DNA from: Oceanobacillus sp. FSL K6-2867
Lineage (GTDB): Bacteria; Bacillota; Bacilli; Bacillales; Amphibacillaceae
Direction of reading: 5' to 3'
NCBI RefSeq assembly: GCF_037963145.1
Contig: NZ_CP150144.1
Span: 2,418,001-2,482,000 of the forward strand
Length of the DNA stretch: 64,000 nucleotides
The notes under the pieces are model-generated. The model saw only the letters and a list, made by a program, of their open reading frames with translations. It was not told the DNA's origin and ran no database searches. Both the position numbers and the translations under genes were made by a program. The first letter of the stretch is position 1. Each line of letters begins with the position of its first letter. Positions 1-64,000 of this stretch are shown piece by piece.

Positions 1-107
1 CCTTCTTTTCCTAAATGCCACATAATCAGCATTTTCCATTTACCACCGATAATTGCAAGTGTAAGTTCCTTTTCGCAATTAAGGGTTTTTAGATTAATAC
101 GACTCAT
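1..107 (-). CDS. HxlR-family transcriptional regulator, N-terminal part (cut by window edge)
   Basis: Only the first 35 codons lie in the window; the gene reads leftward off the edge. The start is an ATG at 105-107 behind a TGGAGGTGA ribosome site at 112-120. The peptide contains [16 protein letters not shown], the signature of the first helices of the HxlR/DUF24 winged helix, and a cysteine at residue 11. In this family (YodB, HypR, CatR) an N-terminal cysteine senses quinones, diamide or disulfide stress, so a redox role is likely by family knowledge. The target is unknown because the downstream part is not visible. The palindromes at 127-138 and 266-277 are candidate operators. Confidence 0.82.
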
Positions 108-500
108 TTATTCACCTCCATTCCAAATTCTTAAGAATATCACCATAGGATTCAAAGTATGATATTAAGAATTCAAGAACTTTCTTTCAAGGAAATCCTT
201 AAGTGAATGGACCACCCCGCTTTTTAACTATTTAGATTAGTTTAACATATAGGAATTATTTTTATAAGTACGTACTTTATCATCATATAGTGATAATGAA
301 GTAACCAAGAAGTAATGAAAATATAATTCTATTCCAATGATTTTCTCTTAAGCAGTGTGATTGGTGAGAAAAAGAAGAAGAACTATGCAGTAATCTATGT
401 GTGAAAAGTTGGAATAGACAAATAAATAAGCTTGTATAAACCAGATGATGAGTATACAATAGATGAAAATTATATATCGTTTTAAAAGGGAGGGATTTGA
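108..500. other. Intergenic region between hxlR and csoR
   Basis: No convincing gene was found on either strand. The stretch holds short palindromes at 127-138 (ATTCTTAAGAAT), 189-200 (AAGGAAATCCTT) and 266-277 (AAGTACGTACTT). The csoR ribosome site (AAAAGGGAGGG) is at the right end. I see no CsoR-type operator with GGGTA half-sites. Confidence 0.6.
266..277. promoter_or_regulatory. 12-bp perfect palindrome, candidate HxlR-type operator
   Basis: AAGTACGTACTT is a perfect palindrome with AGTAC half-sites, resembling inverted-repeat operators of DUF24/HxlR regulators, one of which is divergently oriented 160 bp away. Assignment is inference only. Confidence 0.3.
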
Positions 501-803
501 ATGGGGAAATTCTTACATGATCACACATTAGCACCACGCACTAACCCGGAAAAGCAAGCTATCATCAATCGTTTAAAGAGAATAGAAGGACAGGTACGCG
601 GAATACAAAAAATGGTTGATGAAGATCGTTACTGTGTAGATATACTGGTGCAAATAAGTGCAATCAATGCTGCTTTAAAGAAGGTTGGCTTTTCTATGGT
701 AGAAAGGCATGCAAAGCATTGTGTAGCAGATGCCATCCAAGATCGCGAAGGGGATGCAGCAATTGAGGAACTTCTGGACGTAATGAAGCAATTATCCCGG
801 TAA
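501..803 (+). CDS. csoR: Copper-sensing repressor CsoR
   Basis: This 100-residue protein belongs to the CsoR/RcnR/FrmR (DUF156) family of all-helical metal or persulfide sensors. The Cu(I)-binding triad of CsoR is visible: Cys45 (DRYCVDIL), His70 and Cys74 (RHAKHC), matching the positions in the Bacillus subtilis protein. It should bind copper and release promoters of copper-efflux genes. The ATG at 501 follows AAAAGGGAGGG. No copZ or copA is adjacent: the next gene is cstA on the other strand, so this is an orphan csoR whose targets must lie elsewhere. The residue pattern argues against the Ni sensor RcnR and the formaldehyde sensor FrmR; a sulfur sensor (CstR) would lack His70. Confidence 0.85.
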   Translation: MGKFLHDHTLAPRTNPEKQAIINRLKRIEGQVRGIQKMVDEDRYCVDILVQISAINAALKKVGFSMVERHAKHCVADAIQDREGDAAIEELLDVMKQLSR

Positions 804-909
804 TTGGCGTGATAAAAAGTTCCTGGAGTAGTTCTGTTGCTGGTTTAACTTCACATTGATACAAAGTGCAGCCGATGATGAATTATAGGTACTATGATAA
901 ATACTTTGT

Positions 910-977
910 GGGAGTGATGAAAAGGAACACTCCCCATATAAAAAAAGATGAATAGGGACAACCTACTCATCTTTTTT
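910..977. terminator. Terminator pair between csoR and cstA
   Basis: A GGGAGTG/CACTCCC hairpin lies at 910-933. It is followed at 941-977 by a GATGA-A-TAGG / CCTA-C-TCATC stem flanked by A-run and T-run, so the second element can stop transcription from both sides of these convergent genes. Confidence 0.75.
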
Positions 978-994
978 ATTTAAAAGGTAAACCG

Positions 995-2446
995 CTAAGA
1001 AGCCTTCTTCCAGCCTGAAACGTCAATTTCCAGCGGGATATTGTTTGCTCTTGCTTTCTTGGCAGCCTTAAAGAACAGGACGACAATAATTGCTGACCCG
1101 ATAAAACCGCCAGCCCATGAAATATTCATTGGCAAATTAAATCCTATTGGCTGCGATAAAATATAGGTAATTACCATCACAAGCATAAATGTGCCAGGAA
1201 TGAGTGAAACGAAGTAATTTTTACGAGCAATATATAAATACATTGATCCAACAAATAGGGCAATTACCGCTGTTGACTGGTTTGCCCAGTTAAAATACCG
1301 CCATAAGATATTAAAATCGATTTGCGTTAATACGGCGGAAACAGTGAAAAGTGGCAAAGCAATCCACATACGGCTGGAAAACTTTTTCTGTGCAATATTT
1401 AAGTAATCTGCTATAATCATCCGCGCACTTCGGAATGCTGTATCCCCGGAAGTGATTGGCAGTATGACAACACCGAGTACAGCAAGTGTTCCACCAATTG
1501 CTCCTAATAGAATAGTAGAAGACTCGCTTACAATGGCTCCAGGTCCACCAGCTGCAAGAATTTCATTCAAACCGTTATAGCCACTGAACATACTCATTGC
1601 CGCAGCAGCCCAAATCATTGCGATGACTCCTTCTGCAATCATCATGCCATAGAAAATTTTGCGGCCTTCTTTTTCCCTTTTTGTTGTGCGGGAAATGATT
1701 GGTGTTTGTGTTGCATGGAATCCAGACAGCGCACCACAGGAAATAGTAAAAAACAGCAATGGGAAAATAGCTGCGCCTTCTGGATGGAAGTTCTGGAAGG
1801 AGAGCTCTGGAATTGGAGCATTTGTAGCAACTAAACCAACCCCAACGCCAAACGCACTAATTAACAGCAAGGCACCGAAATACGGGTATAAGCGCCCGAT
1901 TATTTTATCTACTGGGAGCAGGGTAGCGATAATATAATATGCAAAAATAGCCGCAATAAAGATCCATAATGCTACGCTTCCGTCTGTCAGCAGATGGAGC
2001 AAACTGGCTGGTGTGGAAACAAACACCGTACCAACTAATAGTAGAAGCAGCACAGCAAACCCATTTACCACGTGCTTCATAACCTTTCCGAGAAACTTAC
2101 TGGCAAGCTCTGGTAAATGAGCACCTCGGTTTCGAATAGATATCATACCTGTTAAATAATCATGAACCGCGCCTGCGAAAATACAGCCGACAACTATCCA
2201 AATAAATGCTGCTGGCCCATAAAGTGCACCCATGATTGGCCCAAATACGGGTCCTGTCCCAGCAATATTCAAAAGCTGTATCAGTGAATTCTTTGGTGTG
2301 CTCATCGGAATATAGTCCACACCATCACTATTCACATAAGCAGGAGTTGGACGCTCGTCTTTTACCCCGAAGAGCTTTTCAATGAACTTCCCATACGTAA
2401 AATAACCAATTATTAAAAGTGCGATACCTGCAAGAAATGTATACAT
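995..2446 (-). CDS. cstA: CstA-family transporter (peptide/pyruvate carbon-starvation protein)
   Basis: A 483-residue, very hydrophobic protein with the CstA N-terminal motifs NIAGTGPVFGPIMGALYGP (near residue 60) and a GALSGFHATQTPIISRTT segment typical of the family. CstA and its paralog BtsT/YjiY are proton-coupled transporters of peptides or pyruvate. It is shorter than the roughly 600-residue B. subtilis and 700-residue E. coli proteins. The start has an AAGGAGGAAAAGC ribosome site. It is the last gene of a leftward cluster with lytS and lytR, the same pairing as BtsS/BtsR with BtsT in E. coli. I therefore infer pyruvate as substrate. A cre-like box and ACCTG direct repeats precede it. 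Confidence 0.85.
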   Translation of the reverse strand: MYTFLAGIALLIIGYFTYGKFIEKLFGVKDERPTPAYVNSDGVDYIPMSTPKNSLIQLLNIAGTGPVFGPIMGALYGPAAFIWIVVGCIFAGAVHDYLTGMISIRNRGAHLPELASKFLGKVMKHVVNGFAVLLLLLVGTVFVSTPASLLHLLTDGSVALWIFIAAIFAYYIIATLLPVDKIIGRLYPYFGALLLISAFGVGVGLVATNAPIPELSFQNFHPEGAAIFPLLFFTISCGALSGFHATQTPIISRTTKREKEGRKIFYGMMIAEGVIAMIWAAAAMSMFSGYNGLNEILAAGGPGAIVSESSTILLGAIGGTLAVLGVVILPITSGDTAFRSARMIIADYLNIAQKKFSSRMWIALPLFTVSAVLTQIDFNILWRYFNWANQSTAVIALFVGSMYLYIARKNYFVSLIPGTFMLVMVITYILSQPIGFNLPMNISWAGGFIGSAIIVVLFFKAAKKARANNIPLEIDVSGWKKAS

Positions 2447-2468
2447 TTGCTTTTCCTCCTTCTATTAA

Positions 2469-2482
2469 TGAATCCGATTTCA
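2469..2482. promoter_or_regulatory. Candidate cre (CcpA) site before cstA
   Basis: Read on the minus strand, TGAAATCGGATTCA matches the cre consensus TGWNANCGNTNWCA at all but one fixed position. It lies between a TATACT -10 box and the cstA ribosome site, where CcpA binding would repress. Carbon-catabolite control of cstA is known in B. subtilis; the site here is inferred. Confidence 0.4.
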
Positions 2483-2526
2483 TAATAGTATAAAAGATTC
2501 ATAGAGCAGGAGGGGAGAATCAGGCA

Positions 2527-2559
2527 TAACAGGTAATTATGTTGAATTATCATGCAGGT
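2527..2559 (-). promoter_or_regulatory. Candidate LytTR-type direct repeat upstream of cstA
   Basis: On the minus strand ACCTGCAT and ACCTGTTA occur 25 bp apart (start to start) in the lytR-cstA gap. LytTR regulators bind pairs of direct repeats, and BtsR sites have ACC-starting halves about 21 bp apart. The cstA promoter lacks a good -35, as expected for an activated gene. Confidence 0.3.
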
Positions 2560-2579
2560 TGACTGGATTAAGATGCAAG

Positions 2580-3311
2580 CTAAATTTCTAATCGACTGCG
2601 CAATGCTTTTACATAATTTCTGCTCACTGATAGAGTGTCGTCACTGCCTTCTAATTGTAGGTGGTAAGCCCCGTTAAACCACGGAGTTAAGCGGCTGACA
2701 TACTCTAAGTTGATTAAGAAGCTCTTATGAATTCGAAAAAAACCATAGGCCAGCAGTCTGTTTTCTAAATCCTTAAGGGCGATCTTAGTTTCAAATTCGC
2801 CATTCTTGGTAATGAGCTTGGTTCGCTTATCGCTTCTAGACATATATAAAATATCTTCTGGTTCAACATAGAAAATATCTCCTTCTGCTTCTACAGCAAG
2901 TTTTCCGGTTAACTTTGCTGTGTCAGTGTCAGTTGCTGGCTTGAGATTTTTTTCTAACCGTTCAATTGTTTCCTGCAATTGCTCTTCATCATAGGGCTTA
3001 AGCAAATAGTCCACAGCATCATAGCGAAAGGCTTCGGCTGCAAACTGTGGATATGCAGTAGCAAAGACGATCAAGGGTGGCTTTTTGAGTCCCTTGATTG
3101 CTTTAGCTGTCTCCATACCATTCATTTTTGGCATTTCCACATCAAGAAAGACGACATCCGGCTGATGCTGAATCGTCTTCATAATAGCGGCTTCCCCGGA
3201 TTCCGCTTCTTCAATCAGGTTTACCTGGGGAAAGTCACTTAATAAATGCTTCAGTTCTTTTCGGTTGTATGGTTCATCATCAACGATAAGTACCCGGATT
3301 AACTGATCCAT
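2580..3311 (-). CDS. lytR: LytTR-family response regulator
   Basis: A 243-residue response regulator. The receiver domain spans residues 1-125 with the acidic pair Asp11/Asp12, phospho-acceptor Asp57 (FLDVEMPKMNG) and the conserved Lys in LLKPYDEEQ. A LytTR DNA-binding domain occupies about 140-240 (FFRIHKSFLINLEYV). Its 5' end overlaps the 3' end of the lytS-type kinase gene by 13 nt, so the two are translationally coupled. In B. subtilis the equivalent LytST (LytS-LytT) pair activates a pyruvate-transport operon; here the immediate downstream gene is cstA. The family match is clear, while the exact regulon is inferred. Confidence 0.9.
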   Translation of the reverse strand: MDQLIRVLIVDDEPYNRKELKHLLSDFPQVNLIEEAESGEAAIMKTIQHQPDVVFLDVEMPKMNGMETAKAIKGLKKPPLIVFATAYPQFAAEAFRYDAVDYLLKPYDEEQLQETIERLEKNLKPATDTDTAKLTGKLAVEAEGDIFYVEPEDILYMSRSDKRTKLITKNGEFETKIALKDLENRLLAYGFFRIHKSFLINLEYVSRLTPWFNGAYHLQLEGSDDTLSVSRNYVKALRSRLEI

Positions 3312-5050
3312 TGTTTCTGTACCTCCTCATACGGCAGCGCAAAATAAATTTTCGTACCGCTGCCGATAGTGCTTGTTACGTGAAGTGCTGCGTGCTCGCC
3401 AAACATCATACTCAGCCTGCGATTAACATTATAAAGTGCTAAGCCATTTCCGTTTTCAGAGTCAGTGGGTGCTTGATGTATCTTGGCTGCTGCAGCATTG
3501 TTCATTCCCTTTCCGTTATCCTCGACGCTGACATAGATGCTTTCCTGCTGCATTTCCATCACAATCTCCAGATTACAATCACTTTCTTTATCTTTAAATC
3601 CATGGGTGATTGCATTCTCAACAATTGGCTGGAGTGTAAGCGGGGGAATTTGATATGAAAGTATATCCTCGTCGACCGTATAACTCACTGTTAATTTATT
3701 GTGAAAACGTTCTGTATTTAATGATAAATAAGCTTTGACGTGCCTCAGTTCCTGTTCCAGTGTCGTCACTTCCTGGGTTGTAGCAGATAAATTTTGCCGC
3801 AAAAAATGCGATAATGAAACAAGCATTTTCCGAGCCTTAGCTGGATCAAGACGAATCAGTGACACAATTGTGTTTAACGTATTAAATAAAAAATGCGGGC
3901 TAATTTGTGCTTGCAGTGCTTTTATTTCAGCTTCTTTGGCTAATTGATATGCCCGATCTGCCTGTGCCACTTCAAGCTGGTGACTCATCATCGAGCTTAA
4001 TCCGGTAATGAGTTCAATATTCACATTCGAAAGATCATTTTCAGACTGGAAGTAAAATTTTAACGTGCCAATTGTTTCACCGCGCTGCTTTAACGGTGCA
4101 ATTACGGCGGCTCCAAGTGGACAGCCTTCCACCGAACAATGAATTGAATCCGGATTAGCAATAAGAATCTCACCGCGTTTAATCGCATCAAGGGTAATCT
4201 GTGTCTGAATGGGCTTTTCTTTTTGATGATGATCATGTCCAAGACCGACATGTGCAAGAATTTCGGTTTTATTTGTTATGGAAACAGCACTTGTTTTCAG
4301 TTCGTTATGAATAATACGGCAGACCTCATCCGCAGAATTGATGTGGAGCCCGCTTTGCAGGTGTGCAAGTGTTTTATCTGCAATGCGTAAAGTTTTCTGA
4401 GCTTGTAGAGCACTAGCTTTTTCCTCCTCACTGAGAACACTTTTGATAACTAAAAGAACGAGCACAGTGCCCAGCCCATTCGCTATGATCATTGGAACAC
4501 CGATTATATTCACTAAAGCCCATGCTTGCTCCACAGGACGTGCGACAAGGACAATGATAAGCATTTGAATCGTTTCTGCTAGTGCACCGATCAGAAAGGA
4601 GCTGCGCAGACTTATGCGCTTATTTTTTTTATGAAAAAGACTAGAGAGAATGCCTGCGATGATGGTAGCTGCTCCACAGGCAATGGCTGTAAAACCACCT
4701 AATGTAAAGCGATGAAGTCCAGCAATTAGCCCTGCGCCAATCCCGACCTTAGGGCCGCCGAGCAGACCAGCGATTACAATACCAATTACTCTGGAGTTGG
4801 CGATTGCTTCCTCTGTCGTCAAATCAGTTGCCCAGCGGTTAAATTGAAGGCTTTCTGTGCTTAAGCTCAATCCTGTATAGGTACCAATAATCCCAAAGGA
4901 GCCAAAGAAAATAATCGCAGTAAGCTGTTGCTTCCGGTTGAGCTGGTCTTGATAAAACATGTTCCAGAAAAAATGAAATCTCGTTAAAATAAAGGCGATT
5001 GTTACAATAATTCCAACGCGTTCTATCAAAGTAACCAATAGTTCGAACAT
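3299..5050 (-). CDS. lytS: LytS-type sensor histidine kinase
   Basis: A 583-residue kinase starting at the ATG at 5048-5050 behind AAAGGAGGC; an open frame extends 35 codons further upstream but without a ribosome site. The first ~200 residues hold the 5TM-LYT receptor region (FFGSFGIIGTYTG, GLLGGPKVGIGAGLIAG). A GAF-like domain follows at about 230-360. The C-terminal part contains ALQAQISPHFLFNTLN, the HisKA_7 phospho-acceptor motif, and a HATPase domain with QPIVENAITHG and GNGLALYNV. Kinases of this class sense extracellular pyruvate or envelope state. It is first in the leftward lytS-lytR-cstA cluster. Confidence 0.9.
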   Translation of the reverse strand: MFELLVTLIERVGIIVTIAFILTRFHFFWNMFYQDQLNRKQQLTAIIFFGSFGIIGTYTGLSLSTESLQFNRWATDLTTEEAIANSRVIGIVIAGLLGGPKVGIGAGLIAGLHRFTLGGFTAIACGAATIIAGILSSLFHKKNKRISLRSSFLIGALAETIQMLIIVLVARPVEQAWALVNIIGVPMIIANGLGTVLVLLVIKSVLSEEEKASALQAQKTLRIADKTLAHLQSGLHINSADEVCRIIHNELKTSAVSITNKTEILAHVGLGHDHHQKEKPIQTQITLDAIKRGEILIANPDSIHCSVEGCPLGAAVIAPLKQRGETIGTLKFYFQSENDLSNVNIELITGLSSMMSHQLEVAQADRAYQLAKEAEIKALQAQISPHFLFNTLNTIVSLIRLDPAKARKMLVSLSHFLRQNLSATTQEVTTLEQELRHVKAYLSLNTERFHNKLTVSYTVDEDILSYQIPPLTLQPIVENAITHGFKDKESDCNLEIVMEMQQESIYVSVEDNGKGMNNAAAAKIHQAPTDSENGNGLALYNVNRRLSMMFGEHAALHVTSTIGSGTKIYFALPYEEVQKQWIS

Positions 5051-5237
5051 CGAAAGCCTCCTTTTACAAATGAATTTCAATTTATAGTAAGGGTTTTCAA
5101 TTAGTATAACAGCTTCCCATATGTTTGAAAATTGAATAAGCGCTAGGGGTTGCATTACACTTTTCTTATATGTGAATGCTCTGGATTTTTATATAATTAA
5201 TAGCTTATAAATTTTAAAGAGGTCTGGAAGGCAGTAT

Positions 5238-5271
5238 AAAAAGGCATTCACCTAAAAGCATGGTAAATGCC
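5238..5271 (-). terminator. Hairpin terminator downstream of the yitT-like gene
   Basis: On the minus strand GGCATTTACC pairs with GGTGAATGCC around an 8-9 nt loop, followed by TTTTT. It stands between the leftward yitT-like gene and lytS. The rest of 5051-5466 holds the lytS upstream region and a GC-rich CCGCC/GGCGG hairpin near 5431-5451; no gene was found there. Confidence 0.6.
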
Positions 5272-5466
5272 AAGATTTCTAATCTACTGTCAGCAGTGCA
5301 ATTAAGGCACAGAGGAAATCAGCAAAGAAATCCCCTTTTAAAACCGATATAATCACTAACCTATTGCTTTCGGATTTGGATGGGCATTTCGTTACTTTAT
5401 GCAATATGATGATGCTGGTACAACAGTCCGCCTCACTCAGGGGGCGGTTTGTTTGACCTCATATGA

Positions 5467-6276
5467 TCAATTCCTCGCAAATTCACCATCAATCTCAACA
5501 GTTTCAAATACGTTAATAAAGGCCTTTTCATCATGTGATCGTACAATCTCTTTAATTTTTAAGGTTTCATAGCGGGTAACGACCATCATCAAAATTTGCT
5601 TTGACTCGTTGGTGTAGCCGCCATACCCATCCGTAATCGTAATGCCTCGGTAAATGGATTTCAGTAATTCCTGGCGTATTGCTTCACCCTTAGTAGTAAC
5701 AATCTGCATCGTTAATTTAATATGACTCGTGTGAATTTTATCAATCATTCTGCCGGTTAAATAAATCGATAGCAGTGTATATAATGCAATGTTCCAATCG
5801 AAAATCATACCGGAAAAAAGGACTATAACGCCGTTCATTCCAGTAAGCAGTAATCCTACACTGAAATTACTGGTTCGTGAAATAATCATTGCGATAATAT
5901 CGAACCCCCCCGACGTGGCGGAGAATTTCATAACGACACCAATCCCAATACCGCCAAGCACACCTCCGAAAATGGCAGATAGCAAAATATTATCTGTCAG
6001 ACTTATGACGGGTAATACGTATAAGAAGATGGATAGTGTTACAACGCAAACGAGCGTATTTATGGTAATTTCCTTTCCAAGTTTATAATAGCCGAGGATA
6101 AGAATTGGGATATTCAAAACAAGATTAAACACTCCCGTATCAAATGGTGTGAGCAACCCAAGTAAAATGGAAATTCCGCTAACACCGCTGCTCAAAATTT
6201 CAAATGGCACAAGGAAAAAGTTAAAGGCTATTGCCACCAGCAGGGATCCAGCGATTACCATTATATTTTTTTTCAT
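5467..6276 (-). CDS. YitT-family membrane protein (DUF161 + DUF2179)
   Basis: A 269-residue protein with five or six transmembrane segments in the first ~175 residues (YitT_membrane, formerly DUF161; GVSGISILLG and ATSGGFDIIAMIISR are family motifs). A C-terminal cytosolic DUF2179 domain spans about 190-265 (YRGITITDGYGGYTN...QILMMVVTR). The start follows AGGAGGTTCCAATAA. Bacillales carry several paralogs (YitT, YpjC, YxkD, YvjA, YqfU) of unclear function, so no specific name is given. It is monocistronic, with a terminator at 5238-5271. Confidence 0.85.
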   Translation of the reverse strand: MKKNIMVIAGSLLVAIAFNFFLVPFEILSSGVSGISILLGLLTPFDTGVFNLVLNIPILILGYYKLGKEITINTLVCVVTLSIFLYVLPVISLTDNILLSAIFGGVLGGIGIGVVMKFSATSGGFDIIAMIISRTSNFSVGLLLTGMNGVIVLFSGMIFDWNIALYTLLSIYLTGRMIDKIHTSHIKLTMQIVTTKGEAIRQELLKSIYRGITITDGYGGYTNESKQILMMVVTRYETLKIKEIVRSHDEKAFINVFETVEIDGEFARN

Positions 6277-6517
6277 TTATTGGAACCTCCTAAAATTATG
6301 GTGTGAATTCTAGATGATAGACGACCGTTTTAAACCACCACAACATCTTATCTGAAAATACAGCAGTTGTCAGCACTTTTTTAACTTAGTTTTCGCTATT
6401 TGTTACGAAATCATGAATTTATTCTTCCGAATGATTCTAGAAGGTACTTTAGGAGTGTGGTAAGATTTGGGTCAAGAAGATTGTTTGAAATGGTTAGCCA
6501 TATAGGAGGGGGAAGAG

Positions 6518-6772
6518 ATGGAGGGTTTTCGTGGTTTCATTATAATGATACTTATTTTCATAATTGTCATTTTACTTATTGCGTTACTTTTTAAAGAGAA
6601 AAAGCTGCTGGTTCCGATTATAATCAATATTTTAAGTGTCGTACTCGTTGTGATCAGCTTGATGTTTGGGGGATGGGAAGGAATGGGGCTGGGCTTTGTC
6701 AGCCTTTCTATCTATTTAGCTTCCATTATTGTTTTCCTAATAATCGGGTTTCGCTATCTTTTAAACAAATGA
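6518..6772 (+). CDS. YesK-like small membrane protein
   Basis: An 84-residue protein with three hydrophobic segments. It carries MFGGWEGMGLGFVSLSIYL, the family signature (GGWEGMGLG) of YesK-type proteins of Bacillales. The start ATG lies behind GGAGGGGGAAGAG. No function is established for the family. The gene stands alone between the yitT-like gene and the bce cluster and ends at a strong bidirectional terminator. Upstream, 6277-6517 shows no gene. Confidence 0.75.
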   Translation: MEGFRGFIIMILIFIIVILLIALLFKEKKLLVPIIINILSVVLVVISLMFGGWEGMGLGFVSLSIYLASIIVFLIIGFRYLLNK

Positions 6773-6810
6773 CGGTTGAATAATACACATCTTACAAAAG
6801 TGTAATTGAA

Positions 6811-6845
6811 AAGCAGTGAAACCTGTAAAGAGGTTCACTGCTTTT
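6811..6845. terminator. Bidirectional terminator
   Basis: AAGCAGTGAAACC pairs with GGTTCACTGCTT around a 7-nt loop, with T-rich tails on both strands. It separates the rightward YesK gene from the leftward cluster ending at 6850. Confidence 0.85.
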
Positions 6846-6849
6846 CGTA

Positions 6850-7038
6850 TCATTTAGAAATAGCAAGGTAAATAATAAAACTTATAATATACAGACTAAA
6901 CAGGATGGTCATCCATTTAGATGAGTTTCGTCCTGTATTAAAAATACCCTTTATGCCATTATTTAAAATGCTTGTAATAAAGATGATTATAGCACCTGCA
7001 AATGAGAGCATTGCAACGATGAAAAAAATTTTTTCCAT
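6850..7038 (-). CDS. Small two-TM membrane protein (unknown)
   Basis: A 62-residue hypothetical protein with hydrophobic spans at about 4-26 and 41-60, separated by a short basic, Gly/Asn-rich loop (NNGIKGIFNTGRNSSKW). The ribosome site is weak (AGTGGGTG). It lies 61 bp downstream of bceB in the same direction and ends at the terminator at 6811-6845, so it could be the last gene of that operon. I recognise no family. Confidence 0.5.
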   Translation of the reverse strand: MEKIFFIVAMLSFAGAIIIFITSILNNGIKGIFNTGRNSSKWMTILFSLYIISFIIYLAISK

Positions 7039-7099
7039 TTTACACCCACTTTTTATACTTTTTTTAGGTTATCCTAGTAGGGAAAAGGGATGCTGTTCT

Positions 7100-9052
7100 C
7101 TAGAGGGATTCTCTAATCACCCGCTTATAATACAGTACCGACAATATGCCGAAAATAGAATACAGTGCCGTATAGATGAGCATGACGATAATCATCGGTG
7201 TCAACAATTCTGTACCGAAAAAGAACCAGCCAGATTTAACGGCGAAATAGCTGTGGCTTAATCCGATTATTAATGGAATACCAAAGTTAAAGAGCTGCTT
7301 TCGCCATATACCTCGTAATAAGTCACCTTGTGTAAAACCTAGTTTTCTTAGGATTGTATAATTAGCCTTTTCTTCTTCACTCTCATCCATCTGCTTGAAG
7401 TATAGAATACAGCCAGAGGTGATGAGAAAGGCTAAGCCCAGAAATCCAACGATAAACATAATGAGCCCCATTGCACTTTTTTGGCTTTGGAATAAGGATA
7501 GCCGGGAAAGGCTCATGCCATCATCGTCTGTGATTAACGATTGGAAGATATCATTAGCTTCTGCTACTTCGGATAGATTTTCAATATCAATTCCAATATA
7601 GACTGGTGGCTGATTTTGAATTTCCGGATCTACGTCTTGTACTAATCTTTTGAGTGTTGCGTTATCAACAATAGCCGTTGGTAAACCACCAGCGGTAAAA
7701 TTATAGGAAAGGATGTTTCCTTCACGTAAGCCTAGAAAATCTTGCTTGATTTCTTCGTTAGGAGTTATGAAGGATACCTCGCCAGATTCTTTCAATGAAA
7801 TAAACTGCTGGAGAACCCCACTGTAACCAGTAAAAATAACTTCTTCAGAAGATACATCAATCCCTTCAATAGCATCCTCGCTGACTACAGATAAGGTCAT
7901 CTTATTTGGGTCGGTTACCATTTCTGATTCACTGAAATCTGTCTCCATGATTTGTGAAACATCCACATCAACTTGAACGACGTCAATTTTCGTTTCTTCA
8001 TAAGCGATTTTCTCTGTATCTAATGCAGCCTTAAATGCTTCTGCTTTTTCTGCAGCTCCTATCGAAAAATGTGCTGGCACACTTTGTTCTGCTGATTTTT
8101 CTGCTGAATAATAGGAGATATAGCTTAATGATAATAATCCAATCGCCAGGGCAGACACCGTAGTGATGATAGTTAAAAGCAATGCATTCGACTTCATTCG
8201 AAACATAATCGATGAAAGGGATAGAACATCGTTCAGATTTAAATAGCCGCCCTTACTTTTTCGAATGAGATGAAGGATAAAGCTAACGCTCCCTTTATAA
8301 AATAAATATGTTCCAATAATGACAGAGGCTAGGATGCTTACCATCGCAATGATTAACTGTGGAAATGTGACAAAGTCGCCGCTGAATAGCTTCGTTGAGA
8401 CAAAGTAGCCAAGAATAATAAGTCCAATTCCAATAATACCAACAATCATTTCAAAGGCTGACATTTTTTTAGCCCTCGCTTCTGTTGATGAGCGAACGCG
8501 GAATAAGGCTAGAATGCTCTGTCTTTTGATAAATAGTAAGTTCATAATCATAATGCAAAAGTAAATCGCTGCAAAGACCAGTAATGTTTGGATTAAGGCC
8601 TCGGTTGAAAAATGTAAATCTGCTACTTGCTCAATGCCAATAACGTTTAACAAAATCATCATAATAAACTTCGAAGCAGCAAAGCCAATGAAAATCCCGA
8701 TGGCAAGTGAACCAAAGTATAAGATGAGATTTTCAAGCGTAAGAATTTGAAAGATTTTCCCCTTTGTCATACCAATCAATTGAAATAATCCAATTTCCTT
8801 ACTTCGTCGTTTAATAAAAATCGTATTTGCGTATAATAGAAAAATCGTAACAATACCGACAAGAACGATGGAAGCTGTTCGAATTCCAGCAGCTCCTTTA
8901 ATCGATCCTTCAACCGCATCCATTTCCGGGTCAAACTGCAGGGTAACAAACGCGAAATAAAGCGCGACACTAAAGATTAAGGCGAATACATAGAGATAGT
9001 AGTTTTTCAGGTTTTTCTTTAGGTTTCGGTAGATCAAGTGATTAATGCTCAT
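7100..9052 (-). CDS. bceB: BceB-type ABC transporter permease (antimicrobial peptide sensing and resistance)
   Basis: A 650-residue permease with the BceB layout: ten predicted membrane spans with a large extracellular loop (about residues 305-515) between spans 7 and 8, and FtsX-like halves. The N-terminus ([20 protein letters not shown]) is characteristic of BceB. In B. subtilis BceAB frees lipid II-cycle intermediates from bacitracin and similar peptides and also passes flux information to the BceS kinase. Its start overlaps the 3' end of bceA by 11 nt. Membrane location and a complex with BceA and BceS are expected. Confidence 0.88.
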
Positions 9053-9803
9053 GATGAACCCCGCCTAATACACTTTGTGTTTTCATAATATCCTTGAAAA
9101 AGGTTTGCCTTGTTTCGTCGCCTTTATTTAACTGCGTATAAATTTGACCATCTTTAATAAAAATGACTCTAGAAGAATAGCTTGCGGCAACCGGATCATG
9201 TGTTACCATAATAATCGTTGATCGAAGCTTTTCGTTCAAGTCACTTAATTTATTTAATAAATCAGAGGCTGCTTTGGAATCGAGTGCCCCTGTTGGTTCA
9301 TCTGCGAAAATGATGCTCGGTTCATGAATGAATGCACGAGCTGCGGATGTACGCTGCTTCTGCCCGCCCGAGATTTCATTTGGATACTTATCTTTTAACT
9401 CGGCAATCCCCAGTTCTGCAGCTAGCGTTTGAAATTTACGATCCGCTTCTTTTTTTGGCGTCTTTTTGATGGATAATGGCAATAAAATATTTTCCTTAAC
9501 GGTTAAAGTATCTAGTAAATTATACTCTTGAAAAATAAATCCCAAATGCTGCTTGCGGAACTCGGCTAATTGTTTTTCCCGCATCCGTGTAAAATCAGTG
9601 TTCTCAATTTTAATCGACCCTTGACTGACTTCGTCGATGGAGGATAATACATTGAGCAAGGTCGTTTTACCGGAACCAGACGCTCCCATAATACTAACAA
9701 ATTCACCTTTCTCTACGGCCATATCGATGCCTTTTAGCACTTCTTGTTTATTGAATTTATTTCCATAGCTTTTATGGATTTTAGTTGCTTGCAGAATATG
9801 CAT
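9042..9803 (-). CDS. bceA: BceA-type ABC transporter ATP-binding protein
   Basis: A 253-residue ATPase with Walker [10 protein letters not shown] (about 40-48), Q-loop [13 protein letters not shown], signature [10 protein letters not shown], Walker [14 protein letters not shown] and H-loop VTHDP. This is the MacB/LolD-like class that partners BceB permeases. It precedes bceB with an 11-nt overlap. A BceR-type box lies about 90 bp upstream and overlaps the end of bceS, so bceAB probably has its own inducible promoter while bceRS is transcribed separately. Confidence 0.9.
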
Positions 9804-9892
9804 GTTCCCACTCCTAATTTATTCGTTAGTATTAGCTTAATCGATTCCTATAGTTCTTTCCTTCGATTTACCGAACAAAAAGAAAAAGCATA

Positions 9893-9906
9893 TGACAATT
9901 TTGTCA
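9893..9906. promoter_or_regulatory. BceR-type operator upstream of bceAB
   Basis: TGACAATTTTGTCA is a perfect palindrome fitting the published BceR-like pattern TNACA-N4-TGTNA. It overlaps the bceS stop codon and precedes bceA, the position where BceR activates transporter genes. Confidence 0.7.
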
Positions 9907-10908
9907 CATGCCTGTTATTTGTACAAATGCGTTCTTTTTGGGAAACGTTAAGGTGAAGGTCGTGCCTTCCCCAACTGTTGATTGTACCTCGATTTCGATT
10001 GCTAAAGAGGCGGCTGCCTTTTTGGTCAAATAAAGTCCCATGCCAGTTGCAGCATTGTCATGGTGACTTGTCGTAGAGGTAAAACCTTTGTCAAAAATCC
10101 GTGGAAGGTCTCTTGGGTCAATTCCGCGTCCAGCATCCTGAATTGCAAGCTTCACTTGGCCATCTTCTTCATAGCTTGAAATAAGAATATCCGAGTTTTT
10201 GCTGTACTTAACAGCATTTGTTAACAGCTGCCTAACCATAAATGAAAGCCATTTTGCATCGGTCAGAGCGTCAGGTTTCTGTAAGGAAATATCAAATCCA
10301 ATTCCTTTTTGCATACACCATGATTTTAAATCCTTTATCTCTTTGTATAGGAGCGGCTCCAAAGCAGTGACCTCGATGAAGAGATCATTTTTAATAAAAG
10401 GGATGCGACGCTGATGGAGCTGCTGATCGAGCAGGAGGTGAATTCGTAGCCATTCATTATTTAACTGCGTTTTTAACCGTTCATCTTCCAGGCGGTCCAC
10501 CATTAATTGCATTGTCGTTAATGGTGTTTTCACCTCATGAATCCAACCTAATAGATCATCCTTTTCCTGCTCGATACTGATAAGCAGATCTGATAACGAT
10601 TCTTTGTAGTACTTGGCTTGCTCGGTTAGTTGTGTTTCTGTTATTTTTTCAAATGGTGTCCGCGCTTCCTCCAAGCTGATTAAATCAAAACCATTACCCA
10701 GCATATCTAATTCCTTATAAAAGGATGTCTCTTTCTGATAACGTATTATCAAAAAAAGAATGAAAATAATAAAGCTCAAAAAAACAATGTAAAAAATCGA
10801 TTGTAATGGGATAGAGGCGTCAAGGTAAGCGATTACCAGGATAAGGGCTTGCAGGGAAAGAAAGAGGATGATCCAGCTTCGTCTTTCATTCATATATTTT
10901 CTAATCAT
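9904..10908 (-). CDS. bceS: BceS-type intramembrane-sensing histidine kinase
   Basis: A 334-residue kinase with two N-terminal membrane spans (about 13-30 and 36-56) joined by only a few residues, so it has no extracellular sensor domain. That is the hallmark of BceS-like kinases that rely on their ABC transporter for detection. The phospho-acceptor is His124 in WIHEVKTPL. The ATPase domain shows LTNAVKYS, DAGRGIDP and GMGLYLTKK. Its start overlaps the bceR 3' end by 8 nt, indicating coupled translation. Confidence 0.88.
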   Translation of the reverse strand: MIRKYMNERRSWIILFLSLQALILVIAYLDASIPLQSIFYIVFLSFIIFILFLIIRYQKETSFYKELDMLGNGFDLISLEEARTPFEKITETQLTEQAKYYKESLSDLLISIEQEKDDLLGWIHEVKTPLTTMQLMVDRLEDERLKTQLNNEWLRIHLLLDQQLHQRRIPFIKNDLFIEVTALEPLLYKEIKDLKSWCMQKGIGFDISLQKPDALTDAKWLSFMVRQLLTNAVKYSKNSDILISSYEEDGQVKLAIQDAGRGIDPRDLPRIFDKGFTSTTSHHDNAATGMGLYLTKKAAASLAIEIEVQSTVGEGTTFTLTFPKKNAFVQITGM

Positions 10909-11596
10909 GCGGATAGGCCTCTTCTATGGCGATATATCCCTGTCCTATCTTTGTTTCAATAAAGCGTCCTAACCCCAGCTTTCCCAAGCTTTTACGCAGT
11001 CGATTAACGTTAACAGTTAATGTATTATCACTGACAAAACGTTCATCATCCCATAAACGTTTAATAAGTTCTTCACGAGTGACAATGTGATTTTTTTGCT
11101 CGATTAAAACATTCAAGATATACATTTCATTTTTCGTTAATTCAAGACTTCCTAGATGGTTGCTGACGGTGTTTTTCATATAATCGACCGTTGCACCACA
11201 CCATGACCGCAACTCCGTTTGTTCGTTATTGTAATTGTACACACGGCGAAGAATTGCTTGAATCTTTGCAATGAGTACATCGAAGTGAAACGGCTTTTGG
11301 ACAAAGTCATCTGCACCGAGCTGCATGGACATCACCATATCTGTCGGGTGGTCGCGTGAGGACAGGAAGATAATTGGGACATTAGAATGTGAGCGGATCA
11401 TGCGACACCAATGAAACCCATCGAACTTCGGCAATTGGATATCAATAATGACTAGATCAGGTTTCACTGCTGTAAATTCCTGAATCACATAATTGAAATC
11501 TTGAACACCGTACACATCATAAGACCATTGGGATAAACGTTCTTTAATTTCGTTAAATAAGGAAGCATCATCTTCAACGAGCATAATTTTAAACAA
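10901..11596 (-). CDS. bceR: BceR-type response regulator
   Basis: An OmpR-type regulator of about 231 residues: receiver domain with phospho-acceptor Asp in IIDIQLPKFDG, then a winged helix (SDNTLTVNVNRLRKSLG). The sequence around FDGFHWCRMIRS and ADDFVQKPFHFDVLIAKIQ is very close to B. subtilis BceR as I know it. I place the start at a TTG (11594-11596), because the resulting N-terminus FKIMLVEDDASLF matches the family and a GTGGTGG ribosome site precedes it; an upstream ATG at 11608 has no ribosome site. Confidence 0.88.
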   Translation of the reverse strand: MFKIMLVEDDASLFNEIKERLSQWSYDVYGVQDFNYVIQEFTAVKPDLVIIDIQLPKFDGFHWCRMIRSHSNVPIIFLSSRDHPTDMVMSMQLGADDFVQKPFHFDVLIAKIQAILRRVYNYNNEQTELRSWCGATVDYMKNTVSNHLGSLELTKNEMYILNVLIEQKNHIVTREELIKRLWDDERFVSDNTLTVNVNRLRKSLGKLGLGRFIETKIGQGYIAIEEAYPHD

Positions 11597-11710
11597 GCAA
11601 GCCACCACATTTCTTTATTGCGTTCTGTATTAATTGTATCGGAAAAGGAAGGGGGGTGCTAGGGATTTGGGGTGACTAGTTTCATTTTTATGACAGCTTA
11701 ATTAACATGA

Positions 11711-11716
11711 TATAAT
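11711..11716 (+). promoter_or_regulatory. Extended -10 promoter upstream of toxin-like locus
   Basis: TGATATAAT is an extended -10 element about 70 bp before the toxin-like reading frame, with an ATGACA -35-like hexamer 15 bp upstream. Confidence 0.35.
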
Positions 11717-11783
11717 GAATTTAAGTACATAAGTCTTTTCATGGGTGGTGGCTCGCTCTCTTTTTTGAAAGGGGGTGTTGCCA

Positions 11784-11866
11784 ATGACAGTGTCGAGACA
11801 GTTTATCTGATGATTTCTTTCGGAATTCTGATCGTAGCTATTCTGTCATTTAACCATAAAAAATAA
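11784..11866 (+). pseudogene. Frameshifted holin-like (type I toxin) peptide
   Basis: Behind AAAGGGGGTG an ATG opens as MTVSRQFI and stops. The adjacent frame continues ETVYLMISFGILIVAILS and ends FNHKK. Putative holin-like toxins of Bacilli read MTVYET..LMISFGxLIVAILSFNxKK, so one base appears to be missing after the fifth codon. These ~30-residue membrane peptides are type I toxins paired with an overlapping antisense RNA. The layout here is typical: a GGGTGGTGGCTCGC leader, the peptide, then AACCACC/GGTGGTT and a second hairpin. As written the toxin cannot be made without recoding. Confidence 0.6.
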
Positions 11867-11953
11867 CCACCCTTGTTGAGCCTGACAGCTAGTGAAGGTG
11901 GTTTATCAATTGCTTTGCTTATCGAGTCTCCCCCTTAAAGGGTTATTGCACAG

Positions 11954-11984
11954 CCGTTTGGTGTTCCCGCACCAAGCGGTTTTT
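11954..11984 (+). terminator. Terminator of the holin-like toxin locus
   Basis: CCGTTTGGTG pairs with CACCAAGCGG around a short TTCCCG loop and runs into TTTTT. A weaker AACCACC/GGTGGTT hairpin sits at 11865-11903. The stretch 11867-12060 contains no other gene but would encode the antisense RNA if the system is of type I. Confidence 0.7.
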
Positions 11985-12060
11985 ATATTGTTGACTATCT
12001 ATTTATATCAATCTGTTTTAACAGCTCGAATTGTACTGATTGATGCTCTTTTTAAGCCAT

Positions 12061-12597
12061 TTATTCAAAAAACGCTTTTGAATATTCAACAACACCTGAA
12101 ATATGACAAAGAGAATTTTCACTTAATTCGATTGCCATAAATGCTTCATCTGGTACCTCAAAAGGTGCTTTTATCCCCCAAAGCGATGCTTTTTTGAATC
12201 CGAACTTCGGATAATATTCTGGATGTCCTAATACTATAACCGAGCTATATCCAAGTTTCCGCGCTTTGTTCAATGCTTCGGAAATTAATTGCCTGCCCAT
12301 GCCTTTTCCTTGATATTCTGGTAAGACAGAAACAGGGGCGAGGGCAAGTGATTCAGCACTTTGGTGGTCATTACGGATTGTGATTTCAGATAAAAGAATA
12401 TGACCCAAAATTTTGTTAGAGTCTTGTTCCTTTGCCACTAAAGATAATGCCGGAATGAAAGCATCTGATTTTCTAAGTCGGGATACTAGTTTATGTTCAT
12501 TTTTATCGCTATGTTCTGCATGTTCAAAGGCAGTCTTTACAACGACTTCCGTTAATTCATAATCCGTGTCTTGTTCTTGTTCAATTATAAGGTTCAT
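12061..12597 (-). CDS. GNAT-family N-acetyltransferase (YhbS-like)
   Basis: A 178-residue acetyltransferase with the acetyl-CoA loop VLPEYQGKGMGRQLI (about 95-110) and the YhbS-type motif VIVLGHPEYYPKFGFKKAS. The acceptor is unknown. The start is the ATG at 12595-12597 with AGGAG nine bases upstream; a TTG three codons earlier abuts the AGGAG and is less likely. The gap 12598-12811 to the next gene shows only a weak unstarted membrane-like frame. Confidence 0.82.
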   Translation of the reverse strand: MNLIIEQEQDTDYELTEVVVKTAFEHAEHSDKNEHKLVSRLRKSDAFIPALSLVAKEQDSNKILGHILLSEITIRNDHQSAESLALAPVSVLPEYQGKGMGRQLISEALNKARKLGYSSVIVLGHPEYYPKFGFKKASLWGIKAPFEVPDEAFMAIELSENSLCHISGVVEYSKAFFE

Positions 12598-12811
12598 GGT
12601 TGACAACTCCTATTTCTGTAAACATCATTTTTTGTTTATGGATCTTAATTATTTTATATAACTGTATTAAACTAAACCATTTTCTTTTTCCAAATCACGT
12701 AGTTATAATAGCAAAAATGATTAAAAAGAAACTAAGGATGCTATAAGCCCCAACTTCGATCCCCCTTATTGCTGAAACACTATGAAAACGTTAATATAAT
12801 CATCCCCGGTA

Positions 12812-13117
12812 TTATCCCCACCACATAGCTAAAACAAATAGAGACCAGCAAGTAATAAGAAACCCAAACCCGATGATTACTATTGAAAAAGAAACCATCT
12901 CTTCCTTTTTCATTCTCAGTTTCTTATATTGCAAATATGTTAAAGCAATAGAAATCAAAAATAGAAATACACTTAATATCGTTACGGCAGATAAATAATA
13001 TATTGGAAATATTCCAGGGAACTTTTCATTCAAAAAGTCTGCTATACCTTGGCCGAATACTCCGCATATAATTGCCAAAATGAAACTTACAAGTATGCCA
13101 GCAGTAGTTTTTCTCAA
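12812..13117 (-). CDS. Small membrane protein with three TM segments (unknown)
   Basis: About 101 residues, with hydrophobic spans near 6-26, 38-60 and 75-98 and a basic linker YKKLRMKKEE. I choose the TTG at 13115-13117 because an eight-G ribosome site lies six bases before it and a basic RK pair precedes the first span. The frame could start 14 codons earlier at a TTG with a weaker GAGG site. No family recognised. Confidence 0.5.
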   Translation of the reverse strand: MRKTTAGILVSFILAIICGVFGQGIADFLNEKFPGIFPIYYLSAVTILSVFLFLISIALTYLQYKKLRMKKEEMVSFSIVIIGFGFLITCWSLFVLAMWWG

Positions 13118-13287
13118 CAGTATCCCCCCCCAATATAAATCAATTGAAATTTTTAACAATCTTAAACCTCAATTCTTTTGTTAGGTTAACACATTATTGG
13201 GGATCTTCACCCATGTATTCTTTATACTGAAATACGTTTTTATTATAAGAGAGGTTTCGTATTTATTCACTATTGATGAACAGAAAC

Positions 13288-13893
13288 CTATTGTCGGGTA
13301 ACAAACATTTCTTTTAATGCCTTTCCGTATAAATCAGAAGGAACTCTGCTTTCATTAATATAATGGAATATAGCGATACCATTTTCTAATGAAAGAATAG
13401 TCCATGCAGCTTCCTCTGATGAAAGAGTAAGCTTATGCTTTCCCTTCTCCAGCAATTTTTCAATGGATCTGGCAATTTGCTCGACCGATTGAATGATTAT
13501 GTTGGACCATTTCTTACGGACTGACTCATCTCGCATTGCATAAAGAAGAAACTCCATATGTAGCATATTCCACCTTCGATTTTCTTCTCTAGCAGAAAAA
13601 GAATATGTATCCATTTTTTCGATAAAATCTGAAAGTGATTCCTGTTGGTCTATTACTTGATGAATGTGGTTAGCATGTAAATGTATTTGTCTTTCCAATA
13701 GAGCCAGGAAGAGATCTTCTTTGGAATTAAAATTAGCATAAACAGCCCCTTTACTAAAGCCAGCATGCTCTGCAATTTTATCAACAGAAGCTCTGTGAAA
13801 GCCAAATTCGGCAAAAATTTCAACGGCTGACTGTAAAAGTAACTTCTGTGTCTCTTTCTTCCGCTCCTTTTGTGTTAATCTTTGTCTAACCAT
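13288..13893 (-). CDS. TetR-family repressor
   Basis: A 201-residue regulator. The N-terminal helix-turn-helix reads ASVDKIAEHAGFSKGAVYANF followed by SKEDLFLALL, classic TetR; the ligand domain fills the rest. The ribosome site is AAGGAGGAAAAGGA. It is divergent from ctaB, with nested inverted repeats in between (13918-13967), so it probably controls itself and ctaB. Confidence 0.88.
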   Translation of the reverse strand: MVRQRLTQKERKKETQKLLLQSAVEIFAEFGFHRASVDKIAEHAGFSKGAVYANFNSKEDLFLALLERQIHLHANHIHQVIDQQESLSDFIEKMDTYSFSAREENRRWNMLHMEFLLYAMRDESVRKKWSNIIIQSVEQIARSIEKLLEKGKHKLTLSSEEAAWTILSLENGIAIFHYINESRVPSDLYGKALKEMFVTRQ

Positions 13894-13917
13894 TCCTTTT
13901 CCTCCTTCTTGACAATC

Positions 13918-13967
13918 ATACCCTGTAGAATTAATATACCATATAGTATATAAATAACTTAGGGTAT
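13918..13967. promoter_or_regulatory. Nested inverted repeats between tetR and ctaB
   Basis: An outer ATACCCT/AGGGTAT pair (13918-13924, 13961-13967) encloses an inner ATATAC/GTATAT pair (13934-13939, 13946-13951). TetR dimers bind inverted repeats of this kind and the position suits control of both divergent genes. Confidence 0.6.
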
Positions 13968-14050
13968 ATTTAATTATTTTTTATTATAATAGAACATTTA
14001 TATGGCGTTGTGAAATCGTAAAATAAGCAAGAAAAAAGGGGGAGAGAGCA

Positions 14051-14947
14051 ATAAATCAGATTCAGCATTTTACAAACATTTTAGCCAAAACAATTAAAAC
14101 AGGGATTATTAAATCAAACCTTATTCCAATGTTTGCTGGATTAACATTGTCCTTATATACTTATCAAATCAGTATTTTTGAGAAGATGCCTGAGATTATA
14201 TTTGCTTTTATTGGTTCTATATTCGTAATTGGGGCAGCAGGAGCTTTCAATAATGTATATGACAGGGATATAGATTCCATCATGAAGCGAACTAAAAACA
14301 GACCAACTGTAACAGGAGAAATAAAGCCGAAAGCAGCAATATGGCTTGGTATCTTCATGTCTGTTTCAGGAATAGCGTTTCTTGCATTAACAACTACCTT
14401 GGCAGCATTATTAGGGTTTCTAGGTTTATTTTTTTATGTTTTCCCATATACGATGTGGAGTAAAAGAAGAACCGTTTATAATACGGAGATTGGTAGTATT
14501 TCTGGAGCGATGCCGCCACTTATTGGATGGGCTGCTATTTATCCAGACATTACACACCCAGCTATTCTTGGACTGTTTGTCATCACCGTTATCTGGCAAA
14601 TGCCGCATTTCTATTCCATAGCTATTCGGAAGCATGATGAGTATACGGCTGCAAATGTACCCATGCTGCCGGTTGTGAAAGGAATTAAGAGGGCATATAT
14701 ACAAACTAACGTATATTTAATAATACTAGTTGCAATAAGTTTTCTATTTGGATCTTTAAGCATTGGGCTTATGTTAGTGGCACTTCTATTAAGTCTTATA
14801 TGGCTGGGGCTAAGTATATTCGGCTATAAAAAGATGGATTCGGAGAGATGGGCAAAAGCCATGTTTATTTATTCATTAATCCATATGACAATTCTTTTTT
14901 CAACTGTCATTATATATTCCCTGATGGGGATTCTCTTTGACTTATAA
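14051..14947 (+). CDS. ctaB: Protoheme IX farnesyltransferase (heme O synthase), ATA start proposed
   Basis: An integral membrane prenyltransferase that joins farnesyl diphosphate to heme B, giving heme O for terminal oxidases. The Asp-rich motif NNVYDRDIDSIMKRTKNRP and the second motif KHDEYTAANVPMLPVVKG are present, with about nine membrane spans. The first ATG in frame is at 14129, but homologous sequence (AKTIKTGIIKSNLIPMFAG) begins well upstream and the frame has no ATG, GTG or TTG before it. A GGGGGAGAG ribosome site points to ATA at 14051 (298 residues); ATT at 14060 is an alternative. It is divergent from a TetR and not next to ctaA. Confidence 0.85.
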   Translation: MNQIQHFTNILAKTIKTGIIKSNLIPMFAGLTLSLYTYQISIFEKMPEIIFAFIGSIFVIGAAGAFNNVYDRDIDSIMKRTKNRPTVTGEIKPKAAIWLGIFMSVSGIAFLALTTTLAALLGFLGLFFYVFPYTMWSKRRTVYNTEIGSISGAMPPLIGWAAIYPDITHPAILGLFVITVIWQMPHFYSIAIRKHDEYTAANVPMLPVVKGIKRAYIQTNVYLIILVAISFLFGSLSIGLMLVALLLSLIWLGLSIFGYKKMDSERWAKAMFIYSLIHMTILFSTVIIYSLMGILFDL

Positions 14948-14982
14948 ATGTCCTTATTTCTCTATAAGCATTACTAGGGCGT

Positions 14983-15144
14983 GTGCATATTATCGCAAAA
15001 TCGTTTATCAGGTCAAAGCATGTTATAAATTTTAACAAAGAAATATATAATGGACCAGTCACGCCAAGAGGGAGTACCGTTGAACATTTCATCATGTTCA
15101 ACGGCCAAAACCTTGGTTTAGAACCTATGGGAACAAAGAAATAG
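14983..15144 (+). pseudogene. Short coding-like fragment (GPVTPRGSTVEHF), origin unknown
   Basis: An open stretch of 53 codons ends at a TAG (15142-15144). It has protein-like composition (YNGPVTPRGSTVEHFIMFN) but no ribosome site. It contains a perfect 11-bp inverted repeat (15077-15087 with 15094-15104, CCGTTGAACAT). I do not recognise the family; it may be the tail of a decayed gene. Confidence 0.25.
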
Positions 15145-15152
15145 AAGGCAAA

Positions 15153-15749
15153 TCACTTGATACTGCTGGAAATAAACATAGATGCATCTTGCTTCATAAA
15201 AATCCTGTTTCCGTGATAGAAGGTCTTCATTTCAGTTGATTTAAATCCAGCTTCAGCTAACTTTTCCTTTAGCTCCGTATGCGAAAAACCATTATGAACT
15301 TTTGGATGATTAATTTTATCATTTTTATCAAAATCAATTATGATTAACTTACCGCCATCATTTAAAATGTTGAACAATGCTTGCAAAATTTTCTGTGTAT
15401 CTGGAATATGAAGCAGGACTAAAGACATTAAAACGATGTCTGCTTTAAACTTAGGAACTTCCTGCGTAAAATCGGAGTAAAGTACGTTTGCATTGGTAAT
15501 TTCTCTGCGGGGAATTTTAGCCTGTGCAACCTCCAGCATTTGTTCAGATGAATCCACTAACAAAATGGAATCCACTAAATCTGATAATTCTAAGCCGATT
15601 AAGCCAGTCCCGCTCCCATAGTCAATTAAAGATTTTGATTTACTATTTTGTAATGCGCCCCTTACTTCCTTTACGATAATCTTAGCTAATTCCATTCTTT
15701 CTTCTGTATCATATTTTTTTGCAAGCTGTTCAAAAACGTTATTTTCCAT
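15153..15749 (-). CDS. Class I SAM-dependent methyltransferase
   Basis: 198 residues starting at an ATG with AAAGGAGCAG upstream. The SAM-binding motif I is LIDYGSGTGLIGLEL (about 41-55), motif II an acidic LLVDSSEQML, and DIVLMSLVLLHIPD and GGKLIIIDFD follow. The substrate is unknown. The open frame continues upstream of the start into an unrelated acetyltransferase remnant, so the longer translation is misleading. Confidence 0.8.
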   Translation of the reverse strand: MENNVFEQLAKKYDTEERMELAKIIVKEVRGALQNSKSKSLIDYGSGTGLIGLELSDLVDSILLVDSSEQMLEVAQAKIPRREITNANVLYSDFTQEVPKFKADIVLMSLVLLHIPDTQKILQALFNILNDGGKLIIIDFDKNDKINHPKVHNGFSHTELKEKLAEAGFKSTEMKTFYHGNRIFMKQDASMFISSSIK

Positions 15750-15759
15750 ATGCTGCTCC

Positions 15760-16027
15760 TTTATTATTAAGAATTGATGCATGTTCATTACATAAACAAC
15801 AAACAAGTGGAATGATGTTTGTCTCACACCTTCTTCACGATATTCTAGGCATACACATAAATTACAACTTCTTAAGTTTTTGTACCCATCAAAAGCTCTG
15901 ATACCGCCGAGTATTAATCCAGCAGGTTCATCCTCTTGAAAGACAATAAAAAGCATCTCCTGCAATTTATATTGTGCCTCCCTAGTTATCTGGTTAAAAA
16001 AATGACTAACAAACCCCTTTGGAATTT
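15760..16027 (-). pseudogene. GNAT acetyltransferase remnant
   Basis: Upstream of the methyltransferase start the same frame reads LQEMLFIVFQEDEPAGLILG, then GGIRAFDGYKNLRSC and LCVCLEYREEGV. These resemble the central strands and a degraded acetyl-CoA loop (normally EYRGKGVG) of a GNAT protein. No start, no complete loop and no C-terminus are present, and the left part runs into the terminator of the gene behind it. I read it as a decayed internal fragment. Confidence 0.45.
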
Positions 16028-16034
16028 GCTAGTC
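15995..16034 (-). terminator. Terminator of the isoprenoid-synthase gene
   Basis: On the minus strand GACTAGCAAA pairs with TTTGTTAGTC around AT-rich loop bases and is followed by seven T. It lies 20 bp after the stop at 16057. Confidence 0.75.
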
Positions 16035-16056
16035 ATGTTACATATTTGCGCCAAGT

Positions 16057-18417
16057 TCAATACCCACGGTGGACAAAATAATCCAACACATGCTTTAAAA
16101 ATGGATCTTTATGGTTTAAGGTCTGCAACGTTTCCATCGCTAAACAATAATGCATCCATAGTTCTTTTTTTGCGGCTTCTACCCCGAGAACGGAGACGAA
16201 CGTGGAATTGTTATTTTCCTTATCTCTAAATGGAGATTTACCAAGTTCAAATGGATCACCCTCCACGTCGAGCAAGTCGTCCTTAATCTGGAAGGCAATC
16301 CCGGCATGGCGTGCGAATTGTTTTAATGCCTCTTTTTCAGATTCACTTGCACCTGCTAGAATTGCTGGCAACATAAGGGCAGCTTCGAACCCGAGCCCTG
16401 TTTTATAAAAGCACATCTCATTCAATTGCTCGAGTGTGAGATGTTCTCCCTTTGTCTGTAAATCCATAGCCTGCCCCCGGCACATGTCAGCCGTCACATT
16501 TGCCGAATAGTGAATAAGCTGGAGGACGTTTTTAGTATCAAAGTTTTCAAGAGATGCCTGCTCTGCCACTGCTTGCTGTGTTAAATAAAGACCGGTTAAC
16601 TCTGCAGTAGCCGTATTGTATACCTGATGCAAGGTGGGGTTACCTCTCCGAACATCTGCATTATCCTGAGCTGGCAAGTCATCATAGATTAAGGAAGCGG
16701 TATGCATATATTCCAACGACTTTAGCAGCGGCTGGATGGATTTCTTATCCAAGCCATATTCCTCGACACTCATGAAGCCTGTAATAATTGGGCGCAGTCT
16801 TTTTCCTGTGCTGCCTAAGCTATAATTTGCAGCTTCGATGACTGACTCATCAAGCAAGGCATTTTTTTCTTTCTGAGAAATCGGCAAGATGGTATTTAAA
16901 TCTTCGCGCAGACGTCGTGCGAGTGCGACAAATGCATCCCTTTCCTCTCGATCCTGTCTTAAGTTACGAATCATACGATCACGGATCAATTTATCAAAAA
17001 ATTCCACGTCTGTTGCATGTTGCACGAGATCATCGACAGTATGCTGTAACGCGGGAACCCCTGAGAAAAGAAGGTGCATCACTTGCCCGTATTTTTGATC
17101 TCCTTTTTTTGCTTTAAATCGTTTCAAACTATTAATTGCCCGAGATAAAATCACTTCACGTGCTTTAGGATCAGAATTGTATACGTTGTGAATGAAGTTG
17201 GCGATGACCGTCCAATAAAGCTCAAACGGATTAATCAAATCCTTCCGCTTCTTATGATGCTCCAGGTAATAGGTGTATGGTGTTACTCTGCCGCCTTGCC
17301 GGTCATCTGCCATATCGGTAAAATCATCTGCAAGCTGGTTGTATATCCCATAATAAAATGTCCGTTGATCGATCCCGGCATCCTCAGAAGCATCAATAAT
17401 TGAACGAACGATTAGACGGGATGCCGACGATTTTAAAATAACCGGAAGATACAGCTCTTCATTCGTATATGTTTTATTTGCTAAATCCTTTATACGCTCG
17501 ACTTCCTGTGATTGATAAAAAACATAAGCCTGTTCGAGGAAAGCTTCCCAGTCCTCAGCGGGAAGACTTTCCTGAATCAATTCAAACGCAGCCTTCAGCT
17601 CGGAATGAATAAAGCGCATATGCTTCCCGTTTTTCCCTGTCCATTCACCTAACGGGGGAACGATCCCTGTGACGAGTGTGGCTCGGATCAGCTCGGAATA
17701 GCGATTTTTCTCTTTCTCAGACAATACATTGGAGTCGAGTAAATCATCTATAAACGGATAGGTAAGACCATAGGCATAGCCTAGTCGAATTGCTTGCTCA
17801 AGTTTGGCGGACTTTTCTTCCGGTATGATGTCATCTCCCATTTCCTCTATTGCCTGCATGACTAATCCAGCTATTATCTTAATTAATTTACGTTGCGCTT
17901 CTTCGGCATCCATACCCTCTGGAATATTGTCGGTAATTTTATTTAGCTTTTCCGTTACCCAAATGAATGTTGACTCAATCCCATTCTTCTCTGCCATCCG
18001 GTACAATTTTGTCATGCTGAACATGCTATCTTGATTCGCCTGTTTCCTCGTAAGCTGTTCTTTTAATCGATCGACAACACGCCCAATCCGTTTTTGTGTA
18101 GCAGGAGAGTCAAGCGCATGCCCCATGTCCCGCATGAAGATATAGGAGATGCTTCGATCCAGATACGGATCTAATTTTCCCGTCATCTTTAATGATTGGA
18201 TAAACTTGTAGTCATCCAGCTGTTTTTTATTTGTTAAGGTGGACAATAACGAGCGGCGCTGAACATGATGCTGTTTCCATATTTCAAAATCCTTTATTAA
18301 TGCGTGTACATATGATCGATTAGCATGCTGCTCTTTTAGGGAATTAAAATAGGCCTTGGCTCTTTGCTCTGCTTTATGATAAGCATTGTCCCCATTAATG
18401 ATTGTTTTTTCACTCAT
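16057..18417 (-). CDS. Fused double isoprenoid synthase: terpene-synthase-like N-terminus plus polyprenyl diphosphate synthase
   Basis: A 786-residue protein. The C-terminal ~300 residues are a complete IspA-type trans-prenyltransferase: GKRLRP (538-543), first Asp-rich motif DDLPAQDNADVRRG (579-592), second motif QIKDDLLD (710-717). The N-terminal ~480 residues are all-helical and carry two further Asp-rich motifs, DDLLD (224-228) and DDFTDMADD (364-372), suggesting a second class I terpenoid-synthase fold. Usual polyprenyl synthases are about 300 residues. I infer that one half makes a prenyl diphosphate and the other uses it, but the product is unknown. The ribosome site GAGGT is about 10 bp before the ATG. 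The gene is monocistronic with its own terminator. Confidence 0.75.
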   Translation of the reverse strand: MSEKTIINGDNAYHKAEQRAKAYFNSLKEQHANRSYVHALIKDFEIWKQHHVQRRSLLSTLTNKKQLDDYKFIQSLKMTGKLDPYLDRSISYIFMRDMGHALDSPATQKRIGRVVDRLKEQLTRKQANQDSMFSMTKLYRMAEKNGIESTFIWVTEKLNKITDNIPEGMDAEEAQRKLIKIIAGLVMQAIEEMGDDIIPEEKSAKLEQAIRLGYAYGLTYPFIDDLLDSNVLSEKEKNRYSELIRATLVTGIVPPLGEWTGKNGKHMRFIHSELKAAFELIQESLPAEDWEAFLEQAYVFYQSQEVERIKDLANKTYTNEELYLPVILKSSASRLIVRSIIDASEDAGIDQRTFYYGIYNQLADDFTDMADDRQGGRVTPYTYYLEHHKKRKDLINPFELYWTVIANFIHNVYNSDPKAREVILSRAINSLKRFKAKKGDQKYGQVMHLLFSGVPALQHTVDDLVQHATDVEFFDKLIRDRMIRNLRQDREERDAFVALARRLREDLNTILPISQKEKNALLDESVIEAANYSLGSTGKRLRPIITGFMSVEEYGLDKKSIQPLLKSLEYMHTASLIYDDLPAQDNADVRRGNPTLHQVYNTATAELTGLYLTQQAVAEQASLENFDTKNVLQLIHYSANVTADMCRGQAMDLQTKGEHLTLEQLNEMCFYKTGLGFEAALMLPAILAGASESEKEALKQFARHAGIAFQIKDDLLDVEGDPFELGKSPFRDKENNNSTFVSVLGVEAAKKELWMHYCLAMETLQTLNHKDPFLKHVLDYFVHRGY

Positions 18418-18448
18418 ATATTTACTTACCTCGAATTCCTGGTTTTTT

Positions 18449-18616
18449 CTATATAAAAAATTTGGTCAATATTAGTTTATCATGCATTAACAGGCTGTAA
18501 TACCCTACCTTTTCATGTGATGGAAGGGAACCGGACAAGTGACGGGTTAAACAGTCCGTAAATTCCTGATATTGTTCAAGGGGCACTGTTTCTTCTGAAT
18601 GAAGTTTTACTTTATT
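18449..18616 (-). pseudogene. Unstarted coding-like fragment upstream of the isoprenoid synthase
   Basis: A minus-strand frame free of stops for 55 codons reads protein-like (LEQYQEFTDCLTRHLSGSLP, then SHEKVGYYSLLMHDKLI) but has no start codon with a ribosome site. Composition suggests a decayed gene end. I do not recognise the family. The remainder of 18418-18971 shows nothing else that I can support. Confidence 0.25.
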
Positions 18617-18971
18617 TTACGCTGGTTTATAATTCCTATGATAACTTGAGAAGCCAATACCATCCCAATATCCATTCACTCCTGGTTTTTGGAATTGTAA
18701 GTTTTAGACATTTTGGATGAGTACCCATGTTTAATTTTTCCCCTTACTTATAACAGTATAACCCTATTTAAATACGTGCTAAGGGTGAAAAAAGATTCAT
18801 CTTTTTTTGGAGCAGAGTTTTTTCGACATCATCTATTTATAGCGATTAAGCTCTGCGCAAAAAGCACATACCATACTCCCGCAGGATCGCCACCTATCAG
18901 AGAAGCGTGCAGTCTCTACTCTCATGTAAAACTCCCTAAGTAAAACTAAAGTCCTTAAATTTAACGTTTTT

Positions 18972-19489
18972 ATGGAAAGTGATTGGGGGAAAAAGTACAG
19001 GGAGTGCAAATTTGTCATACAGGATGTATTTTTTGGCTTAAAGGATAATACTCTAGGGGCATCACTAGCAATAACTGGATTTTTAACGTTGACGATGATT
19101 ATGGAAAATGCAGGACAGACAAATGTACTTGCTCTTGGAATTGCGGAAGTATCACCACCAGCTGTTTATGCAGGATTAGCAAATGTCATTGGAATTATTG
19201 GTGCCTTTATGACATTATCGAATACATCATCGAATGTGCTGTTCTCGCCATTGCATGGATCTGTTGTGATTTGATGGAAGGCTTATCCTTGCCGTTCGTT
19301 ATCGCTGGACAATCAACAGGTGGAGCAATTGGTAATGTCTTTGCACCAGCCAATATTGTATTGGGAACAAGTACAGCGAACGCACAAGGAAGGGAATCTG
19401 AAGTGTATAAGATTACGCTCATCTTCGCATTGCTTGCAGGTGTCGGCGTTTCAGCTGTGACTGTATTATTGCATTTTATAGGAGGTTAA
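18972..19489 (+). pseudogene. L-lactate permease (LctP/LldP family), truncated and frameshifted
   Basis: Only the C-terminal third (~170 of about 550 residues) of a lactate permease is left. The first part has ENAGQTNVLALGIAEVS and SNTSSNVLFSPLHGSVV, then stops at TGA near 19272. The other frame continues at once with MEGLSLPFVIAGQSTGGAIG and APANIVLGTSTANAQGRE, conserved in this family. Both the missing N-terminus and the frameshift make it non-functional. The 18420-18970 region upstream does not contain the missing part. Confidence 0.75.
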
Positions 19490-19546
19490 AGAAATCATCG
19501 ATGGAGCAAGGAGACTTCATCGATGATTTTAAGCTTTAAAGCACCA

Positions 19547-20191
19547 TCAACCCTTCTTACTGGCTGGGAAAACGGTATATGACCATGACCAGATAAAATC
19601 GATAATAAAAACAAGTCCCCATATCATCGAAATCCTATAAATCGTATCATTTGCATACGGTGTCTCAGCAGCATTATCCGTTCCAATCCAGGATAAGTCT
19701 TTCAGATAGTCTAGCAATTCACTAGTACCTCCTGTTCCATAAATCCAAAATACTGCTTGTACACTGGCAAATATAATTAAATGAACAGTAGAACTCCGGC
19801 GATATTTTTTAGCAATATATTTCGGGTCCTTTTGTCTGTTTATGATGCGAATATCCTTTTCTGTGAGCAGCTGTACCCCTCGCCACCCGCCAATTTTTTG
19901 TCGCATCCATCGATCAAGCTTCATAAAATCAAAGATTCCAAATGTACATGCATAGATAACAAAAACGGTAATGATAATTAAAAAGGTAGAAATCTCTCCA
20001 GTTTCTCGGTATATCAATAGACCTAAGAGAGCTTCTAGAATTAGTAGGATGATAAATAAAAGAAGGAAGAGCAGGCTAAGTCTTTGCTTGTTGAAAAAAT
20101 AGCGAACAACTCCAAAGATGAGAAGCGATAATCCAGATATAACTTCTAATGCAATAAAGATTTCCCATTGATAGTTGAGTAGTAACCCCAT
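19547..20191 (-). CDS. Conserved membrane protein (unknown function)
   Basis: A 214-residue protein with about five membrane segments: three or four in the first 110 residues and single spans near 155-170 and 190-208. Between them is a cytosolic basic linker KLDRWMRQKIGGWRGVQLLT. The ATG at 20189-20191 has GGAGG about 12 bp upstream; an upstream open extension of 41 codons lacks a ribosome site. I recognise it only as a hypothetical protein. Confidence 0.65.
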   Translation of the reverse strand: MGLLLNYQWEIFIALEVISGLSLLIFGVVRYFFNKQRLSLLFLLLFIILLILEALLGLLIYRETGEISTFLIIITVFVIYACTFGIFDFMKLDRWMRQKIGGWRGVQLLTEKDIRIINRQKDPKYIAKKYRRSSTVHLIIFASVQAVFWIYGTGGTSELLDYLKDLSWIGTDNAAETPYANDTIYRISMIWGLVFIIDFIWSWSYTVFPASKKG

Positions 20192-20359
20192 AATTGAAAA
20201 GATTCCTCCATTCGATATCGTTATTTTAAGTAAATACGATTTGAAGGGAAAAATCAATTTGATATATAAGATGTATGGAAAAAAAGCCAGATTGTTTTTA
20301 AAACGGTAGATCAATTTGCGAAATTATATGTAAAGGAGTGCTTCATCTCAGAAATAGAA

Positions 20360-20402
20360 GGTTGTATACTAGCTTAAGAGTCTTCTAAGCTAGTATACAA
20401 CC
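20360..20402 (-). terminator. 17-bp perfect hairpin downstream of brnQ
   Basis: GGTTGTATACTAGCTTA and its exact complement TAAGCTAGTATACAACC are separated by 9 bases, five bp after the brnQ stop. There is no U-run, so it may terminate poorly or protect the 3' end. Confidence 0.6.
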
Positions 20403-20406
20403 AGCA

Positions 20407-21759
20407 TTATTGAACAGCAGTTTCTTTAGAGCGCATTGGCCAGAAGAAGCCTATAACGGCACCAACTATAGCTGGTAACATCCAGCCAAGCCCAATATCG
20501 TAAAGTGGTAAATAATCCATATAAAACATTTTAATGGATTCGAACAAATTGAAAGAAGCGCTTGGCAAACTATCGACTAACGTGCTGTAGCCGTCAAAAA
20601 GACTAACGCAAAAAGTAAGGAGCAATGCAGTTGCGTAAACACGTTGCTTATGTTCGAATAATGAAGAACAAAGGGTTAATATAATCAGAACAATCGCTAA
20701 AGGATACAGCAGCATTAATACAGGCACCGCATATTGAATAATATTCGTTAGACCAAAGTTGGCAATGAAAAATGACATCAGACATAGTACCAGAACGAAT
20801 AATTTATAGCTGATTTTTGGATATAGTTGATTAAAAAACTCGCTGCAAGCAGTAATAAGTCCAATGCTCGTTTTTAAACAAGCTAGTACGATAATAATAG
20901 CCAATAGAATGGTCCCGAATGATCCGAAATAATGCTGAGCCACTGCGGCAAAGATTAAACCGCCATTATCGTATGTACCGATGGCTGATACGCTTGAAGC
21001 CCCCATATACGTAATAAGTCCATAAATCAGCATCATTAACGCCATAGCAAAAAGGCCTGATTTCCATGTGACCTTTGCAATTTCCTTTGGATTGGTGATA
21101 CCTCGTCCCTTAATTGCGTGGATTACAACAATACCAAACGCGAGAGACGCTAGAGCATCCATCGTGTTATAACCCTCTTTAAATCCTGTTATAAAAGCTA
21201 AACTGCTATAGTCACCAATTGGTCTGGCGAATTGTCCCATTGGTTTAACGATAGCAATGGCGATTAAGATAAATAAAAACGCTAAAAATGCAGGGGTTAA
21301 ATATTTGCCGATATAGTCAATAATTTTTGCTGGGTTCAAAGAGAAATAATAGACGATCGCAAAAAATAAAAAGCTAAAGATTCCCAGATATAAACTGCCA
21401 TATGCTGGGTTGATATATGGCTCAAAGCCAACTACAAAAGGTACCGTCGCTGTCCTTGGAATAGCAAAAAATGGCCCAATGGTTAAGTAAAGTGCCACGG
21501 AGAAAACAACTCCAAATAGTGGATGGACTCGACTGGTTAACTGTCGTAATCCGCTGCTCCCGGATAAACCAAATGCTAAAATCCCTATAAATGGAAGACC
21601 GATTGCAGTTATAAGAAAACCAATTAATGCTGGCCAAAAATTCGTGCCGGCTAGTTGTCCCATCTGTATTGGGAAAATTAAATTACCCGCACCAAAGAAC
21701 ATTCCAAACAGCATCGTGCCGATAATAGAATAGGTAGAATATGATATTTTTTGTTGCAT
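20407..21759 (-). CDS. brnQ: Branched-chain amino acid:cation symporter BrnQ
   Basis: A 450-residue protein of the LIVCS family with about twelve membrane spans. The N-terminus shows MLFGMFFGAGNLIFPIQMGQ, the family signature, and GNPKEIAK/VTWKSGLFAM regions typical of BrnQ. It imports leucine, isoleucine and valine with Na+ or H+. The ribosome site is GAGGGAGCAACAAGT before ATG. It is monocistronic. Upstream 21760-22042 I see no riboswitch or gene; CodY control is known for the family but I cannot point to a clear box. Confidence 0.9.
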   Translation of the reverse strand: MQQKISYSTYSIIGTMLFGMFFGAGNLIFPIQMGQLAGTNFWPALIGFLITAIGLPFIGILAFGLSGSSGLRQLTSRVHPLFGVVFSVALYLTIGPFFAIPRTATVPFVVGFEPYINPAYGSLYLGIFSFLFFAIVYYFSLNPAKIIDYIGKYLTPAFLAFLFILIAIAIVKPMGQFARPIGDYSSLAFITGFKEGYNTMDALASLAFGIVVIHAIKGRGITNPKEIAKVTWKSGLFAMALMMLIYGLITYMGASSVSAIGTYDNGGLIFAAVAQHYFGSFGTILLAIIIVLACLKTSIGLITACSEFFNQLYPKISYKLFVLVLCLMSFFIANFGLTNIIQYAVPVLMLLYPLAIVLIILTLCSSLFEHKQRVYATALLLTFCVSLFDGYSTLVDSLPSASFNLFESIKMFYMDYLPLYDIGLGWMLPAIVGAVIGFFWPMRSKETAVQ

Positions 21760-22042
21760 ACTTGTTGCTCCCTCTTGATGAATTTCATTTATTTTAACAC
21801 CATTTTTAGAGGTTCGCTATAGCAATAAAAGGAACGGAATGTTCACACGTTTTAATATAGGGTTCTTTAGTCTGCTTTTATTTTTGTATTCACGTCGATT
21901 TATTATTGATGTGCTGAAGGGCATGACAAAATGTAACTGTCGATGCCGGTAGTAGTTTTCTTTCAATACGATTATAAAAAGTATTAATACCTATTATGCA
22001 ATTTATTTATTGATTTCGTGCTTTGTATTCTCTTAATTTTTG

Positions 22043-22090
22043 AAAAAAAAGTTCTCAGCGCGCCCTTTATATTGAAAAAGGTACGCTGAG
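22043..22090 (-). terminator. Terminator of the DUF1659-DUF2922-yvrJ cluster
   Basis: On the minus strand CTCAGCG pairs with CGCTGAG and eight T residues follow. It ends the leftward small-gene cluster. Confidence 0.7.
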
Positions 22091-22100
22091 AGTACGTCTA

Positions 22101-22265
22101 TTATGCTTGGTCTTTGTAATAGGCTTTTAGTTTGTCCATTTTTTCTGGCAGTGCATGAATCGATGCTATCAGCTGATTCAGCTTTCCCTCGATGCGGTGC
22201 AGTAAATAAAACGTAACGGCAACTGGGAATCCAACTTCGGTCAGAAAAGCTATCCACGCTTCCAT
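22101..22265 (-). CDS. YvrJ-family protein
   Basis: A 54-residue protein with the family pattern FLTEVGFPVAVTFYLLHRIE: one N-terminal membrane segment followed by an amphipathic helix (GKLNQLIASIHALPEKMDKL). The ribosome site AAGGAGGAATAAATT is perfect. Function unknown; it is usually found, as here, with DUF1659 and DUF2922 proteins. A hairpin separates it from the preceding gene. Confidence 0.85.
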   Translation of the reverse strand: MEAWIAFLTEVGFPVAVTFYLLHRIEGKLNQLIASIHALPEKMDKLKAYYKDQA

Positions 22266-22300
22266 AATTTATTCCTCCTTATATCAGCTTTTGAAAATAG

Positions 22301-22334
22301 GAATATGACCAGTGATTTGCCACTGGTCATATTC
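22301..22334. terminator. 14-bp perfect hairpin between DUF2922 gene and yvrJ
   Basis: GAATATGACCAGTG and CACTGGTCATATTC flank a 6-nt loop. It lies inside the small-gene cluster, so it may attenuate or stabilise rather than fully terminate. Confidence 0.6.
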
Positions 22335-22340
22335 ACAAGA

Positions 22341-22559
22341 TTATTGCCCTAAGTCGATTTCTTCGACCGTGCTTTCTGAAATACGTGCACTATGCTTAGC
22401 AACTAAATCGCCGCCGCCCGATGTGAAGGCATTTTGTTCGATGATTGTATCCATTGCTGCATTAATAGCAGCAGGATCAGCTGGTTCAATCGGCTTATCC
22501 AATGTGTACGTAACAGTTTTCCCGTCCTGATTGGTAAATTTCAGCTCTAATCGGCGCAT
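22341..22559 (-). CDS. DUF2922 family protein
   Basis: A 72-residue protein starting MRRLELKF, with TYTLDKPIEPADPAAINAAM, the typical DUF2922 pattern of a small beta-alpha protein. The function is unknown. It follows the DUF1659 gene by 37 bp and precedes yvrJ, a conserved trio in Bacillales. The ribosome site is GAAAGGAGCGTAGATC. Confidence 0.85.
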   Translation of the reverse strand: MRRLELKFTNQDGKTVTYTLDKPIEPADPAAINAAMDTIIEQNAFTSGGGDLVAKHSARISESTVEEIDLGQ

Positions 22560-22596
22560 GATCTACGCTCCTTTCTGTATAGAATTTTTTCACAAC

Positions 22597-22821
22597 CTAC
22601 CCTTCACGAATGTCTGTTGTATCACGGCGGTTAATCGTGTGCAATGGGCGTTCCTGCAAGCTTGCAAAAGCTGTTGCAATGGTAAGTAATTGCTCTGCTG
22701 TTGCACTTGTTTTGACATTGTTGAAGCTTTTGTTCTTTAAAATAGGAGACCCGGACTCAGAATCAGTCCCATCTTGAAGCACAAGCTGCAGGGAAGATTT
22801 TGTTAGATCTGCAATTGCCAT
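22597..22821 (-). CDS. DUF1659 family protein
   Basis: A 74-residue protein starting MAIADLTKSSLQLVLQDG, with the DUF1659 pattern SFNNVKTSATAEQLLTIA. The ATG at 22819-22821 has GGAGGTGATAAAC upstream; a longer reading with five extra residues overlaps that ribosome site. First gene of the DUF1659-DUF2922-YvrJ cluster; function unknown. Confidence 0.85.
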   Translation of the reverse strand: MAIADLTKSSLQLVLQDGTDSESGSPILKNKSFNNVKTSATAEQLLTIATAFASLQERPLHTINRRDTTDIREG

Positions 22822-23003
22822 GTTTATCACCTCCATTCACAATTACAATCGAAGGAAAATGAGTTTAGGGGGTGGAAATTTCTAATTTTATATAAGGTTG
22901 CTGCTTTCAAAGAGAATGGGTAACGTGAAAGCTTCTGTGTTAAAATGAATTAAAAATCCTCATTTTACACTAAAAGATGAAGAATAGGGGGGAATAAAAA
23001 ACT

Positions 23004-23483
23004 ATGCGGATTCGTGAAATTGAAGAAAAAGATAATCAGAAAATGGAGCGAATAATTAAACGCTCATTGGAGTCATTTAACTTAGATATCCCAGGAACAG
23101 CCTATTTTGACCCCCAGTTGAGCAGTCTGGCGCAATTTTACAAAGAACAAAAAAATGCTAAGTATTGGGTTGCGGTGAATGAACAGGATGAAGTCGTAGG
23201 CGGTGTGGGTATTGCCCCATTTGGACAGAAAAAGGGGATATGCGAGTTGCAAAAGCTTTACATTACACCTGTTGCTCAAGGAATGGGTCTGTCGAGGGAG
23301 TTAATGAGGGTAGCAATCGATTACGCAAAAAGGCATTATACACAATGTTACCTAGAGACGTTAAAGAAACTCGAAGCAGCTAATGCCCTATACAGCAAAT
23401 TAGGCTTTCAGCAGCTTGAAAAAGCACTGGAAGGCTCGGAACATAATGCAATGGAAGTTTGGTATATAAAGGAATTATCGTAA
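23004..23483 (+). CDS. GNAT-family N-acetyltransferase
   Basis: A 159-residue acetyltransferase: CELQKLYITPVAQGMGLSRE forms beta-4 and the acetyl-CoA loop, and ANALYSKLGFQQLEKAL the C-terminal element. The loop is Q-G-M-G-L rather than QGKGIG, still compatible with cofactor binding. The ribosome site is AGGGGGGAATAAAAAACT. The acceptor is unknown. Confidence 0.8.
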   Translation: MRIREIEEKDNQKMERIIKRSLESFNLDIPGTAYFDPQLSSLAQFYKEQKNAKYWVAVNEQDEVVGGVGIAPFGQKKGICELQKLYITPVAQGMGLSRELMRVAIDYAKRHYTQCYLETLKKLEAANALYSKLGFQQLEKALEGSEHNAMEVWYIKELS

Positions 23484-23507
23484 AATAATAAGATTACAGG
23501 TGATAAC

Positions 23508-24222
23508 ATGTTTTTAAGACGAATTGAACTTCAAGGTAATCGTATTCCTTCTTTTCATACCTATCCGTTTTCGATTCCCGCCATTAAAAGTCTTGGTCAA
23601 TTGGATTTAACGAACATGGTAACCTTTTTGGTTGGTGAGAATGGTACAGGGAAATCCACATTGCTAGAGGCGATTGCTGATAAGGCTGGCTTTAATACAG
23701 CGGGTGGTGGAAGGAACAATTATTATGATGTATCTGCTTCTGAATCGGCACTTGGGGATTATATTCGCCTTTCTTGGATGTCGAAAGCCACAAACGGCTT
23801 TTTTTGAGGGCTGAGTCTTTTTATAATTTTGCTACGTATATTGATTCCGTAGGTGCTCAAGGTGCATATGGCGGCCGTTCCTTGCATCATCAATCACATG
23901 GAGAGTCATTTTTTCGCTTTTTCTAAATCGGTTTAAAGGGAATGCCATCTATTTATTGGATGAGCCAGAGGCTGCTTTATCACCTCAACGCCAGCTCTCA
24001 CTTTTACGAATTATCCATGATTTAGAAGCGGCCGGCGATAGCCAGTTTATTATTGCTACACATTCTCCGATTCTTTTAGGGTATCCAAATGCAGCTATCT
24101 TAAGTTTTGATGAAGGGGCAATTCAAGAGATTGATTATGAGATGACCGAACATTATCAAATAACAAGCTATTTTTTACAACATCGAGAAAAGTTTTTGCA
24201 GGATATTTTTCGTGATTCATGA
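23508..24222 (+). pseudogene. AAA-family ATPase broken by two frameshifts
   Basis: The first frame has FLVGENGTGKSTLLEAIADK (Walker A) and runs to NGFF, where a run of seven T (23789-23795) should be eight to continue LRAESFYNFATYID. A second single-base loss near 23908 breaks ESFF / LFLNRFKGNAIYL. The last part restores DEPEAALSPQRQLSLLRIIH (Walker B) and IIATHSPILLGYP. Repairing both gives one ATPase of about 240 residues related to ABC/RecF-type DNA-associated ATPases. Both lesions are in or near T-runs, so an assembly error cannot be excluded. Confidence 0.75.
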
Positions 24223-24291
24223 TATAGAATAAACGCTTGAAAAGACTAATCAGTATAATCTAGAAGGATATTAGAGGAGAGGAGATAGGAA

Positions 24292-24579
24292 ATGACAGCA
24301 ACAGAGAAGATTTGTCCAAATGGGCATACATATTATAAAAGCAGTGACTGCCCAACATGCCCTGTTTGTGAACAGAAACGGAAGCCGAAAGAAGGATTTT
24401 TATCTTTACTTTCTGCTCCTGCACGACGCGCATTAGAACATGAAGGAATAACAACCGTACAACAGCTATCAAATTTTACGGAGAAAGAGATTTTAAAGCT
24501 TCATGGGATAGGGCCAGCTTCCTTACCGAAGTTGAGAGCAGCTTTGGAGGCAAAGCGTTTATCGTTTAAAGGTCAGTGA
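24292..24579 (+). CDS. Zinc-ribbon plus helix-hairpin-helix protein (RNA polymerase alpha-CTD-like)
   Basis: A 95-residue protein. Residues 8-28 form a likely zinc ribbon (CPNGHTYYKSSDCPTCPVC). Residues 40-92 are a helix-hairpin-helix domain like the C-terminal domain of RNA polymerase alpha (GITTVQQLSNFTEKEILKL then HGIGPASLPKLRAAL). A nucleic-acid-binding role is likely. The ribosome site is GAGGAGAGGAGATAGGAA. The gene faces yebC and shares its terminator. Confidence 0.75.
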   Translation: MTATEKICPNGHTYYKSSDCPTCPVCEQKRKPKEGFLSLLSAPARRALEHEGITTVQQLSNFTEKEILKLHGIGPASLPKLRAALEAKRLSFKGQ

Positions 24580-24607
24580 TGATAGCTAGTTATTTTGGAA
24601 AACAAAA

Positions 24608-24636
24608 AAGAGGCAAACCTAAACGGCTCGCCTCTT
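24608..24636. terminator. Terminator between the HhH gene and yebC
   Basis: AAGAGGC pairs with GCCTCTT; on the minus strand a T-run follows, so it mainly ends the leftward yebC transcript. Confidence 0.65.
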
Positions 24637-24641
24637 ACAAT

Positions 24642-25361
24642 TTATTCTCCTAAATCAACATTATGATAAACATTTTGCACGTCTTCTAGATCCTCTAATG
24701 CTTCGATCATTTGCTCAAATTGATCCTGATCTGCTTCAGGAAGCTCTACATCATTTTGCGCAAGCATTGTTAGCTCTGCAATCGTGAATTCGGTAATGCC
24801 AATGGATTTAAATGCCTCCTGTGCCGCATGGAACTGATCCGGCTCCGTGTAAACAATCACAGATCCATCTTCTTCAGCGATATCACGGACGTCAACATCT
24901 GCTTCCATCAACAGTTCAAGCACTTCATCCTCTGTTTTACCTTCTACACCAAAGACAGCTGTATGATCAAACATATAGGCAACAGATCCACTGACACCCA
25001 TATTTCCACCGTTTTTACCAAATGCAGCACGGACCTCTGATGCGGTACGGTTAACATTGTTGGTTAGCGTATCAACAATAACCATTGATCCGTTTGGTCC
25101 GAAGCCCTCATAACGATTCTCATCATAATTTTCTTCTGAACCGCCTTTTGCCTTTTCTATTGCGCGATCGATAATATGCTTCGGTACACTATATGTTTTT
25201 GCTCGCTCGAGCACTACTTTTAAAGCTTGATTGGATTCGGGGTCTGGTTCGCCTTGTTTGGCTGCAACATAGATTTCCCGGCCGAATTTTGCATAAATCC
25301 GACTTGTATTCTTATCTTTTGATGCTTTCTTTTCTTTAATATTGTTCCATTTACGTCCCAT
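24642..25361 (-). CDS. YebC/PmpR-family protein
   Basis: A 239-residue protein that is nearly identical in pattern to B. subtilis Yrb[21 protein letters not shown] at the start, [20 protein letters not shown] in the middle, [17 protein letters not shown] near the end. The family was named as transcription regulators; members are now also linked to relief of ribosome stalling at proline runs. The start is the ATG at 25359-25361, matching homologs; a GTG three codons upstream is possible. Confidence 0.93.
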
Positions 25362-25536
25362 TTGGACCACTCACTTTCTTTACCTCTAAATAAAACTATA
25401 AAACTTTAGAAGCTAGATTTCCAGCTTTTTTTGTGAGATAAGAAAAATTTTTAAACTGCATAAGTGCAATATTGGCAGCTATCTAAGGGCTTGGTGACTA
25501 ACTATAGTGTCTAACAAAAAGGCATTTGCATAAAAG

Positions 25537-26730
25537 CTATGCGTGACTCTTCATGGTTAATCGGTCCTTTTTTCCATGCAGGAAATAATATAGAACCATG
25601 ATAGCAAGAATCACGATTCCCAGGATGATATACAGCGATCTGTAGCCCGTATATGGAATGATGAAACCAAGCAAATACGGACCAAATCCGAGTCCTGCAT
25701 CCAGAAAAATAAAAAAGGTTGATGTTGCAAGCCCCATCTGATGTGGCGGGGTTAATTTAACGGCAATAGCTTGTGAACCAGATTGCAAATTACCAAAGCC
25801 AAGGCCAATTAGTGCACCTGCCATTAATAAAGTAAATCCGTTTGCAGCAGCACTTAAAAGCAACATCCCGCCAGCAAAAATGATGAGGGCAGGATACATA
25901 ACTATATTTGCGCCTTTTAAATCCATTAAACGCCCTGTTATGGGGCGTGATATCAAAACAGCAATCGAATAAACGAGGAAGAAGAAGCTGGCTGCTTCCA
26001 CAAGGTTGATATCAATAGCATAAAAGTTAATATACGAGAGCACACTGGAATAGCAAAAAGCAATCATGAGCGTGATGCAAGCAATTGGTAATGCTTTTGG
26101 CGCAACAAAGCTTGAAATTTTAAAGCCTTTTGTATCCCTTGGTGTAAGCTCTTCTTGTGATTCATTTACCTGCACGAATAAGGCGATAAATATATTAATA
26201 ATACCTAACACAAAACAGAAAGCAAAAATAACCGGGAAGGTTGTTTGCTGAACCATGAGCAAGCCAATAAACGGTCCAATGGCAGTAGCTAACGTTGCAC
26301 TCATGCTAAAATAACCGATGCCCTCCGCTTTACGTGATGTTGGAATGATTTCTGCGATTATAGTTCCGGCTGCCGTACTAGCCATGCCGGCCACAATTCC
26401 ATGTAAAAGGCGCGTAATTAATAGAAAGCTAATACCAAAGTCCAAGAAATAAAAAGCAGTGGCGATAATGCAGAGGATGAGGCCAATCATCAATGTGCGC
26501 TTACTTCCAATTGAATCAATATAGCGCCCTGTAAATAGTCTCCCAACCAAGGATCCGATAATAAACATCCCTGTTATAAGTCCGGCCATACTTGTTGAGG
26601 CATGATACGCATCTACGGCGTAAATTCCGATCGTTACAACAAGTAAATAAAAAACAAGTGTTAAGAAAAAGTTAACGGCAGAAGTAATCGTAAAATCCTT
26701 CGTCCATAATTTTGGTCTAGATTGTTTCAA
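25537..26730 (-). CDS. Major facilitator superfamily transporter
   Basis: A 397-residue MFS protein with 12 membrane spans and the inter-helix motif GRLFTGRYIDSIGSKRTLM (motif A region). A second copy of the motif is at SRPITGRLMDLKGAN. The start is the TTG at 26728-26730 because AAAGGAG lies eight bases before it; upstream ATGs have no ribosome site. The DHA1-like family includes drug and metabolite exporters; the substrate is unknown. Confidence 0.82.
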   Translation of the reverse strand: MKQSRPKLWTKDFTITSAVNFFLTLVFYLLVVTIGIYAVDAYHASTSMAGLITGMFIIGSLVGRLFTGRYIDSIGSKRTLMIGLILCIIATAFYFLDFGISFLLITRLLHGIVAGMASTAAGTIIAEIIPTSRKAEGIGYFSMSATLATAIGPFIGLLMVQQTTFPVIFAFCFVLGIINIFIALFVQVNESQEELTPRDTKGFKISSFVAPKALPIACITLMIAFCYSSVLSYINFYAIDINLVEAASFFFLVYSIAVLISRPITGRLMDLKGANIVMYPALIIFAGGMLLLSAAANGFTLLMAGALIGLGFGNLQSGSQAIAVKLTPPHQMGLATSTFFIFLDAGLGFGPYLLGFIIPYTGYRSLYIILGIVILAIMVLYYFLHGKKDRLTMKSHA

Positions 26731-26923
26731 AATTGTTTCTCCTTTCATTATATCAACGCACAAAAAAGATAGTTATCTAGAATAACTAAATAATATATCA
26801 TAAATTGGATGATACGTATAGGGGGAGAAATTCCTGGATAGCTGTAATAAGTTATTGGGCAGCTTCTCAATAATTGCACTCCAAACCAGCTATTAACCGC
26901 GTAATCTCGACTTCCCAACTTAA

Positions 26924-26959
26924 ACAAAAAAACTGACAGTCTCAATCAAAGACTGTCAG
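26924..26959 (-). terminator. Terminator of the siderophore-uptake operon
   Basis: CTGACAGTCT pairs with AGACTGTCAG around seven bases; on the minus strand seven T follow. It lies 10 bp after the last permease gene. Confidence 0.88.
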
Positions 26960-26968
26960 CCACACTTC

Positions 26969-27976
26969 CTATTTCCTCAACAACAAATACATAAAATACG
27001 GTGCTCCAATAAGTGCAACGACAATCCCAGCCGGAATGCCATCAGGGGAGACGAGGTTTCTTCCGATAGTATCTGCAATTAACAGTAACCAGCCTCCTAA
27101 TAATATCGCTACTGGAATAAACAGCTGATTACGCGGTCCGACTAGCGATTTTGCAATATGTGGTGCCATTAGTCCGACAAATGCAATTCCTCCAGTAACG
27201 GAAACGGCTGAAGCAGCCAGTGCTACGGCAGTAAAAAGTAAAAGAATCCGTTCCTTTTTTACCGCAACACCAACACCAATTGCGACCGGTTCGTTCAGTG
27301 CGAGAATGTTTAAGCGATTTGCCTTATACAGGGCATAAGGGATGAAGATGATTAGCCATGGTAAGATTGCTAAAATAAATGGCCAGTCCGTTCCCCAGAT
27401 ATTTCCCGCAAGCCATTTCGCGATAAAACTAACCTTTGCACGCTCCTGGGACGAGATTAGGACAATCATAATACCAGATAACGCCAGGGAAAAACCAACA
27501 CCAATAATAATCATGCGTGTCGGGTTAAGCGGCTGCTTTTTCTCATAGGAAAAAATATAGATAAACAGGGCAGTGAGAAACGCGCCAATAAAAGCAATTA
27601 CTGGAAGCAAATACACAAATGTGCCAGACTGCACTGGATAAAATAAAAAGAAAATCGCTACTGCTACCCCGGCTCCGGAGTTGATGCCGATAATTCCTGG
27701 ATCAGCAAGGTCATTGCGTGTTAATCCTTGAAGAATCGCTCCCGAGAGTGCTAACGCCATTCCAGCAAGGATCGTAATAATAATCCGGGGCAAACGAATG
27801 GAAAATAAAACAAAGGACTCCTTAAACGATCCTGCACCAAACAAGGTTGGAATAATTCGATCATAGGATAATGCAGCATCTCCAATCCCCATGCTGATAA
27901 TAATAGTGAGCAGTATCAAAAATGCTAATAAACCCAAAACGATACGTTGTTTTCTTATTAACGACGGATGAATCAT
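26969..27976 (-). CDS. Iron-siderophore ABC transporter permease (FecCD family)
   Basis: A 335-residue permease with about ten membrane spans and FecCD motifs GAILQGLTRNDLADPGIIGI and GGIAFVGLMAPHIAKSLVG. The cytoplasmic loop before the latter contacts the ATPase. It overlaps the preceding permease gene by 4 nt (ATGA). Last gene of a Fur-box operon: ATPase, binding protein, permease, permease. Confidence 0.9.
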   Translation of the reverse strand: MIHPSLIRKQRIVLGLLAFLILLTIIISMGIGDAALSYDRIIPTLFGAGSFKESFVLFSIRLPRIIITILAGMALALSGAILQGLTRNDLADPGIIGINSGAGVAVAIFFLFYPVQSGTFVYLLPVIAFIGAFLTALFIYIFSYEKKQPLNPTRMIIIGVGFSLALSGIMIVLISSQERAKVSFIAKWLAGNIWGTDWPFILAILPWLIIFIPYALYKANRLNILALNEPVAIGVGVAVKKERILLLFTAVALAASAVSVTGGIAFVGLMAPHIAKSLVGPRNQLFIPVAILLGGWLLLIADTIGRNLVSPDGIPAGIVVALIGAPYFMYLLLRK

Positions 27977-28983
27977 GTGAATGCCCTCCCACCTTTACGG
28001 ACAATAAGCAGGAAGAAGGGGAGTCCCATAACCGAAATAATAGCCACAATCGGTGTTTCCCACGGAGCATTGATCGTACGGGCAAGTGTATCAGCAAGAA
28101 GCATTAGGATTGCTCCGACAAAAGCTGACATTGGTAAGATGTAACGATAATCTGTACCAACAATTGCTCTGACAATATGGGGAACCATTAAACCTACGAA
28201 TGCCATATTTCCAACCAATGCGACCGATGCACCTACCAGCAGAATAATGATGACAAACAGAACTGCCTTTATTTGTGCTGTTTTTTGTCCAAGACCGACA
28301 GCAACTTCTTCATTTAAACTTAGAATGGTTAACTGTCTGGAAAATCCGAATGCAATGAGCGTGCTAACAATAAGAAGCGGGATAATGATTTGCAGCTGCT
28401 CCCATGTTGTGCCGATCAGTCCGCCCGCAGTCCACATGGATACCTCTTTTGATACATTAAAATAAATTCCGATCCCTTCCGAAATGGCTTGAAGAAAGGC
28501 TGAAACTGCTGCTCCAGCAAGTATAATTTTGAATGGGGAAAATCCTCCACGCTTAATGGCGCTTATCCCAAACACCATCGCAGCACCAATCGCGGCACCA
28601 AGGAAGCATGTAAACATAATCCCGAAATAATTGAGAGAGGGAAGCAGTACAATTGCAACTGCAAGCGCGGCGTTTGCTCCCGCTGTTAGTCCGAGTAATC
28701 CAGGATCTGCTAATGGATTTCTCGTCATACCTTGCATAATTGCACCAGCAATAGACAATGCTGCTCCAACAAATACAGCAGCAACCTCTCGTGGCAAGCG
28801 AATTTCCCGGATAATGGAAATGTCACTTCCCTCCACATTGGAAGCAAGTGACAGCCATACATCTTTTACTTGAATATCGGCGGCTCCGTAAACAATGGAG
28901 ACAATAAATGCCCCGATAAAGAACAGCAGGGCTGCAATCATTTTGAACAGAAAGGGTATCGACATTTTCGTTTCCTTTTTCAT
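27973..28983 (-). CDS. Iron-siderophore ABC transporter permease (FecCD family)
   Basis: A 336-residue permease with GAIMQGMTRNPLADPGLLGL and GNMAFVGLMVPHIVRAIVG, the FecCD signatures. It forms a heterodimer with the next permease. The ATG at 28983 has a poor ribosome site; the ATG six codons in (28965) has AAAGGA eight bases upstream and may be the true start. Confidence 0.9.
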   Translation of the reverse strand: MKKETKMSIPFLFKMIAALLFFIGAFIVSIVYGAADIQVKDVWLSLASNVEGSDISIIREIRLPREVAAVFVGAALSIAGAIMQGMTRNPLADPGLLGLTAGANAALAVAIVLLPSLNYFGIMFTCFLGAAIGAAMVFGISAIKRGGFSPFKIILAGAAVSAFLQAISEGIGIYFNVSKEVSMWTAGGLIGTTWEQLQIIIPLLIVSTLIAFGFSRQLTILSLNEEVAVGLGQKTAQIKAVLFVIIILLVGASVALVGNMAFVGLMVPHIVRAIVGTDYRYILPMSAFVGAILMLLADTLARTINAPWETPIVAIISVMGLPFFLLIVRKGGRAFT

Positions 28984-29009
28984 AAATGAATCATCTTTTC
29001 TCTGTGTAG

Positions 29010-29918
29010 TTAGTTAAGGAAAGCTTCTTTGAAAAAAGCAAGCTGCAATTCCAGTGTTAATGGATCATTAAAATAAAATTCATGTCCATTCACTTCAAAT
29101 ACATTATCATTTGCGACTGCAGGGATATTTTGATAAATATCTGATTCCATAAATGAATTGTCTGTTTCATCAAATCGGCTAAAGATCATATAGTCGCCAG
29201 CATATTCAGGAAGTACTTCCAAAGACATAGCATAATAACCGGCGTCCTGCGCTGCTTCAGCTACTTTCTCAGGCATTTTCAAATCCATTTCCTGATAAAG
29301 AATCTCTGTTCCGCGGCCCCAGTTGTCACCGTAAACATAAAGCTGTTTATCGAAGTTTTCAATAACTGAAACAGTTGCATCTTCACCAATCTCTGCTCGG
29401 ATTTCTTCGCCTGTTTCTTCAGCACGTTGTTTGAAATCATCAATCCAGTTTTTAGCTTCTTCTTCTTTATTTAACAGTTTACCAATTTCCAAATGCTGTG
29501 TTAAGTAATCAACAGCACCATATGTAAACAATACGGTTGGAGCGATTTCGTTTAATTTATCAACATTATTGATACCGGTAAGACCAATGATTAAGTCGGG
29601 CTCTAATTCAATGATTTTTTCCAGGCTTTCATCACTAACCTCTTCTACGTCAGCTAAATCCTCTTCCCATTGAGGATTCATTTTAGCCCAAGCATCAACC
29701 CCAACAAGGTTCACATCCAAAGCCATGACATTTCCAGCGAAGGACGAAAGGACGACGACGCGCTGCGGATCAGCTGGCACTTCAACTGGTCCATTTTCTG
29801 ATTCATAGGTGATCGTATCTGAATTGCTGCCTGAATCATTGTCTGTTTCTGTACCTTCATTACTACAAGCGAACAGCAATAGAAGCAGGATTGCAAATGG
29901 AAGGATTAATTTTTTCAT
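29010..29918 (-). CDS. Iron-siderophore substrate-binding lipoprotein
   Basis: A 302-residue binding protein of the FepB/FhuD type. The signal peptide ends in the lipobox LLLFAC with Cys18 as the lipidated residue. Motifs: GPVEVPADPQRVVVLSSF and LEKIIELEPDLIIGL. It delivers ferric siderophore at the outer membrane surface to the two permeases. The start ATG at 29916-29918 has GAGGAGAAACAACG upstream and overlaps the ATPase stop by 4 nt. Confidence 0.9.
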   Translation of the reverse strand: MKKLILPFAILLLLLFACSNEGTETDNDSGSNSDTITYESENGPVEVPADPQRVVVLSSFAGNVMALDVNLVGVDAWAKMNPQWEEDLADVEEVSDESLEKIIELEPDLIIGLTGINNVDKLNEIAPTVLFTYGAVDYLTQHLEIGKLLNKEEEAKNWIDDFKQRAEETGEEIRAEIGEDATVSVIENFDKQLYVYGDNWGRGTEILYQEMDLKMPEKVAEAAQDAGYYAMSLEVLPEYAGDYMIFSRFDETDNSFMESDIYQNIPAVANDNVFEVNGHEFYFNDPLTLELQLAFFKEAFLN

Positions 29919-30715
29919 CGTTGTTTCTCCTCTTTCATTAAGTTGTATGTGATGCACATTGGCTTACCTGTACGTGGATCTTTGCCAATTTCCGCATCAA
30001 TTTGAAAAACCTTTTTTAACACATCGTGCGTAATAACCGTTTCGCAATTACCTGATTGAACAATTTGCCCATCCTTTAATGCGATAATATAATCTGCAAA
30101 GCGAGCAGCCTGATTCAGGTCATGAAGTACCATTACGATTGTTCTTTCTTGCTCTTTGTTAAGCCTTTGCAAAAGCTCTAATACTTCGAGCTGGTGTGCC
30201 ATATCTAAGTATGTTGTTGGCTCATCCAAAAAAATGATTTCCGTTTCCTGTGCAAGTGCCATTGCAATCCAGACGCGCTGTCTCTGTCCACCAGACAATG
30301 CATCTACCGGACGAAATCGGTATTCTATTGTACCGGTTACTTCAAGGGCCCATTCAATCACTTCGTAATCATGTTTCTTTAAACGCCCAAACCCACTCTG
30401 ATAAGGGAAGCGGCCGTAAGAAACAAGCTCTCCAACTGTTAACCCGTTTGTGCTTTCCGGAGTTTGCGGCAGAATAGCCATCTTTTTTGCCAGTTTTTTT
30501 GTATCCTGCTTTGAGATGTCCTCTCCATCCAAAATGACGGTTCCAGATTCATGTGCAATAATTCGTGTAATCGCTTTTAACAATGTCGATTTTCCACAGC
30601 CGTTGGATCCGATAATAGTAGTGATTTTTTTATCTGGAATATCAACACTGAGATCCTTTACAATTAAGTGTTCTCCATAACCAATATTTATATTTTCAGT
30701 CTGTAGACGAAACAT
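29915..30715 (-). CDS. Iron-siderophore ABC transporter ATPase (YusV/FepC type)
   Basis: A 266-residue ATPase: Walker A GSNGCGKSTLLKAITR, Q-loop ILPQTPES, signature [12 protein letters not shown], Walker B IIFLDEPTTYLDMAHQ, H-loop VLHDLNQAARFAD. B. subtilis YusV serves several siderophore importers and is the closest known relative by motif. First gene of the operon; start ATG (30713-30715) with AGAGGGTCTAAC upstream. A perfect Fur box lies 34 bp before the start, so low iron should induce it. Confidence 0.9.
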   Translation of the reverse strand: MFRLQTENINIGYGEHLIVKDLSVDIPDKKITTIIGSNGCGKSTLLKAITRIIAHESGTVILDGEDISKQDTKKLAKKMAILPQTPESTNGLTVGELVSYGRFPYQSGFGRLKKHDYEVIEWALEVTGTIEYRFRPVDALSGGQRQRVWIAMALAQETEIIFLDEPTTYLDMAHQLEVLELLQRLNKEQERTIVMVLHDLNQAARFADYIIALKDGQIVQSGNCETVITHDVLKKVFQIDAEIGKDPRTGKPMCITYNLMKEEKQR

Positions 30716-30748
30716 GTTAGACCCTCTTTTCACATAGCATCAGTTAGT

Positions 30749-30767
30749 GATAATGATTATCATTATC
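30749..30767. promoter_or_regulatory. Perfect 19-bp Fur box upstream of the siderophore operon
   Basis: GATAATGATTATCATTATC is an exact match to the classical Fur box, and within it TGATAATGATTATCA (30748-30762) fits the 7-1-7 Bacillus Fur consensus at every fixed position. Confidence 0.92.
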
Positions 30768-30839
30768 GAGCTAGTCTCCTAAACTATAATTTGCATCGTT
30801 TCTTTTGTCAATACATTATTTTCACCTGTATTTATTTTG

Positions 30840-30873
30840 GCAGAGTAAGAAAGTATATACTTTCTTACTCTGC
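30840..30873. repeat. 34-bp perfect loopless palindrome between divergent Fur-regulated genes
   Basis: GCAGAGTAAGAAAGTAT is followed directly by its exact reverse complement. Because the flanking genes diverge, it is not a terminator for either. It could be a dimer operator, a cruciform or a small mobile remnant. Confidence 0.7.
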
Positions 30874-30985
30874 ATAAGTGCACCAAAGGTATTCACCGAA
30901 AGGGATAGGTAATAAAATCCAAGTTTTCTAACACCTATTAACGAAGTTTTATCAATTTTGTACTTGACAAAAATGCGTTTTCAAT

Positions 30986-31000
30986 TGAGAATGATAATCA
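30986..31000 (+). promoter_or_regulatory. Fur box overlapping the ycgT-like promoter
   Basis: TGAGAATGATAATCA matches the 7-1-7 Fur box at all but two positions. A TTGACA -35 (30964-30969) is 17 bp from a -10 hexamer inside the box, so Fur binding would block RNA polymerase. Confidence 0.75.
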
Positions 31001-31030
31001 GTGGAAGCTTTTTTTAAGGAGTGGAAGAAA

Positions 31031-32080
31031 GTGAAACAGGATGAATTATTTGATGTGACGGTAATTGGGGGAGGGCCAGCTGGGCTATATTCAGCTTTTT
31101 ATAGTGGTTTAAGAGAAATGAAGACGAAGATTATCGAATTTCAGCCGGTTCTTGGCGGGAAAGTCCATGTATATCCTGAGAAAATGATTTGGGATATTGG
31201 CGGGTTAACACCGACCCCTGCAGCAAAATTTATTGATCAAATCATTGAGCAAGGATTAACCTTTCATCCAACCGTAGTAATGAATGAGAAGATTGAATCC
31301 ATCAATAAAAACGATGAAGGGATATTCGTTTTACAAGCGGCATCTGGGCAAATACATTATTCGAAAACGGTAATTGTAGCTGTCGGCGGCGGAATTTTAA
31401 ACCCGCAACGATTGGATATTGAAGGTGCAGAGCGATTTGAGGTTTCAAATCTGAATTACACGGTGAAATCACTTCAACGCTTCAAAGATAAAACGGTAAT
31501 TATTTCTGGTGGGGGAAATACAGCAATCGACTGGGCCAACGAACTGCAGAGCATTGCGAAGAATGTGTTTCTTACATATCGGAAAGATGTGCTATCCGGT
31601 CATGAGGCACAGGCGAGCCGATTATTAAATGGTTCAGCAGTTTGCTACTTTAATTGTTCGATTACAAAGCTGATTGCTCGTGCGAATAAGGATTTAATTG
31701 AGCATGTTGAGCTAACAAACCATGAAACGAAAGAGATCGTTTCATTGCCAATAGATGAAGTGATTATCAATCATGGCTATGAGCGTGATACATCTCTTCT
31801 TGAAAACAGCCCAATTGATATTGAAATAGCAGAGGGTTACTACATTGCTGGAAATGCGAGCAGTGAAAGCTCTGTACCTGGTCTTTATGCAGCTGGGGAT
31901 ATTTTGCATCATGAAGGGAAATTGCATCTCATTGCAGGTGCCTTCCAAGACGCTGCAAATGCTGTTAATAAGGCAAAGCAATATATTCAGCCTGGTGCAG
32001 AAAAGTTTGGTATGGTTTCTTCGCATAATGAGCTTTTCAAGCAGCGCAACCGTGAAATTATTCAGAGCATGGTGCATTAA
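31031..32080 (+). CDS. Ferredoxin/flavodoxin-NADP+ reductase, type 2 (YcgT-like)
   Basis: A 349-residue thioredoxin-reductase-like flavoprotein without a redox CxxC. FAD motif VIGGGPAGLYSAFYSG at the N-terminus, NAD(P) motif VIISGGGNTAIDWA in the middle, and the FAD-binding LYAAGDILHHEGKLHL. It passes electrons from NADPH to ferredoxin or flavodoxin. B. subtilis YcgT is iron-regulated, and the Fur box and divergent siderophore operon here suggest reductive iron release. The GTG at 31031 is chosen because AAGGAG is nine bases upstream; a GTG at 31001 lacks one. Confidence 0.88.
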   Translation: MKQDELFDVTVIGGGPAGLYSAFYSGLREMKTKIIEFQPVLGGKVHVYPEKMIWDIGGLTPTPAAKFIDQIIEQGLTFHPTVVMNEKIESINKNDEGIFVLQAASGQIHYSKTVIVAVGGGILNPQRLDIEGAERFEVSNLNYTVKSLQRFKDKTVIISGGGNTAIDWANELQSIAKNVFLTYRKDVLSGHEAQASRLLNGSAVCYFNCSITKLIARANKDLIEHVELTNHETKEIVSLPIDEVIINHGYERDTSLLENSPIDIEIAEGYYIAGNASSESSVPGLYAAGDILHHEGKLHLIAGAFQDAANAVNKAKQYIQPGAEKFGMVSSHNELFKQRNREIIQSMVH

Positions 32081-32203
32081 TAGGGGAGATAATCCTTTAT
32101 AGTTCTTTAATGCCAGCATTTACAAATAAACAAACTTAATATAATAAAAAACCGGTTCTTTACTTACGAAGAAGCGGTTTTATTTATTCTGGAGACTGAT
32201 CCA

Positions 32204-32302
32204 ATGGCAACAATCTCTGCAGCAGTTATTGTGACGCGGACGATTGTAGAGTTGGCAGGAGAATTAATCTATATTCGAGCAGTATCAAATCTAAAATATT
32301 AA
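32204..32302 (+). CDS. Short unassigned reading frame (32 codons)
   Basis: An ATG-initiated frame (MATISAAVIVTRTIVELAGE, then LIYIRAVSNLKY) follows the ycgT-like terminator region. There is a weak GGAG 11 bp upstream. It reads like the end of a membrane protein and may be a remnant. Apart from this and the hairpin at 32375-32417, nothing else was seen in 32081-32505. Confidence 0.25.
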   Translation: MATISAAVIVTRTIVELAGELIYIRAVSNLKY

Positions 32303-32374
32303 AGGAAAGATGATATACTTCAGATAAAAGGCTTCTTGAAACAAATCCTAAGTCGTCGAGAAGTGACAAATTCA

Positions 32375-32417
32375 TTAGAAAGAGAGCCGTTATAGTGTAT
32401 AACGGCTCTCTTTCTAA
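32375..32417. terminator. 20-bp perfect hairpin between convergent genes
   Basis: TTAGAAAGAGAGCCGTTATA and its exact reverse complement flank a 3-nt loop (GTG). It sits between the ycgT-like gene and the leftward lipoprotein gene and can act in both directions, although no clean U-run follows. Confidence 0.65.
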
Positions 32418-32505
32418 AGCTTCAGTCCAGTCATGTTCAGTTAAGATTATGTCCAGTAAAGTTCGTTTTCAATTTTATGTCTGGATACTCTTGATGTTCA
32501 TACGT

Positions 32506-32763
32506 TTATTCTTGTCCTTCTTCTCCTGCTTCGCCTGCTTCGCCTGCTTCGCCTTCTTCTCCCTCTTCTGCACCTGGTTCGCTTGAATCATCTTGCTCAG
32601 CAGGCTCTTCAGTTGTGGGCTCCCCACTTGCAGGCTCTTCAGTTGTAGGCTCATCATTTGCAGGTTCTTCAGGATTTTCTTCATCCTCTGATGCACATCC
32701 AAATAATAAAGCTGTCGAAAGCATTGCTGACATTGTTGCGAAAGTTAATTTCTTTAATTTCAA
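32506..32763 (-). CDS. Small acidic low-complexity lipoprotein
   Basis: About 85 residues. The N-terminal signal peptide MKLKKLTFATMSAMLSTAL ends in lipobox LFGC (Cys23). The mature part is nearly all Glu, Pro, Thr, Gly and Ala, with EEPASGEPTTEEPA repeats and a tail of GEA triplets. It is a surface-anchored, highly negatively charged tether of unknown role. The likely start is TTG (32761-32763) with GAGGTGATG seven bases before it. The DNA contains matching short tandem repeats prone to length change. Confidence 0.65.
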   Translation of the reverse strand: MKLKKLTFATMSAMLSTALLFGCASEDEENPEEPANDEPTTEEPASGEPTTEEPAEQDDSSEPGAEEGEEGEAGEAGEAGEEGQE

Positions 32764-33088
32764 CGTCATCACCTCTTCAGGAAAATTTGATTCTCCTTCA
32801 GTATAGTGGAAAAATATTAAAGTACCGTTAATCTAGAGTTAAAATATTTAAATAAATCAAACTATTAACAATACTTATTACCCACCATTATTTTAATTAT
32901 CAATCTTTTGTTCGGGTAAGAAGTTGGCTTTTGGGAAAAATGTACTAGGAAGAATTGCGAGTGAAGAAAATATTCTTGTTATTGGCTGCCGCAACAGGAG
33001 GAGAGTAAAGCAGTTGATGTGACTGCCGTATAGAAATTGTTGTAACAGAGATGGCAGATCAATCAAGACAGCAAAAACATTTGCCTTG
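32764..33088. other. Intergenic stretch without recognised gene
   Basis: Read on both strands, this AT-rich segment gives only short frames without ribosome sites. It holds the upstream region of the lipoprotein gene and the end of the L,D-transpeptidase transcript. Confidence 0.5.
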
Positions 33089-33424
33089 TTAAGGATGAAT
33101 ATATACATTGGTTCCGATTGGGACCATTGTTGAAAGCTCGGTAACATCGTTGTTGTACATCCGGACACAACCATGAGACACTTCTTTTCCAATCGAAGAC
33201 GGATCATTGGTGCCGTGAATTCCATAATGCGGTTTCGATAAGCCCATCCATAATACACCAAATGGTCCACCTGGATTCGCTTCTTTATTTACAATAATAT
33301 AATTGCCGGTAGGTGTGGGTGTTAAAACTTTTCCGACTGCAATCGGATATGTCTTTAATAATGTACTTGCATCATACAATTTTAGCTGGCGATTGCCTAC
33401 AGCTATATCAATCCATCGTGCCAA
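33089..33424 (-). CDS. L,D-transpeptidase (YkuD domain)
   Basis: A 111-residue single-domain enzyme. The YkuD catalytic motif is intact: [20 protein letters not shown] with the nucleophilic Cys and preceding His. Such enzymes cross-link peptidoglycan stem peptides or anchor proteins. There is no signal peptide and no LysM domain, as in other short Bacillus versions. AGGAGG lies eight bases before the chosen TTG (33422-33424); a GTG one codon earlier is also possible. Confidence 0.85.
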
Positions 33425-33591
33425 CACAATCTCCTCCTGCATTATTTTGTTTATATATATGGGGTTACGCTTAATTACGTTCGTAACGTGCAGGACACTA
33501 TTTTTATTACTCCCCCTGATTTATGAACATGCTACAATAAACTTATAATTTTGGCATAAGCAGGTTAGTCACTCGAAAGGAGAGGAGTCCA

Positions 33592-34302
33592 ATTACAACA
33601 GACATACAAATCATAGATGACATGATGCAGCAAATTGTCTCAAAAACATTAAAACCAGGGTCTAAGCTGCCATCGGAAAATGAACTTGCAGAGAGATATG
33701 GCGTACCCAGAATGACAGTTAGAAGTGCATTGACGAAGCTGGAAGAGCAAGGGATTGTCTATTCGGTGCAAGGGAAAGGGCGCTACTTAAGGGAGAAGTC
33801 AAAGAAAATCGGGCTCCATCTAACAGGGAAGGTGAGCTTTACTGATAAAATGAAGCAGCTAGGCTATGATTTGACAACAAAAAATATTTATTGTGAAAAA
33901 ATCCCCTATGATGTGAAAATCTATCAGATTCTTCAAGCTGAAGAAGGCGAAACCGTCTATAAGATTGGCAGAATGCGGTATATTGATGATGAACCCATCG
34001 CCATCCATAATTCCTATGTAAGAGAGAAAAGCTTTCCAAAGATTCAGGTGGATGGACCAGCGATTCAATCGATGTTTTTCTATTATCGAACCCATGGATA
34101 TGATGACTTTTCCAGCAGCAAAACATTGCTGAGCATCACATTTCCAACAGCTGACGAACAGCAATTATTTGCTTGTAAAAGCATGGTTCCGCTAATCGTC
34201 GTTGAAAGCAATTGTATGGATAGGAAATCTGAAAAAGTATTGGAATATACAAAGATTTTATATCGAAGTGATAAGTTTCAGTATGATATTACGATGGACT
34301 AG
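33592..34302 (+). CDS. phnF: GntR/HutC-family regulator of phosphonate uptake (PhnF-like), ATT start proposed
   Basis: GntR winged helix (PGSKLPSENELAERYGVPRM) followed by a UTRA ligand domain (about 80-235). The first in-frame ATG is at 33622, which would cut the first helix; the upstream frame contains no ATG, GTG or TTG back to a stop at 33538-33540. AAAGGAG at 33576-33582 is nine bases before an ATT at 33592, giving TTDIQIIDDMMQQIVSKTLK as N-terminus, the normal family length. Position before the C-P lyase genes suggests it senses a phosphonate or phosphate ester and represses the operon. Confidence 0.8.
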   Translation: MTTDIQIIDDMMQQIVSKTLKPGSKLPSENELAERYGVPRMTVRSALTKLEEQGIVYSVQGKGRYLREKSKKIGLHLTGKVSFTDKMKQLGYDLTTKNIYCEKIPYDVKIYQILQAEEGETVYKIGRMRYIDDEPIAIHNSYVREKSFPKIQVDGPAIQSMFFYYRTHGYDDFSSSKTLLSITFPTADEQQLFACKSMVPLIVVESNCMDRKSEKVLEYTKILYRSDKFQYDITMD

Positions 34303-34315
34303 GGGGGGTTGGCAG

Positions 34316-34912
34316 ATGGAGCCTGTACAAATTATCAGTGTTTCTATGATTGTTTTCGGTTTTCTTGTTTATTTTCTTATATCCAAAATCATGACGGAAA
34401 AAGCAAAGGTACAAAGCTGCATACAGGATTGTTCTATATATGCATCGTATATTCAACAGCCTGAATTGCCTGGTAGTTTAACGAATGAAGGTCCATCTTT
34501 TATAAAATGGACAAGTGAAGGAGTACAAGCAAAGCAACTGCAGGATATGAATCCAATGGGTGCATTTCGATTGGTAGGTTCTATCATAAATGGCGGTGAA
34601 ATAGATGCCCATCTAAATGAGTTTTATTTCCCTTATCAAGAGATCCAGAGTATCCGCCGAGTTGTTCACCTAAGAAGTAAACAGGGAGAGGGCGGCGGGC
34701 AATATAGTCACCTTATTGAAATAAACGGAAAACACAATCAAGTTGTATATGGCATCGAATCGATGGATGTGAAAAAGCTCGCGGAATTAATTAATGCCTG
34801 CTTGTATTTCAATCAAGACATTCAGATAGACAAAGTGATGATGGATATTCTTATAGACCGGAAAGTTCCGAGATTGTATGCCTCGAAGAAATTGGCAAGG
34901 AGATTGGATTGA
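34316..34912 (+). CDS. Membrane-anchored protein of unknown function in the phn locus
   Basis: A 198-residue protein with a single N-terminal membrane span (about 5-24) and a cytosolic domain that includes LNEFYFPYQEIQSIRRVVHL and a late helical part. The ribosome site is a run of seven G. It starts 13 bp after the phnF-like gene and may be co-transcribed with it. I recognise no family and no link to phosphonate chemistry beyond location. Confidence 0.6.
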   Translation: MEPVQIISVSMIVFGFLVYFLISKIMTEKAKVQSCIQDCSIYASYIQQPELPGSLTNEGPSFIKWTSEGVQAKQLQDMNPMGAFRLVGSIINGGEIDAHLNEFYFPYQEIQSIRRVVHLRSKQGEGGGQYSHLIEINGKHNQVVYGIESMDVKKLAELINACLYFNQDIQIDKVMMDILIDRKVPRLYASKKLARRLD

Positions 34913-35036
34913 TAGTTGGTTTGAGTATTCTGAAGGATCAGGAACCGAATTGTATTTTCATATTATCCATAATTGGAATCCGCAAAGAGCAGATAAGTTA
35001 ATAGCTTGCCAACTTCATGAGGACATTAGCGAATAG
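34908..35036 (+). CDS. Possible 42-codon reading frame overlapping the previous stop (ATT start)
   Basis: A frame with protein-like composition (SEGSGTELYFHIIHNWNPQR, then ADKLIACQLHEDISE) begins with ATT at 34908, five bases after AAGGAG and overlapping the preceding TGA. A TTG at 34909 in another frame gives a 33-codon alternative. It could instead be the frameshifted tail of the gene before it. Confidence 0.3.
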   Translation: MDSWFEYSEGSGTELYFHIIHNWNPQRADKLIACQLHEDISE

Positions 35037-35038
35037 TA

Positions 35039-35077
35039 AACCAGTGGTCATTTTAAAATGGCCACTGGTTATTTTTT
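35039..35077 (+). terminator. Terminator upstream of the C-P lyase operon
   Basis: AACCAGTGGTCATTTT pairs with AAAATGGCCACTGGTT (one G-U pair) and is followed by TTTTTT. It separates the phnF transcript from phnG. Confidence 0.85.
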
Positions 35078-35195
35078 GTACTGTGCTTTTTATAGTTAAT
35101 AAGAACAGACTTGATGTCAAAATGGGAGTTTGTAAACAAATAATATACTTCTTTCCTTTCTTCTCCCATTGGTTCATATCAAAAAGTAAATAACA

Positions 35196-35223
35196 TTTAC
35201 AAAAACAATACACTCTCTTAACA
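35196..35223 (+). promoter_or_regulatory. Pho-box-like hexamers upstream of phnG
   Basis: TTTACA (35196), AATACA (35207) and TTAACA (35218) are spaced exactly 11 bp, the arrangement bound by PhoP in Bacillus (TTHACA repeats). Two of three fit the consensus. Inference. Confidence 0.35.
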
Positions 35224-35229
35224 CACAAC

Positions 35230-35245
35230 AACTTGGCGACAAGTT
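35230..35245. promoter_or_regulatory. Inverted repeat before phnG, candidate PhnF operator
   Basis: AACTTG-GCGA-CAAGTT is a perfect 6-bp inverted repeat 32 bp before the phnG start, a typical operator position for a GntR repressor. Confidence 0.45.
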
Positions 35246-35277
35246 AAGCTTGGTTTGTGAAGGAGGTCATATCGAAT

Positions 35278-35700
35278 ATGAAAAGACGGAGAAGAACAGA
35301 AATTCTTATTCAAGGTGATTCTGCATTAGCAAACAAACTTGCAGAATCCATTATAGATACCTATGACTATCGTGAAATTATTGCCCCACAGCAAGGGCTG
35401 ACGATGGTTAAAATGCGAGAGTCAGCGAAGAATTCCCTGTTTTATATGGGAGAGGTCCTAGTAACCGAAGCAAAAGCAGAAATCAAAAACTGCATTGGGA
35501 TTGGTATAGTTGTTGGGGTGAAAGACGAGCTTGCTAGAAACCTAGCGATAATTGACGCGGCATACAAAGCGAACCTCCCAGAAACAGTTGTATGGGAGGC
35601 GGAGCTAGTGGAAGCAGAAAGGCAGATTATTCAAAAACGAGCAAAAGACCAGGCGAAGCTATTTGAAACAAAGGTAGACTTCCAGACGATGGATGTTTAA
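35278..35700 (+). CDS. phnG: C-P lyase subunit PhnG
   Basis: A 140-residue protein matching PhnG by RTEIL...MRESA, FYMGEVLVTEAKAEI and GIGIVVGVKDELARNLAIID. With PhnH and PhnI it forms the core that swaps the adenine of MgATP for a phosphonate, giving ribose 1-phosphonate 5-triphosphate. The start is the ATG at 35278 with AAGGAGGT ten bases upstream. First gene of the phnGHIJKML operon; 184 bp without a gene separates it from phnH. Confidence 0.92.
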   Translation: MKRRRRTEILIQGDSALANKLAESIIDTYDYREIIAPQQGLTMVKMRESAKNSLFYMGEVLVTEAKAEIKNCIGIGIVVGVKDELARNLAIIDAAYKANLPETVVWEAELVEAERQIIQKRAKDQAKLFETKVDFQTMDV

Positions 35701-35884
35701 GAGAATGTTTATACATATTTTTTAGAGCTTAGACATCAATCATGAGGCAGATGAGCGCTTGAACGGGAGAAAATCGAATAAATTGGGTCACTCACAAATT
35801 CGAATACTAGAGATATCCAATTACTTAAATACAATTATCAAAGCTTTTATTTCCTTTTCATTAAAGTCAGACAGGAGAGATACG

Positions 35885-36484
35885 ATGGCTATTGATCACG
35901 TGCACGATTTGCAGTTTGTCTACAAAAAAATATTGGATAGTATGTCACGGCCAGGAAAAATTGCATCGCTTCAAACGTTGGCAGGCCGCAATGATTACAA
36001 TCTGCAAATGCTTGATGCAACGTTACTTACAATGATGACCCTTCTCGATCGAGAGGTGACATTTCATGTACTTATGGACAACGGACAAAACTTACCCGAA
36101 AAAATTTCGGAATATACATTAGCAACCCATACAACAATCGATAAAGCAGACTTTGTCATCGCACTAAATGGAACGCCGGAGACAGCAATTACCCGTGCGA
36201 TGGCGCGATGTAAGAAAGGGAGCTTAATCGATCCACATGCATCGGCTACATGGATCATCGAAAATGCATTTAGCGACGTACCTGAAGGTGAGCTTATGTT
36301 AACAGGCCCTGGGATAAAAGATCAAACGATGCTACAAACAGCGCTCACAACAGCTATCTGGCAGGCGAGAAATGCCTGCGTAGCGGAGTATCCATTAGGA
36401 ATTGATTTGATGTTGACAGATGACGACTTACAGGTTGTTTGCATACCTCGGACAACGAAGGTCGACATAATGGAGGTGAAATAA
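35885..36484 (+). CDS. phnH: C-P lyase subunit PhnH
   Basis: A 199-residue PhnH (MSRPGKIASL at residues 20-29, GTPETAITRAM mid, LTGPGI near 140), structurally a PLP-transferase-like fold without the cofactor. It dimerises and sits in the PhnGHIJ core complex. The ATG at 35885 follows CAGGAGAGATACG; an open extension upstream has no ribosome site and does not match the family. Confidence 0.92.
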   Translation: MAIDHVHDLQFVYKKILDSMSRPGKIASLQTLAGRNDYNLQMLDATLLTMMTLLDREVTFHVLMDNGQNLPEKISEYTLATHTTIDKADFVIALNGTPETAITRAMARCKKGSLIDPHASATWIIENAFSDVPEGELMLTGPGIKDQTMLQTALTTAIWQARNACVAEYPLGIDLMLTDDDLQVVCIPRTTKVDIMEVK

Positions 36485-37600
36485 TTGGGCTATGTGGCAG
36501 TAAAAGGTGGGACCCATGCGATTAACGCCTCCATCGAGCGTCTAACATTTGAACGGTTGAAGAATCAGGAAATCATTGAAATTGAAACGATTATGGCTAC
36601 AATGAAAAGTCTGATTGACCAAATTATGTCAGAGAGCAGTTTGTATTCCCCGTATTTGGCAGCACTTGCTATTAAACAAGCAGAGGGAAGCATGGAAGAA
36701 GCTGTCTTTTTAATGCGGGCACATCGCTCGACATTACCGAGGCTTTATTACAGCCAAGCAGTTGAATCTGAAACAATGCTTGTGGAACGACGGATCTCTG
36801 CTAGTTTTAAAGATATTCCTGGTGGGCAGATCCTTGGCGCGACAAAGGATTACACGCATCGTTTACTAGACTTTGAGCTGCTGGAGGAAGACCCTGCAGA
36901 AAATGAAGCGTGGCTATCCAACTATCAAAAAACATCAGAAGCAGTAAAAACATCCGATGAGTTAGAATTTTTTCCGAAAGTAGTAGATTACTTACGGGAA
37001 GAGGGACTATTTGAAAACTATGAAAGAGATAATACAAATCCAGTCGATATTACGAAACAAAGCATAGCGTTTCCGGCTCCACGGAGTGCTCGTTTGCAAG
37101 TGTTAACGAGAGGACAGACAGGTGCAGTGACAGCATTAGGCTATGCTTCGCTGCGAGGATATGGGCAAGTCCATCCAACTGTTGGAGAAGTGCGTGTTGG
37201 CAGCCTGCCGATCTATGTTTCGCATCCGAATGAAGGTGAGCAGGATGAGGAGGATGCATTCTATATCGGGGAAATCCAAGTAACCGAGGTCGAGTCGTTT
37301 GTTCCGGTTACAAAAAAGAACGACGCGAATGAGCAGGAACTGGAATTTGAAATAGGCTACGGTATTTGTTACGGCCAAAATGAAACAAAGGCAATTGCGA
37401 TGAGTATTTTAGATCAATGCCTGGAGCATCCAGAATCCAGTTTTCCGACACACGATGAAGAATTTGTTTTATTACATATTGATTCGGTGGAAGCGACAGG
37501 ATTTATATCGCATTTAAAACTGCCGCATTATGTTACATTCCAATCGAAATTGGATAGTATCCGTAACGTCAAGAAAGGGGGACATACAGATGAAAACTAA
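36485..37600 (+). CDS. phnI: C-P lyase nucleosidase subunit PhnI
   Basis: A 371-residue PhnI, starting at TTG with GGAGGTGAAATAA upstream and directly abutting phnH. Motifs: YVAVKGGTHAINASIERL, ERRISASFKDIPGGQILGAT and ARLQVLTRGQTGAVTALGYA. PhnI is the ribosyltransferase/nucleosidase that displaces adenine with phosphonate in concert with PhnG and PhnH. It overlaps phnJ by 11 nt. Confidence 0.93.
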   Translation: MGYVAVKGGTHAINASIERLTFERLKNQEIIEIETIMATMKSLIDQIMSESSLYSPYLAALAIKQAEGSMEEAVFLMRAHRSTLPRLYYSQAVESETMLVERRISASFKDIPGGQILGATKDYTHRLLDFELLEEDPAENEAWLSNYQKTSEAVKTSDELEFFPKVVDYLREEGLFENYERDNTNPVDITKQSIAFPAPRSARLQVLTRGQTGAVTALGYASLRGYGQVHPTVGEVRVGSLPIYVSHPNEGEQDEEDAFYIGEIQVTEVESFVPVTKKNDANEQELEFEIGYGICYGQNETKAIAMSILDQCLEHPESSFPTHDEEFVLLHIDSVEATGFISHLKLPHYVTFQSKLDSIRNVKKGGHTDEN

Positions 37601-38456
37601 ATCCCATTTTGCATTTTTTGATGAAGGGTCGAAAAAGGAAATTCGCCGATCTATTTTAAAGGCTGTTGCGATACCAGGGTACCAAGTGCCATTTGCTTCG
37701 AGAGAAATGCCGATTGCACGTGGCTGGGGAACTGGGGGATTGCAAATCACCTTATCAATTATTGGAAAAAATGACGTATTAAAAGTGATTGACCAAGGTG
37801 CAGATGAATCTGTCAATGCTGTCAGCATCAAGAAGTTAGTGCAATCGACGACTGGAGTGGAGCTTGTTGAAAGAACGCAGGAGGCAAGTATTATTCAGTC
37901 CCGACACCGGATTCCGGAAGTACCGCTAACCCCAGAGCAAATTCTCGTCTTGCAGGTTCCAGAACCAGAACCATTAAGGCGCGTCGAGAAAAGTGCATAC
38001 AAAACAAAAATCCTCCATTCGGAAAATGATTATAGTGGTGCATGGCTTATGCTATTTGAACAAATTATGAAGTACGGGAGAACGGCTACAGGGGCAGACC
38101 ATCCTGTGTACGTGAATAACCGCTATGTGATGGCGCCGAGTCCGATTCCAAGATACGATAATCCGAAAATGCATCAGTCGGAAGCATTAATTTTACTTGG
38201 TGCAGGGAGAGAAAAGAAAATTTATGCAATCCCACCTTATACGGATGTGGAGTCGCTTGCCTTTGATGACTATCCATTTGCAGTAGAAACCTTTACCGGA
38301 AAGAGCTGTCATTTATGCGGTGCGGAGGATGTCTTTTTAGATGAGTTGGTTGATCCGGCTACAAACGAAACGATCTATCAATGCAATGATACGAGCTATT
38401 GCATCGAACGGTTAAATAAGAATGAGGAAGTCGAGGTGGAGACAAGCCATGCATGA
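37590..38456 (+). CDS. phnJ: Radical-SAM carbon-phosphorus lyase PhnJ
   Basis: A 288-residue catalytic subunit that cleaves the C-P bond of ribose-1-phosphonate 5-phosphate, releasing the alkane and a 1,2-cyclic phosphate. The iron-sulfur cysteines are Cys240, Cys243, Cys265 and Cys271, in exactly the CX2CX21CX5C spacing of E. coli PhnJ. The start is the ATG at 37590, inside the end of phnI, preceded by GGGGGACATACAG. FFDEGSKKEIRRSILKAVAI is the conserved N-terminus. It overlaps phnK by 8 nt. Confidence 0.95.
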   Translation: MKTKSHFAFFDEGSKKEIRRSILKAVAIPGYQVPFASREMPIARGWGTGGLQITLSIIGKNDVLKVIDQGADESVNAVSIKKLVQSTTGVELVERTQEASIIQSRHRIPEVPLTPEQILVLQVPEPEPLRRVEKSAYKTKILHSENDYSGAWLMLFEQIMKYGRTATGADHPVYVNNRYVMAPSPIPRYDNPKMHQSEALILLGAGREKKIYAIPPYTDVESLAFDDYPFAVETFTGKSCHLCGAEDVFLDELVDPATNETIYQCNDTSYCIERLNKNEEVEVETSHA

Positions 38457-39285
38457 AGAGCCTCTATTGAAGGTAAGGAATTTACAAAAGCAGTTTGGTG
38501 ATGGATGCAGCAGGTGTAAGGAAAGACAGAACTTAGAAAAAAATTACTGTCCAAATTGCGGGACTGTCTATGCTTGTCATGATATCTCATTTGATTTATT
38601 CGCCGGGGAAATCCTTGGAATTGTCGGGGAAAGCGGCAGTGGTAAATCGACGATGATGCAATGCTTGTATTTTGATGCAGAGGTCACATCTGGGGCGGCG
38701 TACATTGATGGTGGACCAGGTTCAGCTGAACAGAATGTATTTGAACTGTCGTCCCAGCAGAAGAGGTACATTCGCAATCATCAGTATGGCATGGTCTATC
38801 AAAATCCCGTGCATGGACTAAAAATGAACTTTTCCTCGGTTGGAAATATAGCGGAAAAGCTTATTGCAGCAGGAAAGCGGAATGTATCCGAGATGGAGGA
38901 AACAAGTAAAAGCTTGCTGGAAAATGTACATATTCCACTATTTCGTATGAAGGAAGAGCCAAGAAATTTCTCGGGTGGCATGCAGCAGCGCGTGCAAATT
39001 GCCAAGGCGCTGTCAAATAACCCGCCAATTTTATTTTTAGATGAAGTAACCACTGGTCTTGATCTATCTGTGCAAGCAAATGTGCTTGATCTTATTAAAA
39101 AAATTCAACGCGAGCTTGGGATCAGCATGATTGTAGTCTCACATGACTTAGCGGTCATCCGCATGCTTGCCGACCGGACGATTGTGATGCTGAATGGTTC
39201 CATTATTGAGGAAGGTCTGACAGATCAAATTTTGGAGGATCCACAGCATGCATATACACAGCAACTGGTTTACTCATTACTTTAG
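38449..39285 (+). CDS. phnK: C-P lyase ATP-binding subunit PhnK
   Basis: A 278-residue ABC-class ATPase: Walker A GESGSGKSTMMQCLYF, signature NFSGGMQQRVQIAKAL, Walker B ILFLDEVTTGLDLS. The N-terminus has the PhnK-specific four-cysteine insert GCSRCKERQNLEKNYCPNC, a likely zinc site absent from transport ATPases. PhnK docks on the PhnGHIJ core and drives its opening. Start ATG at 38449 with GAGGTGGAGA upstream. Confidence 0.92.
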   Translation: MHEEPLLKVRNLQKQFGDGCSRCKERQNLEKNYCPNCGTVYACHDISFDLFAGEILGIVGESGSGKSTMMQCLYFDAEVTSGAAYIDGGPGSAEQNVFELSSQQKRYIRNHQYGMVYQNPVHGLKMNFSSVGNIAEKLIAAGKRNVSEMEETSKSLLENVHIPLFRMKEEPRNFSGGMQQRVQIAKALSNNPPILFLDEVTTGLDLSVQANVLDLIKKIQRELGISMIVVSHDLAVIRMLADRTIVMLNGSIIEEGLTDQILEDPQHAYTQQLVYSLL

Positions 39286-39290
39286 GGGAG

Positions 39291-39441
39291 GTTCAAAAAG
39301 TCCGGTGAAAATGACACATCGAGAGCAGTAGACTTTCTACTAAATGCCGACACGTCCTGTGTCGAACACAGAAGAAATCACATCCTGTGAAAGCCCGGTA
39401 CGGAGAGCTAAGCTGCCTCGAACTTCTCGGTCCTTTTGAAC
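39291..39441. repeat. 151-bp repeat-like element with inverted ends between phnK and phnM
   Basis: The ends GTTCAAAAAGTCC and GGTCCTTTTGAAC are complementary at 11 of 13 positions. Inside are two ACRTCCTGTG copies (39352-39361, 39380-39389) and GACAC/GTGTC. It has no reading frame and interrupts an otherwise tight operon. I believe similar elements recur in Oceanobacillus-like genomes, but I cannot search. Confidence 0.55.
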
Positions 39442-39472
39442 TTCAAGCTCTTATCTATAGGGAGGAACGTTG

Positions 39473-40657
39473 ATGGTGCAAATCATTCATAATGGAAACA
39501 TCGTAACAGAAAATGAAATTTTAGAAGGTCATGCAGTGGTTGTGATCGGTGAAACCATTCAGGAAATCATCCCGGAAGATAGACTGTCTGACTACCCGGC
39601 TGCAAAGCTGATTGATGCAGGTGGAGGATATATTTCTCCAGGGTTTATCGACATCCATTCCGATTATATTGAAGGGATTGTTTCACCACGGCCTACAAGC
39701 ATGATGGATGTCAATATCAGCTTGCGGGAGGCGGAAAAAATCTTAATCAGCCATGGGATTACGACGATGTTCCATTCGCTGTCCTTTTATCGCGAGGATG
39801 TGTTTACCCATAAACCAATGCGCTACCCGACAAATGTTCAGCGTTTAGTCGATGCGATAGATTCGACACACAATGAATTGCGCTTGATTCGCCATCGCCT
39901 GCATGCACGCTTTGAAATCGATAATATCGATGAAGTGGATCGACTTGTTGAAAATATTGAAAATGACAAGGTGCATTTATTATCCTTTATGGATCATACG
40001 CCAGGTCAAGGGCAATACAGAGATTTAGAAGTTTACCGGGAAACGTTAAAAGGCTATCGCGATATCTCTGATTCCGATGTGCAAACGATCATCGCAGAAC
40101 GCCAAAACAGCACCTTTATGACAATTGAAAAAATAAAAGAGGTTGCGGAGATCGCTTTAGGAAAGGGAATTGCCGTTGCTTCCCACGATGATGATGATGT
40201 TGCTAAGATCGATTTAGTAAAATCCTTTGGAACGACGATCAGTGAATTTCCGATTACATTGGAGGTTGCTAAAAAGGCAAAGGAAATGGGATTGCAAACA
40301 GTTGCGGGAGCTCCAAATGTGCTGCTGGGCGGCTCGCACTCAGGAAACTTATCAGCAGCAGAAGCGATCAAGCATGGCTGTATTGATATTCTTTGCAGTG
40401 ATTATTATCCGGCTGCATTACTCCATGCAATCTTCGAATTACACGAAAAACATCATTATGATTTACACGAGATATTTCGTATGGTCACGATTAATCCAGC
40501 CAGAGCGGTAAGGATGGATAATGAGACTGGCTCCATTAAGCCTGGTAAAAAGGCAGATCTTTTAATAATTGAGCGAATGGATGATGGCTATCCAATGCTG
40601 ACCATGACAATGGTGGGTGGCGCAGTTATCACGACGACGAACTACCGATTGAACTAA
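39473..40657 (+). CDS. phnM: Ribose 1-methylphosphonate 5-triphosphate diphosphatase PhnM
   Basis: A 394-residue amidohydrolase that removes pyrophosphate from the PhnGHI product so that PhnJ can act. Motifs: YISPGFIDIHSDYIEG (metal-binding HxD variant), LLSFMDHTPGQGQY, AVASHDDDD, and DILCSDYYP. The ATG at 39473 has GGGAGGAACG upstream; a TTG one codon earlier is less likely. It follows phnK with the repeat element in between. Confidence 0.93.
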   Translation: MVQIIHNGNIVTENEILEGHAVVVIGETIQEIIPEDRLSDYPAAKLIDAGGGYISPGFIDIHSDYIEGIVSPRPTSMMDVNISLREAEKILISHGITTMFHSLSFYREDVFTHKPMRYPTNVQRLVDAIDSTHNELRLIRHRLHARFEIDNIDEVDRLVENIENDKVHLLSFMDHTPGQGQYRDLEVYRETLKGYRDISDSDVQTIIAERQNSTFMTIEKIKEVAEIALGKGIAVASHDDDDVAKIDLVKSFGTTISEFPITLEVAKKAKEMGLQTVAGAPNVLLGGSHSGNLSAAEAIKHGCIDILCSDYYPAALLHAIFELHEKHHYDLHEIFRMVTINPARAVRMDNETGSIKPGKKADLLIIERMDDGYPMLTMTMVGGAVITTTNYRLN

Positions 40658-40673
40658 AGGGAGGGCAGCTAAC

Positions 40674-41393
40674 ATGACAATGCTTGACGTGAATGATTTT
40701 GGCAAGAGGTTTACAATCCATCATTTAAATAAAACAATGCAAGCAGTAGAACAGGTTAATTTTTCAATCGAGAAAGGTGAATTTATTGGGATTGTTGGTA
40801 AGAGTGGCAGCGGAAAATCGACTGTTTTAAAAAGCATTTACCGCTCTTATTTACCAGATGCGGGCGAAGTTATGTATGATTCTGCACGGTTTGGAAGGAT
40901 TGATTTATGCAAAGCAACGGAAAGACAAATGCTTTACTTAAGGAAATATGAGATCGGTTATGTGTCCCAATTTTTAAATGTGATGCCACGAACGACATCC
41001 AGACAGCTTGTGGAAAAGGCGCTCCTTGAGATGGGAGAAACCGAATCGCTTGCACAGATTGAGGCGGAAAAGGCACTTACCCATTTTGAATTGGACCCAA
41101 AACTATGGGATACGTACCCGAACACTTTTTCTGGTGGAGAAAAGCTGCGATTAAATATTGCGATGGCAACGGTAAAAAAACCAAGACTCTTATTACTTGA
41201 TGAGCCGACCGCAAGCTTGGATTATCAGTCAAAGCTAAAGGTACGGCAAATTATTGAAAAATTAAAAGCGAATGGTACAACGCTTGTAGGGATTTTTCAT
41301 GATATTGAATTTATGGAGGGACTCTGCGATAAGGTTTACGATATGCGGGCTGGTAAGCTTCTTGCTGGAGCAGGTGTGGCAAATGAAAGCTGA
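40674..41393 (+). CDS. phnL: C-P lyase ATP-binding subunit PhnL
   Basis: A 239-residue ABC-class ATPase: Walker A GKSGSGKSTVLKSIYR, signature TFSGGEKLRLNIAMA, Walker B LLLLDEPTASLDYQS. PhnL binds on top of PhnK in the C-P lyase complex. The signature NTFSGGEKLRLN and VSQFLNVMPR are as in PhnL proteins. The ribosome site is GGGAGGGCAGCTAAC. It overlaps the next gene by 11 nt. Confidence 0.92.
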   Translation: MTMLDVNDFGKRFTIHHLNKTMQAVEQVNFSIEKGEFIGIVGKSGSGKSTVLKSIYRSYLPDAGEVMYDSARFGRIDLCKATERQMLYLRKYEIGYVSQFLNVMPRTTSRQLVEKALLEMGETESLAQIEAEKALTHFELDPKLWDTYPNTFSGGEKLRLNIAMATVKKPRLLLLDEPTASLDYQSKLKVRQIIEKLKANGTTLVGIFHDIEFMEGLCDKVYDMRAGKLLAGAGVANES

Positions 41394-42189
41394 TTTACAT
41401 GTGCATAGCACGTATTCGGATGGATCGGATTCGATTGAGGAAGTAATGCGTGAAGCACAATTGAATGGTGTAACACATCTTAGCTTTGTGGATCATGATA
41501 CGACAGCTGGATTGCTGGAAGCACAGCGATTGGGAGAGCATTACGGAATTATAATCATTCCTGGCATTGAGATTTCCGCATATGACTTTAAGCGAAATCG
41601 TAAAGTGCATATTCTTGGATATAACTATCAGCCAAATGCAGGTCATATCAAACAGCTTTGTAATCCGCTCTTAAAACGTCGTCATGCACACACGCTTTGG
41701 CAAATCGAGCAGATACGCCAAGCTGGCTATTCGCTCGATGTAACAACAATCATTGAAGCGGCAAAGCCGAGTGAAACGGTTTATAAGCAGCATGTCATGC
41801 AGCAGCTGACGAATGCTTCATTCTCATCCGCAGCCTATCAATCGCTTTACAGGAAGCTCTTTAAAGGAGATGGCCCGGCAGCTGGAGATATTGAATATGC
41901 TGATGCGTTTGATGCTGTCCATGCAGTGGTTGCTGATGGAGGTGTTGCTGTCGTTGCACATCCTGGGCAATTGGATTCTTATGATCTGATACCAGAGCTT
42001 GCAGAAATAGGATTAGCGGGGATTGAACGTAATCATATGGACCATGATGAACAGGACGTACTAATGGTTGAAGCATTAGCAGAACGCTATCAGTTGCTGA
42101 TGACTGGCGGAACTGACTATCATGGTTCATTTGGAACACATATTCAGGTAGGAGATATAACAAGTCAGATCAGTCCATTGTTTAGATAG
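41383..42189 (+). CDS. PHP-domain phosphoesterase in the PhnP position (PhnPP-like)
   Basis: A 268-residue PHP amidohydrolase: MKADLHVHSTYSDGSD (metal His pair), VDHDTTAG, IIPGIEIS, VAHPGQLDSY and GTDYHGS supply the three-metal site. E. coli uses PhnP (a metallo-beta-lactamase fold) to open the cyclic ribose phosphate made by PhnJ; some bacteria use a PHP enzyme described as PhnPP instead. No phnP or phnN is in the window, so this protein is the probable replacement. Start ATG at 41383, within the end of phnL, with a GGAGCAGGTG site. Confidence 0.85.
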   Translation: MKADLHVHSTYSDGSDSIEEVMREAQLNGVTHLSFVDHDTTAGLLEAQRLGEHYGIIIIPGIEISAYDFKRNRKVHILGYNYQPNAGHIKQLCNPLLKRRHAHTLWQIEQIRQAGYSLDVTTIIEAAKPSETVYKQHVMQQLTNASFSSAAYQSLYRKLFKGDGPAAGDIEYADAFDAVHAVVADGGVAVVAHPGQLDSYDLIPELAEIGLAGIERNHMDHDEQDVLMVEALAERYQLLMTGGTDYHGSFGTHIQVGDITSQISPLFR

Positions 42190-42206
42190 TTTGAATTTTC
42201 TTAAGT

Positions 42207-42263
42207 TACTATTAAAACATTGTAAATAGACCTTTTTTCCAGGAAAATTATGTTTTAATAGTA
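42207..42263. terminator. Hairpin with 14-bp perfect arms between the lyase genes and phnD
   Basis: TACTATTAAAACAT (42207-42220) and ATGTTTTAATAGTA (42250-42263) flank a 29-nt loop that itself contains TTTTTT. It may reduce read-through or set the ratio between lyase and transporter genes. Confidence 0.5.
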
Positions 42264-42356
42264 GCTGTGCAGGTAGGGGTTAAATTAAAAGTCAACAATC
42301 CTTTAACAATGCTTATGCTGCACATCTAAATTTTTAAGGAGAAGGAGAACTCATTC

Positions 42357-43397
42357 ATGAAGAAGAACTGGTATTTAGTAGGAATGCTCGTTTTAGTACT
42401 TGCTATGCTTGGAGCTTGTTCAGGCGGAACAGCTTCAGGTGAGGATGGAGAAGTAGATGATGTCATTGATATTGTTTGGTACCCGAATGAATCTGGTAAT
42501 GATATGAAATCTTCACGTGATGAAATTGGACGAGTGATCGAAGAGGCAACAGACAAGAAAGTCGAACATCATCTTACAACCGATTATGCAATTGCAATTG
42601 AAACCCTTGTTAATAATAATGCCGATGTCGCATTTATGGGTGCAGTTGGGTACATTGAAGCTAAAAACGGAAATGATGCTGTACAACCTTTAGTTGTTCC
42701 ATCTGGTGAATCAGGTACATTGGACGATGCTATTTATCATAGCTGGTTAGCGGTAAACATGGATGAACAAGACAATTTCAAAGTAGATGGTGAGTTTTCG
42801 CTTGATACAATCGTAGATAAACCTTTTTCTTTCGTATCAAACAGTTCAACTTCAGGGTTTGTCGTTCCGTCGTCAAGTATTGTTGAATATTTCAGTGAGC
42901 AGGATGAATATGCCGATTTAACTGGGGAAGACCTTATGGAAGGCGGGCCATTTTTCTCTCAAGTACTCTTTGGTGGGTCGCATCAGGGTTCCGCAGTTAA
43001 CCTTTTAAATAATTCTGTTGAGGTAGCAGCATTCTGTGATACATGTGTGGAAAGCTATGTTGAGCTTGTTGAAGGCGAAGCGAATACACCTGGAGCAGTA
43101 TATCGCGTGAAGGACGATGCTGCAGAGCCATTCAATACAGTTGCTGGAAGTGAATTTATCTTAATGAGTGTCACTCCAGTACTGAACGCACCGTTTGCAG
43201 CAAATTTAGATGTGTTGGGACAAGAGGATTTTGATATTTTACAAGAGTTATTTGCTTCAGATGAAATAGCAAACAATGAACAAATTTTTGTACCAGAGGA
43301 TTCTGGTGAGTCTGGGTTATTCTTTAAATCAGGTGAAGAGCGATTTATCCCTGTGGAAGATTCTTGGTTTGACCCAATTCGTGAGCTTTCAGAATAG
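42357..43397 (+). CDS. phnD: Phosphonate ABC transporter substrate-binding lipoprotein PhnD
   Basis: A 346-residue binding lipoprotein: signal peptide with lipobox LGAC (Cys21), then DIVWYPNESGNDMKSSRDEIG, the phosphonate-binding P-loop-like region, and SNSSTSGFVVPSS, the conserved PhnD ligand loop. It captures phosphonates outside the membrane. The ribosome site AAGGAGAAGGAG is strong. First gene of the phnD-C-E-E transport unit. Confidence 0.92.
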   Translation: MKKNWYLVGMLVLVLAMLGACSGGTASGEDGEVDDVIDIVWYPNESGNDMKSSRDEIGRVIEEATDKKVEHHLTTDYAIAIETLVNNNADVAFMGAVGYIEAKNGNDAVQPLVVPSGESGTLDDAIYHSWLAVNMDEQDNFKVDGEFSLDTIVDKPFSFVSNSSTSGFVVPSSSIVEYFSEQDEYADLTGEDLMEGGPFFSQVLFGGSHQGSAVNLLNNSVEVAAFCDTCVESYVELVEGEANTPGAVYRVKDDAAEPFNTVAGSEFILMSVTPVLNAPFAANLDVLGQEDFDILQELFASDEIANNEQIFVPEDSGESGLFFKSGEERFIPVEDSWFDPIRELSE

Positions 43398-43491
43398 GCA
43401 GATTACACATGGAGATAGAGTGTGCATGTAATGTGAATGCATGCTCTATTTTCCTAAAAAGATGACAAAATCTAAAAGGAGCGGAAAAAGC

Positions 43492-44256
43492 ATGTCATTA
43501 CTGCAAGTAAATAATCTAGGGAAATCGTATAATTCCGAAACAAAAGTGTTAAAAGATGTGAATTTTTCTGTGGAAGCTGGTGAATTCGTTTCAATTATTG
43601 GTCCATCTGGTGCAGGGAAATCTACTTTATTGCGATGCATCAATCGAATGGTTGAAATAAATGAAGGAAAAGTAATCTTCAACAATCTGGATGTTGGATC
43701 TTTAAAGAAAAAAGACTTGCGGAAATTGCGTACGGATATCGGGATGGTATTCCAGCATTATAACCTGGTACCGCGTCTAACGGTGATTGAAAATGTGCTC
43801 CATGGCAGATTTGGCTATAAAACGACTATACAAGGTGTTTTGGGGCGATTCAGTGAAGAAGAAAAGGAGCAAGCATTTTTCCTGCTTCAAAAGCTTGGAA
43901 TTGAAGAACATGCGTATAAGCGCTGTGATCAGTTAAGTGGTGGCCAGCAGCAGCGTGTTGGAATTTGCCGGGCTCTAATCCAAGATCCGAAGCTTATCCT
44001 CTGTGATGAGCCAATTGCCTCTTTGGACCCCAATTCTTCCAAGATTATAATGGATCACTTAAAGTCAATCACAAATGACCTTGGCATCACCTGTCTGGTA
44101 AATCTCCATCAAGTTGAGGTTGCTCAAGCTTATTCTGATCGAATTATTGGGCTTAGAAAAGGTGAAATTGTATTTGATGGAAAGAGCGCCTTACTGCTTG
44201 AAGAACGGATTAACCATATTTATGGTACAGAAAAACGGGAATTAATTACGGTATAA
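43492..44256 (+). CDS. phnC: Phosphonate ABC transporter ATPase PhnC
   Basis: A 254-residue transport ATPase: Walker [18 protein letters not shown], signature [16 protein letters not shown], Walker [18 protein letters not shown]-loop [10 protein letters not shown]. These match PhnC. The start is the ATG at 43492 with AAAAGGAGCGGAAAAAGC; an upstream reading of 17 residues includes the ribosome site. It ends 13 bp before the first permease. Confidence 0.92.
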
Positions 44257-44269
44257 GGAGCAATTTAGC

Positions 44270-45055
44270 GTGAATGAAAAGGCGATACGAAGAAGCAGAT
44301 GGATTACAACAGTTTTCTTAATTATCATTATTGGCATCACGTATTTGTCAGCAGCCATTACTGAATTTAATTTTTTCGATAGTATCGCTACATTGCCAAA
44401 AGCATTAGGCTGGATTTTTGAGAATCTCTGGATTACGCCCGAAACATGGGAAAGACTTCCGATCATTTTAGAGAAGCTTAATGAGACAATTTTTATGTCA
44501 ATAGCAGCAACAACGCTTGCGGCAATTATTTCCTTGTTCTTAGGTTTAATGGGATCGAAAACAACGAAAGTAAATAATGTTTTCAGTGTGATTGCTCGAT
44601 TGATTGCCTCATTTTCACGAAACATCCCAGTCGTTGCTTGGTCACTCATTTTACTGATTTCATTTGGGCAAAACTCCCTAACTGGTTTTTTAGCTTTATT
44701 CGTAGGTACGCTTGGATTTTTAACAAGGGCATTTATCGAATCTATTGATGAGGCCAGTCAAAGTGCTGTGGAAGCATTGCAGGCTACTGGCGCTACGTAT
44801 GCACAAATCGTAAACAAGGCGGTCATTCCGCAAAGCCTGCCCCAAATGCTGAGCTGGATCTTATTTATGATTGAGACAAATATCCGAAGTGCTACCTTGG
44901 TTGGGATTTTAACGGGAACAGGAATTGGGTATACATTCGACTTGTATTATAAATCACTAAACTACAATGCAGTAACACTTGTAACCTTTACGATTGTTAT
45001 TACTGTCATCATCATTGAACTGATTTCAAACCGGATACGGAAGGTGATTTTATAA
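44270..45055 (+). CDS. phnE: Phosphonate ABC transporter permease PhnE (first copy)
   Basis: A 261-residue inner-membrane permease starting at GTG with AAGGAG nine bases upstream. It has six spans, and the EAA loop reads SAVEALQATGATYAQIVNKAVIP. RLIASFSRNIPVVAWSLI is conserved in PhnE. It pairs with the next permease; the genes overlap at TAATG. Confidence 0.92.
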   Translation: MNEKAIRRSRWITTVFLIIIIGITYLSAAITEFNFFDSIATLPKALGWIFENLWITPETWERLPIILEKLNETIFMSIAATTLAAIISLFLGLMGSKTTKVNNVFSVIARLIASFSRNIPVVAWSLILLISFGQNSLTGFLALFVGTLGFLTRAFIESIDEASQSAVEALQATGATYAQIVNKAVIPQSLPQMLSWILFMIETNIRSATLVGILTGTGIGYTFDLYYKSLNYNAVTLVTFTIVITVIIIELISNRIRKVIL

Positions 45056-45927
45056 TGGAAGCAATAAGAGGAGGGGCCGAGCCAAAGCAATCCTACATAA
45101 AACGGACGCGAACTGGTCGAATCAATATTAAAGCTGGAAATAAGGTGGAGCTTGTAACGAAGTGGACGATTGCGATGCTGTCTGTGTTAACTGTTATGGC
45201 CTTCTTTTTCTTTAACTATACCGGGTTGCAGTTAGAGCGAGCGATTACGGAAACAGCATATAATTTAAAGACAATGTTTTTAGAGCCTTCTTTAAGTCAT
45301 TTCAGCTGGGGAGAGGCGTTCCATCAAATCGGCATTACGGTTGGTTTAGGTGTATTAGCAACAGTGATTGGAGCGATTATCGCCCTACTACTAGCCTTTC
45401 TCGCGGCTGAAAATCTTTCAAAACCATGGATATCAAAGGCTGTACGTGTTGTCGTTGCATTTATACGGGCGGTTCCAACAGTATTATGGGTGCTCATTTT
45501 TGCAATTGCTGCTGGACTTGGAAGTGAAGCCGCTGTACTTGGCATGCTGTTTCACTCGATTGCCTATTTAGTGAAAGCTTTTTCGGAGTCATTTGAAGAG
45601 GTTGATTCTGGTATCCTGGAAGCAATGCGTGCAACCGGATCAAACTGGTGGCATGTAGTGACACATGGAGTTCTGCCATCTACCTTTACTTATTTATTAT
45701 CCTGGACCTTTCTCCGATTTGAAATTAACTTCGGTGTTGCTGTAGCAATGGGGGCCGCGGCAGGAGCAGGCGGTATTGGCTTTGAGCTTTTTATGGCTTC
45801 AGGGTTTTATTTTGACTTGCGCGAAGTAGGATTTATCACGTATGCCATTCTCGTTATCGCAATAATTTTAGAGATCGTTTCAACACGATTGAAAAATCGT
45901 TATTTCCCGGCAGCAGTGAGAAATTGA
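45055..45927 (+). CDS. phnE: Phosphonate ABC transporter permease PhnE (second copy)
   Basis: A 290-residue permease, longer at the N-terminus than its partner. It has six spans with AVRVVVAFIRAVPTVLWVLI and the EAA loop SGILEAMRATGSNWWHVVTHGVLP. Two different PhnE proteins per operon are common in Bacillales. It starts inside the stop of the first permease and is followed by a terminator. Confidence 0.92.
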   Translation: MEAIRGGAEPKQSYIKRTRTGRINIKAGNKVELVTKWTIAMLSVLTVMAFFFFNYTGLQLERAITETAYNLKTMFLEPSLSHFSWGEAFHQIGITVGLGVLATVIGAIIALLLAFLAAENLSKPWISKAVRVVVAFIRAVPTVLWVLIFAIAAGLGSEAAVLGMLFHSIAYLVKAFSESFEEVDSGILEAMRATGSNWWHVVTHGVLPSTFTYLLSWTFLRFEINFGVAVAMGAAAGAGGIGFELFMASGFYFDLREVGFITYAILVIAIILEIVSTRLKNRYFPAAVRN

Positions 45928-45980
45928 GTGTTTATAATTGGATTATGCAAAAGCTGAGTCAACAATTTTAATTGAGAGTA

Positions 45981-46024
45981 AAAGTCGCTTAGTATAGATT
46001 TCCCTGAAACTAAGCGGCTTTTAT
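45981..46024 (+). terminator. Terminator of the phn operon
   Basis: AAAGTCGCTTAGT pairs with ACTAAGCGGCTTT (one G-U pair) and a T-rich end follows. A second stem at 46059-46079 (AGTGGAA/TTCCACT with TTTT on the minus strand) ends the leftward VOC transcript. Confidence 0.85.
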
Positions 46025-46083
46025 CATACAATAAAGGCTGTAAAACTACAGTTTCAAAAGTGGAAGTGTTAATTCCACTGCTT

Positions 46084-46527
46084 TTATTCCTTCAAAATCA
46101 ACATATCATTGTCATCAAATTGCCAGTTTTCTCCATAAGCAACTTCCCAGTAAAAACCATTTGGATCTTGAAAATAGCCGCTATATCCGCCCCAGAACAC
46201 AATTTCAGGTGACTTTACAATCTTAGCTCCTGCTTTTTTGGCAATGGCAAAAACTTCATCTACCTCTTCTTTGGATTTCCCGTTATATGCCAGCGTAATC
46301 CCGCCAAAACCAGTGCTGACCTCCGGTGGATTTTCTTCGTTAATATCTTTAGCTAACCGATCAATTTGGAACAAGGATATTTTTGTTCCGCCATTATTGA
46401 AAAAAATAACTTCCGGATCGGATTCTTCGCCATAGACCACTACGTCAAATCCAAGCCCATCACGGTAAAACGCTAACGATTCTACCATGTCCTTTACACC
46501 TAATGTGATTAAATTTAACCGATTCAT
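46084..46527 (-). CDS. VOC-superfamily (glyoxalase-like) protein
   Basis: A 147-residue two-motif vicinal-oxygen-chelate protein: RLNLITLGVKDMVESLAFYR at the start and GYFQDPNGFYWEVAY at the end carrying the metal Glu. No His at the usual first metal position is evident, so metal binding and substrate are uncertain. The ribosome site is AAGGAGATGATTGA. It sits 12 bp after the S66 peptidase gene in the same direction. Confidence 0.82.
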   Translation of the reverse strand: MNRLNLITLGVKDMVESLAFYRDGLGFDVVVYGEESDPEVIFFNNGGTKISLFQIDRLAKDINEENPPEVSTGFGGITLAYNGKSKEEVDEVFAIAKKAGAKIVKSPEIVFWGGYSGYFQDPNGFYWEVAYGENWQFDDNDMLILKE

Positions 46528-46539
46528 TCAATCATCTCC

Positions 46540-47580
46540 TTACTCTACAGCATTTTCAATAATCGAGAAGCTAGCCTCATCACAATTTATTTCAGCCTGT
46601 ACCCCATATGGAAGAATGAATTTTGGCTCGGTGTGGCCAAAGTTCATATTATAAAGAATTGGCAAGTCCTCTAATCCATATTCCTGCATAACTGTCAGTA
46701 TTGCTTCCTTATATTCAGTGTAATACATTTCATCATGAGGCTTGGCAAAAAGGATACCATTTGTATTCTGTAAAATACCTTGAGCAGCATAATTTCGCAG
46801 CCAATATTTAATCAGATCAGGCTTAGGCTGCTCCTCTGACGTTTCAAAGAAAAGAACGCAGTCTTCCCAATAGCTCATTTCTGGCCAAAGCACAGTACCT
46901 TTTGCAAACTCAAGGACATCCATACACCCGCCAATCAACCTTCCATGTACAACACCAGTACCCTGGAGTATTTCATAATTAGAATTTGGTTGCATCCTCC
47001 TCCGAATATCTTTATTTTCAATGTCCCAAGCTAAAAATTCACTCGTCCACTCGTCGGCAGGCTTGATTTCTCCAATTTTTTCATGAGAGAAAATTGTACT
47101 GCGGATGCTTTTTATGGTGTAAGGGTTCATCGTGATATTCTCGGCGAAATCCGTTAAGATGGACGGACCATAAAATGACGAAATTCCAGCTCTATGACAA
47201 AATAAATGTGCTATTGTGACGTCGGAGTATCCCATAAATATTTTCGGATTTTCACTAATCGTATCGAAGTTGATATAGGGCAGCAGCCGAATGCTTTCTT
47301 CCCCGCCAATATTAGCGATAATCCCTTTAATGCTTTTATCACTAAATGCCGTCATCAAATCCTCTGCTCGCGCCTCTGGATATGCATAGAGATAATCAGA
47401 TCCCTTTAAGCTGTTTGGCATAGCGACCACTTCTAGACCAAATACATTCTTTAGTCGTTGGACACCTTGTTCATAGCGCCATCTTAGGGATTCATCACCA
47501 GCACCACCCCAAGAAGGGCTGACAGTTGCTATTTTGTCACCGGGCTGCAGCTTATTCGGTTTTATCAATAATGTTTTCAT
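46540..47580 (-). CDS. S66-family serine peptidase (LD-carboxypeptidase / MccF-like)
   Basis: A 346-residue protein with the S66 nucleophile Ser119 in MGYSDVT and the late GHTEP His of the Ser-Glu-His triad. The family includes peptidoglycan L,D-carboxypeptidases and MccF, which detoxifies microcin C and related aminoacyl-adenylates. VHGRLIGGCMDVLEFAKGT and the lengthy insert resemble MccF more than LdcA. It precedes the VOC gene by 12 bp, suggesting co-transcription and possibly a small-molecule resistance role. Confidence 0.82.
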   Translation of the reverse strand: MKTLLIKPNKLQPGDKIATVSPSWGGAGDESLRWRYEQGVQRLKNVFGLEVVAMPNSLKGSDYLYAYPEARAEDLMTAFSDKSIKGIIANIGGEESIRLLPYINFDTISENPKIFMGYSDVTIAHLFCHRAGISSFYGPSILTDFAENITMNPYTIKSIRSTIFSHEKIGEIKPADEWTSEFLAWDIENKDIRRRMQPNSNYEILQGTGVVHGRLIGGCMDVLEFAKGTVLWPEMSYWEDCVLFFETSEEQPKPDLIKYWLRNYAAQGILQNTNGILFAKPHDEMYYTEYKEAILTVMQEYGLEDLPILYNMNFGHTEPKFILPYGVQAEINCDEASFSIIENAVE

Positions 47581-47634
47581 ATCTTTTAATCCTCTCCTCG
47601 ATATTTCAAGTTAGCAATGTATTGTTATTCCCAA

Positions 47635-47730
47635 TAACATACTTGTAGTTGATTGCCATCCGGGTCATATAAGTCAGGAATATAAATCGCCCCTATAAGA
47701 TTGCTGATCAAGATCAGTCCCCCATTGCTT
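47635..47730 (-). pseudogene. C-terminal fragment of a VOC/glyoxalase protein
   Basis: A minus-strand frame of 31 codons ends AIYIPDLYDPDGNQLQVCYW plus E and stop, the last strand and metal motif of a glyoxalase-family protein. No N-terminal part is found. It is a gene remnant. Confidence 0.55.
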
Positions 47731-47810
47731 TAAAAAAGATTCGTTTAAACATCTTCGTAAGATATTCGCTATTCAGATAAAATAACCCTTTAATAATGAT
47801 GAAAAAGGCA

Positions 47811-47836
47811 AAAAAGAAGCTGCATACAGCAGCTCC
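47811..47836 (-). terminator. Terminator of the small basic gene
   Basis: On the minus strand AGCTGC pairs with GCAGCT around five bases and an interrupted T-run follows, 14 bp after the stop. Confidence 0.7.
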
Positions 47837-47849
47837 TTTTGATCAACAA

Positions 47850-47960
47850 TTATGGGGATGGACGGTTCGGCCCATGCAATTTAACACCAGTCTTATTCTC
47901 CTTTTTTAACCTATTCAATTCTTCCTTGCTTTTATTTTTGGATTTCGGTCTGCCTGACAT
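47850..47960 (-). CDS. Very small basic protein (36 residues)
   Basis: MSGRPKSKNKSKEELNRLKK followed by ENKTGVKLHGPNRPSP. The AAAGGAGGG ribosome site and an own terminator support expression. It is Lys/Asn-rich and disordered in look, like some short conserved Bacillaceae proteins and minor small acid-soluble spore proteins, but I cannot name the family. 47961-48154 shows no further gene. Confidence 0.65.
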   Translation of the reverse strand: MSGRPKSKNKSKEELNRLKKENKTGVKLHGPNRPSP

Positions 47961-48154
47961 CTAAATCCCTCCTTTGATGATTAGTTTGTCTTATTTTTTA
48001 AAAAAGATAATTGGGATTGTTAATGTGGACAAATTAAATCTGCTGAGTACAGAAGAAAAAGCTAAGGTTCCCAATTAGAATATGTTTAAAGCAGTTGAGC
48101 TGAAATGCTCTATAAGTACAAAAAGACGGAACATAAAGTCCAGCATCTTGTTAT

Positions 48155-49027
48155 TTACTTCAGCGAAATTGGTATCCATATCTCACTTTTAAAATTCGGA
48201 GATGCGACATCTTTAGATTCATTCCAGAGAATTTCTGGACCTTCTGCCTGCTCATAATTTGCAGACGGGAACCATTCAGAATAGATTCGGCCCCAGACAT
48301 TTTGTAGGGTGTCAGGAAAGGGGCCAATTGCTTCAAAAACCGCCCAAGTTGTTGCAGAGACTTCAAGCTTGGTAAAGTTATCCGGGCATTCCTCTGTTGT
48401 TGCAACGCCAATGTAATGGTCGAGCGTACCTTTTTCCTCCATGCGTTCTTCTGAAAAATTTGTAGATGCGGAAATAAGCCCGTGTGGCTCGATATTGGAT
48501 AAAACCTTCAATTGTAAAATTTTATCCTTTGATAAACTCTTCCACATAGCAGCAATTTCAGGATTAACACCCTCAAATTGTATTGGTATAGTTTTGTTAA
48601 GGCCAACAATACGGAAGGCTTCTTTTTCTTCAATTCTATATTCCATTTCACTTCCTCCTTTTATCGTTAATTGGAAGGTCATTCGTGGAAAAGCTTTAAG
48701 TGCTTTTCCATTCGTTTTCGCCTCAGATGGCGGGATTCCATGCAAGGTTTGAAATGCTCTTGCGAAAGCATCGGGTGAGCGATAGCCATATTTGATTGCG
48801 ACATCAATAACCTTTACGTTTTTATCTCGAAGCTCAAAGGCTGCGGCTGAAAGCTTTCTGCGTCGAATGTATTCCGAGAGTGGAATACCAGTGAGAAAGG
48901 AAAACATACGCTTAAAATGATATTCCGAACAATGAGCAATTTGAGCAACTTTTCTATAGTCAATTGTACTTTGCAGGTTTTCTTCCATATATTGAATGGC
49001 TTCATTCATTCTTTTTAGCGAATCCAT
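48155..49027 (-). CDS. AraC-family regulator with GyrI-like effector domain
   Basis: A 290-residue regulator. Two helix-turn-helix motifs are in residues 1-110 ([20 protein letters not shown] and [20 protein letters not shown]). A GyrI/BmrR-like ligand domain follows (about 125-290, [14 protein letters not shown]). Such regulators respond to cationic or hydrophobic compounds. Start ATG with GAAGGAGGTCATCGC. The target is not obvious because no transporter is adjacent. Confidence 0.85.
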
Positions 49028-49243
49028 GCGATGACCTCCTTCAAGGATAGAATAGCAAGAAGCGAGTGGATCGACCCGACATTATGTGCCCGATTTGGCA
49101 GGGTACTGTACAACTATAATAGCATGCACATCTTTCTTAAATGGGAATTGTGTAAAATTTTAGTAAAAATGAAATATGGCATAGACTTGTCCAGATAACA
49201 TGTTAAAATTAAACTAGGAAGTTACATAAGTAGGTGAGATTCG

Positions 49244-49861
49244 ATGAAATTTTGGATGAGAAAACTAGCTGTTGTCTTAGTAACTATCTTCACATTAGGA
49301 ATGTACAGTCCGACTGCCCTGCTAGAGATTGATGCAGAAGAAAATGAAGACGCTTTTTCTTCAGGGGCAGATATCAATAATCTTTCAAGCCCTGTAACGG
49401 AGTTAAGGGAAGAAATCGATTATACAATAACGGCACCTATAGTTGAAACGAACCCGAAAGAAATGGCTGTAAGGGAACTAACGCAAATGGCCAGGGAGCA
49501 AGCGATCACCAAGTTTGGTCCTAAAATTGCCAATCAAGTAGAAACAGAGTTCACAGACATTATTTTACCGAACATTGAAGCAGTCTTAGCTTCTATTTTA
49601 GACGAATCTGGTACAGATAATTACGCTTATTTTGCAATTACAGAAAACCCTGCAGAAGGCTATGGTGAACGAATTTTTAATGTATATGACGAAAGAAGAG
49701 GGAAAGATATTGCAAAGTTCCATGTGCGCCGGGATAACCGTCCATTAGAAGGCCACTATTTCAATTTCCATTACCACGTCAGCAGTGATGGATTTAAGGA
49801 GCACCACGATATTGGGGAAATTTATTGGGATAAAAACACACCGCCGAAATGGATGGCTTAA
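49244..49861 (+). CDS. YpjP-like protein
   Basis: A 205-residue protein with a basic N-terminus and one signal/anchor segment (about 7-27), then an extracytoplasmic domain with PKEMAVRELTQMAREQAITK, GERIFNVYDERRGKDIAKFH and a His-rich HYFNFHYHVSSDGFKEHHD. This is the pattern of B. subtilis YpjP, whose function is unknown. The His cluster could bind metal (inference). The ribosome site is TAGGTGAGATTCG. Confidence 0.75.
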   Translation: MKFWMRKLAVVLVTIFTLGMYSPTALLEIDAEENEDAFSSGADINNLSSPVTELREEIDYTITAPIVETNPKEMAVRELTQMAREQAITKFGPKIANQVETEFTDIILPNIEAVLASILDESGTDNYAYFAITENPAEGYGERIFNVYDERRGKDIAKFHVRRDNRPLEGHYFNFHYHVSSDGFKEHHDIGEIYWDKNTPPKWMA

Positions 49862-49875
49862 TAAGTAAAACACTT

Positions 49876-49930
49876 AAGCTGCTTTCCCGTTGTTAGATAC
49901 AATTTAACAATGGGAAAGCAGCTTATATTT
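49876..49930. terminator. Strong bidirectional terminator
   Basis: AAGCTGCTTTCCCGTTGTTA pairs almost perfectly with TAACAATGGGAAAGCAGCTT and T-runs follow. It lies between the convergent ypjP-like and sirtuin genes. Confidence 0.88.
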
Positions 49931-49932
49931 TT

Positions 49933-50643
49933 TTATGGAGTTCCATTCAGTACCTCCAACAGCTCCCCAATTTTCCGATCACGAATAACCTCATCTGCAG
50001 CATAATCAAGCTCAGTCCTTTCTTGATTAACAATCACCATTTTAGCTCCGCTTTCCTTTGCGATGAGGGGAAATTGGTTTGCCGGTGTAACGCTTAGCGA
50101 GGAACCTAGTACAATAAATAGATCAGCCCGTTCCGCTTCTTCTAAAGCCAATTGAAACGCATCCGCTGGCAAAGTTTCACCAAACAACACAATAGAAGGT
50201 CGCAAAATCCCGCCACAAGAACAGTGGTATTCCCTTTTAATATATTCCTTACTGTCATAAACTTTTCCGCAAGATTCACAATGCAGTTTTTGCAAAGTGC
50301 CGTGAAGCTCGGCAACTCGTTTGCTGCCTGCTAGCTGATGGAATCCATCGACATTTTGAGTGATAATCGATTGGATAATTCCGCGTTTTTCCCAATCCGC
50401 TAAAATGAAATGACCTTTATGTGGGTGGTATTCTTTCACGCCAAGTACCCGTTCGCGATAAAATGCAATAAATTCATGCACATTATTATTTAACGCATCC
50501 GTACTAGCAATTTTACTAGGATCCTTTTTCTGCCAAAGTCCCTGTTTCGATGAGCGGAAGTCTGGCAGTCCACTTTCGGTTGACATCCCCGCACCAGTGA
50601 AGACAACAGGATAGTTAGCTGTATGCAACCATTCCTTCAACAT
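49933..50643 (-). CDS. NAD-dependent protein deacylase, Sir2 family
   Basis: A 236-residue sirtuin: VFTGAGMSTESGLPDFRS (NAD site), TQNVDGFHQLAG, catalytic His in ELHGTLQ, and a zinc site with two Cys pairs (CESCGKVY and CSCGG). It removes acyl groups from lysines using NAD. Close in layout to B. subtilis SrtN. The ribosome site CGGAGGGAATCAA lies in a tandemly duplicated 32-bp unit. Confidence 0.92.
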   Translation of the reverse strand: MLKEWLHTANYPVVFTGAGMSTESGLPDFRSSKQGLWQKKDPSKIASTDALNNNVHEFIAFYRERVLGVKEYHPHKGHFILADWEKRGIIQSIITQNVDGFHQLAGSKRVAELHGTLQKLHCESCGKVYDSKEYIKREYHCSCGGILRPSIVLFGETLPADAFQLALEEAERADLFIVLGSSLSVTPANQFPLIAKESGAKMVIVNQERTELDYAADEVIRDRKIGELLEVLNGTP

Positions 50644-50705
50644 TTGATTCCCTCCGATTCAATAATGATCAGTATTTGATTCCCTCCGATTCAATAATGA
50701 TCAGT
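50642..50705. repeat. Exact 32-bp tandem duplication covering the sirtuin ribosome site
   Basis: The 32 bases at 50642-50673 are repeated without change at 50674-50705. Each copy contains CGGAGGGAATCAA on the minus strand, so the leader of the sirtuin mRNA has two ribosome sites, the second leading to ATACTG rather than ATG. Confidence 0.95.
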
Positions 50706-50729
50706 TCCATTATACAACAGCTATTATAA

Positions 50730-50758
50730 TTGACATCAAAAAAGGGATATGTTATTAA
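50730..50758 (+). promoter_or_regulatory. htpG promoter
   Basis: TTGACA (50730-50735) is 17 bp from TATTAA (50753-50758), a housekeeping promoter ending just before the CIRCE element. Confidence 0.6.
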
Positions 50759-50769
50759 ATGATTAGGGA

Positions 50770-50796
50770 TTAGCACTCAATGACTTAGAGTGCTAA
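50770..50796. promoter_or_regulatory. CIRCE element (HrcA operator) of htpG
   Basis: TTAGCACTC-N9-GAGTGCTAA is a perfect match to the CIRCE consensus. It overlaps the expected transcription start and precedes the htpG ribosome site. Confidence 0.95.
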
Positions 50797-50819
50797 ATTT
50801 AAAAGAGGAGATGGAAAAT

Positions 50820-52688
50820 ATGAGCAAGATGGAATTTAAAGCTGAATCGAAGAAACTATTAGACATGGTTATCAACTCTATTTATTCACAGCGTGAAGTC
50901 TTTTTGCGAGAGCTTATTTCCAATGCGAGTGACGCCATTGACAAAATCTATTACAAGGCACTTACAGATGATTCGCTCACCTTTAATAAAGACAGCTATT
51001 ACATAAAAGTCGATGCGAATAAAGATACACGTACATTAATAATTACGGATACTGGAATTGGGATGACAAAGGAAGACATGGAAGAGAACCTTGGTGTCAT
51101 TGCAAAAAGTGGTTCCCACACGTTTAAAACAGAGAATGAAATTAAAGACGGCCATGATATTATCGGTCAGTTTGGTGTTGGATTCTATGCGGCATTTATG
51201 GTAGCTGATAAAGTAACAGTAATCAGTAAGTCAATTGAAAGTGATGAAGCATATAAATGGGAATCAACAGGCTCTGATGGCTATACCATAACCCCTGCGG
51301 AAAAAGCAGAGGTTGGTACAGAAATCATATTAGAAATCAAAGAGAATGAAGAAGATGAAAACTACGATGAATTTCTGGAAGAATATCGCCTGAAACAAAT
51401 CATCAAAAAGTACTCTGACTTTATCCGCTATCCAATTAAAATGGATATTACAGAAAGTAAGCTGAAAGAAGGGTCAGAGGATGAGTATGAAGATGTTATC
51501 CATGAACAAACAATCAATACGATGGTTCCGATTTGGAAAAAGAATAAAAGTGAGCTCACTGACGAGGACTATGAGAATTTCTATAATGAGAAGCATTACG
51601 GCTATGACAAGCCATTAAAGCATATCCATATTAATGTCGATGGTACGATCCGTTATAATGCGATTCTATATATTCCGGAAAATGCACCATATAACTACTA
51701 TACGAGAGAATATGAAAAAGGGCTTGAGCTTTATTCCAATGGTGTTCTGATTATGGATAAGTGTGCAGATCTGCTTCCAGACTATTTCAGCTTTGTTAAA
51801 GGGATGGTAGATTCCGAAGACCTTTCATTAAATATTTCAAGAGAGATGCTCCAGCATGATCGCCAGCTGAAGCTAATTGCGAAAAACATCAATAAGAAAG
51901 TCAAATCGCAGTTACTAAGTATTTTGCGAGATGATCGTGAGAAATATGAGAAATTCTTTAAATCATTCGGTCAACAGCTGAAATACGGTGTATATAGCGA
52001 CTTTGGACAAAACAAAGACTTGCTGCAGGACCTATTATTATTCTATTCTTCAAAAGAGAAGAAGCTCGTCACACTGGATGAGTACGTATCCCGAATGTCA
52101 GAAGACCAAAAATATATTTACTATGCAACTGGTGAATCTGTAGAACGAATTGAAAAACTGCCACAAACAGAACTTGTTGCAGACAAAGGCTACGAAATTC
52201 TATTCTTTACCGACGAAATCGATGAGTTTGCTATCCGCATGCTGATGAATTATAAAGAAAAAGAATTTAAGTCTGTATCCAGCGGTGATTTAGGTATTGA
52301 GGATGATGAAAAGGATAAGACGGAAGAAGCGCAGGAAGAAAATAAAGATCTGTTCGCAGCAATGAAAGAAATTTTGGCGGGCAAAGTAAAAGAAGTACGC
52401 GCATCCAAACGATTAAAATCACATCCTGTTGTATTAACTGCTGACGGTGAAATCTCGATTGAAATGGAGAAAATCATTAACGCAATGCCAGATGACCAAA
52501 ACATCAAGGCTGATAAAGTGCTAGAGATCAATGTAAATCATGAAATCTTCCAGGCGCTGAAAAATGCAGATAAAGATAAATTGAATCTATACACAAACCT
52601 TCTTTACAACCAAGCACTCCTCATCGAAGGACTGCCAATCGAAGACCCAGTTGACTTTACGAATGATATTTGTAAAGTAATGGTGTGA
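50820..52688 (+). CDS. htpG: Chaperone protein HtpG (Hsp90)
   Basis: A 622-residue Hsp90: N-terminal ATPase with [26 protein letters not shown] and [13 protein letters not shown], middle domain with [10 protein letters not shown], and a C-terminal dimerisation domain. It is an ATP-driven cytosolic chaperone. The ATG at 50820 has AGAGGAGATGGAAAAT; a longer frame from 50790 would run into the CIRCE element. A perfect CIRCE places it under HrcA, unlike B. subtilis htpG. Confidence 0.95.
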
Positions 52689-52692
52689 CATT

Positions 52693-52723
52693 ATCAGGCT
52701 CCTGCATCATGCAGGAGCCTGAT
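52693..52723 (+). terminator. htpG terminator
   Basis: ATCAGGCTCCTGC and GCAGGAGCCTGAT form a perfect 13-bp stem with a 5-nt loop just after the htpG stop; only a short T stretch follows. Confidence 0.75.
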
Positions 52724-52738
52724 TTGCATTTACGGCAA

Positions 52739-52822
52739 ACAGCACCATCTCGTTCCGAAACAGCACCACGTCGCCAAAACATAGCACCATCTCGTTCTGA
52801 AACAGCACCACCCCAAAAAAAC
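52739..52822. repeat. Four tandem imperfect 21-bp repeats
   Basis: AGCACC recurs at 52741, 52762, 52783 and 52804, exactly 21 bp apart. Units 1 and 3 share AGCACCATCTCGTTC and GAAA ends. No spacers, so not CRISPR. Confidence 0.85.
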
Positions 52823-52844
52823 GCCAAGGACTAATCCCTGGCGT
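52816..52844 (-). terminator. Terminator of potABCD
   Basis: On the minus strand GACGCCAGGG pairs with TCCTTGGCGT (with G-U) and a run of seven T follows. Confidence 0.82.
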
Positions 52845-52857
52845 CATCTCACCAAAT

Positions 52858-53934
52858 TTATTTCCGATACATTTTTAACTGCAAAAACAGTTCATTATAA
52901 TAAGCCAAGTTCTGCTGTCCAAGGTTTTCATAAACCTCAAGACGTTCTGTTAAATCTGGTGCTGGATAGAATCGCTCATCTTCCACCATATCCTCGGGCA
53001 TATAATTCAATGCCTCTTTGTTCGGCGTAGAGTAGCTGACATATTCTGTGTTTTGCGCAGCTACTTCCGGGTCCATCATAAAGTTAATAAACTGATGTGC
53101 TGCTTCAACATTTGTGGCTGTCTTTGGAATCACGAAATTATCAAACCAGAGGTTCGAGCCTTCCTCAGGAACAACATAATCAATATCCTCGTTTTCCCAC
53201 ATAATATCTGCTGCATCCCCAGACCAGCCGACAGCAATGGCTGCTTCCTCGTTTTGCATAAGAAGCTTGTTTTCGTCACCGACAATTGCCTTCACATTTG
53301 GCGTAAGCTCTTTTAACTTAGTTAAAGCTTCCTGTAAATGGGCAGGATTGGTATCATTCAATGAATAGCCAAGGCTGTTTAACCCCATGCCCATAATTTC
53401 CCGGGCACCATCAATCAATAAGATTTGATTTTCAAATTCGGGATTCCATAAATCATTCCAGCTGGTGATCTCTGTTCCTTCTGGTAGTAATGTTGGGTTA
53501 TACACAATTCCAACCGTGCCCCAGAAGTAAGGAAGAGAATAACGGTTGCTAGGGTCAAACGCCAGGTTCAAAAATCGTTCATCCAAATGCTTTATGTTCG
53601 GCAACAACGAATGATCAAGCTCGAGCAGTAAATTTTCTTCGGCCATTTTTTGAACCATATATTCCGAAGGGACGGCAACATCATAGGAAGTACCGCCTTG
53701 TTGAATCTTCGTCATCATCGCCTCATTAGAATCAAATGTTTCATAAATAACCGTGATCCCTGTTTCCTCCTGAAAACGGCTGATTAATTCTTCATCAATA
53801 TAATCGCCCCAGTTATAGACAGTCAACGTATCACTGCCAGAAAAACCTTGGGATGTATTTAATCGATTGATTGCAGCAATCAGAATGACAGAAACAATTA
53901 CAATAGCAAGGAATGCCCTGAAAAGATTCTTCAT
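52858..53934 (-). CDS. potD: Spermidine/putrescine-binding protein PotD
   Basis: A 358-residue periplasmic-type binding protein with LTVYNWGDYIDEELISRFQE at the mature N-terminus, the PotD signature, plus YFWGTVGIVYNP and SGDAADIMW. There is an N-terminal hydrophobic segment (about 6-22) but no lipobox Cys, so it is probably held by an uncleaved anchor. Last gene of potABCD; overlaps potC by 4 nt. Confidence 0.92.
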   Translation of the reverse strand: MKNLFRAFLAIVIVSVILIAAINRLNTSQGFSGSDTLTVYNWGDYIDEELISRFQEETGITVIYETFDSNEAMMTKIQQGGTSYDVAVPSEYMVQKMAEENLLLELDHSLLPNIKHLDERFLNLAFDPSNRYSLPYFWGTVGIVYNPTLLPEGTEITSWNDLWNPEFENQILLIDGAREIMGMGLNSLGYSLNDTNPAHLQEALTKLKELTPNVKAIVGDENKLLMQNEEAAIAVGWSGDAADIMWENEDIDYVVPEEGSNLWFDNFVIPKTATNVEAAHQFINFMMDPEVAAQNTEYVSYSTPNKEALNYMPEDMVEDERFYPAPDLTERLEVYENLGQQNLAYYNELFLQLKMYRK

Positions 53935-54740
53935 CTTCTAAAGTCAACCCCTTTCGTACCACTGCTGCTGCGCTGGGTGAAGTAGTAATATATAACAACA
54001 AGCACAATGGTTACGACAAATAATAGCGTTGAAAGTGCATTGATGTTTAAGGAAATACCTCTTCTTGCTAACGAGTATATTTCAACCGAAAGGGTAGAGA
54101 ACCCATTTCCTGTTACAAAAAAAGTAACCGCAAAGTCATCCAAAGAATAAGTTAATGCCATAAAGAATCCGGCAAATACACCAGGAGCAATGTACGGCAA
54201 AATAACCTTTGTCAGCACATTCCATTGACTCGCACCAAGATCACGGGCAGCATCAATTAAAGTAGGGCTCATTTCCATAAGCTTTGGCAGAACGAGCAGC
54301 ACAACAATCGGGATGCTGAATGCGATATGGGACAATAACACCGAATAGAAGCCAAGCTGAATTCCTGCCATCGTAAATAAAATAAGGAAGGAAGCACCAA
54401 TAATAACATCTGGACTGACAACCAAAATATTATTCAATGCAAGCAACGTGTTTTTCGTTTGTCTTCTTTTATATGCTTGAATTCCAATTGCTCCGAAAAC
54501 TCCAATCACAGTGGAAATTAGTGCAGATAACAGTGCGATAACCAATGTATTTAAAACAATAATAAGAAGTCTCGTATCATGGAGCAGCTCTTTATACCAA
54601 TCCAATGTAAAACCTTCAAATCCACTCATTGTACCGCCACTATTGAATGAATAAAAAATCAAATAGAAAATCGGTGCATATAGGATAAAAAAGATAAGAA
54701 TCAAAAAGATATTCGAGGCAAAGGATGATTTTCTCTCCAT
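53931..54740 (-). CDS. potC: Spermidine/putrescine ABC permease PotC
   Basis: A 269-residue permease with six spans, FSFNSG near the start and the EAA loop IDAARDLGASQWNVLTKVILP. The ATG at 54738-54740 is preferred because GCGAGGT lies seven bases before it; the GTG three codons earlier overlaps that site. Partner of PotB. Confidence 0.92.
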   Translation of the reverse strand: MERKSSFASNIFLILIFFILYAPIFYLIFYSFNSGGTMSGFEGFTLDWYKELLHDTRLLIIVLNTLVIALLSALISTVIGVFGAIGIQAYKRRQTKNTLLALNNILVVSPDVIIGASFLILFTMAGIQLGFYSVLLSHIAFSIPIVVLLVLPKLMEMSPTLIDAARDLGASQWNVLTKVILPYIAPGVFAGFFMALTYSLDDFAVTFFVTGNGFSTLSVEIYSLARRGISLNINALSTLLFVVTIVLVVIYYYFTQRSSSGTKGVDFRR

Positions 54741-54741
54741 A

Positions 54742-55545
54742 TTACGCACCTCGCTTTCTAAATCCTGTTAAGCCCATAAATAGGAACATAATAAGGATTA
54801 AAAATACGGCAATGGTTGATCCCATTCCCCAATCCTGTGTAACAAGAAAGTGCTGTTCGATTGCTGTACCTAGTGTGATGACACGGTTTCCGGCAATCAG
54901 GCGTGTCAGCATGAATAGGGATAGAGCAGGAATGAATACAACTTGGATGCCTGACTTCACCCCGTCAATCGTTAACGGAAAAATAACTTTAAGGAATGTT
55001 GTCCACCCTGAAGCCCCTAAATCCTTCGCTGCATACAGCAGGCTTGGATTTAAGTTATCCAATGCATTGAAAATCGGCAAAATCATAAATGGAATAAAAA
55101 TATACACGGAAACAAATACAAAACTGAAATCGGTAAACAATAGCTGTCGGGAGCCGATACCAACCCACTCCAGAAAACTGTTTGCAGCACCATAGGTTCC
55201 GAATATCCCAATAAATGCATAGGCTTTTAACAATAGGTTAATCCATGATGGAACAATGATTAACAATAACCAAAGTTGTTTATGCTTTGTTCGTGTCAGT
55301 AAATATGCTGTCGGATAAGCAATAATAAGCGCTATTGCTGTAATTAGAAAAGCATACCAAAATGAGCTTAACGTCATCTGCAAATAAACAGGCGTAAAGA
55401 AATTTTTATAATTGACTAGGGAAAAATTGCCTTCAATATCAAAGAAAGAATAATACAGTACTAGTAGAATCGGTGCAATAACAAATAAAATGATCCAAAG
55501 AGCATATGGGACCATATACAAATTGCGCGAGCTTTTATTTTCCAT
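54742..55545 (-). CDS. potB: Spermidine/putrescine ABC permease PotB
   Basis: A 267-residue permease with six spans and the EAA loop [22 protein letters not shown]. The start region ([22 protein letters not shown]) is typical of PotB. It overlaps the 3' end of potA by 11 nt; the ribosome site is GGAGGGGGAAACTG. Confidence 0.92.
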
Positions 55546-56644
55546 CAGTTTCCCCCTCCGAATAAGAATCTAAACGGCGGTCAAAATCTTCTTCCGTTTC
55601 ATTAAAACGCATAACGTGAATGGATTCTGGCTCAAAGTGAAGCCCGATTTTATCACCAACTGTTGCCTTTTTCGTTGACTGGACAAGCCATTCATTGCCT
55701 TCTTGGTCAAGACCGGTGATTTCATAATGCACACCGCGGAAAAGCTGGGAATATACCTCAATTTGCAGCATGCCATTCTCAAACGATGTAATCTGTAAAT
55801 CCTCTGGACGAATTACGACTTCAACGGCTTCATTCGGGTTCATCCCTTGGTCAACACATTCGAATTTACCTCCACCGAATGCGACAAGGAAGTCTTCAAT
55901 CATGGTTGCTTTTACGATATTGGACTCACCAATAAAGTCAGCGACAAATCGGTTGATAGGTTCATCATAAATATCGTTTGGTGTACCACTTTGCTGAATC
56001 CTTCCTTTATTAATAACAAAAATTTCATCAGACATGGCAAGTGCTTCTTCCTGGTCATGTGTGACAAAAATAAATGTGATCCCGAGTCTGCGCTGCAGCT
56101 CACGCAATTCATATTGCATTTGATAACGGAGCTTTAAGTCAAGCGCGGACAAAGGCTCATCAAGGAGAATTACTTCCGGTTCATTCACGATCGCACGGGC
56201 GATAGCCACACGCTGGCGCTGACCGCCGGACATCTCCTTAATTTCCCGGTCCTCATAACCGGAAAGATTCACAAAGCTTAGAGCTTCTTTTACTTTTGCT
56301 GCAATTTCCGTTTTCTTCATTTTCTTAATGCGCAGTCCAAAAGCGACATTTTCAAATACATTTAAGTGTGGAAAAAGTGCATAATCCTGAAACACTGTAT
56401 TTACTTGGCGTTTATTAGCAGGAATATGGTTAATTTTTTTCCCGTTAAAATAAATATCACCTGAAGTTGCTTCTGTAAAACCAGCAATCAAGCGAAGTAT
56501 TGTTGTTTTGCCGCAGCCGGAGGGGCCGAGCAAGGTATAAAATTTTCCTCTTTCTATTTCAAAGCTGACCTGATTCAATACAGGCGGATCCTGATCATAT
56601 TGCTTCGTAACATTATGAAATTGAATAATAGCAGTATTCGTCAT
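55535..56644 (-). CDS. potA: Spermidine/putrescine ABC ATPase PotA
   Basis: A 369-residue ATPase: Walker [18 protein letters not shown]-loop [11 protein letters not shown], signature [15 protein letters not shown], Walker [16 protein letters not shown]-loop VTHDQEEAL, then a C-terminal TOBE regulatory domain (about 285-350). First gene of the operon, with AAAGGAGATTGCT before ATG. Divergent from a TetR gene 420 bp away, which may or may not control it. Confidence 0.93.
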
Positions 56645-56959
56645 AGCAATCTCCTTTATATAAAAATGACATCATGCAGTTTAGTTCATGGAATTTGAAA
56701 TGTCTGTTAATCGACAAGATTAACGTTTAGATGAACAGGGTATAGAAGTCTAAAGGTTGATTTGCCTTATCACGACTCCGGTACTGCCAGCGGTGCTTCC
56801 GCTGTTCGTTTTTGTTCACTTTTTCTCAGATTCGAGATAATTATACATGAAAAGCCGAAAAAAGAAATTACTTTTTTTAGCGAATAAAATGTGTTTATCG
56901 CGAGGATGTTAAGTGATGGAATTCATCGTCAAAAAATAGACAAATTTTATGGATAAAAG

Positions 56960-57038
56960 TGACACGATGTCATGAAAGTTATTGACACATGACAATGTGT
57001 CATTTAATATAAAAATAGAACAACATGACATGATGTCA
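56960..57038 (+). promoter_or_regulatory. Three operators around the tetR promoter
   Basis: TGACACGATGTCA (56960-56972), TGACACATGACAATGTGTCA (56983-57002) and TGACATGATGTCA (57026-57038) share TGACA/TGTCA halves. The promoter TTGACA (56982-56987)-N17-TAATAT (57005-57010) is straddled by them, so the TetR very likely represses itself. The rest of 56645-56959 holds only a GC-rich CAGCGG/CCGCTG hairpin (56788-56804). Confidence 0.8.
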
Positions 57039-57063
57039 CAAGCAAGAAATATGGAGGAAGGAA

Positions 57064-57678
57064 ATGCCTAAACTTACATTTTTTAATCTACCGGAGATGA
57101 AGCGGAACAAATTAATCAAAGCAGCAGAAGCAGAGTTTTCAAGAGTTCCATTGTCTCAAGCCTCCATTTCAAACATTGTAAAAGCTGCAGAGATTCCGAG
57201 GGGAAGTTTTTATCAATACTTCGAGAATAAAGAGGACGCCTATTATTTTTTATTGGAGGAGCAGTGGAATAAAAGGCAGGATAAATTTATTGCTTCGTTG
57301 AATAAGTATAATGGGGATATTTTTGAAGCATTCAAGGAGCTATTCCAGCTTATGCTTGAGGAAAAGAAGACAGAGGATGGCTATAACTTTTTAAAGAATG
57401 CCCTGCTGAATGTGACACATGAAATAGAGGATGTATTTACAAGGATCTTTGATGAAAAGCAAATTGATACCAACAGGCTAAAAGAAATAACGCCACTCAT
57501 CAATAAAGAGTGTTTAAATATATCTGATGAAGATGAGTTCTATCATATTATCCAAATTATTACGTCGGTTACTTTTCGCAATTTGGTGGAAAAGTATTCA
57601 CGAAATATGACAAAGGAAGAAGCCCTGGAGAACTTTATTATTGAAATGAATTTGCTCAAAAAGGGTTTGTACAAGTAA
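57064..57678 (+). CDS. TetR-family repressor
   Basis: A 204-residue regulator with helix-turn-helix ASISNIVKAAEIPRGSFYQYF followed by ENKEDAYYFLL; the ligand domain is acidic. The ribosome site is GGAGGAAGGAA. Three palindromic operators cover its promoter. The natural partner gene is not obvious: potA diverges on one side and an Spx paralog follows on the other. Confidence 0.88.
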   Translation: MPKLTFFNLPEMKRNKLIKAAEAEFSRVPLSQASISNIVKAAEIPRGSFYQYFENKEDAYYFLLEEQWNKRQDKFIASLNKYNGDIFEAFKELFQLMLEEKKTEDGYNFLKNALLNVTHEIEDVFTRIFDEKQIDTNRLKEITPLINKECLNISDEDEFYHIIQIITSVTFRNLVEKYSRNMTKEEALENFIIEMNLLKKGLYK

Positions 57679-57735
57679 TTTACCACTTAAATTGGAATGC
57701 ATGTACTAAAATCTATAGAAAATGGGGTATGATAA

Positions 57736-58146
57736 ATGACAGTTACAATTTATGGAGCTGCATGTTCTTCGACAAGGAAAGCAAAACAATGGTTTTCAAG
57801 ACAAGGGATTCATTACAAGGAGCGAAATGTGATAAAAGATCCGCTCACTGTCAATGAGTTGCAAAGTATTTTAAGGATGACAGTTGAGGGAACAGACGAA
57901 ATTATTTCAACACGATCGAAAGTTTATAAGGATTTAAACCTGGATATTGAATCCTTGCCATTACAGGAACTGCTAGAGCTTATTCAAAAGCATCCTCGAT
58001 TATTGAGAAGTCCTATTATGGTGGATGATAAGCGATTGCAGGTTGGCTATCACGAGGACGATATTCGTCAGTTTCTGCCAAGGAAAACTCGTGAATATCA
58101 GTGGCTGCAATGGAGAATGGATCATCTCAGTTTAGCAAAAGGTTAA
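57736..58146 (+). CDS. Spx/ArsC-family regulator with CxxT instead of CxxC
   Basis: A 136-residue Spx-like protein. Spx binds the alpha-subunit of RNA polymerase under disulfide stress. Here RLLRSPIMVDDKRLQVGYHE and IRQFLPR, conserved in Spx, are present, but the redox switch reads Cys10-Ser-Ser-Thr13, lacking the second cysteine. It therefore cannot form the internal disulfide and may be constitutive or sense differently. An arsenate reductase role is unlikely because the Spx RNA-polymerase-binding segment is kept. Confidence 0.82.
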   Translation: MTVTIYGAACSSTRKAKQWFSRQGIHYKERNVIKDPLTVNELQSILRMTVEGTDEIISTRSKVYKDLNLDIESLPLQELLELIQKHPRLLRSPIMVDDKRLQVGYHEDDIRQFLPRKTREYQWLQWRMDHLSLAKG

Positions 58147-58177
58147 TATTTCCATAGGAAGGGCAGGAGTGTCTAAT

Positions 58178-58465
58178 GTGAGCCTGATAGCAAAACAGAC
58201 CTATAGCAAGGTAGTACGTGAAGTAAACAGTACGGAGCAAAAACATACGGAACAAGAGCGCACCATGTATTTGTACGACGATAAAATTGTCACGCAGTAC
58301 AGGGAATTTAAGGTTTATGATGTGCTGGATATTTCCTATCGGTTTATAGGCGATGATGGGGGGTTGCTCTATTTACACACTAATAATGGGGTATATCCTT
58401 ATATCGTCAGATCCTCTCCCAAGGCATTTGTTGAAGCGTTCAAGGAGTTTCGGAAAACATTATAA
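58178..58465 (+). CDS. Small protein of unknown function (PH-like)
   Basis: About 95 residues, mostly beta strands with a C-terminal helix (SSPKAFVEAFKEFRKTL), reminiscent of a bacterial PH-like fold (YDDKIVTQYREFKVYDVLDI, GGLLYLHTNNGVYPYIV). The GTG at 58178 is eight bases after AGGAG; a GTG at 58169 overlaps that site. No family recognised. Confidence 0.6.
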   Translation: MSLIAKQTYSKVVREVNSTEQKHTEQERTMYLYDDKIVTQYREFKVYDVLDISYRFIGDDGGLLYLHTNNGVYPYIVRSSPKAFVEAFKEFRKTL

Positions 58466-58657
58466 TACATATACCACCTTATGAACATCACCTCTTTATT
58501 AATAAGAATAACCGCAGCAATTTCAGTAAGTAGCGAATTATACATATTCCTGCTTTCATAACTGCACGTGTTCACTAACCAAAACCTTCAGTGAATACCG
58601 TGATTACAAGCAAATCAATTAATACCTACCTACCTTTAAAAATCTAATACTTCAAAA

Positions 58658-58690
58658 TAACAGCTATTCCAAATAAGGAATAGCTGTTTT
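58658..58690 (+). terminator. Terminator downstream of the PH-like gene
   Basis: AACAGCTATTCC pairs with GGAATAGCTGTT around seven bases and TTTTATT follows. The rest of 58466-58893 shows no gene or clear promoter. Confidence 0.82.
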
Positions 58691-58893
58691 ATTATGTCCT
58701 ATAGCTGTTACCAATAATTCCTTATATCGAATAACTTAATTCTATGCCTTTAGACACATATAAATAATCATCAAGAATGAAAGTGCTTTGTGCTATCCGT
58801 GCGTATTGGTGACAGCAAGCCGTTCAATTTGTTAGTTCCTAACATCGTATTTGTGCATAGACTAATACAGGAATAAATAAGGGGTGTAAATGG

Positions 58894-60363
58894 ATGGGAC
58901 TATACATTAATGATAAAAACCATAAGAACATGTATAAAAGCCGCGACAAACTCCAAGGGAAAAACCAAACCCTTTTCGTGCAAAATCATGTATCAGAAAT
59001 GGTAAAGGAACAGCAACGCATCAATGAAAAGCTTGCGCGTACACTTCTTGGGATTAGAACATTGTATGAACAGCAGTATGATGAAAATGAAAATAAATGG
59101 ACGCAAATAGAAGCAGAAATACAGAAGCTGCGACAGTTTAATGCACATCATGAACGCATGGAAAATCAAGTTGTAAGCTACTTGAAGCTGCTGGAAAAAG
59201 ATAATATAAAACTTCAAGAACTAATCAAAGCAGATCAATTAACAGACCAAGAAGTTAGAGAACAATGGAGCCAGATAAATTCCTCTTATCAAGGAATTGC
59301 AAATCAGCTTGCGGTAGTTGCCGAAGCAAATGAACAGCTTGCATTGAAGATGGATCAGCTAGCAGATTTTAATGACCATTTGTCAGAGAAGCTTGCAGTT
59401 CAAGGCGATTCGAATAAGAAAATAGAGAAGCAAATGGAAAATCAGGAAGCTATAACAGAGAAGATTGCCGAGGCAAATGAACAGCTAGCATTGAAAGTGG
59501 ATCAGCAATCTGATTTTAACGGACAATTGTCAGAGCAGCTGGCAATTCAGGGAGAGCTGAATAAGCAGATTTTAGAAAGCCAGGAAACATTAAGAGAAAG
59601 GGTTGTAGAAGCAAATGAACAGCTTGCATTGAAGATGGATCGGCAAGTAGATTTCCATGACCATTTGTCAGAGCAGCTGGCAGCCCAATACGATTCGAAT
59701 AAGAAAATAGAGAAGCGAATGGAAAATCAGGAAGCGTTTTCGGAGAAAATTGCGCAGGTAAATGAACAGCTTGCATTGAAAATGGATCAGCAAGCAGATT
59801 TCCATGGTCAGTTGTCAGAGCAGCTGGCAGCTCAAAGCGATTCGGATAAGAAAATAGCGAAGCAAATGGAAAATCAGGAAGCTATAACAGAAAAGATTGT
59901 CGAAGCAAATGAACAGCTTGCATTAAAGGTGGATCAGCAATCTGATTTTCATGGGCTGTTTTCAGAACAGCTGGCAGCTCAGAGTGAATCGGATAAGAAG
60001 ATAGGGGAACAATTGGAAAATCATAAAGCAATGATGAAAAAAGTAGCCAAAGCTAATGGACAGCTGGCATTAAAAGTTGAAAAACAAACCGATCTTCACA
60101 AGCAGTTGTCAGAGCAAATAGCTGTTCATGGCGAGTCAAACAAGAAGATAGAGAAACGGATGGAAAATCAGGAAGCGTTGACGGAAAAGATTGTAAGGCA
60201 GCTAGGAGATTTTCGGAGTGTTTTATTCGAACGTACGAATTATTTATCGGAGAAAATAGAAGAGACGTACAGCTATTTAATAAGCATGTTAACGGATAGT
60301 GATCAAATCAACTCGAATTTTTTGCTGTATGAAAATCATAAGCAGAAAGAGAAAAGCAAATAA
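58894..60363 (+). CDS. Coiled-coil protein built from six 49-residue repeats
   Basis: A 489-residue protein without signal peptide or membrane span, so cytosolic. Residues 30-140 are helical (VSEMVKEQQRINEKLARTLL). Residues 144-434 are six repeats of 49, 46, 49, 49, 49 and 49 residues with the pattern EANEQLALKMDQ..DFH..LSEQLA..S.KKIEK.MENQEA..EKI. Forty-nine equals seven heptads, which gives a continuous coiled coil. The tail LFERTNYLSEKIEETYSYLI is unique. It has a ribosome site and its own terminator. Function unknown; a filament, scaffold or spore-related role is possible. Confidence 0.75.
   Translation: MGLYINDKNHKNMYKSRDKLQGKNQTLFVQNHVSEMVKEQQRINEKLARTLLGIRTLYEQQYDENENKWTQIEAEIQKLRQFNAHHERMENQVVSYLKLLEKDNIKLQELIKADQLTDQEVREQWSQINSSYQGIANQLAVVAEANEQLALKMDQLADFNDHLSEKLAVQGDSNKKIEKQMENQEAITEKIAEANEQLALKVDQQSDFNGQLSEQLAIQGELNKQILESQETLRERVVEANEQLALKMDRQVDFHDHLSEQLAAQYDSNKKIEKRMENQEAFSEKIAQVNEQLALKMDQQADFHGQLSEQLAAQSDSDKKIAKQMENQEAITEKIVEANEQLALKVDQQSDFHGLFSEQLAAQSESDKKIGEQLENHKAMMKKVAKANGQLALKVEKQTDLHKQLSEQIAVHGESNKKIEKRMENQEALTEKIVRQLGDFRSVLFERTNYLSEKIEETYSYLISMLTDSDQINSNFLLYENHKQKEKSK
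59323..60195 (+). repeat. Six tandem ~147-bp coding repeats
   Basis: Units begin at EANEQLALK or variants; unit two is 9 bp shorter. DNA similarity is highest between units 1 and 5 (e.g. AGAAGATTG.CGA.GCAAATG and AAAATCAGGAAGCTATAACAG), suggesting recent duplication. Confidence 0.85.
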
Positions 60364-60365
60364 AT

Positions 60366-60404
60366 AATAGGACGGTATATGTGGATGGCATATATCGTCC
60401 TATT
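60366..60404 (+). terminator. Terminator of the coiled-coil gene
   Basis: AATAGGACGGTATATG pairs with CATATATCGTCCTATT (one G-U) around seven bases, two bp after the stop; TTGGTTT follows. Confidence 0.75.
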
Positions 60405-60583
60405 TGGTTTAATTAAATTTCTCAATTCAATTTGTTTTAAATTAATCGGTCTTATTATTCGTTGGAAACATAGGAGCATATTAACCTAGTAACAATCTTT
60501 ACACTTTTTTTATACTTTTCCAGACTTTTTCTTTATACTTGTTGCTTATCCTAAATGTATCAATATGGAGAGGGTGTTTGTGT

Positions 60584-61501
60584 ATGGCAGATATTATTCT
60601 AAAAGCGACAAATGTTTCAAAAATATATGGAAAACACAAGGTACTGGATAATGTGACAGTTGAAATTCAGCGTGGAATGATATATGGATTAATCGGGGAA
60701 AACGGCGCAGGGAAATCCACTTTTATGCGCGCTGTGATGGGGCTGATTGCAATTGATGGGGGTGACATTGAGCTGTTTGGAAAAACGAGCAGGAAAGGGC
60801 TGCAGTGTTCGAGAAGAAAGATGGGGCAATCCATTGAGACACCAGCCCTATACCCTGATTTGACAGCTCGAGAGAACCTGCGAGTACAAGCGGCAAATGG
60901 TGGTGTTGGTGAAAGGGAGATTGATGATTTGCTCGACCTGATGAACTTGGAACATACAGGAAAGAAGAAGGTGAAGAACTTTTCGTTAGGTATGCGACAA
61001 CGTTTGGCAATTGCATCAACATTAATTACGAATCCTGAGTTCTTAATATTGGACGAGCCGACAAATGGTTTGGATCCGTCAGGTATTGTCGAAATGCGGG
61101 ATATGATTCTGCGATTGGTGACAGAACGCGGAATTACAGTCTTGCTTTCAAGTCATTTGCTTGACGAACTATCTCAGATTGCTACACATTACGGTATTTT
61201 ACATGATGGGAAAATTATAAATGAGCTTTCAAAAGAAGACCTAGCACGGGTTACGCGGCAATATATAGAAGTAGAAACAACAGAAGTGGAAAAAGCTGTC
61301 GTTGTACTTGATGAAATGGGGATCCAGGACTATGAAGTGAGCAATGGAATCGAAATTCATATTTATGAGCAATTAGACGATGTTGCTGCAATCAATCATG
61401 CATTGGCTCTAGAGAACGTAAAAGTTTCCCGAATTGGAACCACGAGACAAAAACTCGAAGATTATTTCTTGCAATTAACTGGAGGAACAAAAAATGTTTA
61501 A
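60584..61501 (+). CDS. ABC transporter ATPase (BcrA-like, bacitracin/lantibiotic type)
   Basis: A 305-residue ATPase: Walker A GENGAGKSTFMRAVMG, signature NFSLGMRQRLAIA, Walker B FLILDEPTNGLDPSG, H-loop LSSHLLDEL, and a C-terminal extension used in BcrA. LGMRQR in place of SGGQ is normal in this group. It pairs with the overlapping permease gene (8 nt) and the two-component system after it. Start ATG at 60584 with GAGAGGGTG. Confidence 0.85.
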   Translation: MADIILKATNVSKIYGKHKVLDNVTVEIQRGMIYGLIGENGAGKSTFMRAVMGLIAIDGGDIELFGKTSRKGLQCSRRKMGQSIETPALYPDLTARENLRVQAANGGVGEREIDDLLDLMNLEHTGKKKVKNFSLGMRQRLAIASTLITNPEFLILDEPTNGLDPSGIVEMRDMILRLVTERGITVLLSSHLLDELSQIATHYGILHDGKIINELSKEDLARVTRQYIEVETTEVEKAVVVLDEMGIQDYEVSNGIEIHIYEQLDDVAAINHALALENVKVSRIGTTRQKLEDYFLQLTGGTKNV

Positions 61502-62273
61502 TCTTTTAGCAGCTGAAAAAATAAAAATGTATCGGAGCAAAAAATTATGGATTGCCTTAGCTATCCTATTTATTCTTCCTATTATACAAGTTATAAATAG
61601 CCAGCTAACTGTTCACCATGGGACAGAGCTCGTTCAGATGATTGATACGGTCATTAATGGAGCGACAGGAATCTTAATGATGAAAAAGAATGGACTTACT
61701 ATTTTATTGGTGTTGATTGTGTTTATTAGCTTATTTATCGGGGAAGAATTTCAGAATGGAACGATTCGTAATGCGCTGTCCTTAGGACGAAGTCGAGTAC
61801 ATTATTATATATCAAAATTCCTCGCAGCAGCAATCTTTGCTTTTATTGGTGTACTTGGAATGACAGTGATTGGAATAGCTAGCTATACAGTTGTATTTGG
61901 CTTTGGAGAGGTTGATGGAATTACGAATTATATTCATTATGCCATTCAATCCTTTAGTGTGCTTTACCTATTAATTTTGGCGAATGTATCGATTTATGTC
62001 ATGATTAGCTTTCTAACAAAAAATAGTAGCATCACGATCGTGTGGTGTTTCCTTTACACGATCGCCACTGGGTTTCTCCCAGAAATTTTTCAGCATACCG
62101 AAAACTTTGGTTATGTCACATTCTGGTTTACAGAAACATTTCTATTTTACTTTTATTTTGTGAGCCCCGCAGATATCGCTGAAATTCCAAGAATGATTGT
62201 AGTGAGTATTATTACCATTGTGTTATCATCAGGATTAGGAATACTTCTGTTTAAACGAACAGACATAAAGTAA
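61494..62273 (+). CDS. ABC-2 type permease (BcrB-like)
   Basis: A 259-residue permease with six membrane spans and FIGEEFQNGTIRNALSLG, the loop motif typical of lantibiotic and bacitracin ABC permeases. It overlaps the ATPase gene by 8 nt. It should export or displace peptides or remodel lipids. Confidence 0.82.
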   Translation: MFNLLAAEKIKMYRSKKLWIALAILFILPIIQVINSQLTVHHGTELVQMIDTVINGATGILMMKKNGLTILLVLIVFISLFIGEEFQNGTIRNALSLGRSRVHYYISKFLAAAIFAFIGVLGMTVIGIASYTVVFGFGEVDGITNYIHYAIQSFSVLYLLILANVSIYVMISFLTKNSSITIVWCFLYTIATGFLPEIFQHTENFGYVTFWFTETFLFYFYFVSPADIAEIPRMIVVSIITIVLSSGLGILLFKRTDIK

Positions 62274-62397
62274 AACTATAAACAGAAACAGGAATCTATA
62301 GGCTGTTTTCCAGCGCACATCTTGTTATCTTGTGTATGCTTCTGCTTAGATTTGGGGTATTCCAGTCTGTTAATGCGGAATAAAGTAGGTCGATAGG

Positions 62398-63069
62398 ATG
62401 GCAACAGTATTAATTATTGAAGATGATCATACAATTCATTCCTTGATAAAAGAGGCCTTGGCACTGCAAGGCTTCAACACCTTAAGTGCTTATTCAGGAA
62501 CAGAAGGAAAATTGCTGGTGGAACAAAATCAAATAGATGTTATCCTGTTAGATTTAATGCTTCCAGGGATGGACGGTGGAATTTTTCTGAAGGAGCTTCG
62601 GAAAGTGAACATGATACCAGTAATTGTGATCTCGGCTAAAAATGACCAAGCTTCGAAACTGGATCTTCTGACAAATGGTGCTGATGATTACATTACAAAG
62701 CCTTTTGATCTTAAGGAGCTGCTTGTACGTATTCGTATTCAGCTGCGCCATGCAGCAAAGGTGGTCTTCAGCGATATGAAGGAAATCCGCTATAAAGATA
62801 TCCAGGTAAATTTAGATACCCGTGAAGTGAAAGTCAATGATCAAGCGGTTCATTTAACAGGACGTGAATATGCGATTCTACTCTTATTAATAGAGCATCC
62901 GCAAAAGGTATTCAGCCGTGCGAATATATATGAAAGCATTTGGAATGAACCCTTTTTTAATAGTGATAAAACAATTAATATGCATATCAGCAATTTGCGA
63001 AATAAATTGAATCAGGCTGATACAAACTATATTCAAACGGTCTGGGGCATAGGCTTCAAATTTGATTAA
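62398..63069 (+). CDS. OmpR-family response regulator
   Basis: A 223-residue regulator: receiver with DVILLDLMLPGMDGG and IVISAKNDQ, and winged helix (NIYESIWNEPFFNSDKTINM, then HISNLRNKL). It overlaps the kinase reading frame. The upstream gap 62274-62397 has no gene. It probably controls the bcrAB-like pair in front of it. Confidence 0.88.
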   Translation: MATVLIIEDDHTIHSLIKEALALQGFNTLSAYSGTEGKLLVEQNQIDVILLDLMLPGMDGGIFLKELRKVNMIPVIVISAKNDQASKLDLLTNGADDYITKPFDLKELLVRIRIQLRHAAKVVFSDMKEIRYKDIQVNLDTREVKVNDQAVHLTGREYAILLLLIEHPQKVFSRANIYESIWNEPFFNSDKTINMHISNLRNKLNQADTNYIQTVWGIGFKFD

Positions 63070-63085
63070 CGAAAGGAGCGTGAAT

Positions 63086-64000
63086 GTGATGTGGGGGTGG
63101 ATTTTTGTCTTCATAGCATTTGTGCTCTTTCTTTATGTTTACTTTTTAAAGCGAGAGCTTCAGAAATTGAGGCAGGAGGTCAAGGAGCTCCCGGAACGTT
63201 CCAGCTTTGGTACAAGACTCTCGCTTGATTTTCGGGATAAGGCATTGCTTGACTTAATTGATGGACTAAATCAGATGATTGATGCTTTTGATGGGAAAAG
63301 TCGTCAAGCAAAGCAAATGGAAGAGAATGTAAAGCTAACCATCGCTGGGCTTTCCCATGATCTCAGAACACCATTAACGTCGATTAATGGTTATGTTCAG
63401 CTATTGCAAGTGACGACAGACGAAACGAAACGGCAGCATTATATTTCAATTATTAAACAGTCCGTTGATCGTTTAATGAAGATGACCGATCATTTTTATG
63501 AGTTGGCCCGCATTGAAACCGATCAAAAGGAAATAGTGTTCTCTTCCATAGCATTATCTAATTTGGTAGAGGAAGTCGTTCTCTCCTTTTATGATCAATT
63601 GCAGGAAAAACAAATAGAGCTCCACTTTCCTGAACACCAACAGCACAACTATCAAATTATTGCTGACGAGTTCTTGTTAATACGCGTTATCCAAAATGTC
63701 ATCCAAAATATAATACGTTATGCCAAAAGCAGAGCGATAATCAGCTATGATAAACAAGGAGAGAATATCCTGTTTACCATCAAAAATGATATTAAAACAG
63801 ATAGTAAAATAGCAGTAGAAAAAGTATTTACGCGTTTTTATACAGAGGTTGCCAGCAGAACGAATACAGAAGCCAGTGGGTTAGGGCTGTATCTGTCTAA
63901 AAAATTAGTTGGAAAAATGAATGGAAAGATGGACGCTGCGTTGCATGGGGAGTGGTTTATCCTTACGGTTCGTCTTCCTGTGAACAGAAGTCAATTTTGA
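63086..64000 (+). CDS. Sensor histidine kinase
   Basis: About 304 residues: a single N-terminal span (about 3-22), a linker, the phospho-acceptor motif LSHDLRTPLTSINGYVQLL and a HATPase domain with VIQNVIQNIIRYA and GLGLYLSKKLVG. The N box reads QNIIRYA rather than the usual NAxKYS. Start GTG at 63086 with AAAGGAG seven bases upstream; ATG at 63089 also possible. The stop is the last three bases of the window, so the gene is complete. Confidence 0.88.
   Translation: MMWGWIFVFIAFVLFLYVYFLKRELQKLRQEVKELPERSSFGTRLSLDFRDKALLDLIDGLNQMIDAFDGKSRQAKQMEENVKLTIAGLSHDLRTPLTSINGYVQLLQVTTDETKRQHYISIIKQSVDRLMKMTDHFYELARIETDQKEIVFSSIALSNLVEEVVLSFYDQLQEKQIELHFPEHQQHNYQIIADEFLLIRVIQNVIQNIIRYAKSRAIISYDKQGENILFTIKNDIKTDSKIAVEKVFTRFYTEVASRTNTEASGLGLYLSKKLVGKMNGKMDAALHGEWFILTVRLPVNRSQF

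Follow-up and report, generated by a model that had tools for sequence, protein, structure and literature searches.

A conserved Oceanobacillus fusion of a predicted prenyl diphosphate synthase and a class-I-like helical domain: a candidate bacterial bifunctional terpene synthase

Can a single bacterial polypeptide both build a prenyl diphosphate and convert it to a terpene? The question is raised by a gene of Oceanobacillus sp. FSL K6-2867, found on the minus strand at positions 16057..18417 of the 64,000-nucleotide stretch of DNA analysed here (the window) in a genome of one contig and 4.4 Mb. The open reading frame starts with ATG and encodes 786 amino acids, and the plus strand of 16057-18417 contains many stops in the frame read. 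The original prediction described two class I isoprenoid folds in this chain, with the product of one half channelled to the other, and listed four Asp-rich motifs that the translation places exactly where they had been reported: DDLLD (residues 224-228) and DDFTDMADD (364-372) in the N-terminal half (N half), and DDLPAQD (579-585) and IKDDLLD (711-717) in the C-terminal half (C half). As shown below, the evidence for a class I fold is good in the C half; in the N half the claim is supported, though the matter is not closed.

Conservation was assessed in an alignment of 60 non-redundant homologue rows, from which a set of 55 N halves (leaving out L012, L015, L019, L028 and L040) and a set of 52 full-length proteins were drawn, with identities to the window protein reaching down to 40% and 46%, respectively. 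The closest relatives among 22 named loci are those of Oceanobacillus polygoni (89%) and O. profundus (88% identity, best segment over residues 1-786). Mean pairwise identity is 0.55 in the N half, 0.64 in the C half and 0.34 in the linker. All seven motif aspartates of the N half (D224, D225, D228, D364, D365, D368 and D372) are invariant in the 55 aligned N halves, which have 68 invariant columns in total, and D579, D580, D585, D713, D714 and D717 of the C half are invariant in all 52 full-length rows. Judged by this invariance across the homologue rows, the Asp motifs of both halves are not there by chance, and the fusion of the two halves in one chain is real and has been kept over many species.

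The C half (residues 505-786; 16060..16905, minus strand) carries the polyprenyl synthetase domain PF00348 at residues 526-752 (E 3.5e-52, 177.5 bits against a gathering cut-off of 27), and solved FPP and GGPP synthases match it in phmmer searches, with 1rtr as the top hit (E 3.8e-41). Pfam and NCBIfam thus agree that it is of the IspA type, as first proposed, though the best NCBIfam model, farnesyl diphosphate synthase, scores 213.7 bits, under its own cut-off of 275. Both Asp-rich motifs, the first at 16663..16683 and the second at 16267..16287 (minus strand), are accompanied by further residues that are invariant in 52/52 rows, namely K539, R542, P543, H572, R590, R591, G592, K672, T673, Q710, K712 and K727. 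The basic-residue set KR.RP, RRG and KT is present, with R540 nearly invariant. We take these invariant residues to be the usual IPP and allylic sites of trans-prenyl diphosphate synthases, and their retention in every row suggests that both sites are intact. Judged from its residues, the C half appears to be a complete trans-prenyl diphosphate synthase, and it is predicted to be active as such.

The length of its product can be predicted from the position five residues before the first Asp motif, A574 in the window protein. This position is Ala in 51 and Gly in one of the 52 C halves, whereas it is Tyr in 30 of 30 IspA sequences. A small residue at this position goes with GGPP-type enzymes and an aromatic one with FPP-type enzymes, so the C-half product is predicted to be longer than C15. 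The DDxxxxD spacing of the first motif is that of short-chain enzymes and, taken together with this prediction, leads us to expect C20; C20 would be the most likely product, and C25 a less likely one.

The same genome encodes a separate IspA (L002, 36% identical to the C half) and a separate HepT (L003, 30%), and IspA was found in all 31 family genomes sampled. In a phylogenetic tree, a branch supported at 100/99 separated the 52 C halves from the 30 IspA sequences; HepT formed a long lone branch in this tree, the bootstrap of which was not fully settled. Compared with trans-prenyl diphosphate synthases of the IspA/CrtE type (PF00348), the C half shares the complete domain and the catalytic set, but it differs from IspA-type enzymes in forming its own clade, in having Ala for Tyr at the chain-length position and in being fused. 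Given the separate clade, the Ala or Gly at −5 and the genome's own IspA, we rejected the C half as the housekeeping FPP synthase.

The N half (residues 1-500, with a core of about 130-485; 16918..18417, minus strand) is the proposed terpene synthase or class I prenyl-diphosphate domain. It had been called unfamiliar, and it proved to be so: no Pfam or NCBIfam family, and hence no known non-enzymatic domain, passed its cut-off there, and the profile search matched no terpene synthase family. Pfam terpene synthase models, and likewise the squalene/phytoene synthase family PF00494 (SQS_PSY), were found neither in the window N half, nor in 18 homologous N halves, nor among 25 of the 57 families listed for the 55 N halves. 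The only SQS_PSY match of the window protein lies in the C half (E 0.0017). A search of the 55-row N-half profile against solved structures gave no convincing relative, the best match being an unrelated viral protein with E 0.065.

Sub-cut-off matches to PF00348 (E up to 1) were given by 19 of the 55 N halves, the best with E 1.3e-4, and other families, among the 25 of 57 listed, matched at most four of the 55. No N half exceeded the gathering score of PF00348, the best printed score being 19.7 bits against the cut-off of 27. In five of 18 N halves (2/10 and 3/8) the PF00348 match ends at profile positions 194-197, just beyond the second motif, the register being judged from the PF00348 match of the window C half. 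These weak matches appear to place the second N-half motif in register.

The structure of the whole protein was predicted with AlphaFold2 from 52 input sequences, giving a model with a mean pLDDT of 87.4 and a pTM of 0.86. The model is helical throughout both halves, save for short strands in the C half, and a long helix (474-510) leads into the C half. Ten-residue means of pLDDT in the N half are mostly 81-96, with low values at 55-66 and 127-129. The first N-half motif (17734..17748, minus strand) ends helix 221-228, and the second (17302..17328, minus strand) occupies the end of helix 347-367 and the start of helix 369-374; in the C half, helix 562-579 ends where the first motif starts, and the second motif is close to the end of helix 692-719. 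Structure prediction, which had been named as a check on the original prediction, therefore returned a confident, all-helical N half with both Asp motifs at or near helix ends. Moreover, the two motifs are 140 residues apart in the N half and 134 in the C half, and the helix preceding the second motif contains an invariant Lys in each half (K329 and K672, respectively).

RRG is absent after the first motif of the N half. In elongating enzymes this sequence helps to bind IPP, and its absence favours ionisation over elongation as the N-half activity. The NSE/DTE motif is likewise absent from the N half, its second motif having the form DDxxDxxxD.

Direct comparison of the N half with the C half or with IspA by hhalign gave probabilities of 0.1-4.1%, which are not significant, and once the AlphaFold2 secondary structure was added the values were 0.1-0.7%, with reversed controls at 0.6-4.7%. 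The single HepT sequence was matched at 49-71% over 24 columns, with the first N-half motif set on the second Asp motif of HepT, and one short IspA alignment likewise paired the first N-half motif with the synthase's second Asp motif, which is the wrong register. A direct relationship between the N half and the C half, IspA or HepT was therefore rejected as evidence, reversed controls having scored as well or better in the comparison with secondary structure, and these results limit the confidence that can be placed in the N-half assignment.

A link by way of free-standing relatives was used instead. A 397-amino-acid protein from another Bacillota class matches the N half with E 1.7e-4; a second genome encodes a 48% identical partner of this protein, and a third, more distant free-standing relative was also found. 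By hhalign these relatives match the N half at 95-96%, against 0.3% for the reversed control. Searched the other way, a profile of two of them matched the fused N half in four of the eight genomes of the phylum sample that carry the fusion (best E 6.3e-9), while missing the window's own genome and three others. The free-standing proteins (L063, L091 and L148), each of about 400 amino acids, share homology with that core part of the N half in which the motifs lie, and the N half is thus a domain that occurs on its own as well, here in fused form. They carry the motifs DNxxDD, EKGG and QxxDDLQDVxxD, match no Pfam family, and differ from the N half in being unfused and in having YxDNxxDD as first motif where the N half has IDDLLD.

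Against IspA-type enzymes the three relatives gave a probability of 19% (P 0.0012, a comparison made without a reversed control), with the Lys and the second Asp motif in register and the first motif within a few residues. The domain common to the N half and its free-standing relatives thus leans towards the prenyltransferase superfamily. Taken together, the motif invariance, the helix layout of the model, the weak in-register family matches and this transitive profile link indicate that the N half is a class-I-like domain.

Genomes positive in searches with the N half numbered 55 of 159 for the family, 43 of 398 for the class and nine of 398 for the phylum, with the window's own genome counted in each and one free-standing protein included in the phylum count. 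An uninterrupted frame of 771 amino acids or more was present in 51 of the 55 family members; the other four (G011, G022, G083 and G108) have internal stops or short frames, suggesting that the gene is dispensable in some strains. The N-half profile A1 found six fused proteins and no free-standing one in 249 phylum genomes, and among 72,556 plasmid records there was no match of the N half or of a free-standing relative.

In a set of 60 loci, which includes the window, some genomes twice (e.g. L011/L102) and a few loci with short flanks, no widely conserved neighbour was found, and no family occurred in more than 21 loci. Two neighbour families, with functions assigned by eye, are the commonest: ABC-transporter-like ATPases, in 21 loci, and a protein of about 490-505 amino acids, in 13. 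Both were rejected as partners in view of these counts and their varying distances. With no fixed neighbour, the product should be complete as released or be finished by general enzymes.

About 20 bases past the stop codon, at 16002..16036 on the minus strand, lies a terminator-like hairpin of 16 pairs (5 G-C) followed by a T run. The region 15950-19000 contains three terminator-like sites against 2.8 expected by chance, this one having much the longest stem. No convincing sigma-70 promoter precedes the window gene, the region having nine candidates against 6.9 expected. Among 61 regions upstream of fused genes, compared with those of 531 control genes, patterns for SigE, SigK, SigG, SigF, SigB and SigH were not enriched and the sigma-A pattern was rarer (1/61 against 83/531), while the SigW pattern occurred in 4/61 against 1/531.

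Further ECF-like patterns were written after the upstream DNA had been viewed, and their counts are to be read in that light. In a set of 12 loci, comprising 11 from one other family (f5, its short-flank loci left out) and that of Paenibacillus soyae, the pattern [GA]TAAC-N14-18-CGTA was present in ten against 0/133 controls, and in none of the 48 other loci against 4/499 controls. A stricter form, GTAAC-CCGTAT, occurred in seven of the 12 against 0/133, and a narrower one, [TG]GTAAC, in one of the 12 (Fisher p 0.08); TGAAAC-N14-18-CG was found in 0/12 against 1/133, and in four of the 48 others against 2/499. The window gene shows none of these patterns in its upstream DNA, which was viewed together with that of its two closest relatives, so envelope-stress control of the fused gene is put forward as a lead only.

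It appears that these observations are best accommodated by a bacterial bifunctional terpene synthase, a reading to which we give a probability of roughly 0.6. The C half would use IPP and an allylic diphosphate to build a chain that exceeds FPP in length, GGPP (C20) being most likely and C25 possible. The N half, all-helical and with two Mg-binding Asp motifs of its own, would then ionise the prenyl diphosphate made by the C half and cyclise it, or otherwise convert it, to a terpene hydrocarbon or alcohol. The two halves may work in proximity or by channelling from one to the other, and the terpene would need no dedicated partner enzyme.

The main rival is that the N half performs prenyl transfer or coupling rather than cyclisation, acting as a class I prenyltransferase that joins the C-half product to a second prenyl diphosphate, in a head-to-head or irregular coupling like that of squalene or phytoene synthase, or to a lipid, nucleoside or small-molecule acceptor. 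The second motif of the N half has the pattern D-xxx-D-xxx-D with G and P after it (DDFTDMADDRQGGRVTP) and is by eye like the second motifs of squalene/phytoene synthases and of prenyltransferases; moreover, R176, K177 and K180, invariant in the 55-row alignment, could mimic the GKRxRP diphosphate site. Against it stand the lack of any SQS_PSY match in the window N half or in the 18 homologous N halves and the lack of a fixed neighbour that could supply or use an acceptor, and we consider this rival unlikely, at about one chance in four.

Less probable again is a non-catalytic N half that adjusts how long a chain the C half makes, or how active it is, in the manner of HepS or of a GGPPS small subunit. 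Heteromeric prenyl diphosphate synthases with a second subunit are established, as in HepS/HepT of Bacillus subtilis (PMC7839719), and fusion would be a simple way of keeping such a partner. However, an inactive subunit would not need the seven motif aspartates that are invariant in 55/55 N halves, and the window protein has no HepS-type Pfam match. The free-standing relatives retain their Asp-rich motifs too, and a scan for the DDxxD-RRG pattern found no synthase in the 8-18 kb of DNA around three of them. That the protein is a redundant extra IspA, making FPP and bearing an N-terminal extension without enzymatic function, seems very improbable: the C half is indeed IspA-like, but it belongs to a clade separate from IspA and has a different chain-length residue, the constraint on the N half comes close to that on the C half and exceeds that on the linker, and the fusion has been kept in more than a third of the family genomes searched as well as in the wider class.

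One of the closest known systems is found in the Bacillales themselves. The class IB large-terpene synthases YtpB and BalTS are likewise terpene enzymes of this order with non-canonical Asp-rich motifs, but the motifs given for them, DYLDNLxD and DY(F,L,W)IDxxED (PMC7839719), differ from those of the N half. The second motifs are alike by eye (D-xxx-D-xxx-DL-xx-G), and kinship of the N half with YtpB was considered and rejected, hhalign giving 0.2% against 0.3% for the reversed control. PF10776 (DUF2600) was found neither in the window protein nor in the 18 homologous N halves, so that the N half is indeed unlike YtpB by sequence, as the original prediction held. The window's genome has a separate YtpB, and in 60 family genomes YtpB accompanies the fused gene in 20 of 20 cases against 27 of 40 genomes that lack it, these being raw counts that ignore kinship. 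In B. subtilis the terpene enzyme YtpB is encoded in the ytpAB operon, which is described as activated by the ECF factor sigma M (PMC8144471), and ECF-like patterns occur upstream of some fused-gene homologues.

The closest likeness in layout is to fungal PTTSs such as the fusicoccadiene and ophiobolin F synthases, described as proteins of about 700 amino acids with an N-terminal class I domain and a C-terminal prenyltransferase that give di- and sesterterpenes, and called unique to fungi (PMC8307374). Among the matches listed from open-licence papers, titles and abstract openings yielded no bacterial PT-TS chimera. Tentatively, and at somewhat less than even odds, we suggest that the window protein is the first bacterial counterpart of the PTTSs, evolved independently, in which a GGPP-type synthase is joined to a domain that founds a new family of class I terpene synthases, with free-standing members in other Bacillota. 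It would serve across the Bacillales as a stand-alone terpene factory, with induction by envelope stress probable in some species, and would make a di- or sesterterpenoid not yet described, with a role in the membrane beside the YtpB sesquarterpene pathway. If this is true, a conserved bacterial chimera would mean that the two-in-one layout has more than one origin, would add a new class I enzyme family, and would direct attention to a terpenoid so far overlooked in many Bacillus-type bacteria.

The comparison itself can be stated more closely. The window protein and the fungal PTTSs (as described in PMC8307374) have the same domain order and a similar length, and the prenyl product predicted here is C20 or longer; the C halves agree, and a class I fold is indicated for the N half by the weak PF00348 matches, the model and the comparison of the free-standing relatives with IspA-type enzymes. 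The window protein differs in being bacterial, in carrying DDxxD and DDxxDxxxD in place of DDxxD/E and NSE/DTE, and in having an N half that matches no terpene synthase family. The best reading is therefore one of analogy, in which the layout resembles that of the fungal PTTSs and the N half appears to be of a different kind.

The ORF directly 3′ of the fused gene (15153–15965, − strand) was judged by eye to be methyltransferase-like, and relatives of it occupy the same position in O. polygoni (L004) and O. profundus (L005). A terminator-like hairpin lies between the two and, in the comparison of neighbour families across 60 loci, the methyltransferase-like ORF did not group with the neighbours of other homologues. 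Likewise, a UbiA-like ORF of the heme O synthase prenyltransferase type (14129–14947, + strand; judged by eye), 1.1 kb away from the fused gene, had no family in common with neighbours of other homologues in the same 60 loci. Upstream, reading frames of ∼540 residues in O. polygoni and O. profundus cluster with a 100-residue ORF of the window (18972–19274, + strand), which, by eye, looks like the remnant of a permease gene. Elsewhere in the window, two adjoining ORFs of 99 and 88 residues (23508–24222, + strand) look, again by eye, like fragments of a single broken ATPase gene.

A promoter-like pattern of the ECF sigma type, (T/C)GTAACC-N-CGTAT, was found upstream of homologues at 10 of 12 loci (L024, L092–L094, L096–L099, L108 and L109) as against 0 of 133 control genes, the pattern having been selected post hoc, once the sequences had been inspected.

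Free-standing relatives of the N-terminal half, at L148 (7215–8447, − strand), L091 (8302–9555, + strand) and L063 (3–1193, − strand), matched no Pfam family. Genes that appear transposase-like by eye are close to those in L148 and L091.

A fused homologue ∼61% identical to the window protein, and resembling those of Bacillaceae, is present in a record titled Arthrobacter beigongshangensis (L009), possibly reflecting a mislabelled genome or a transfer.
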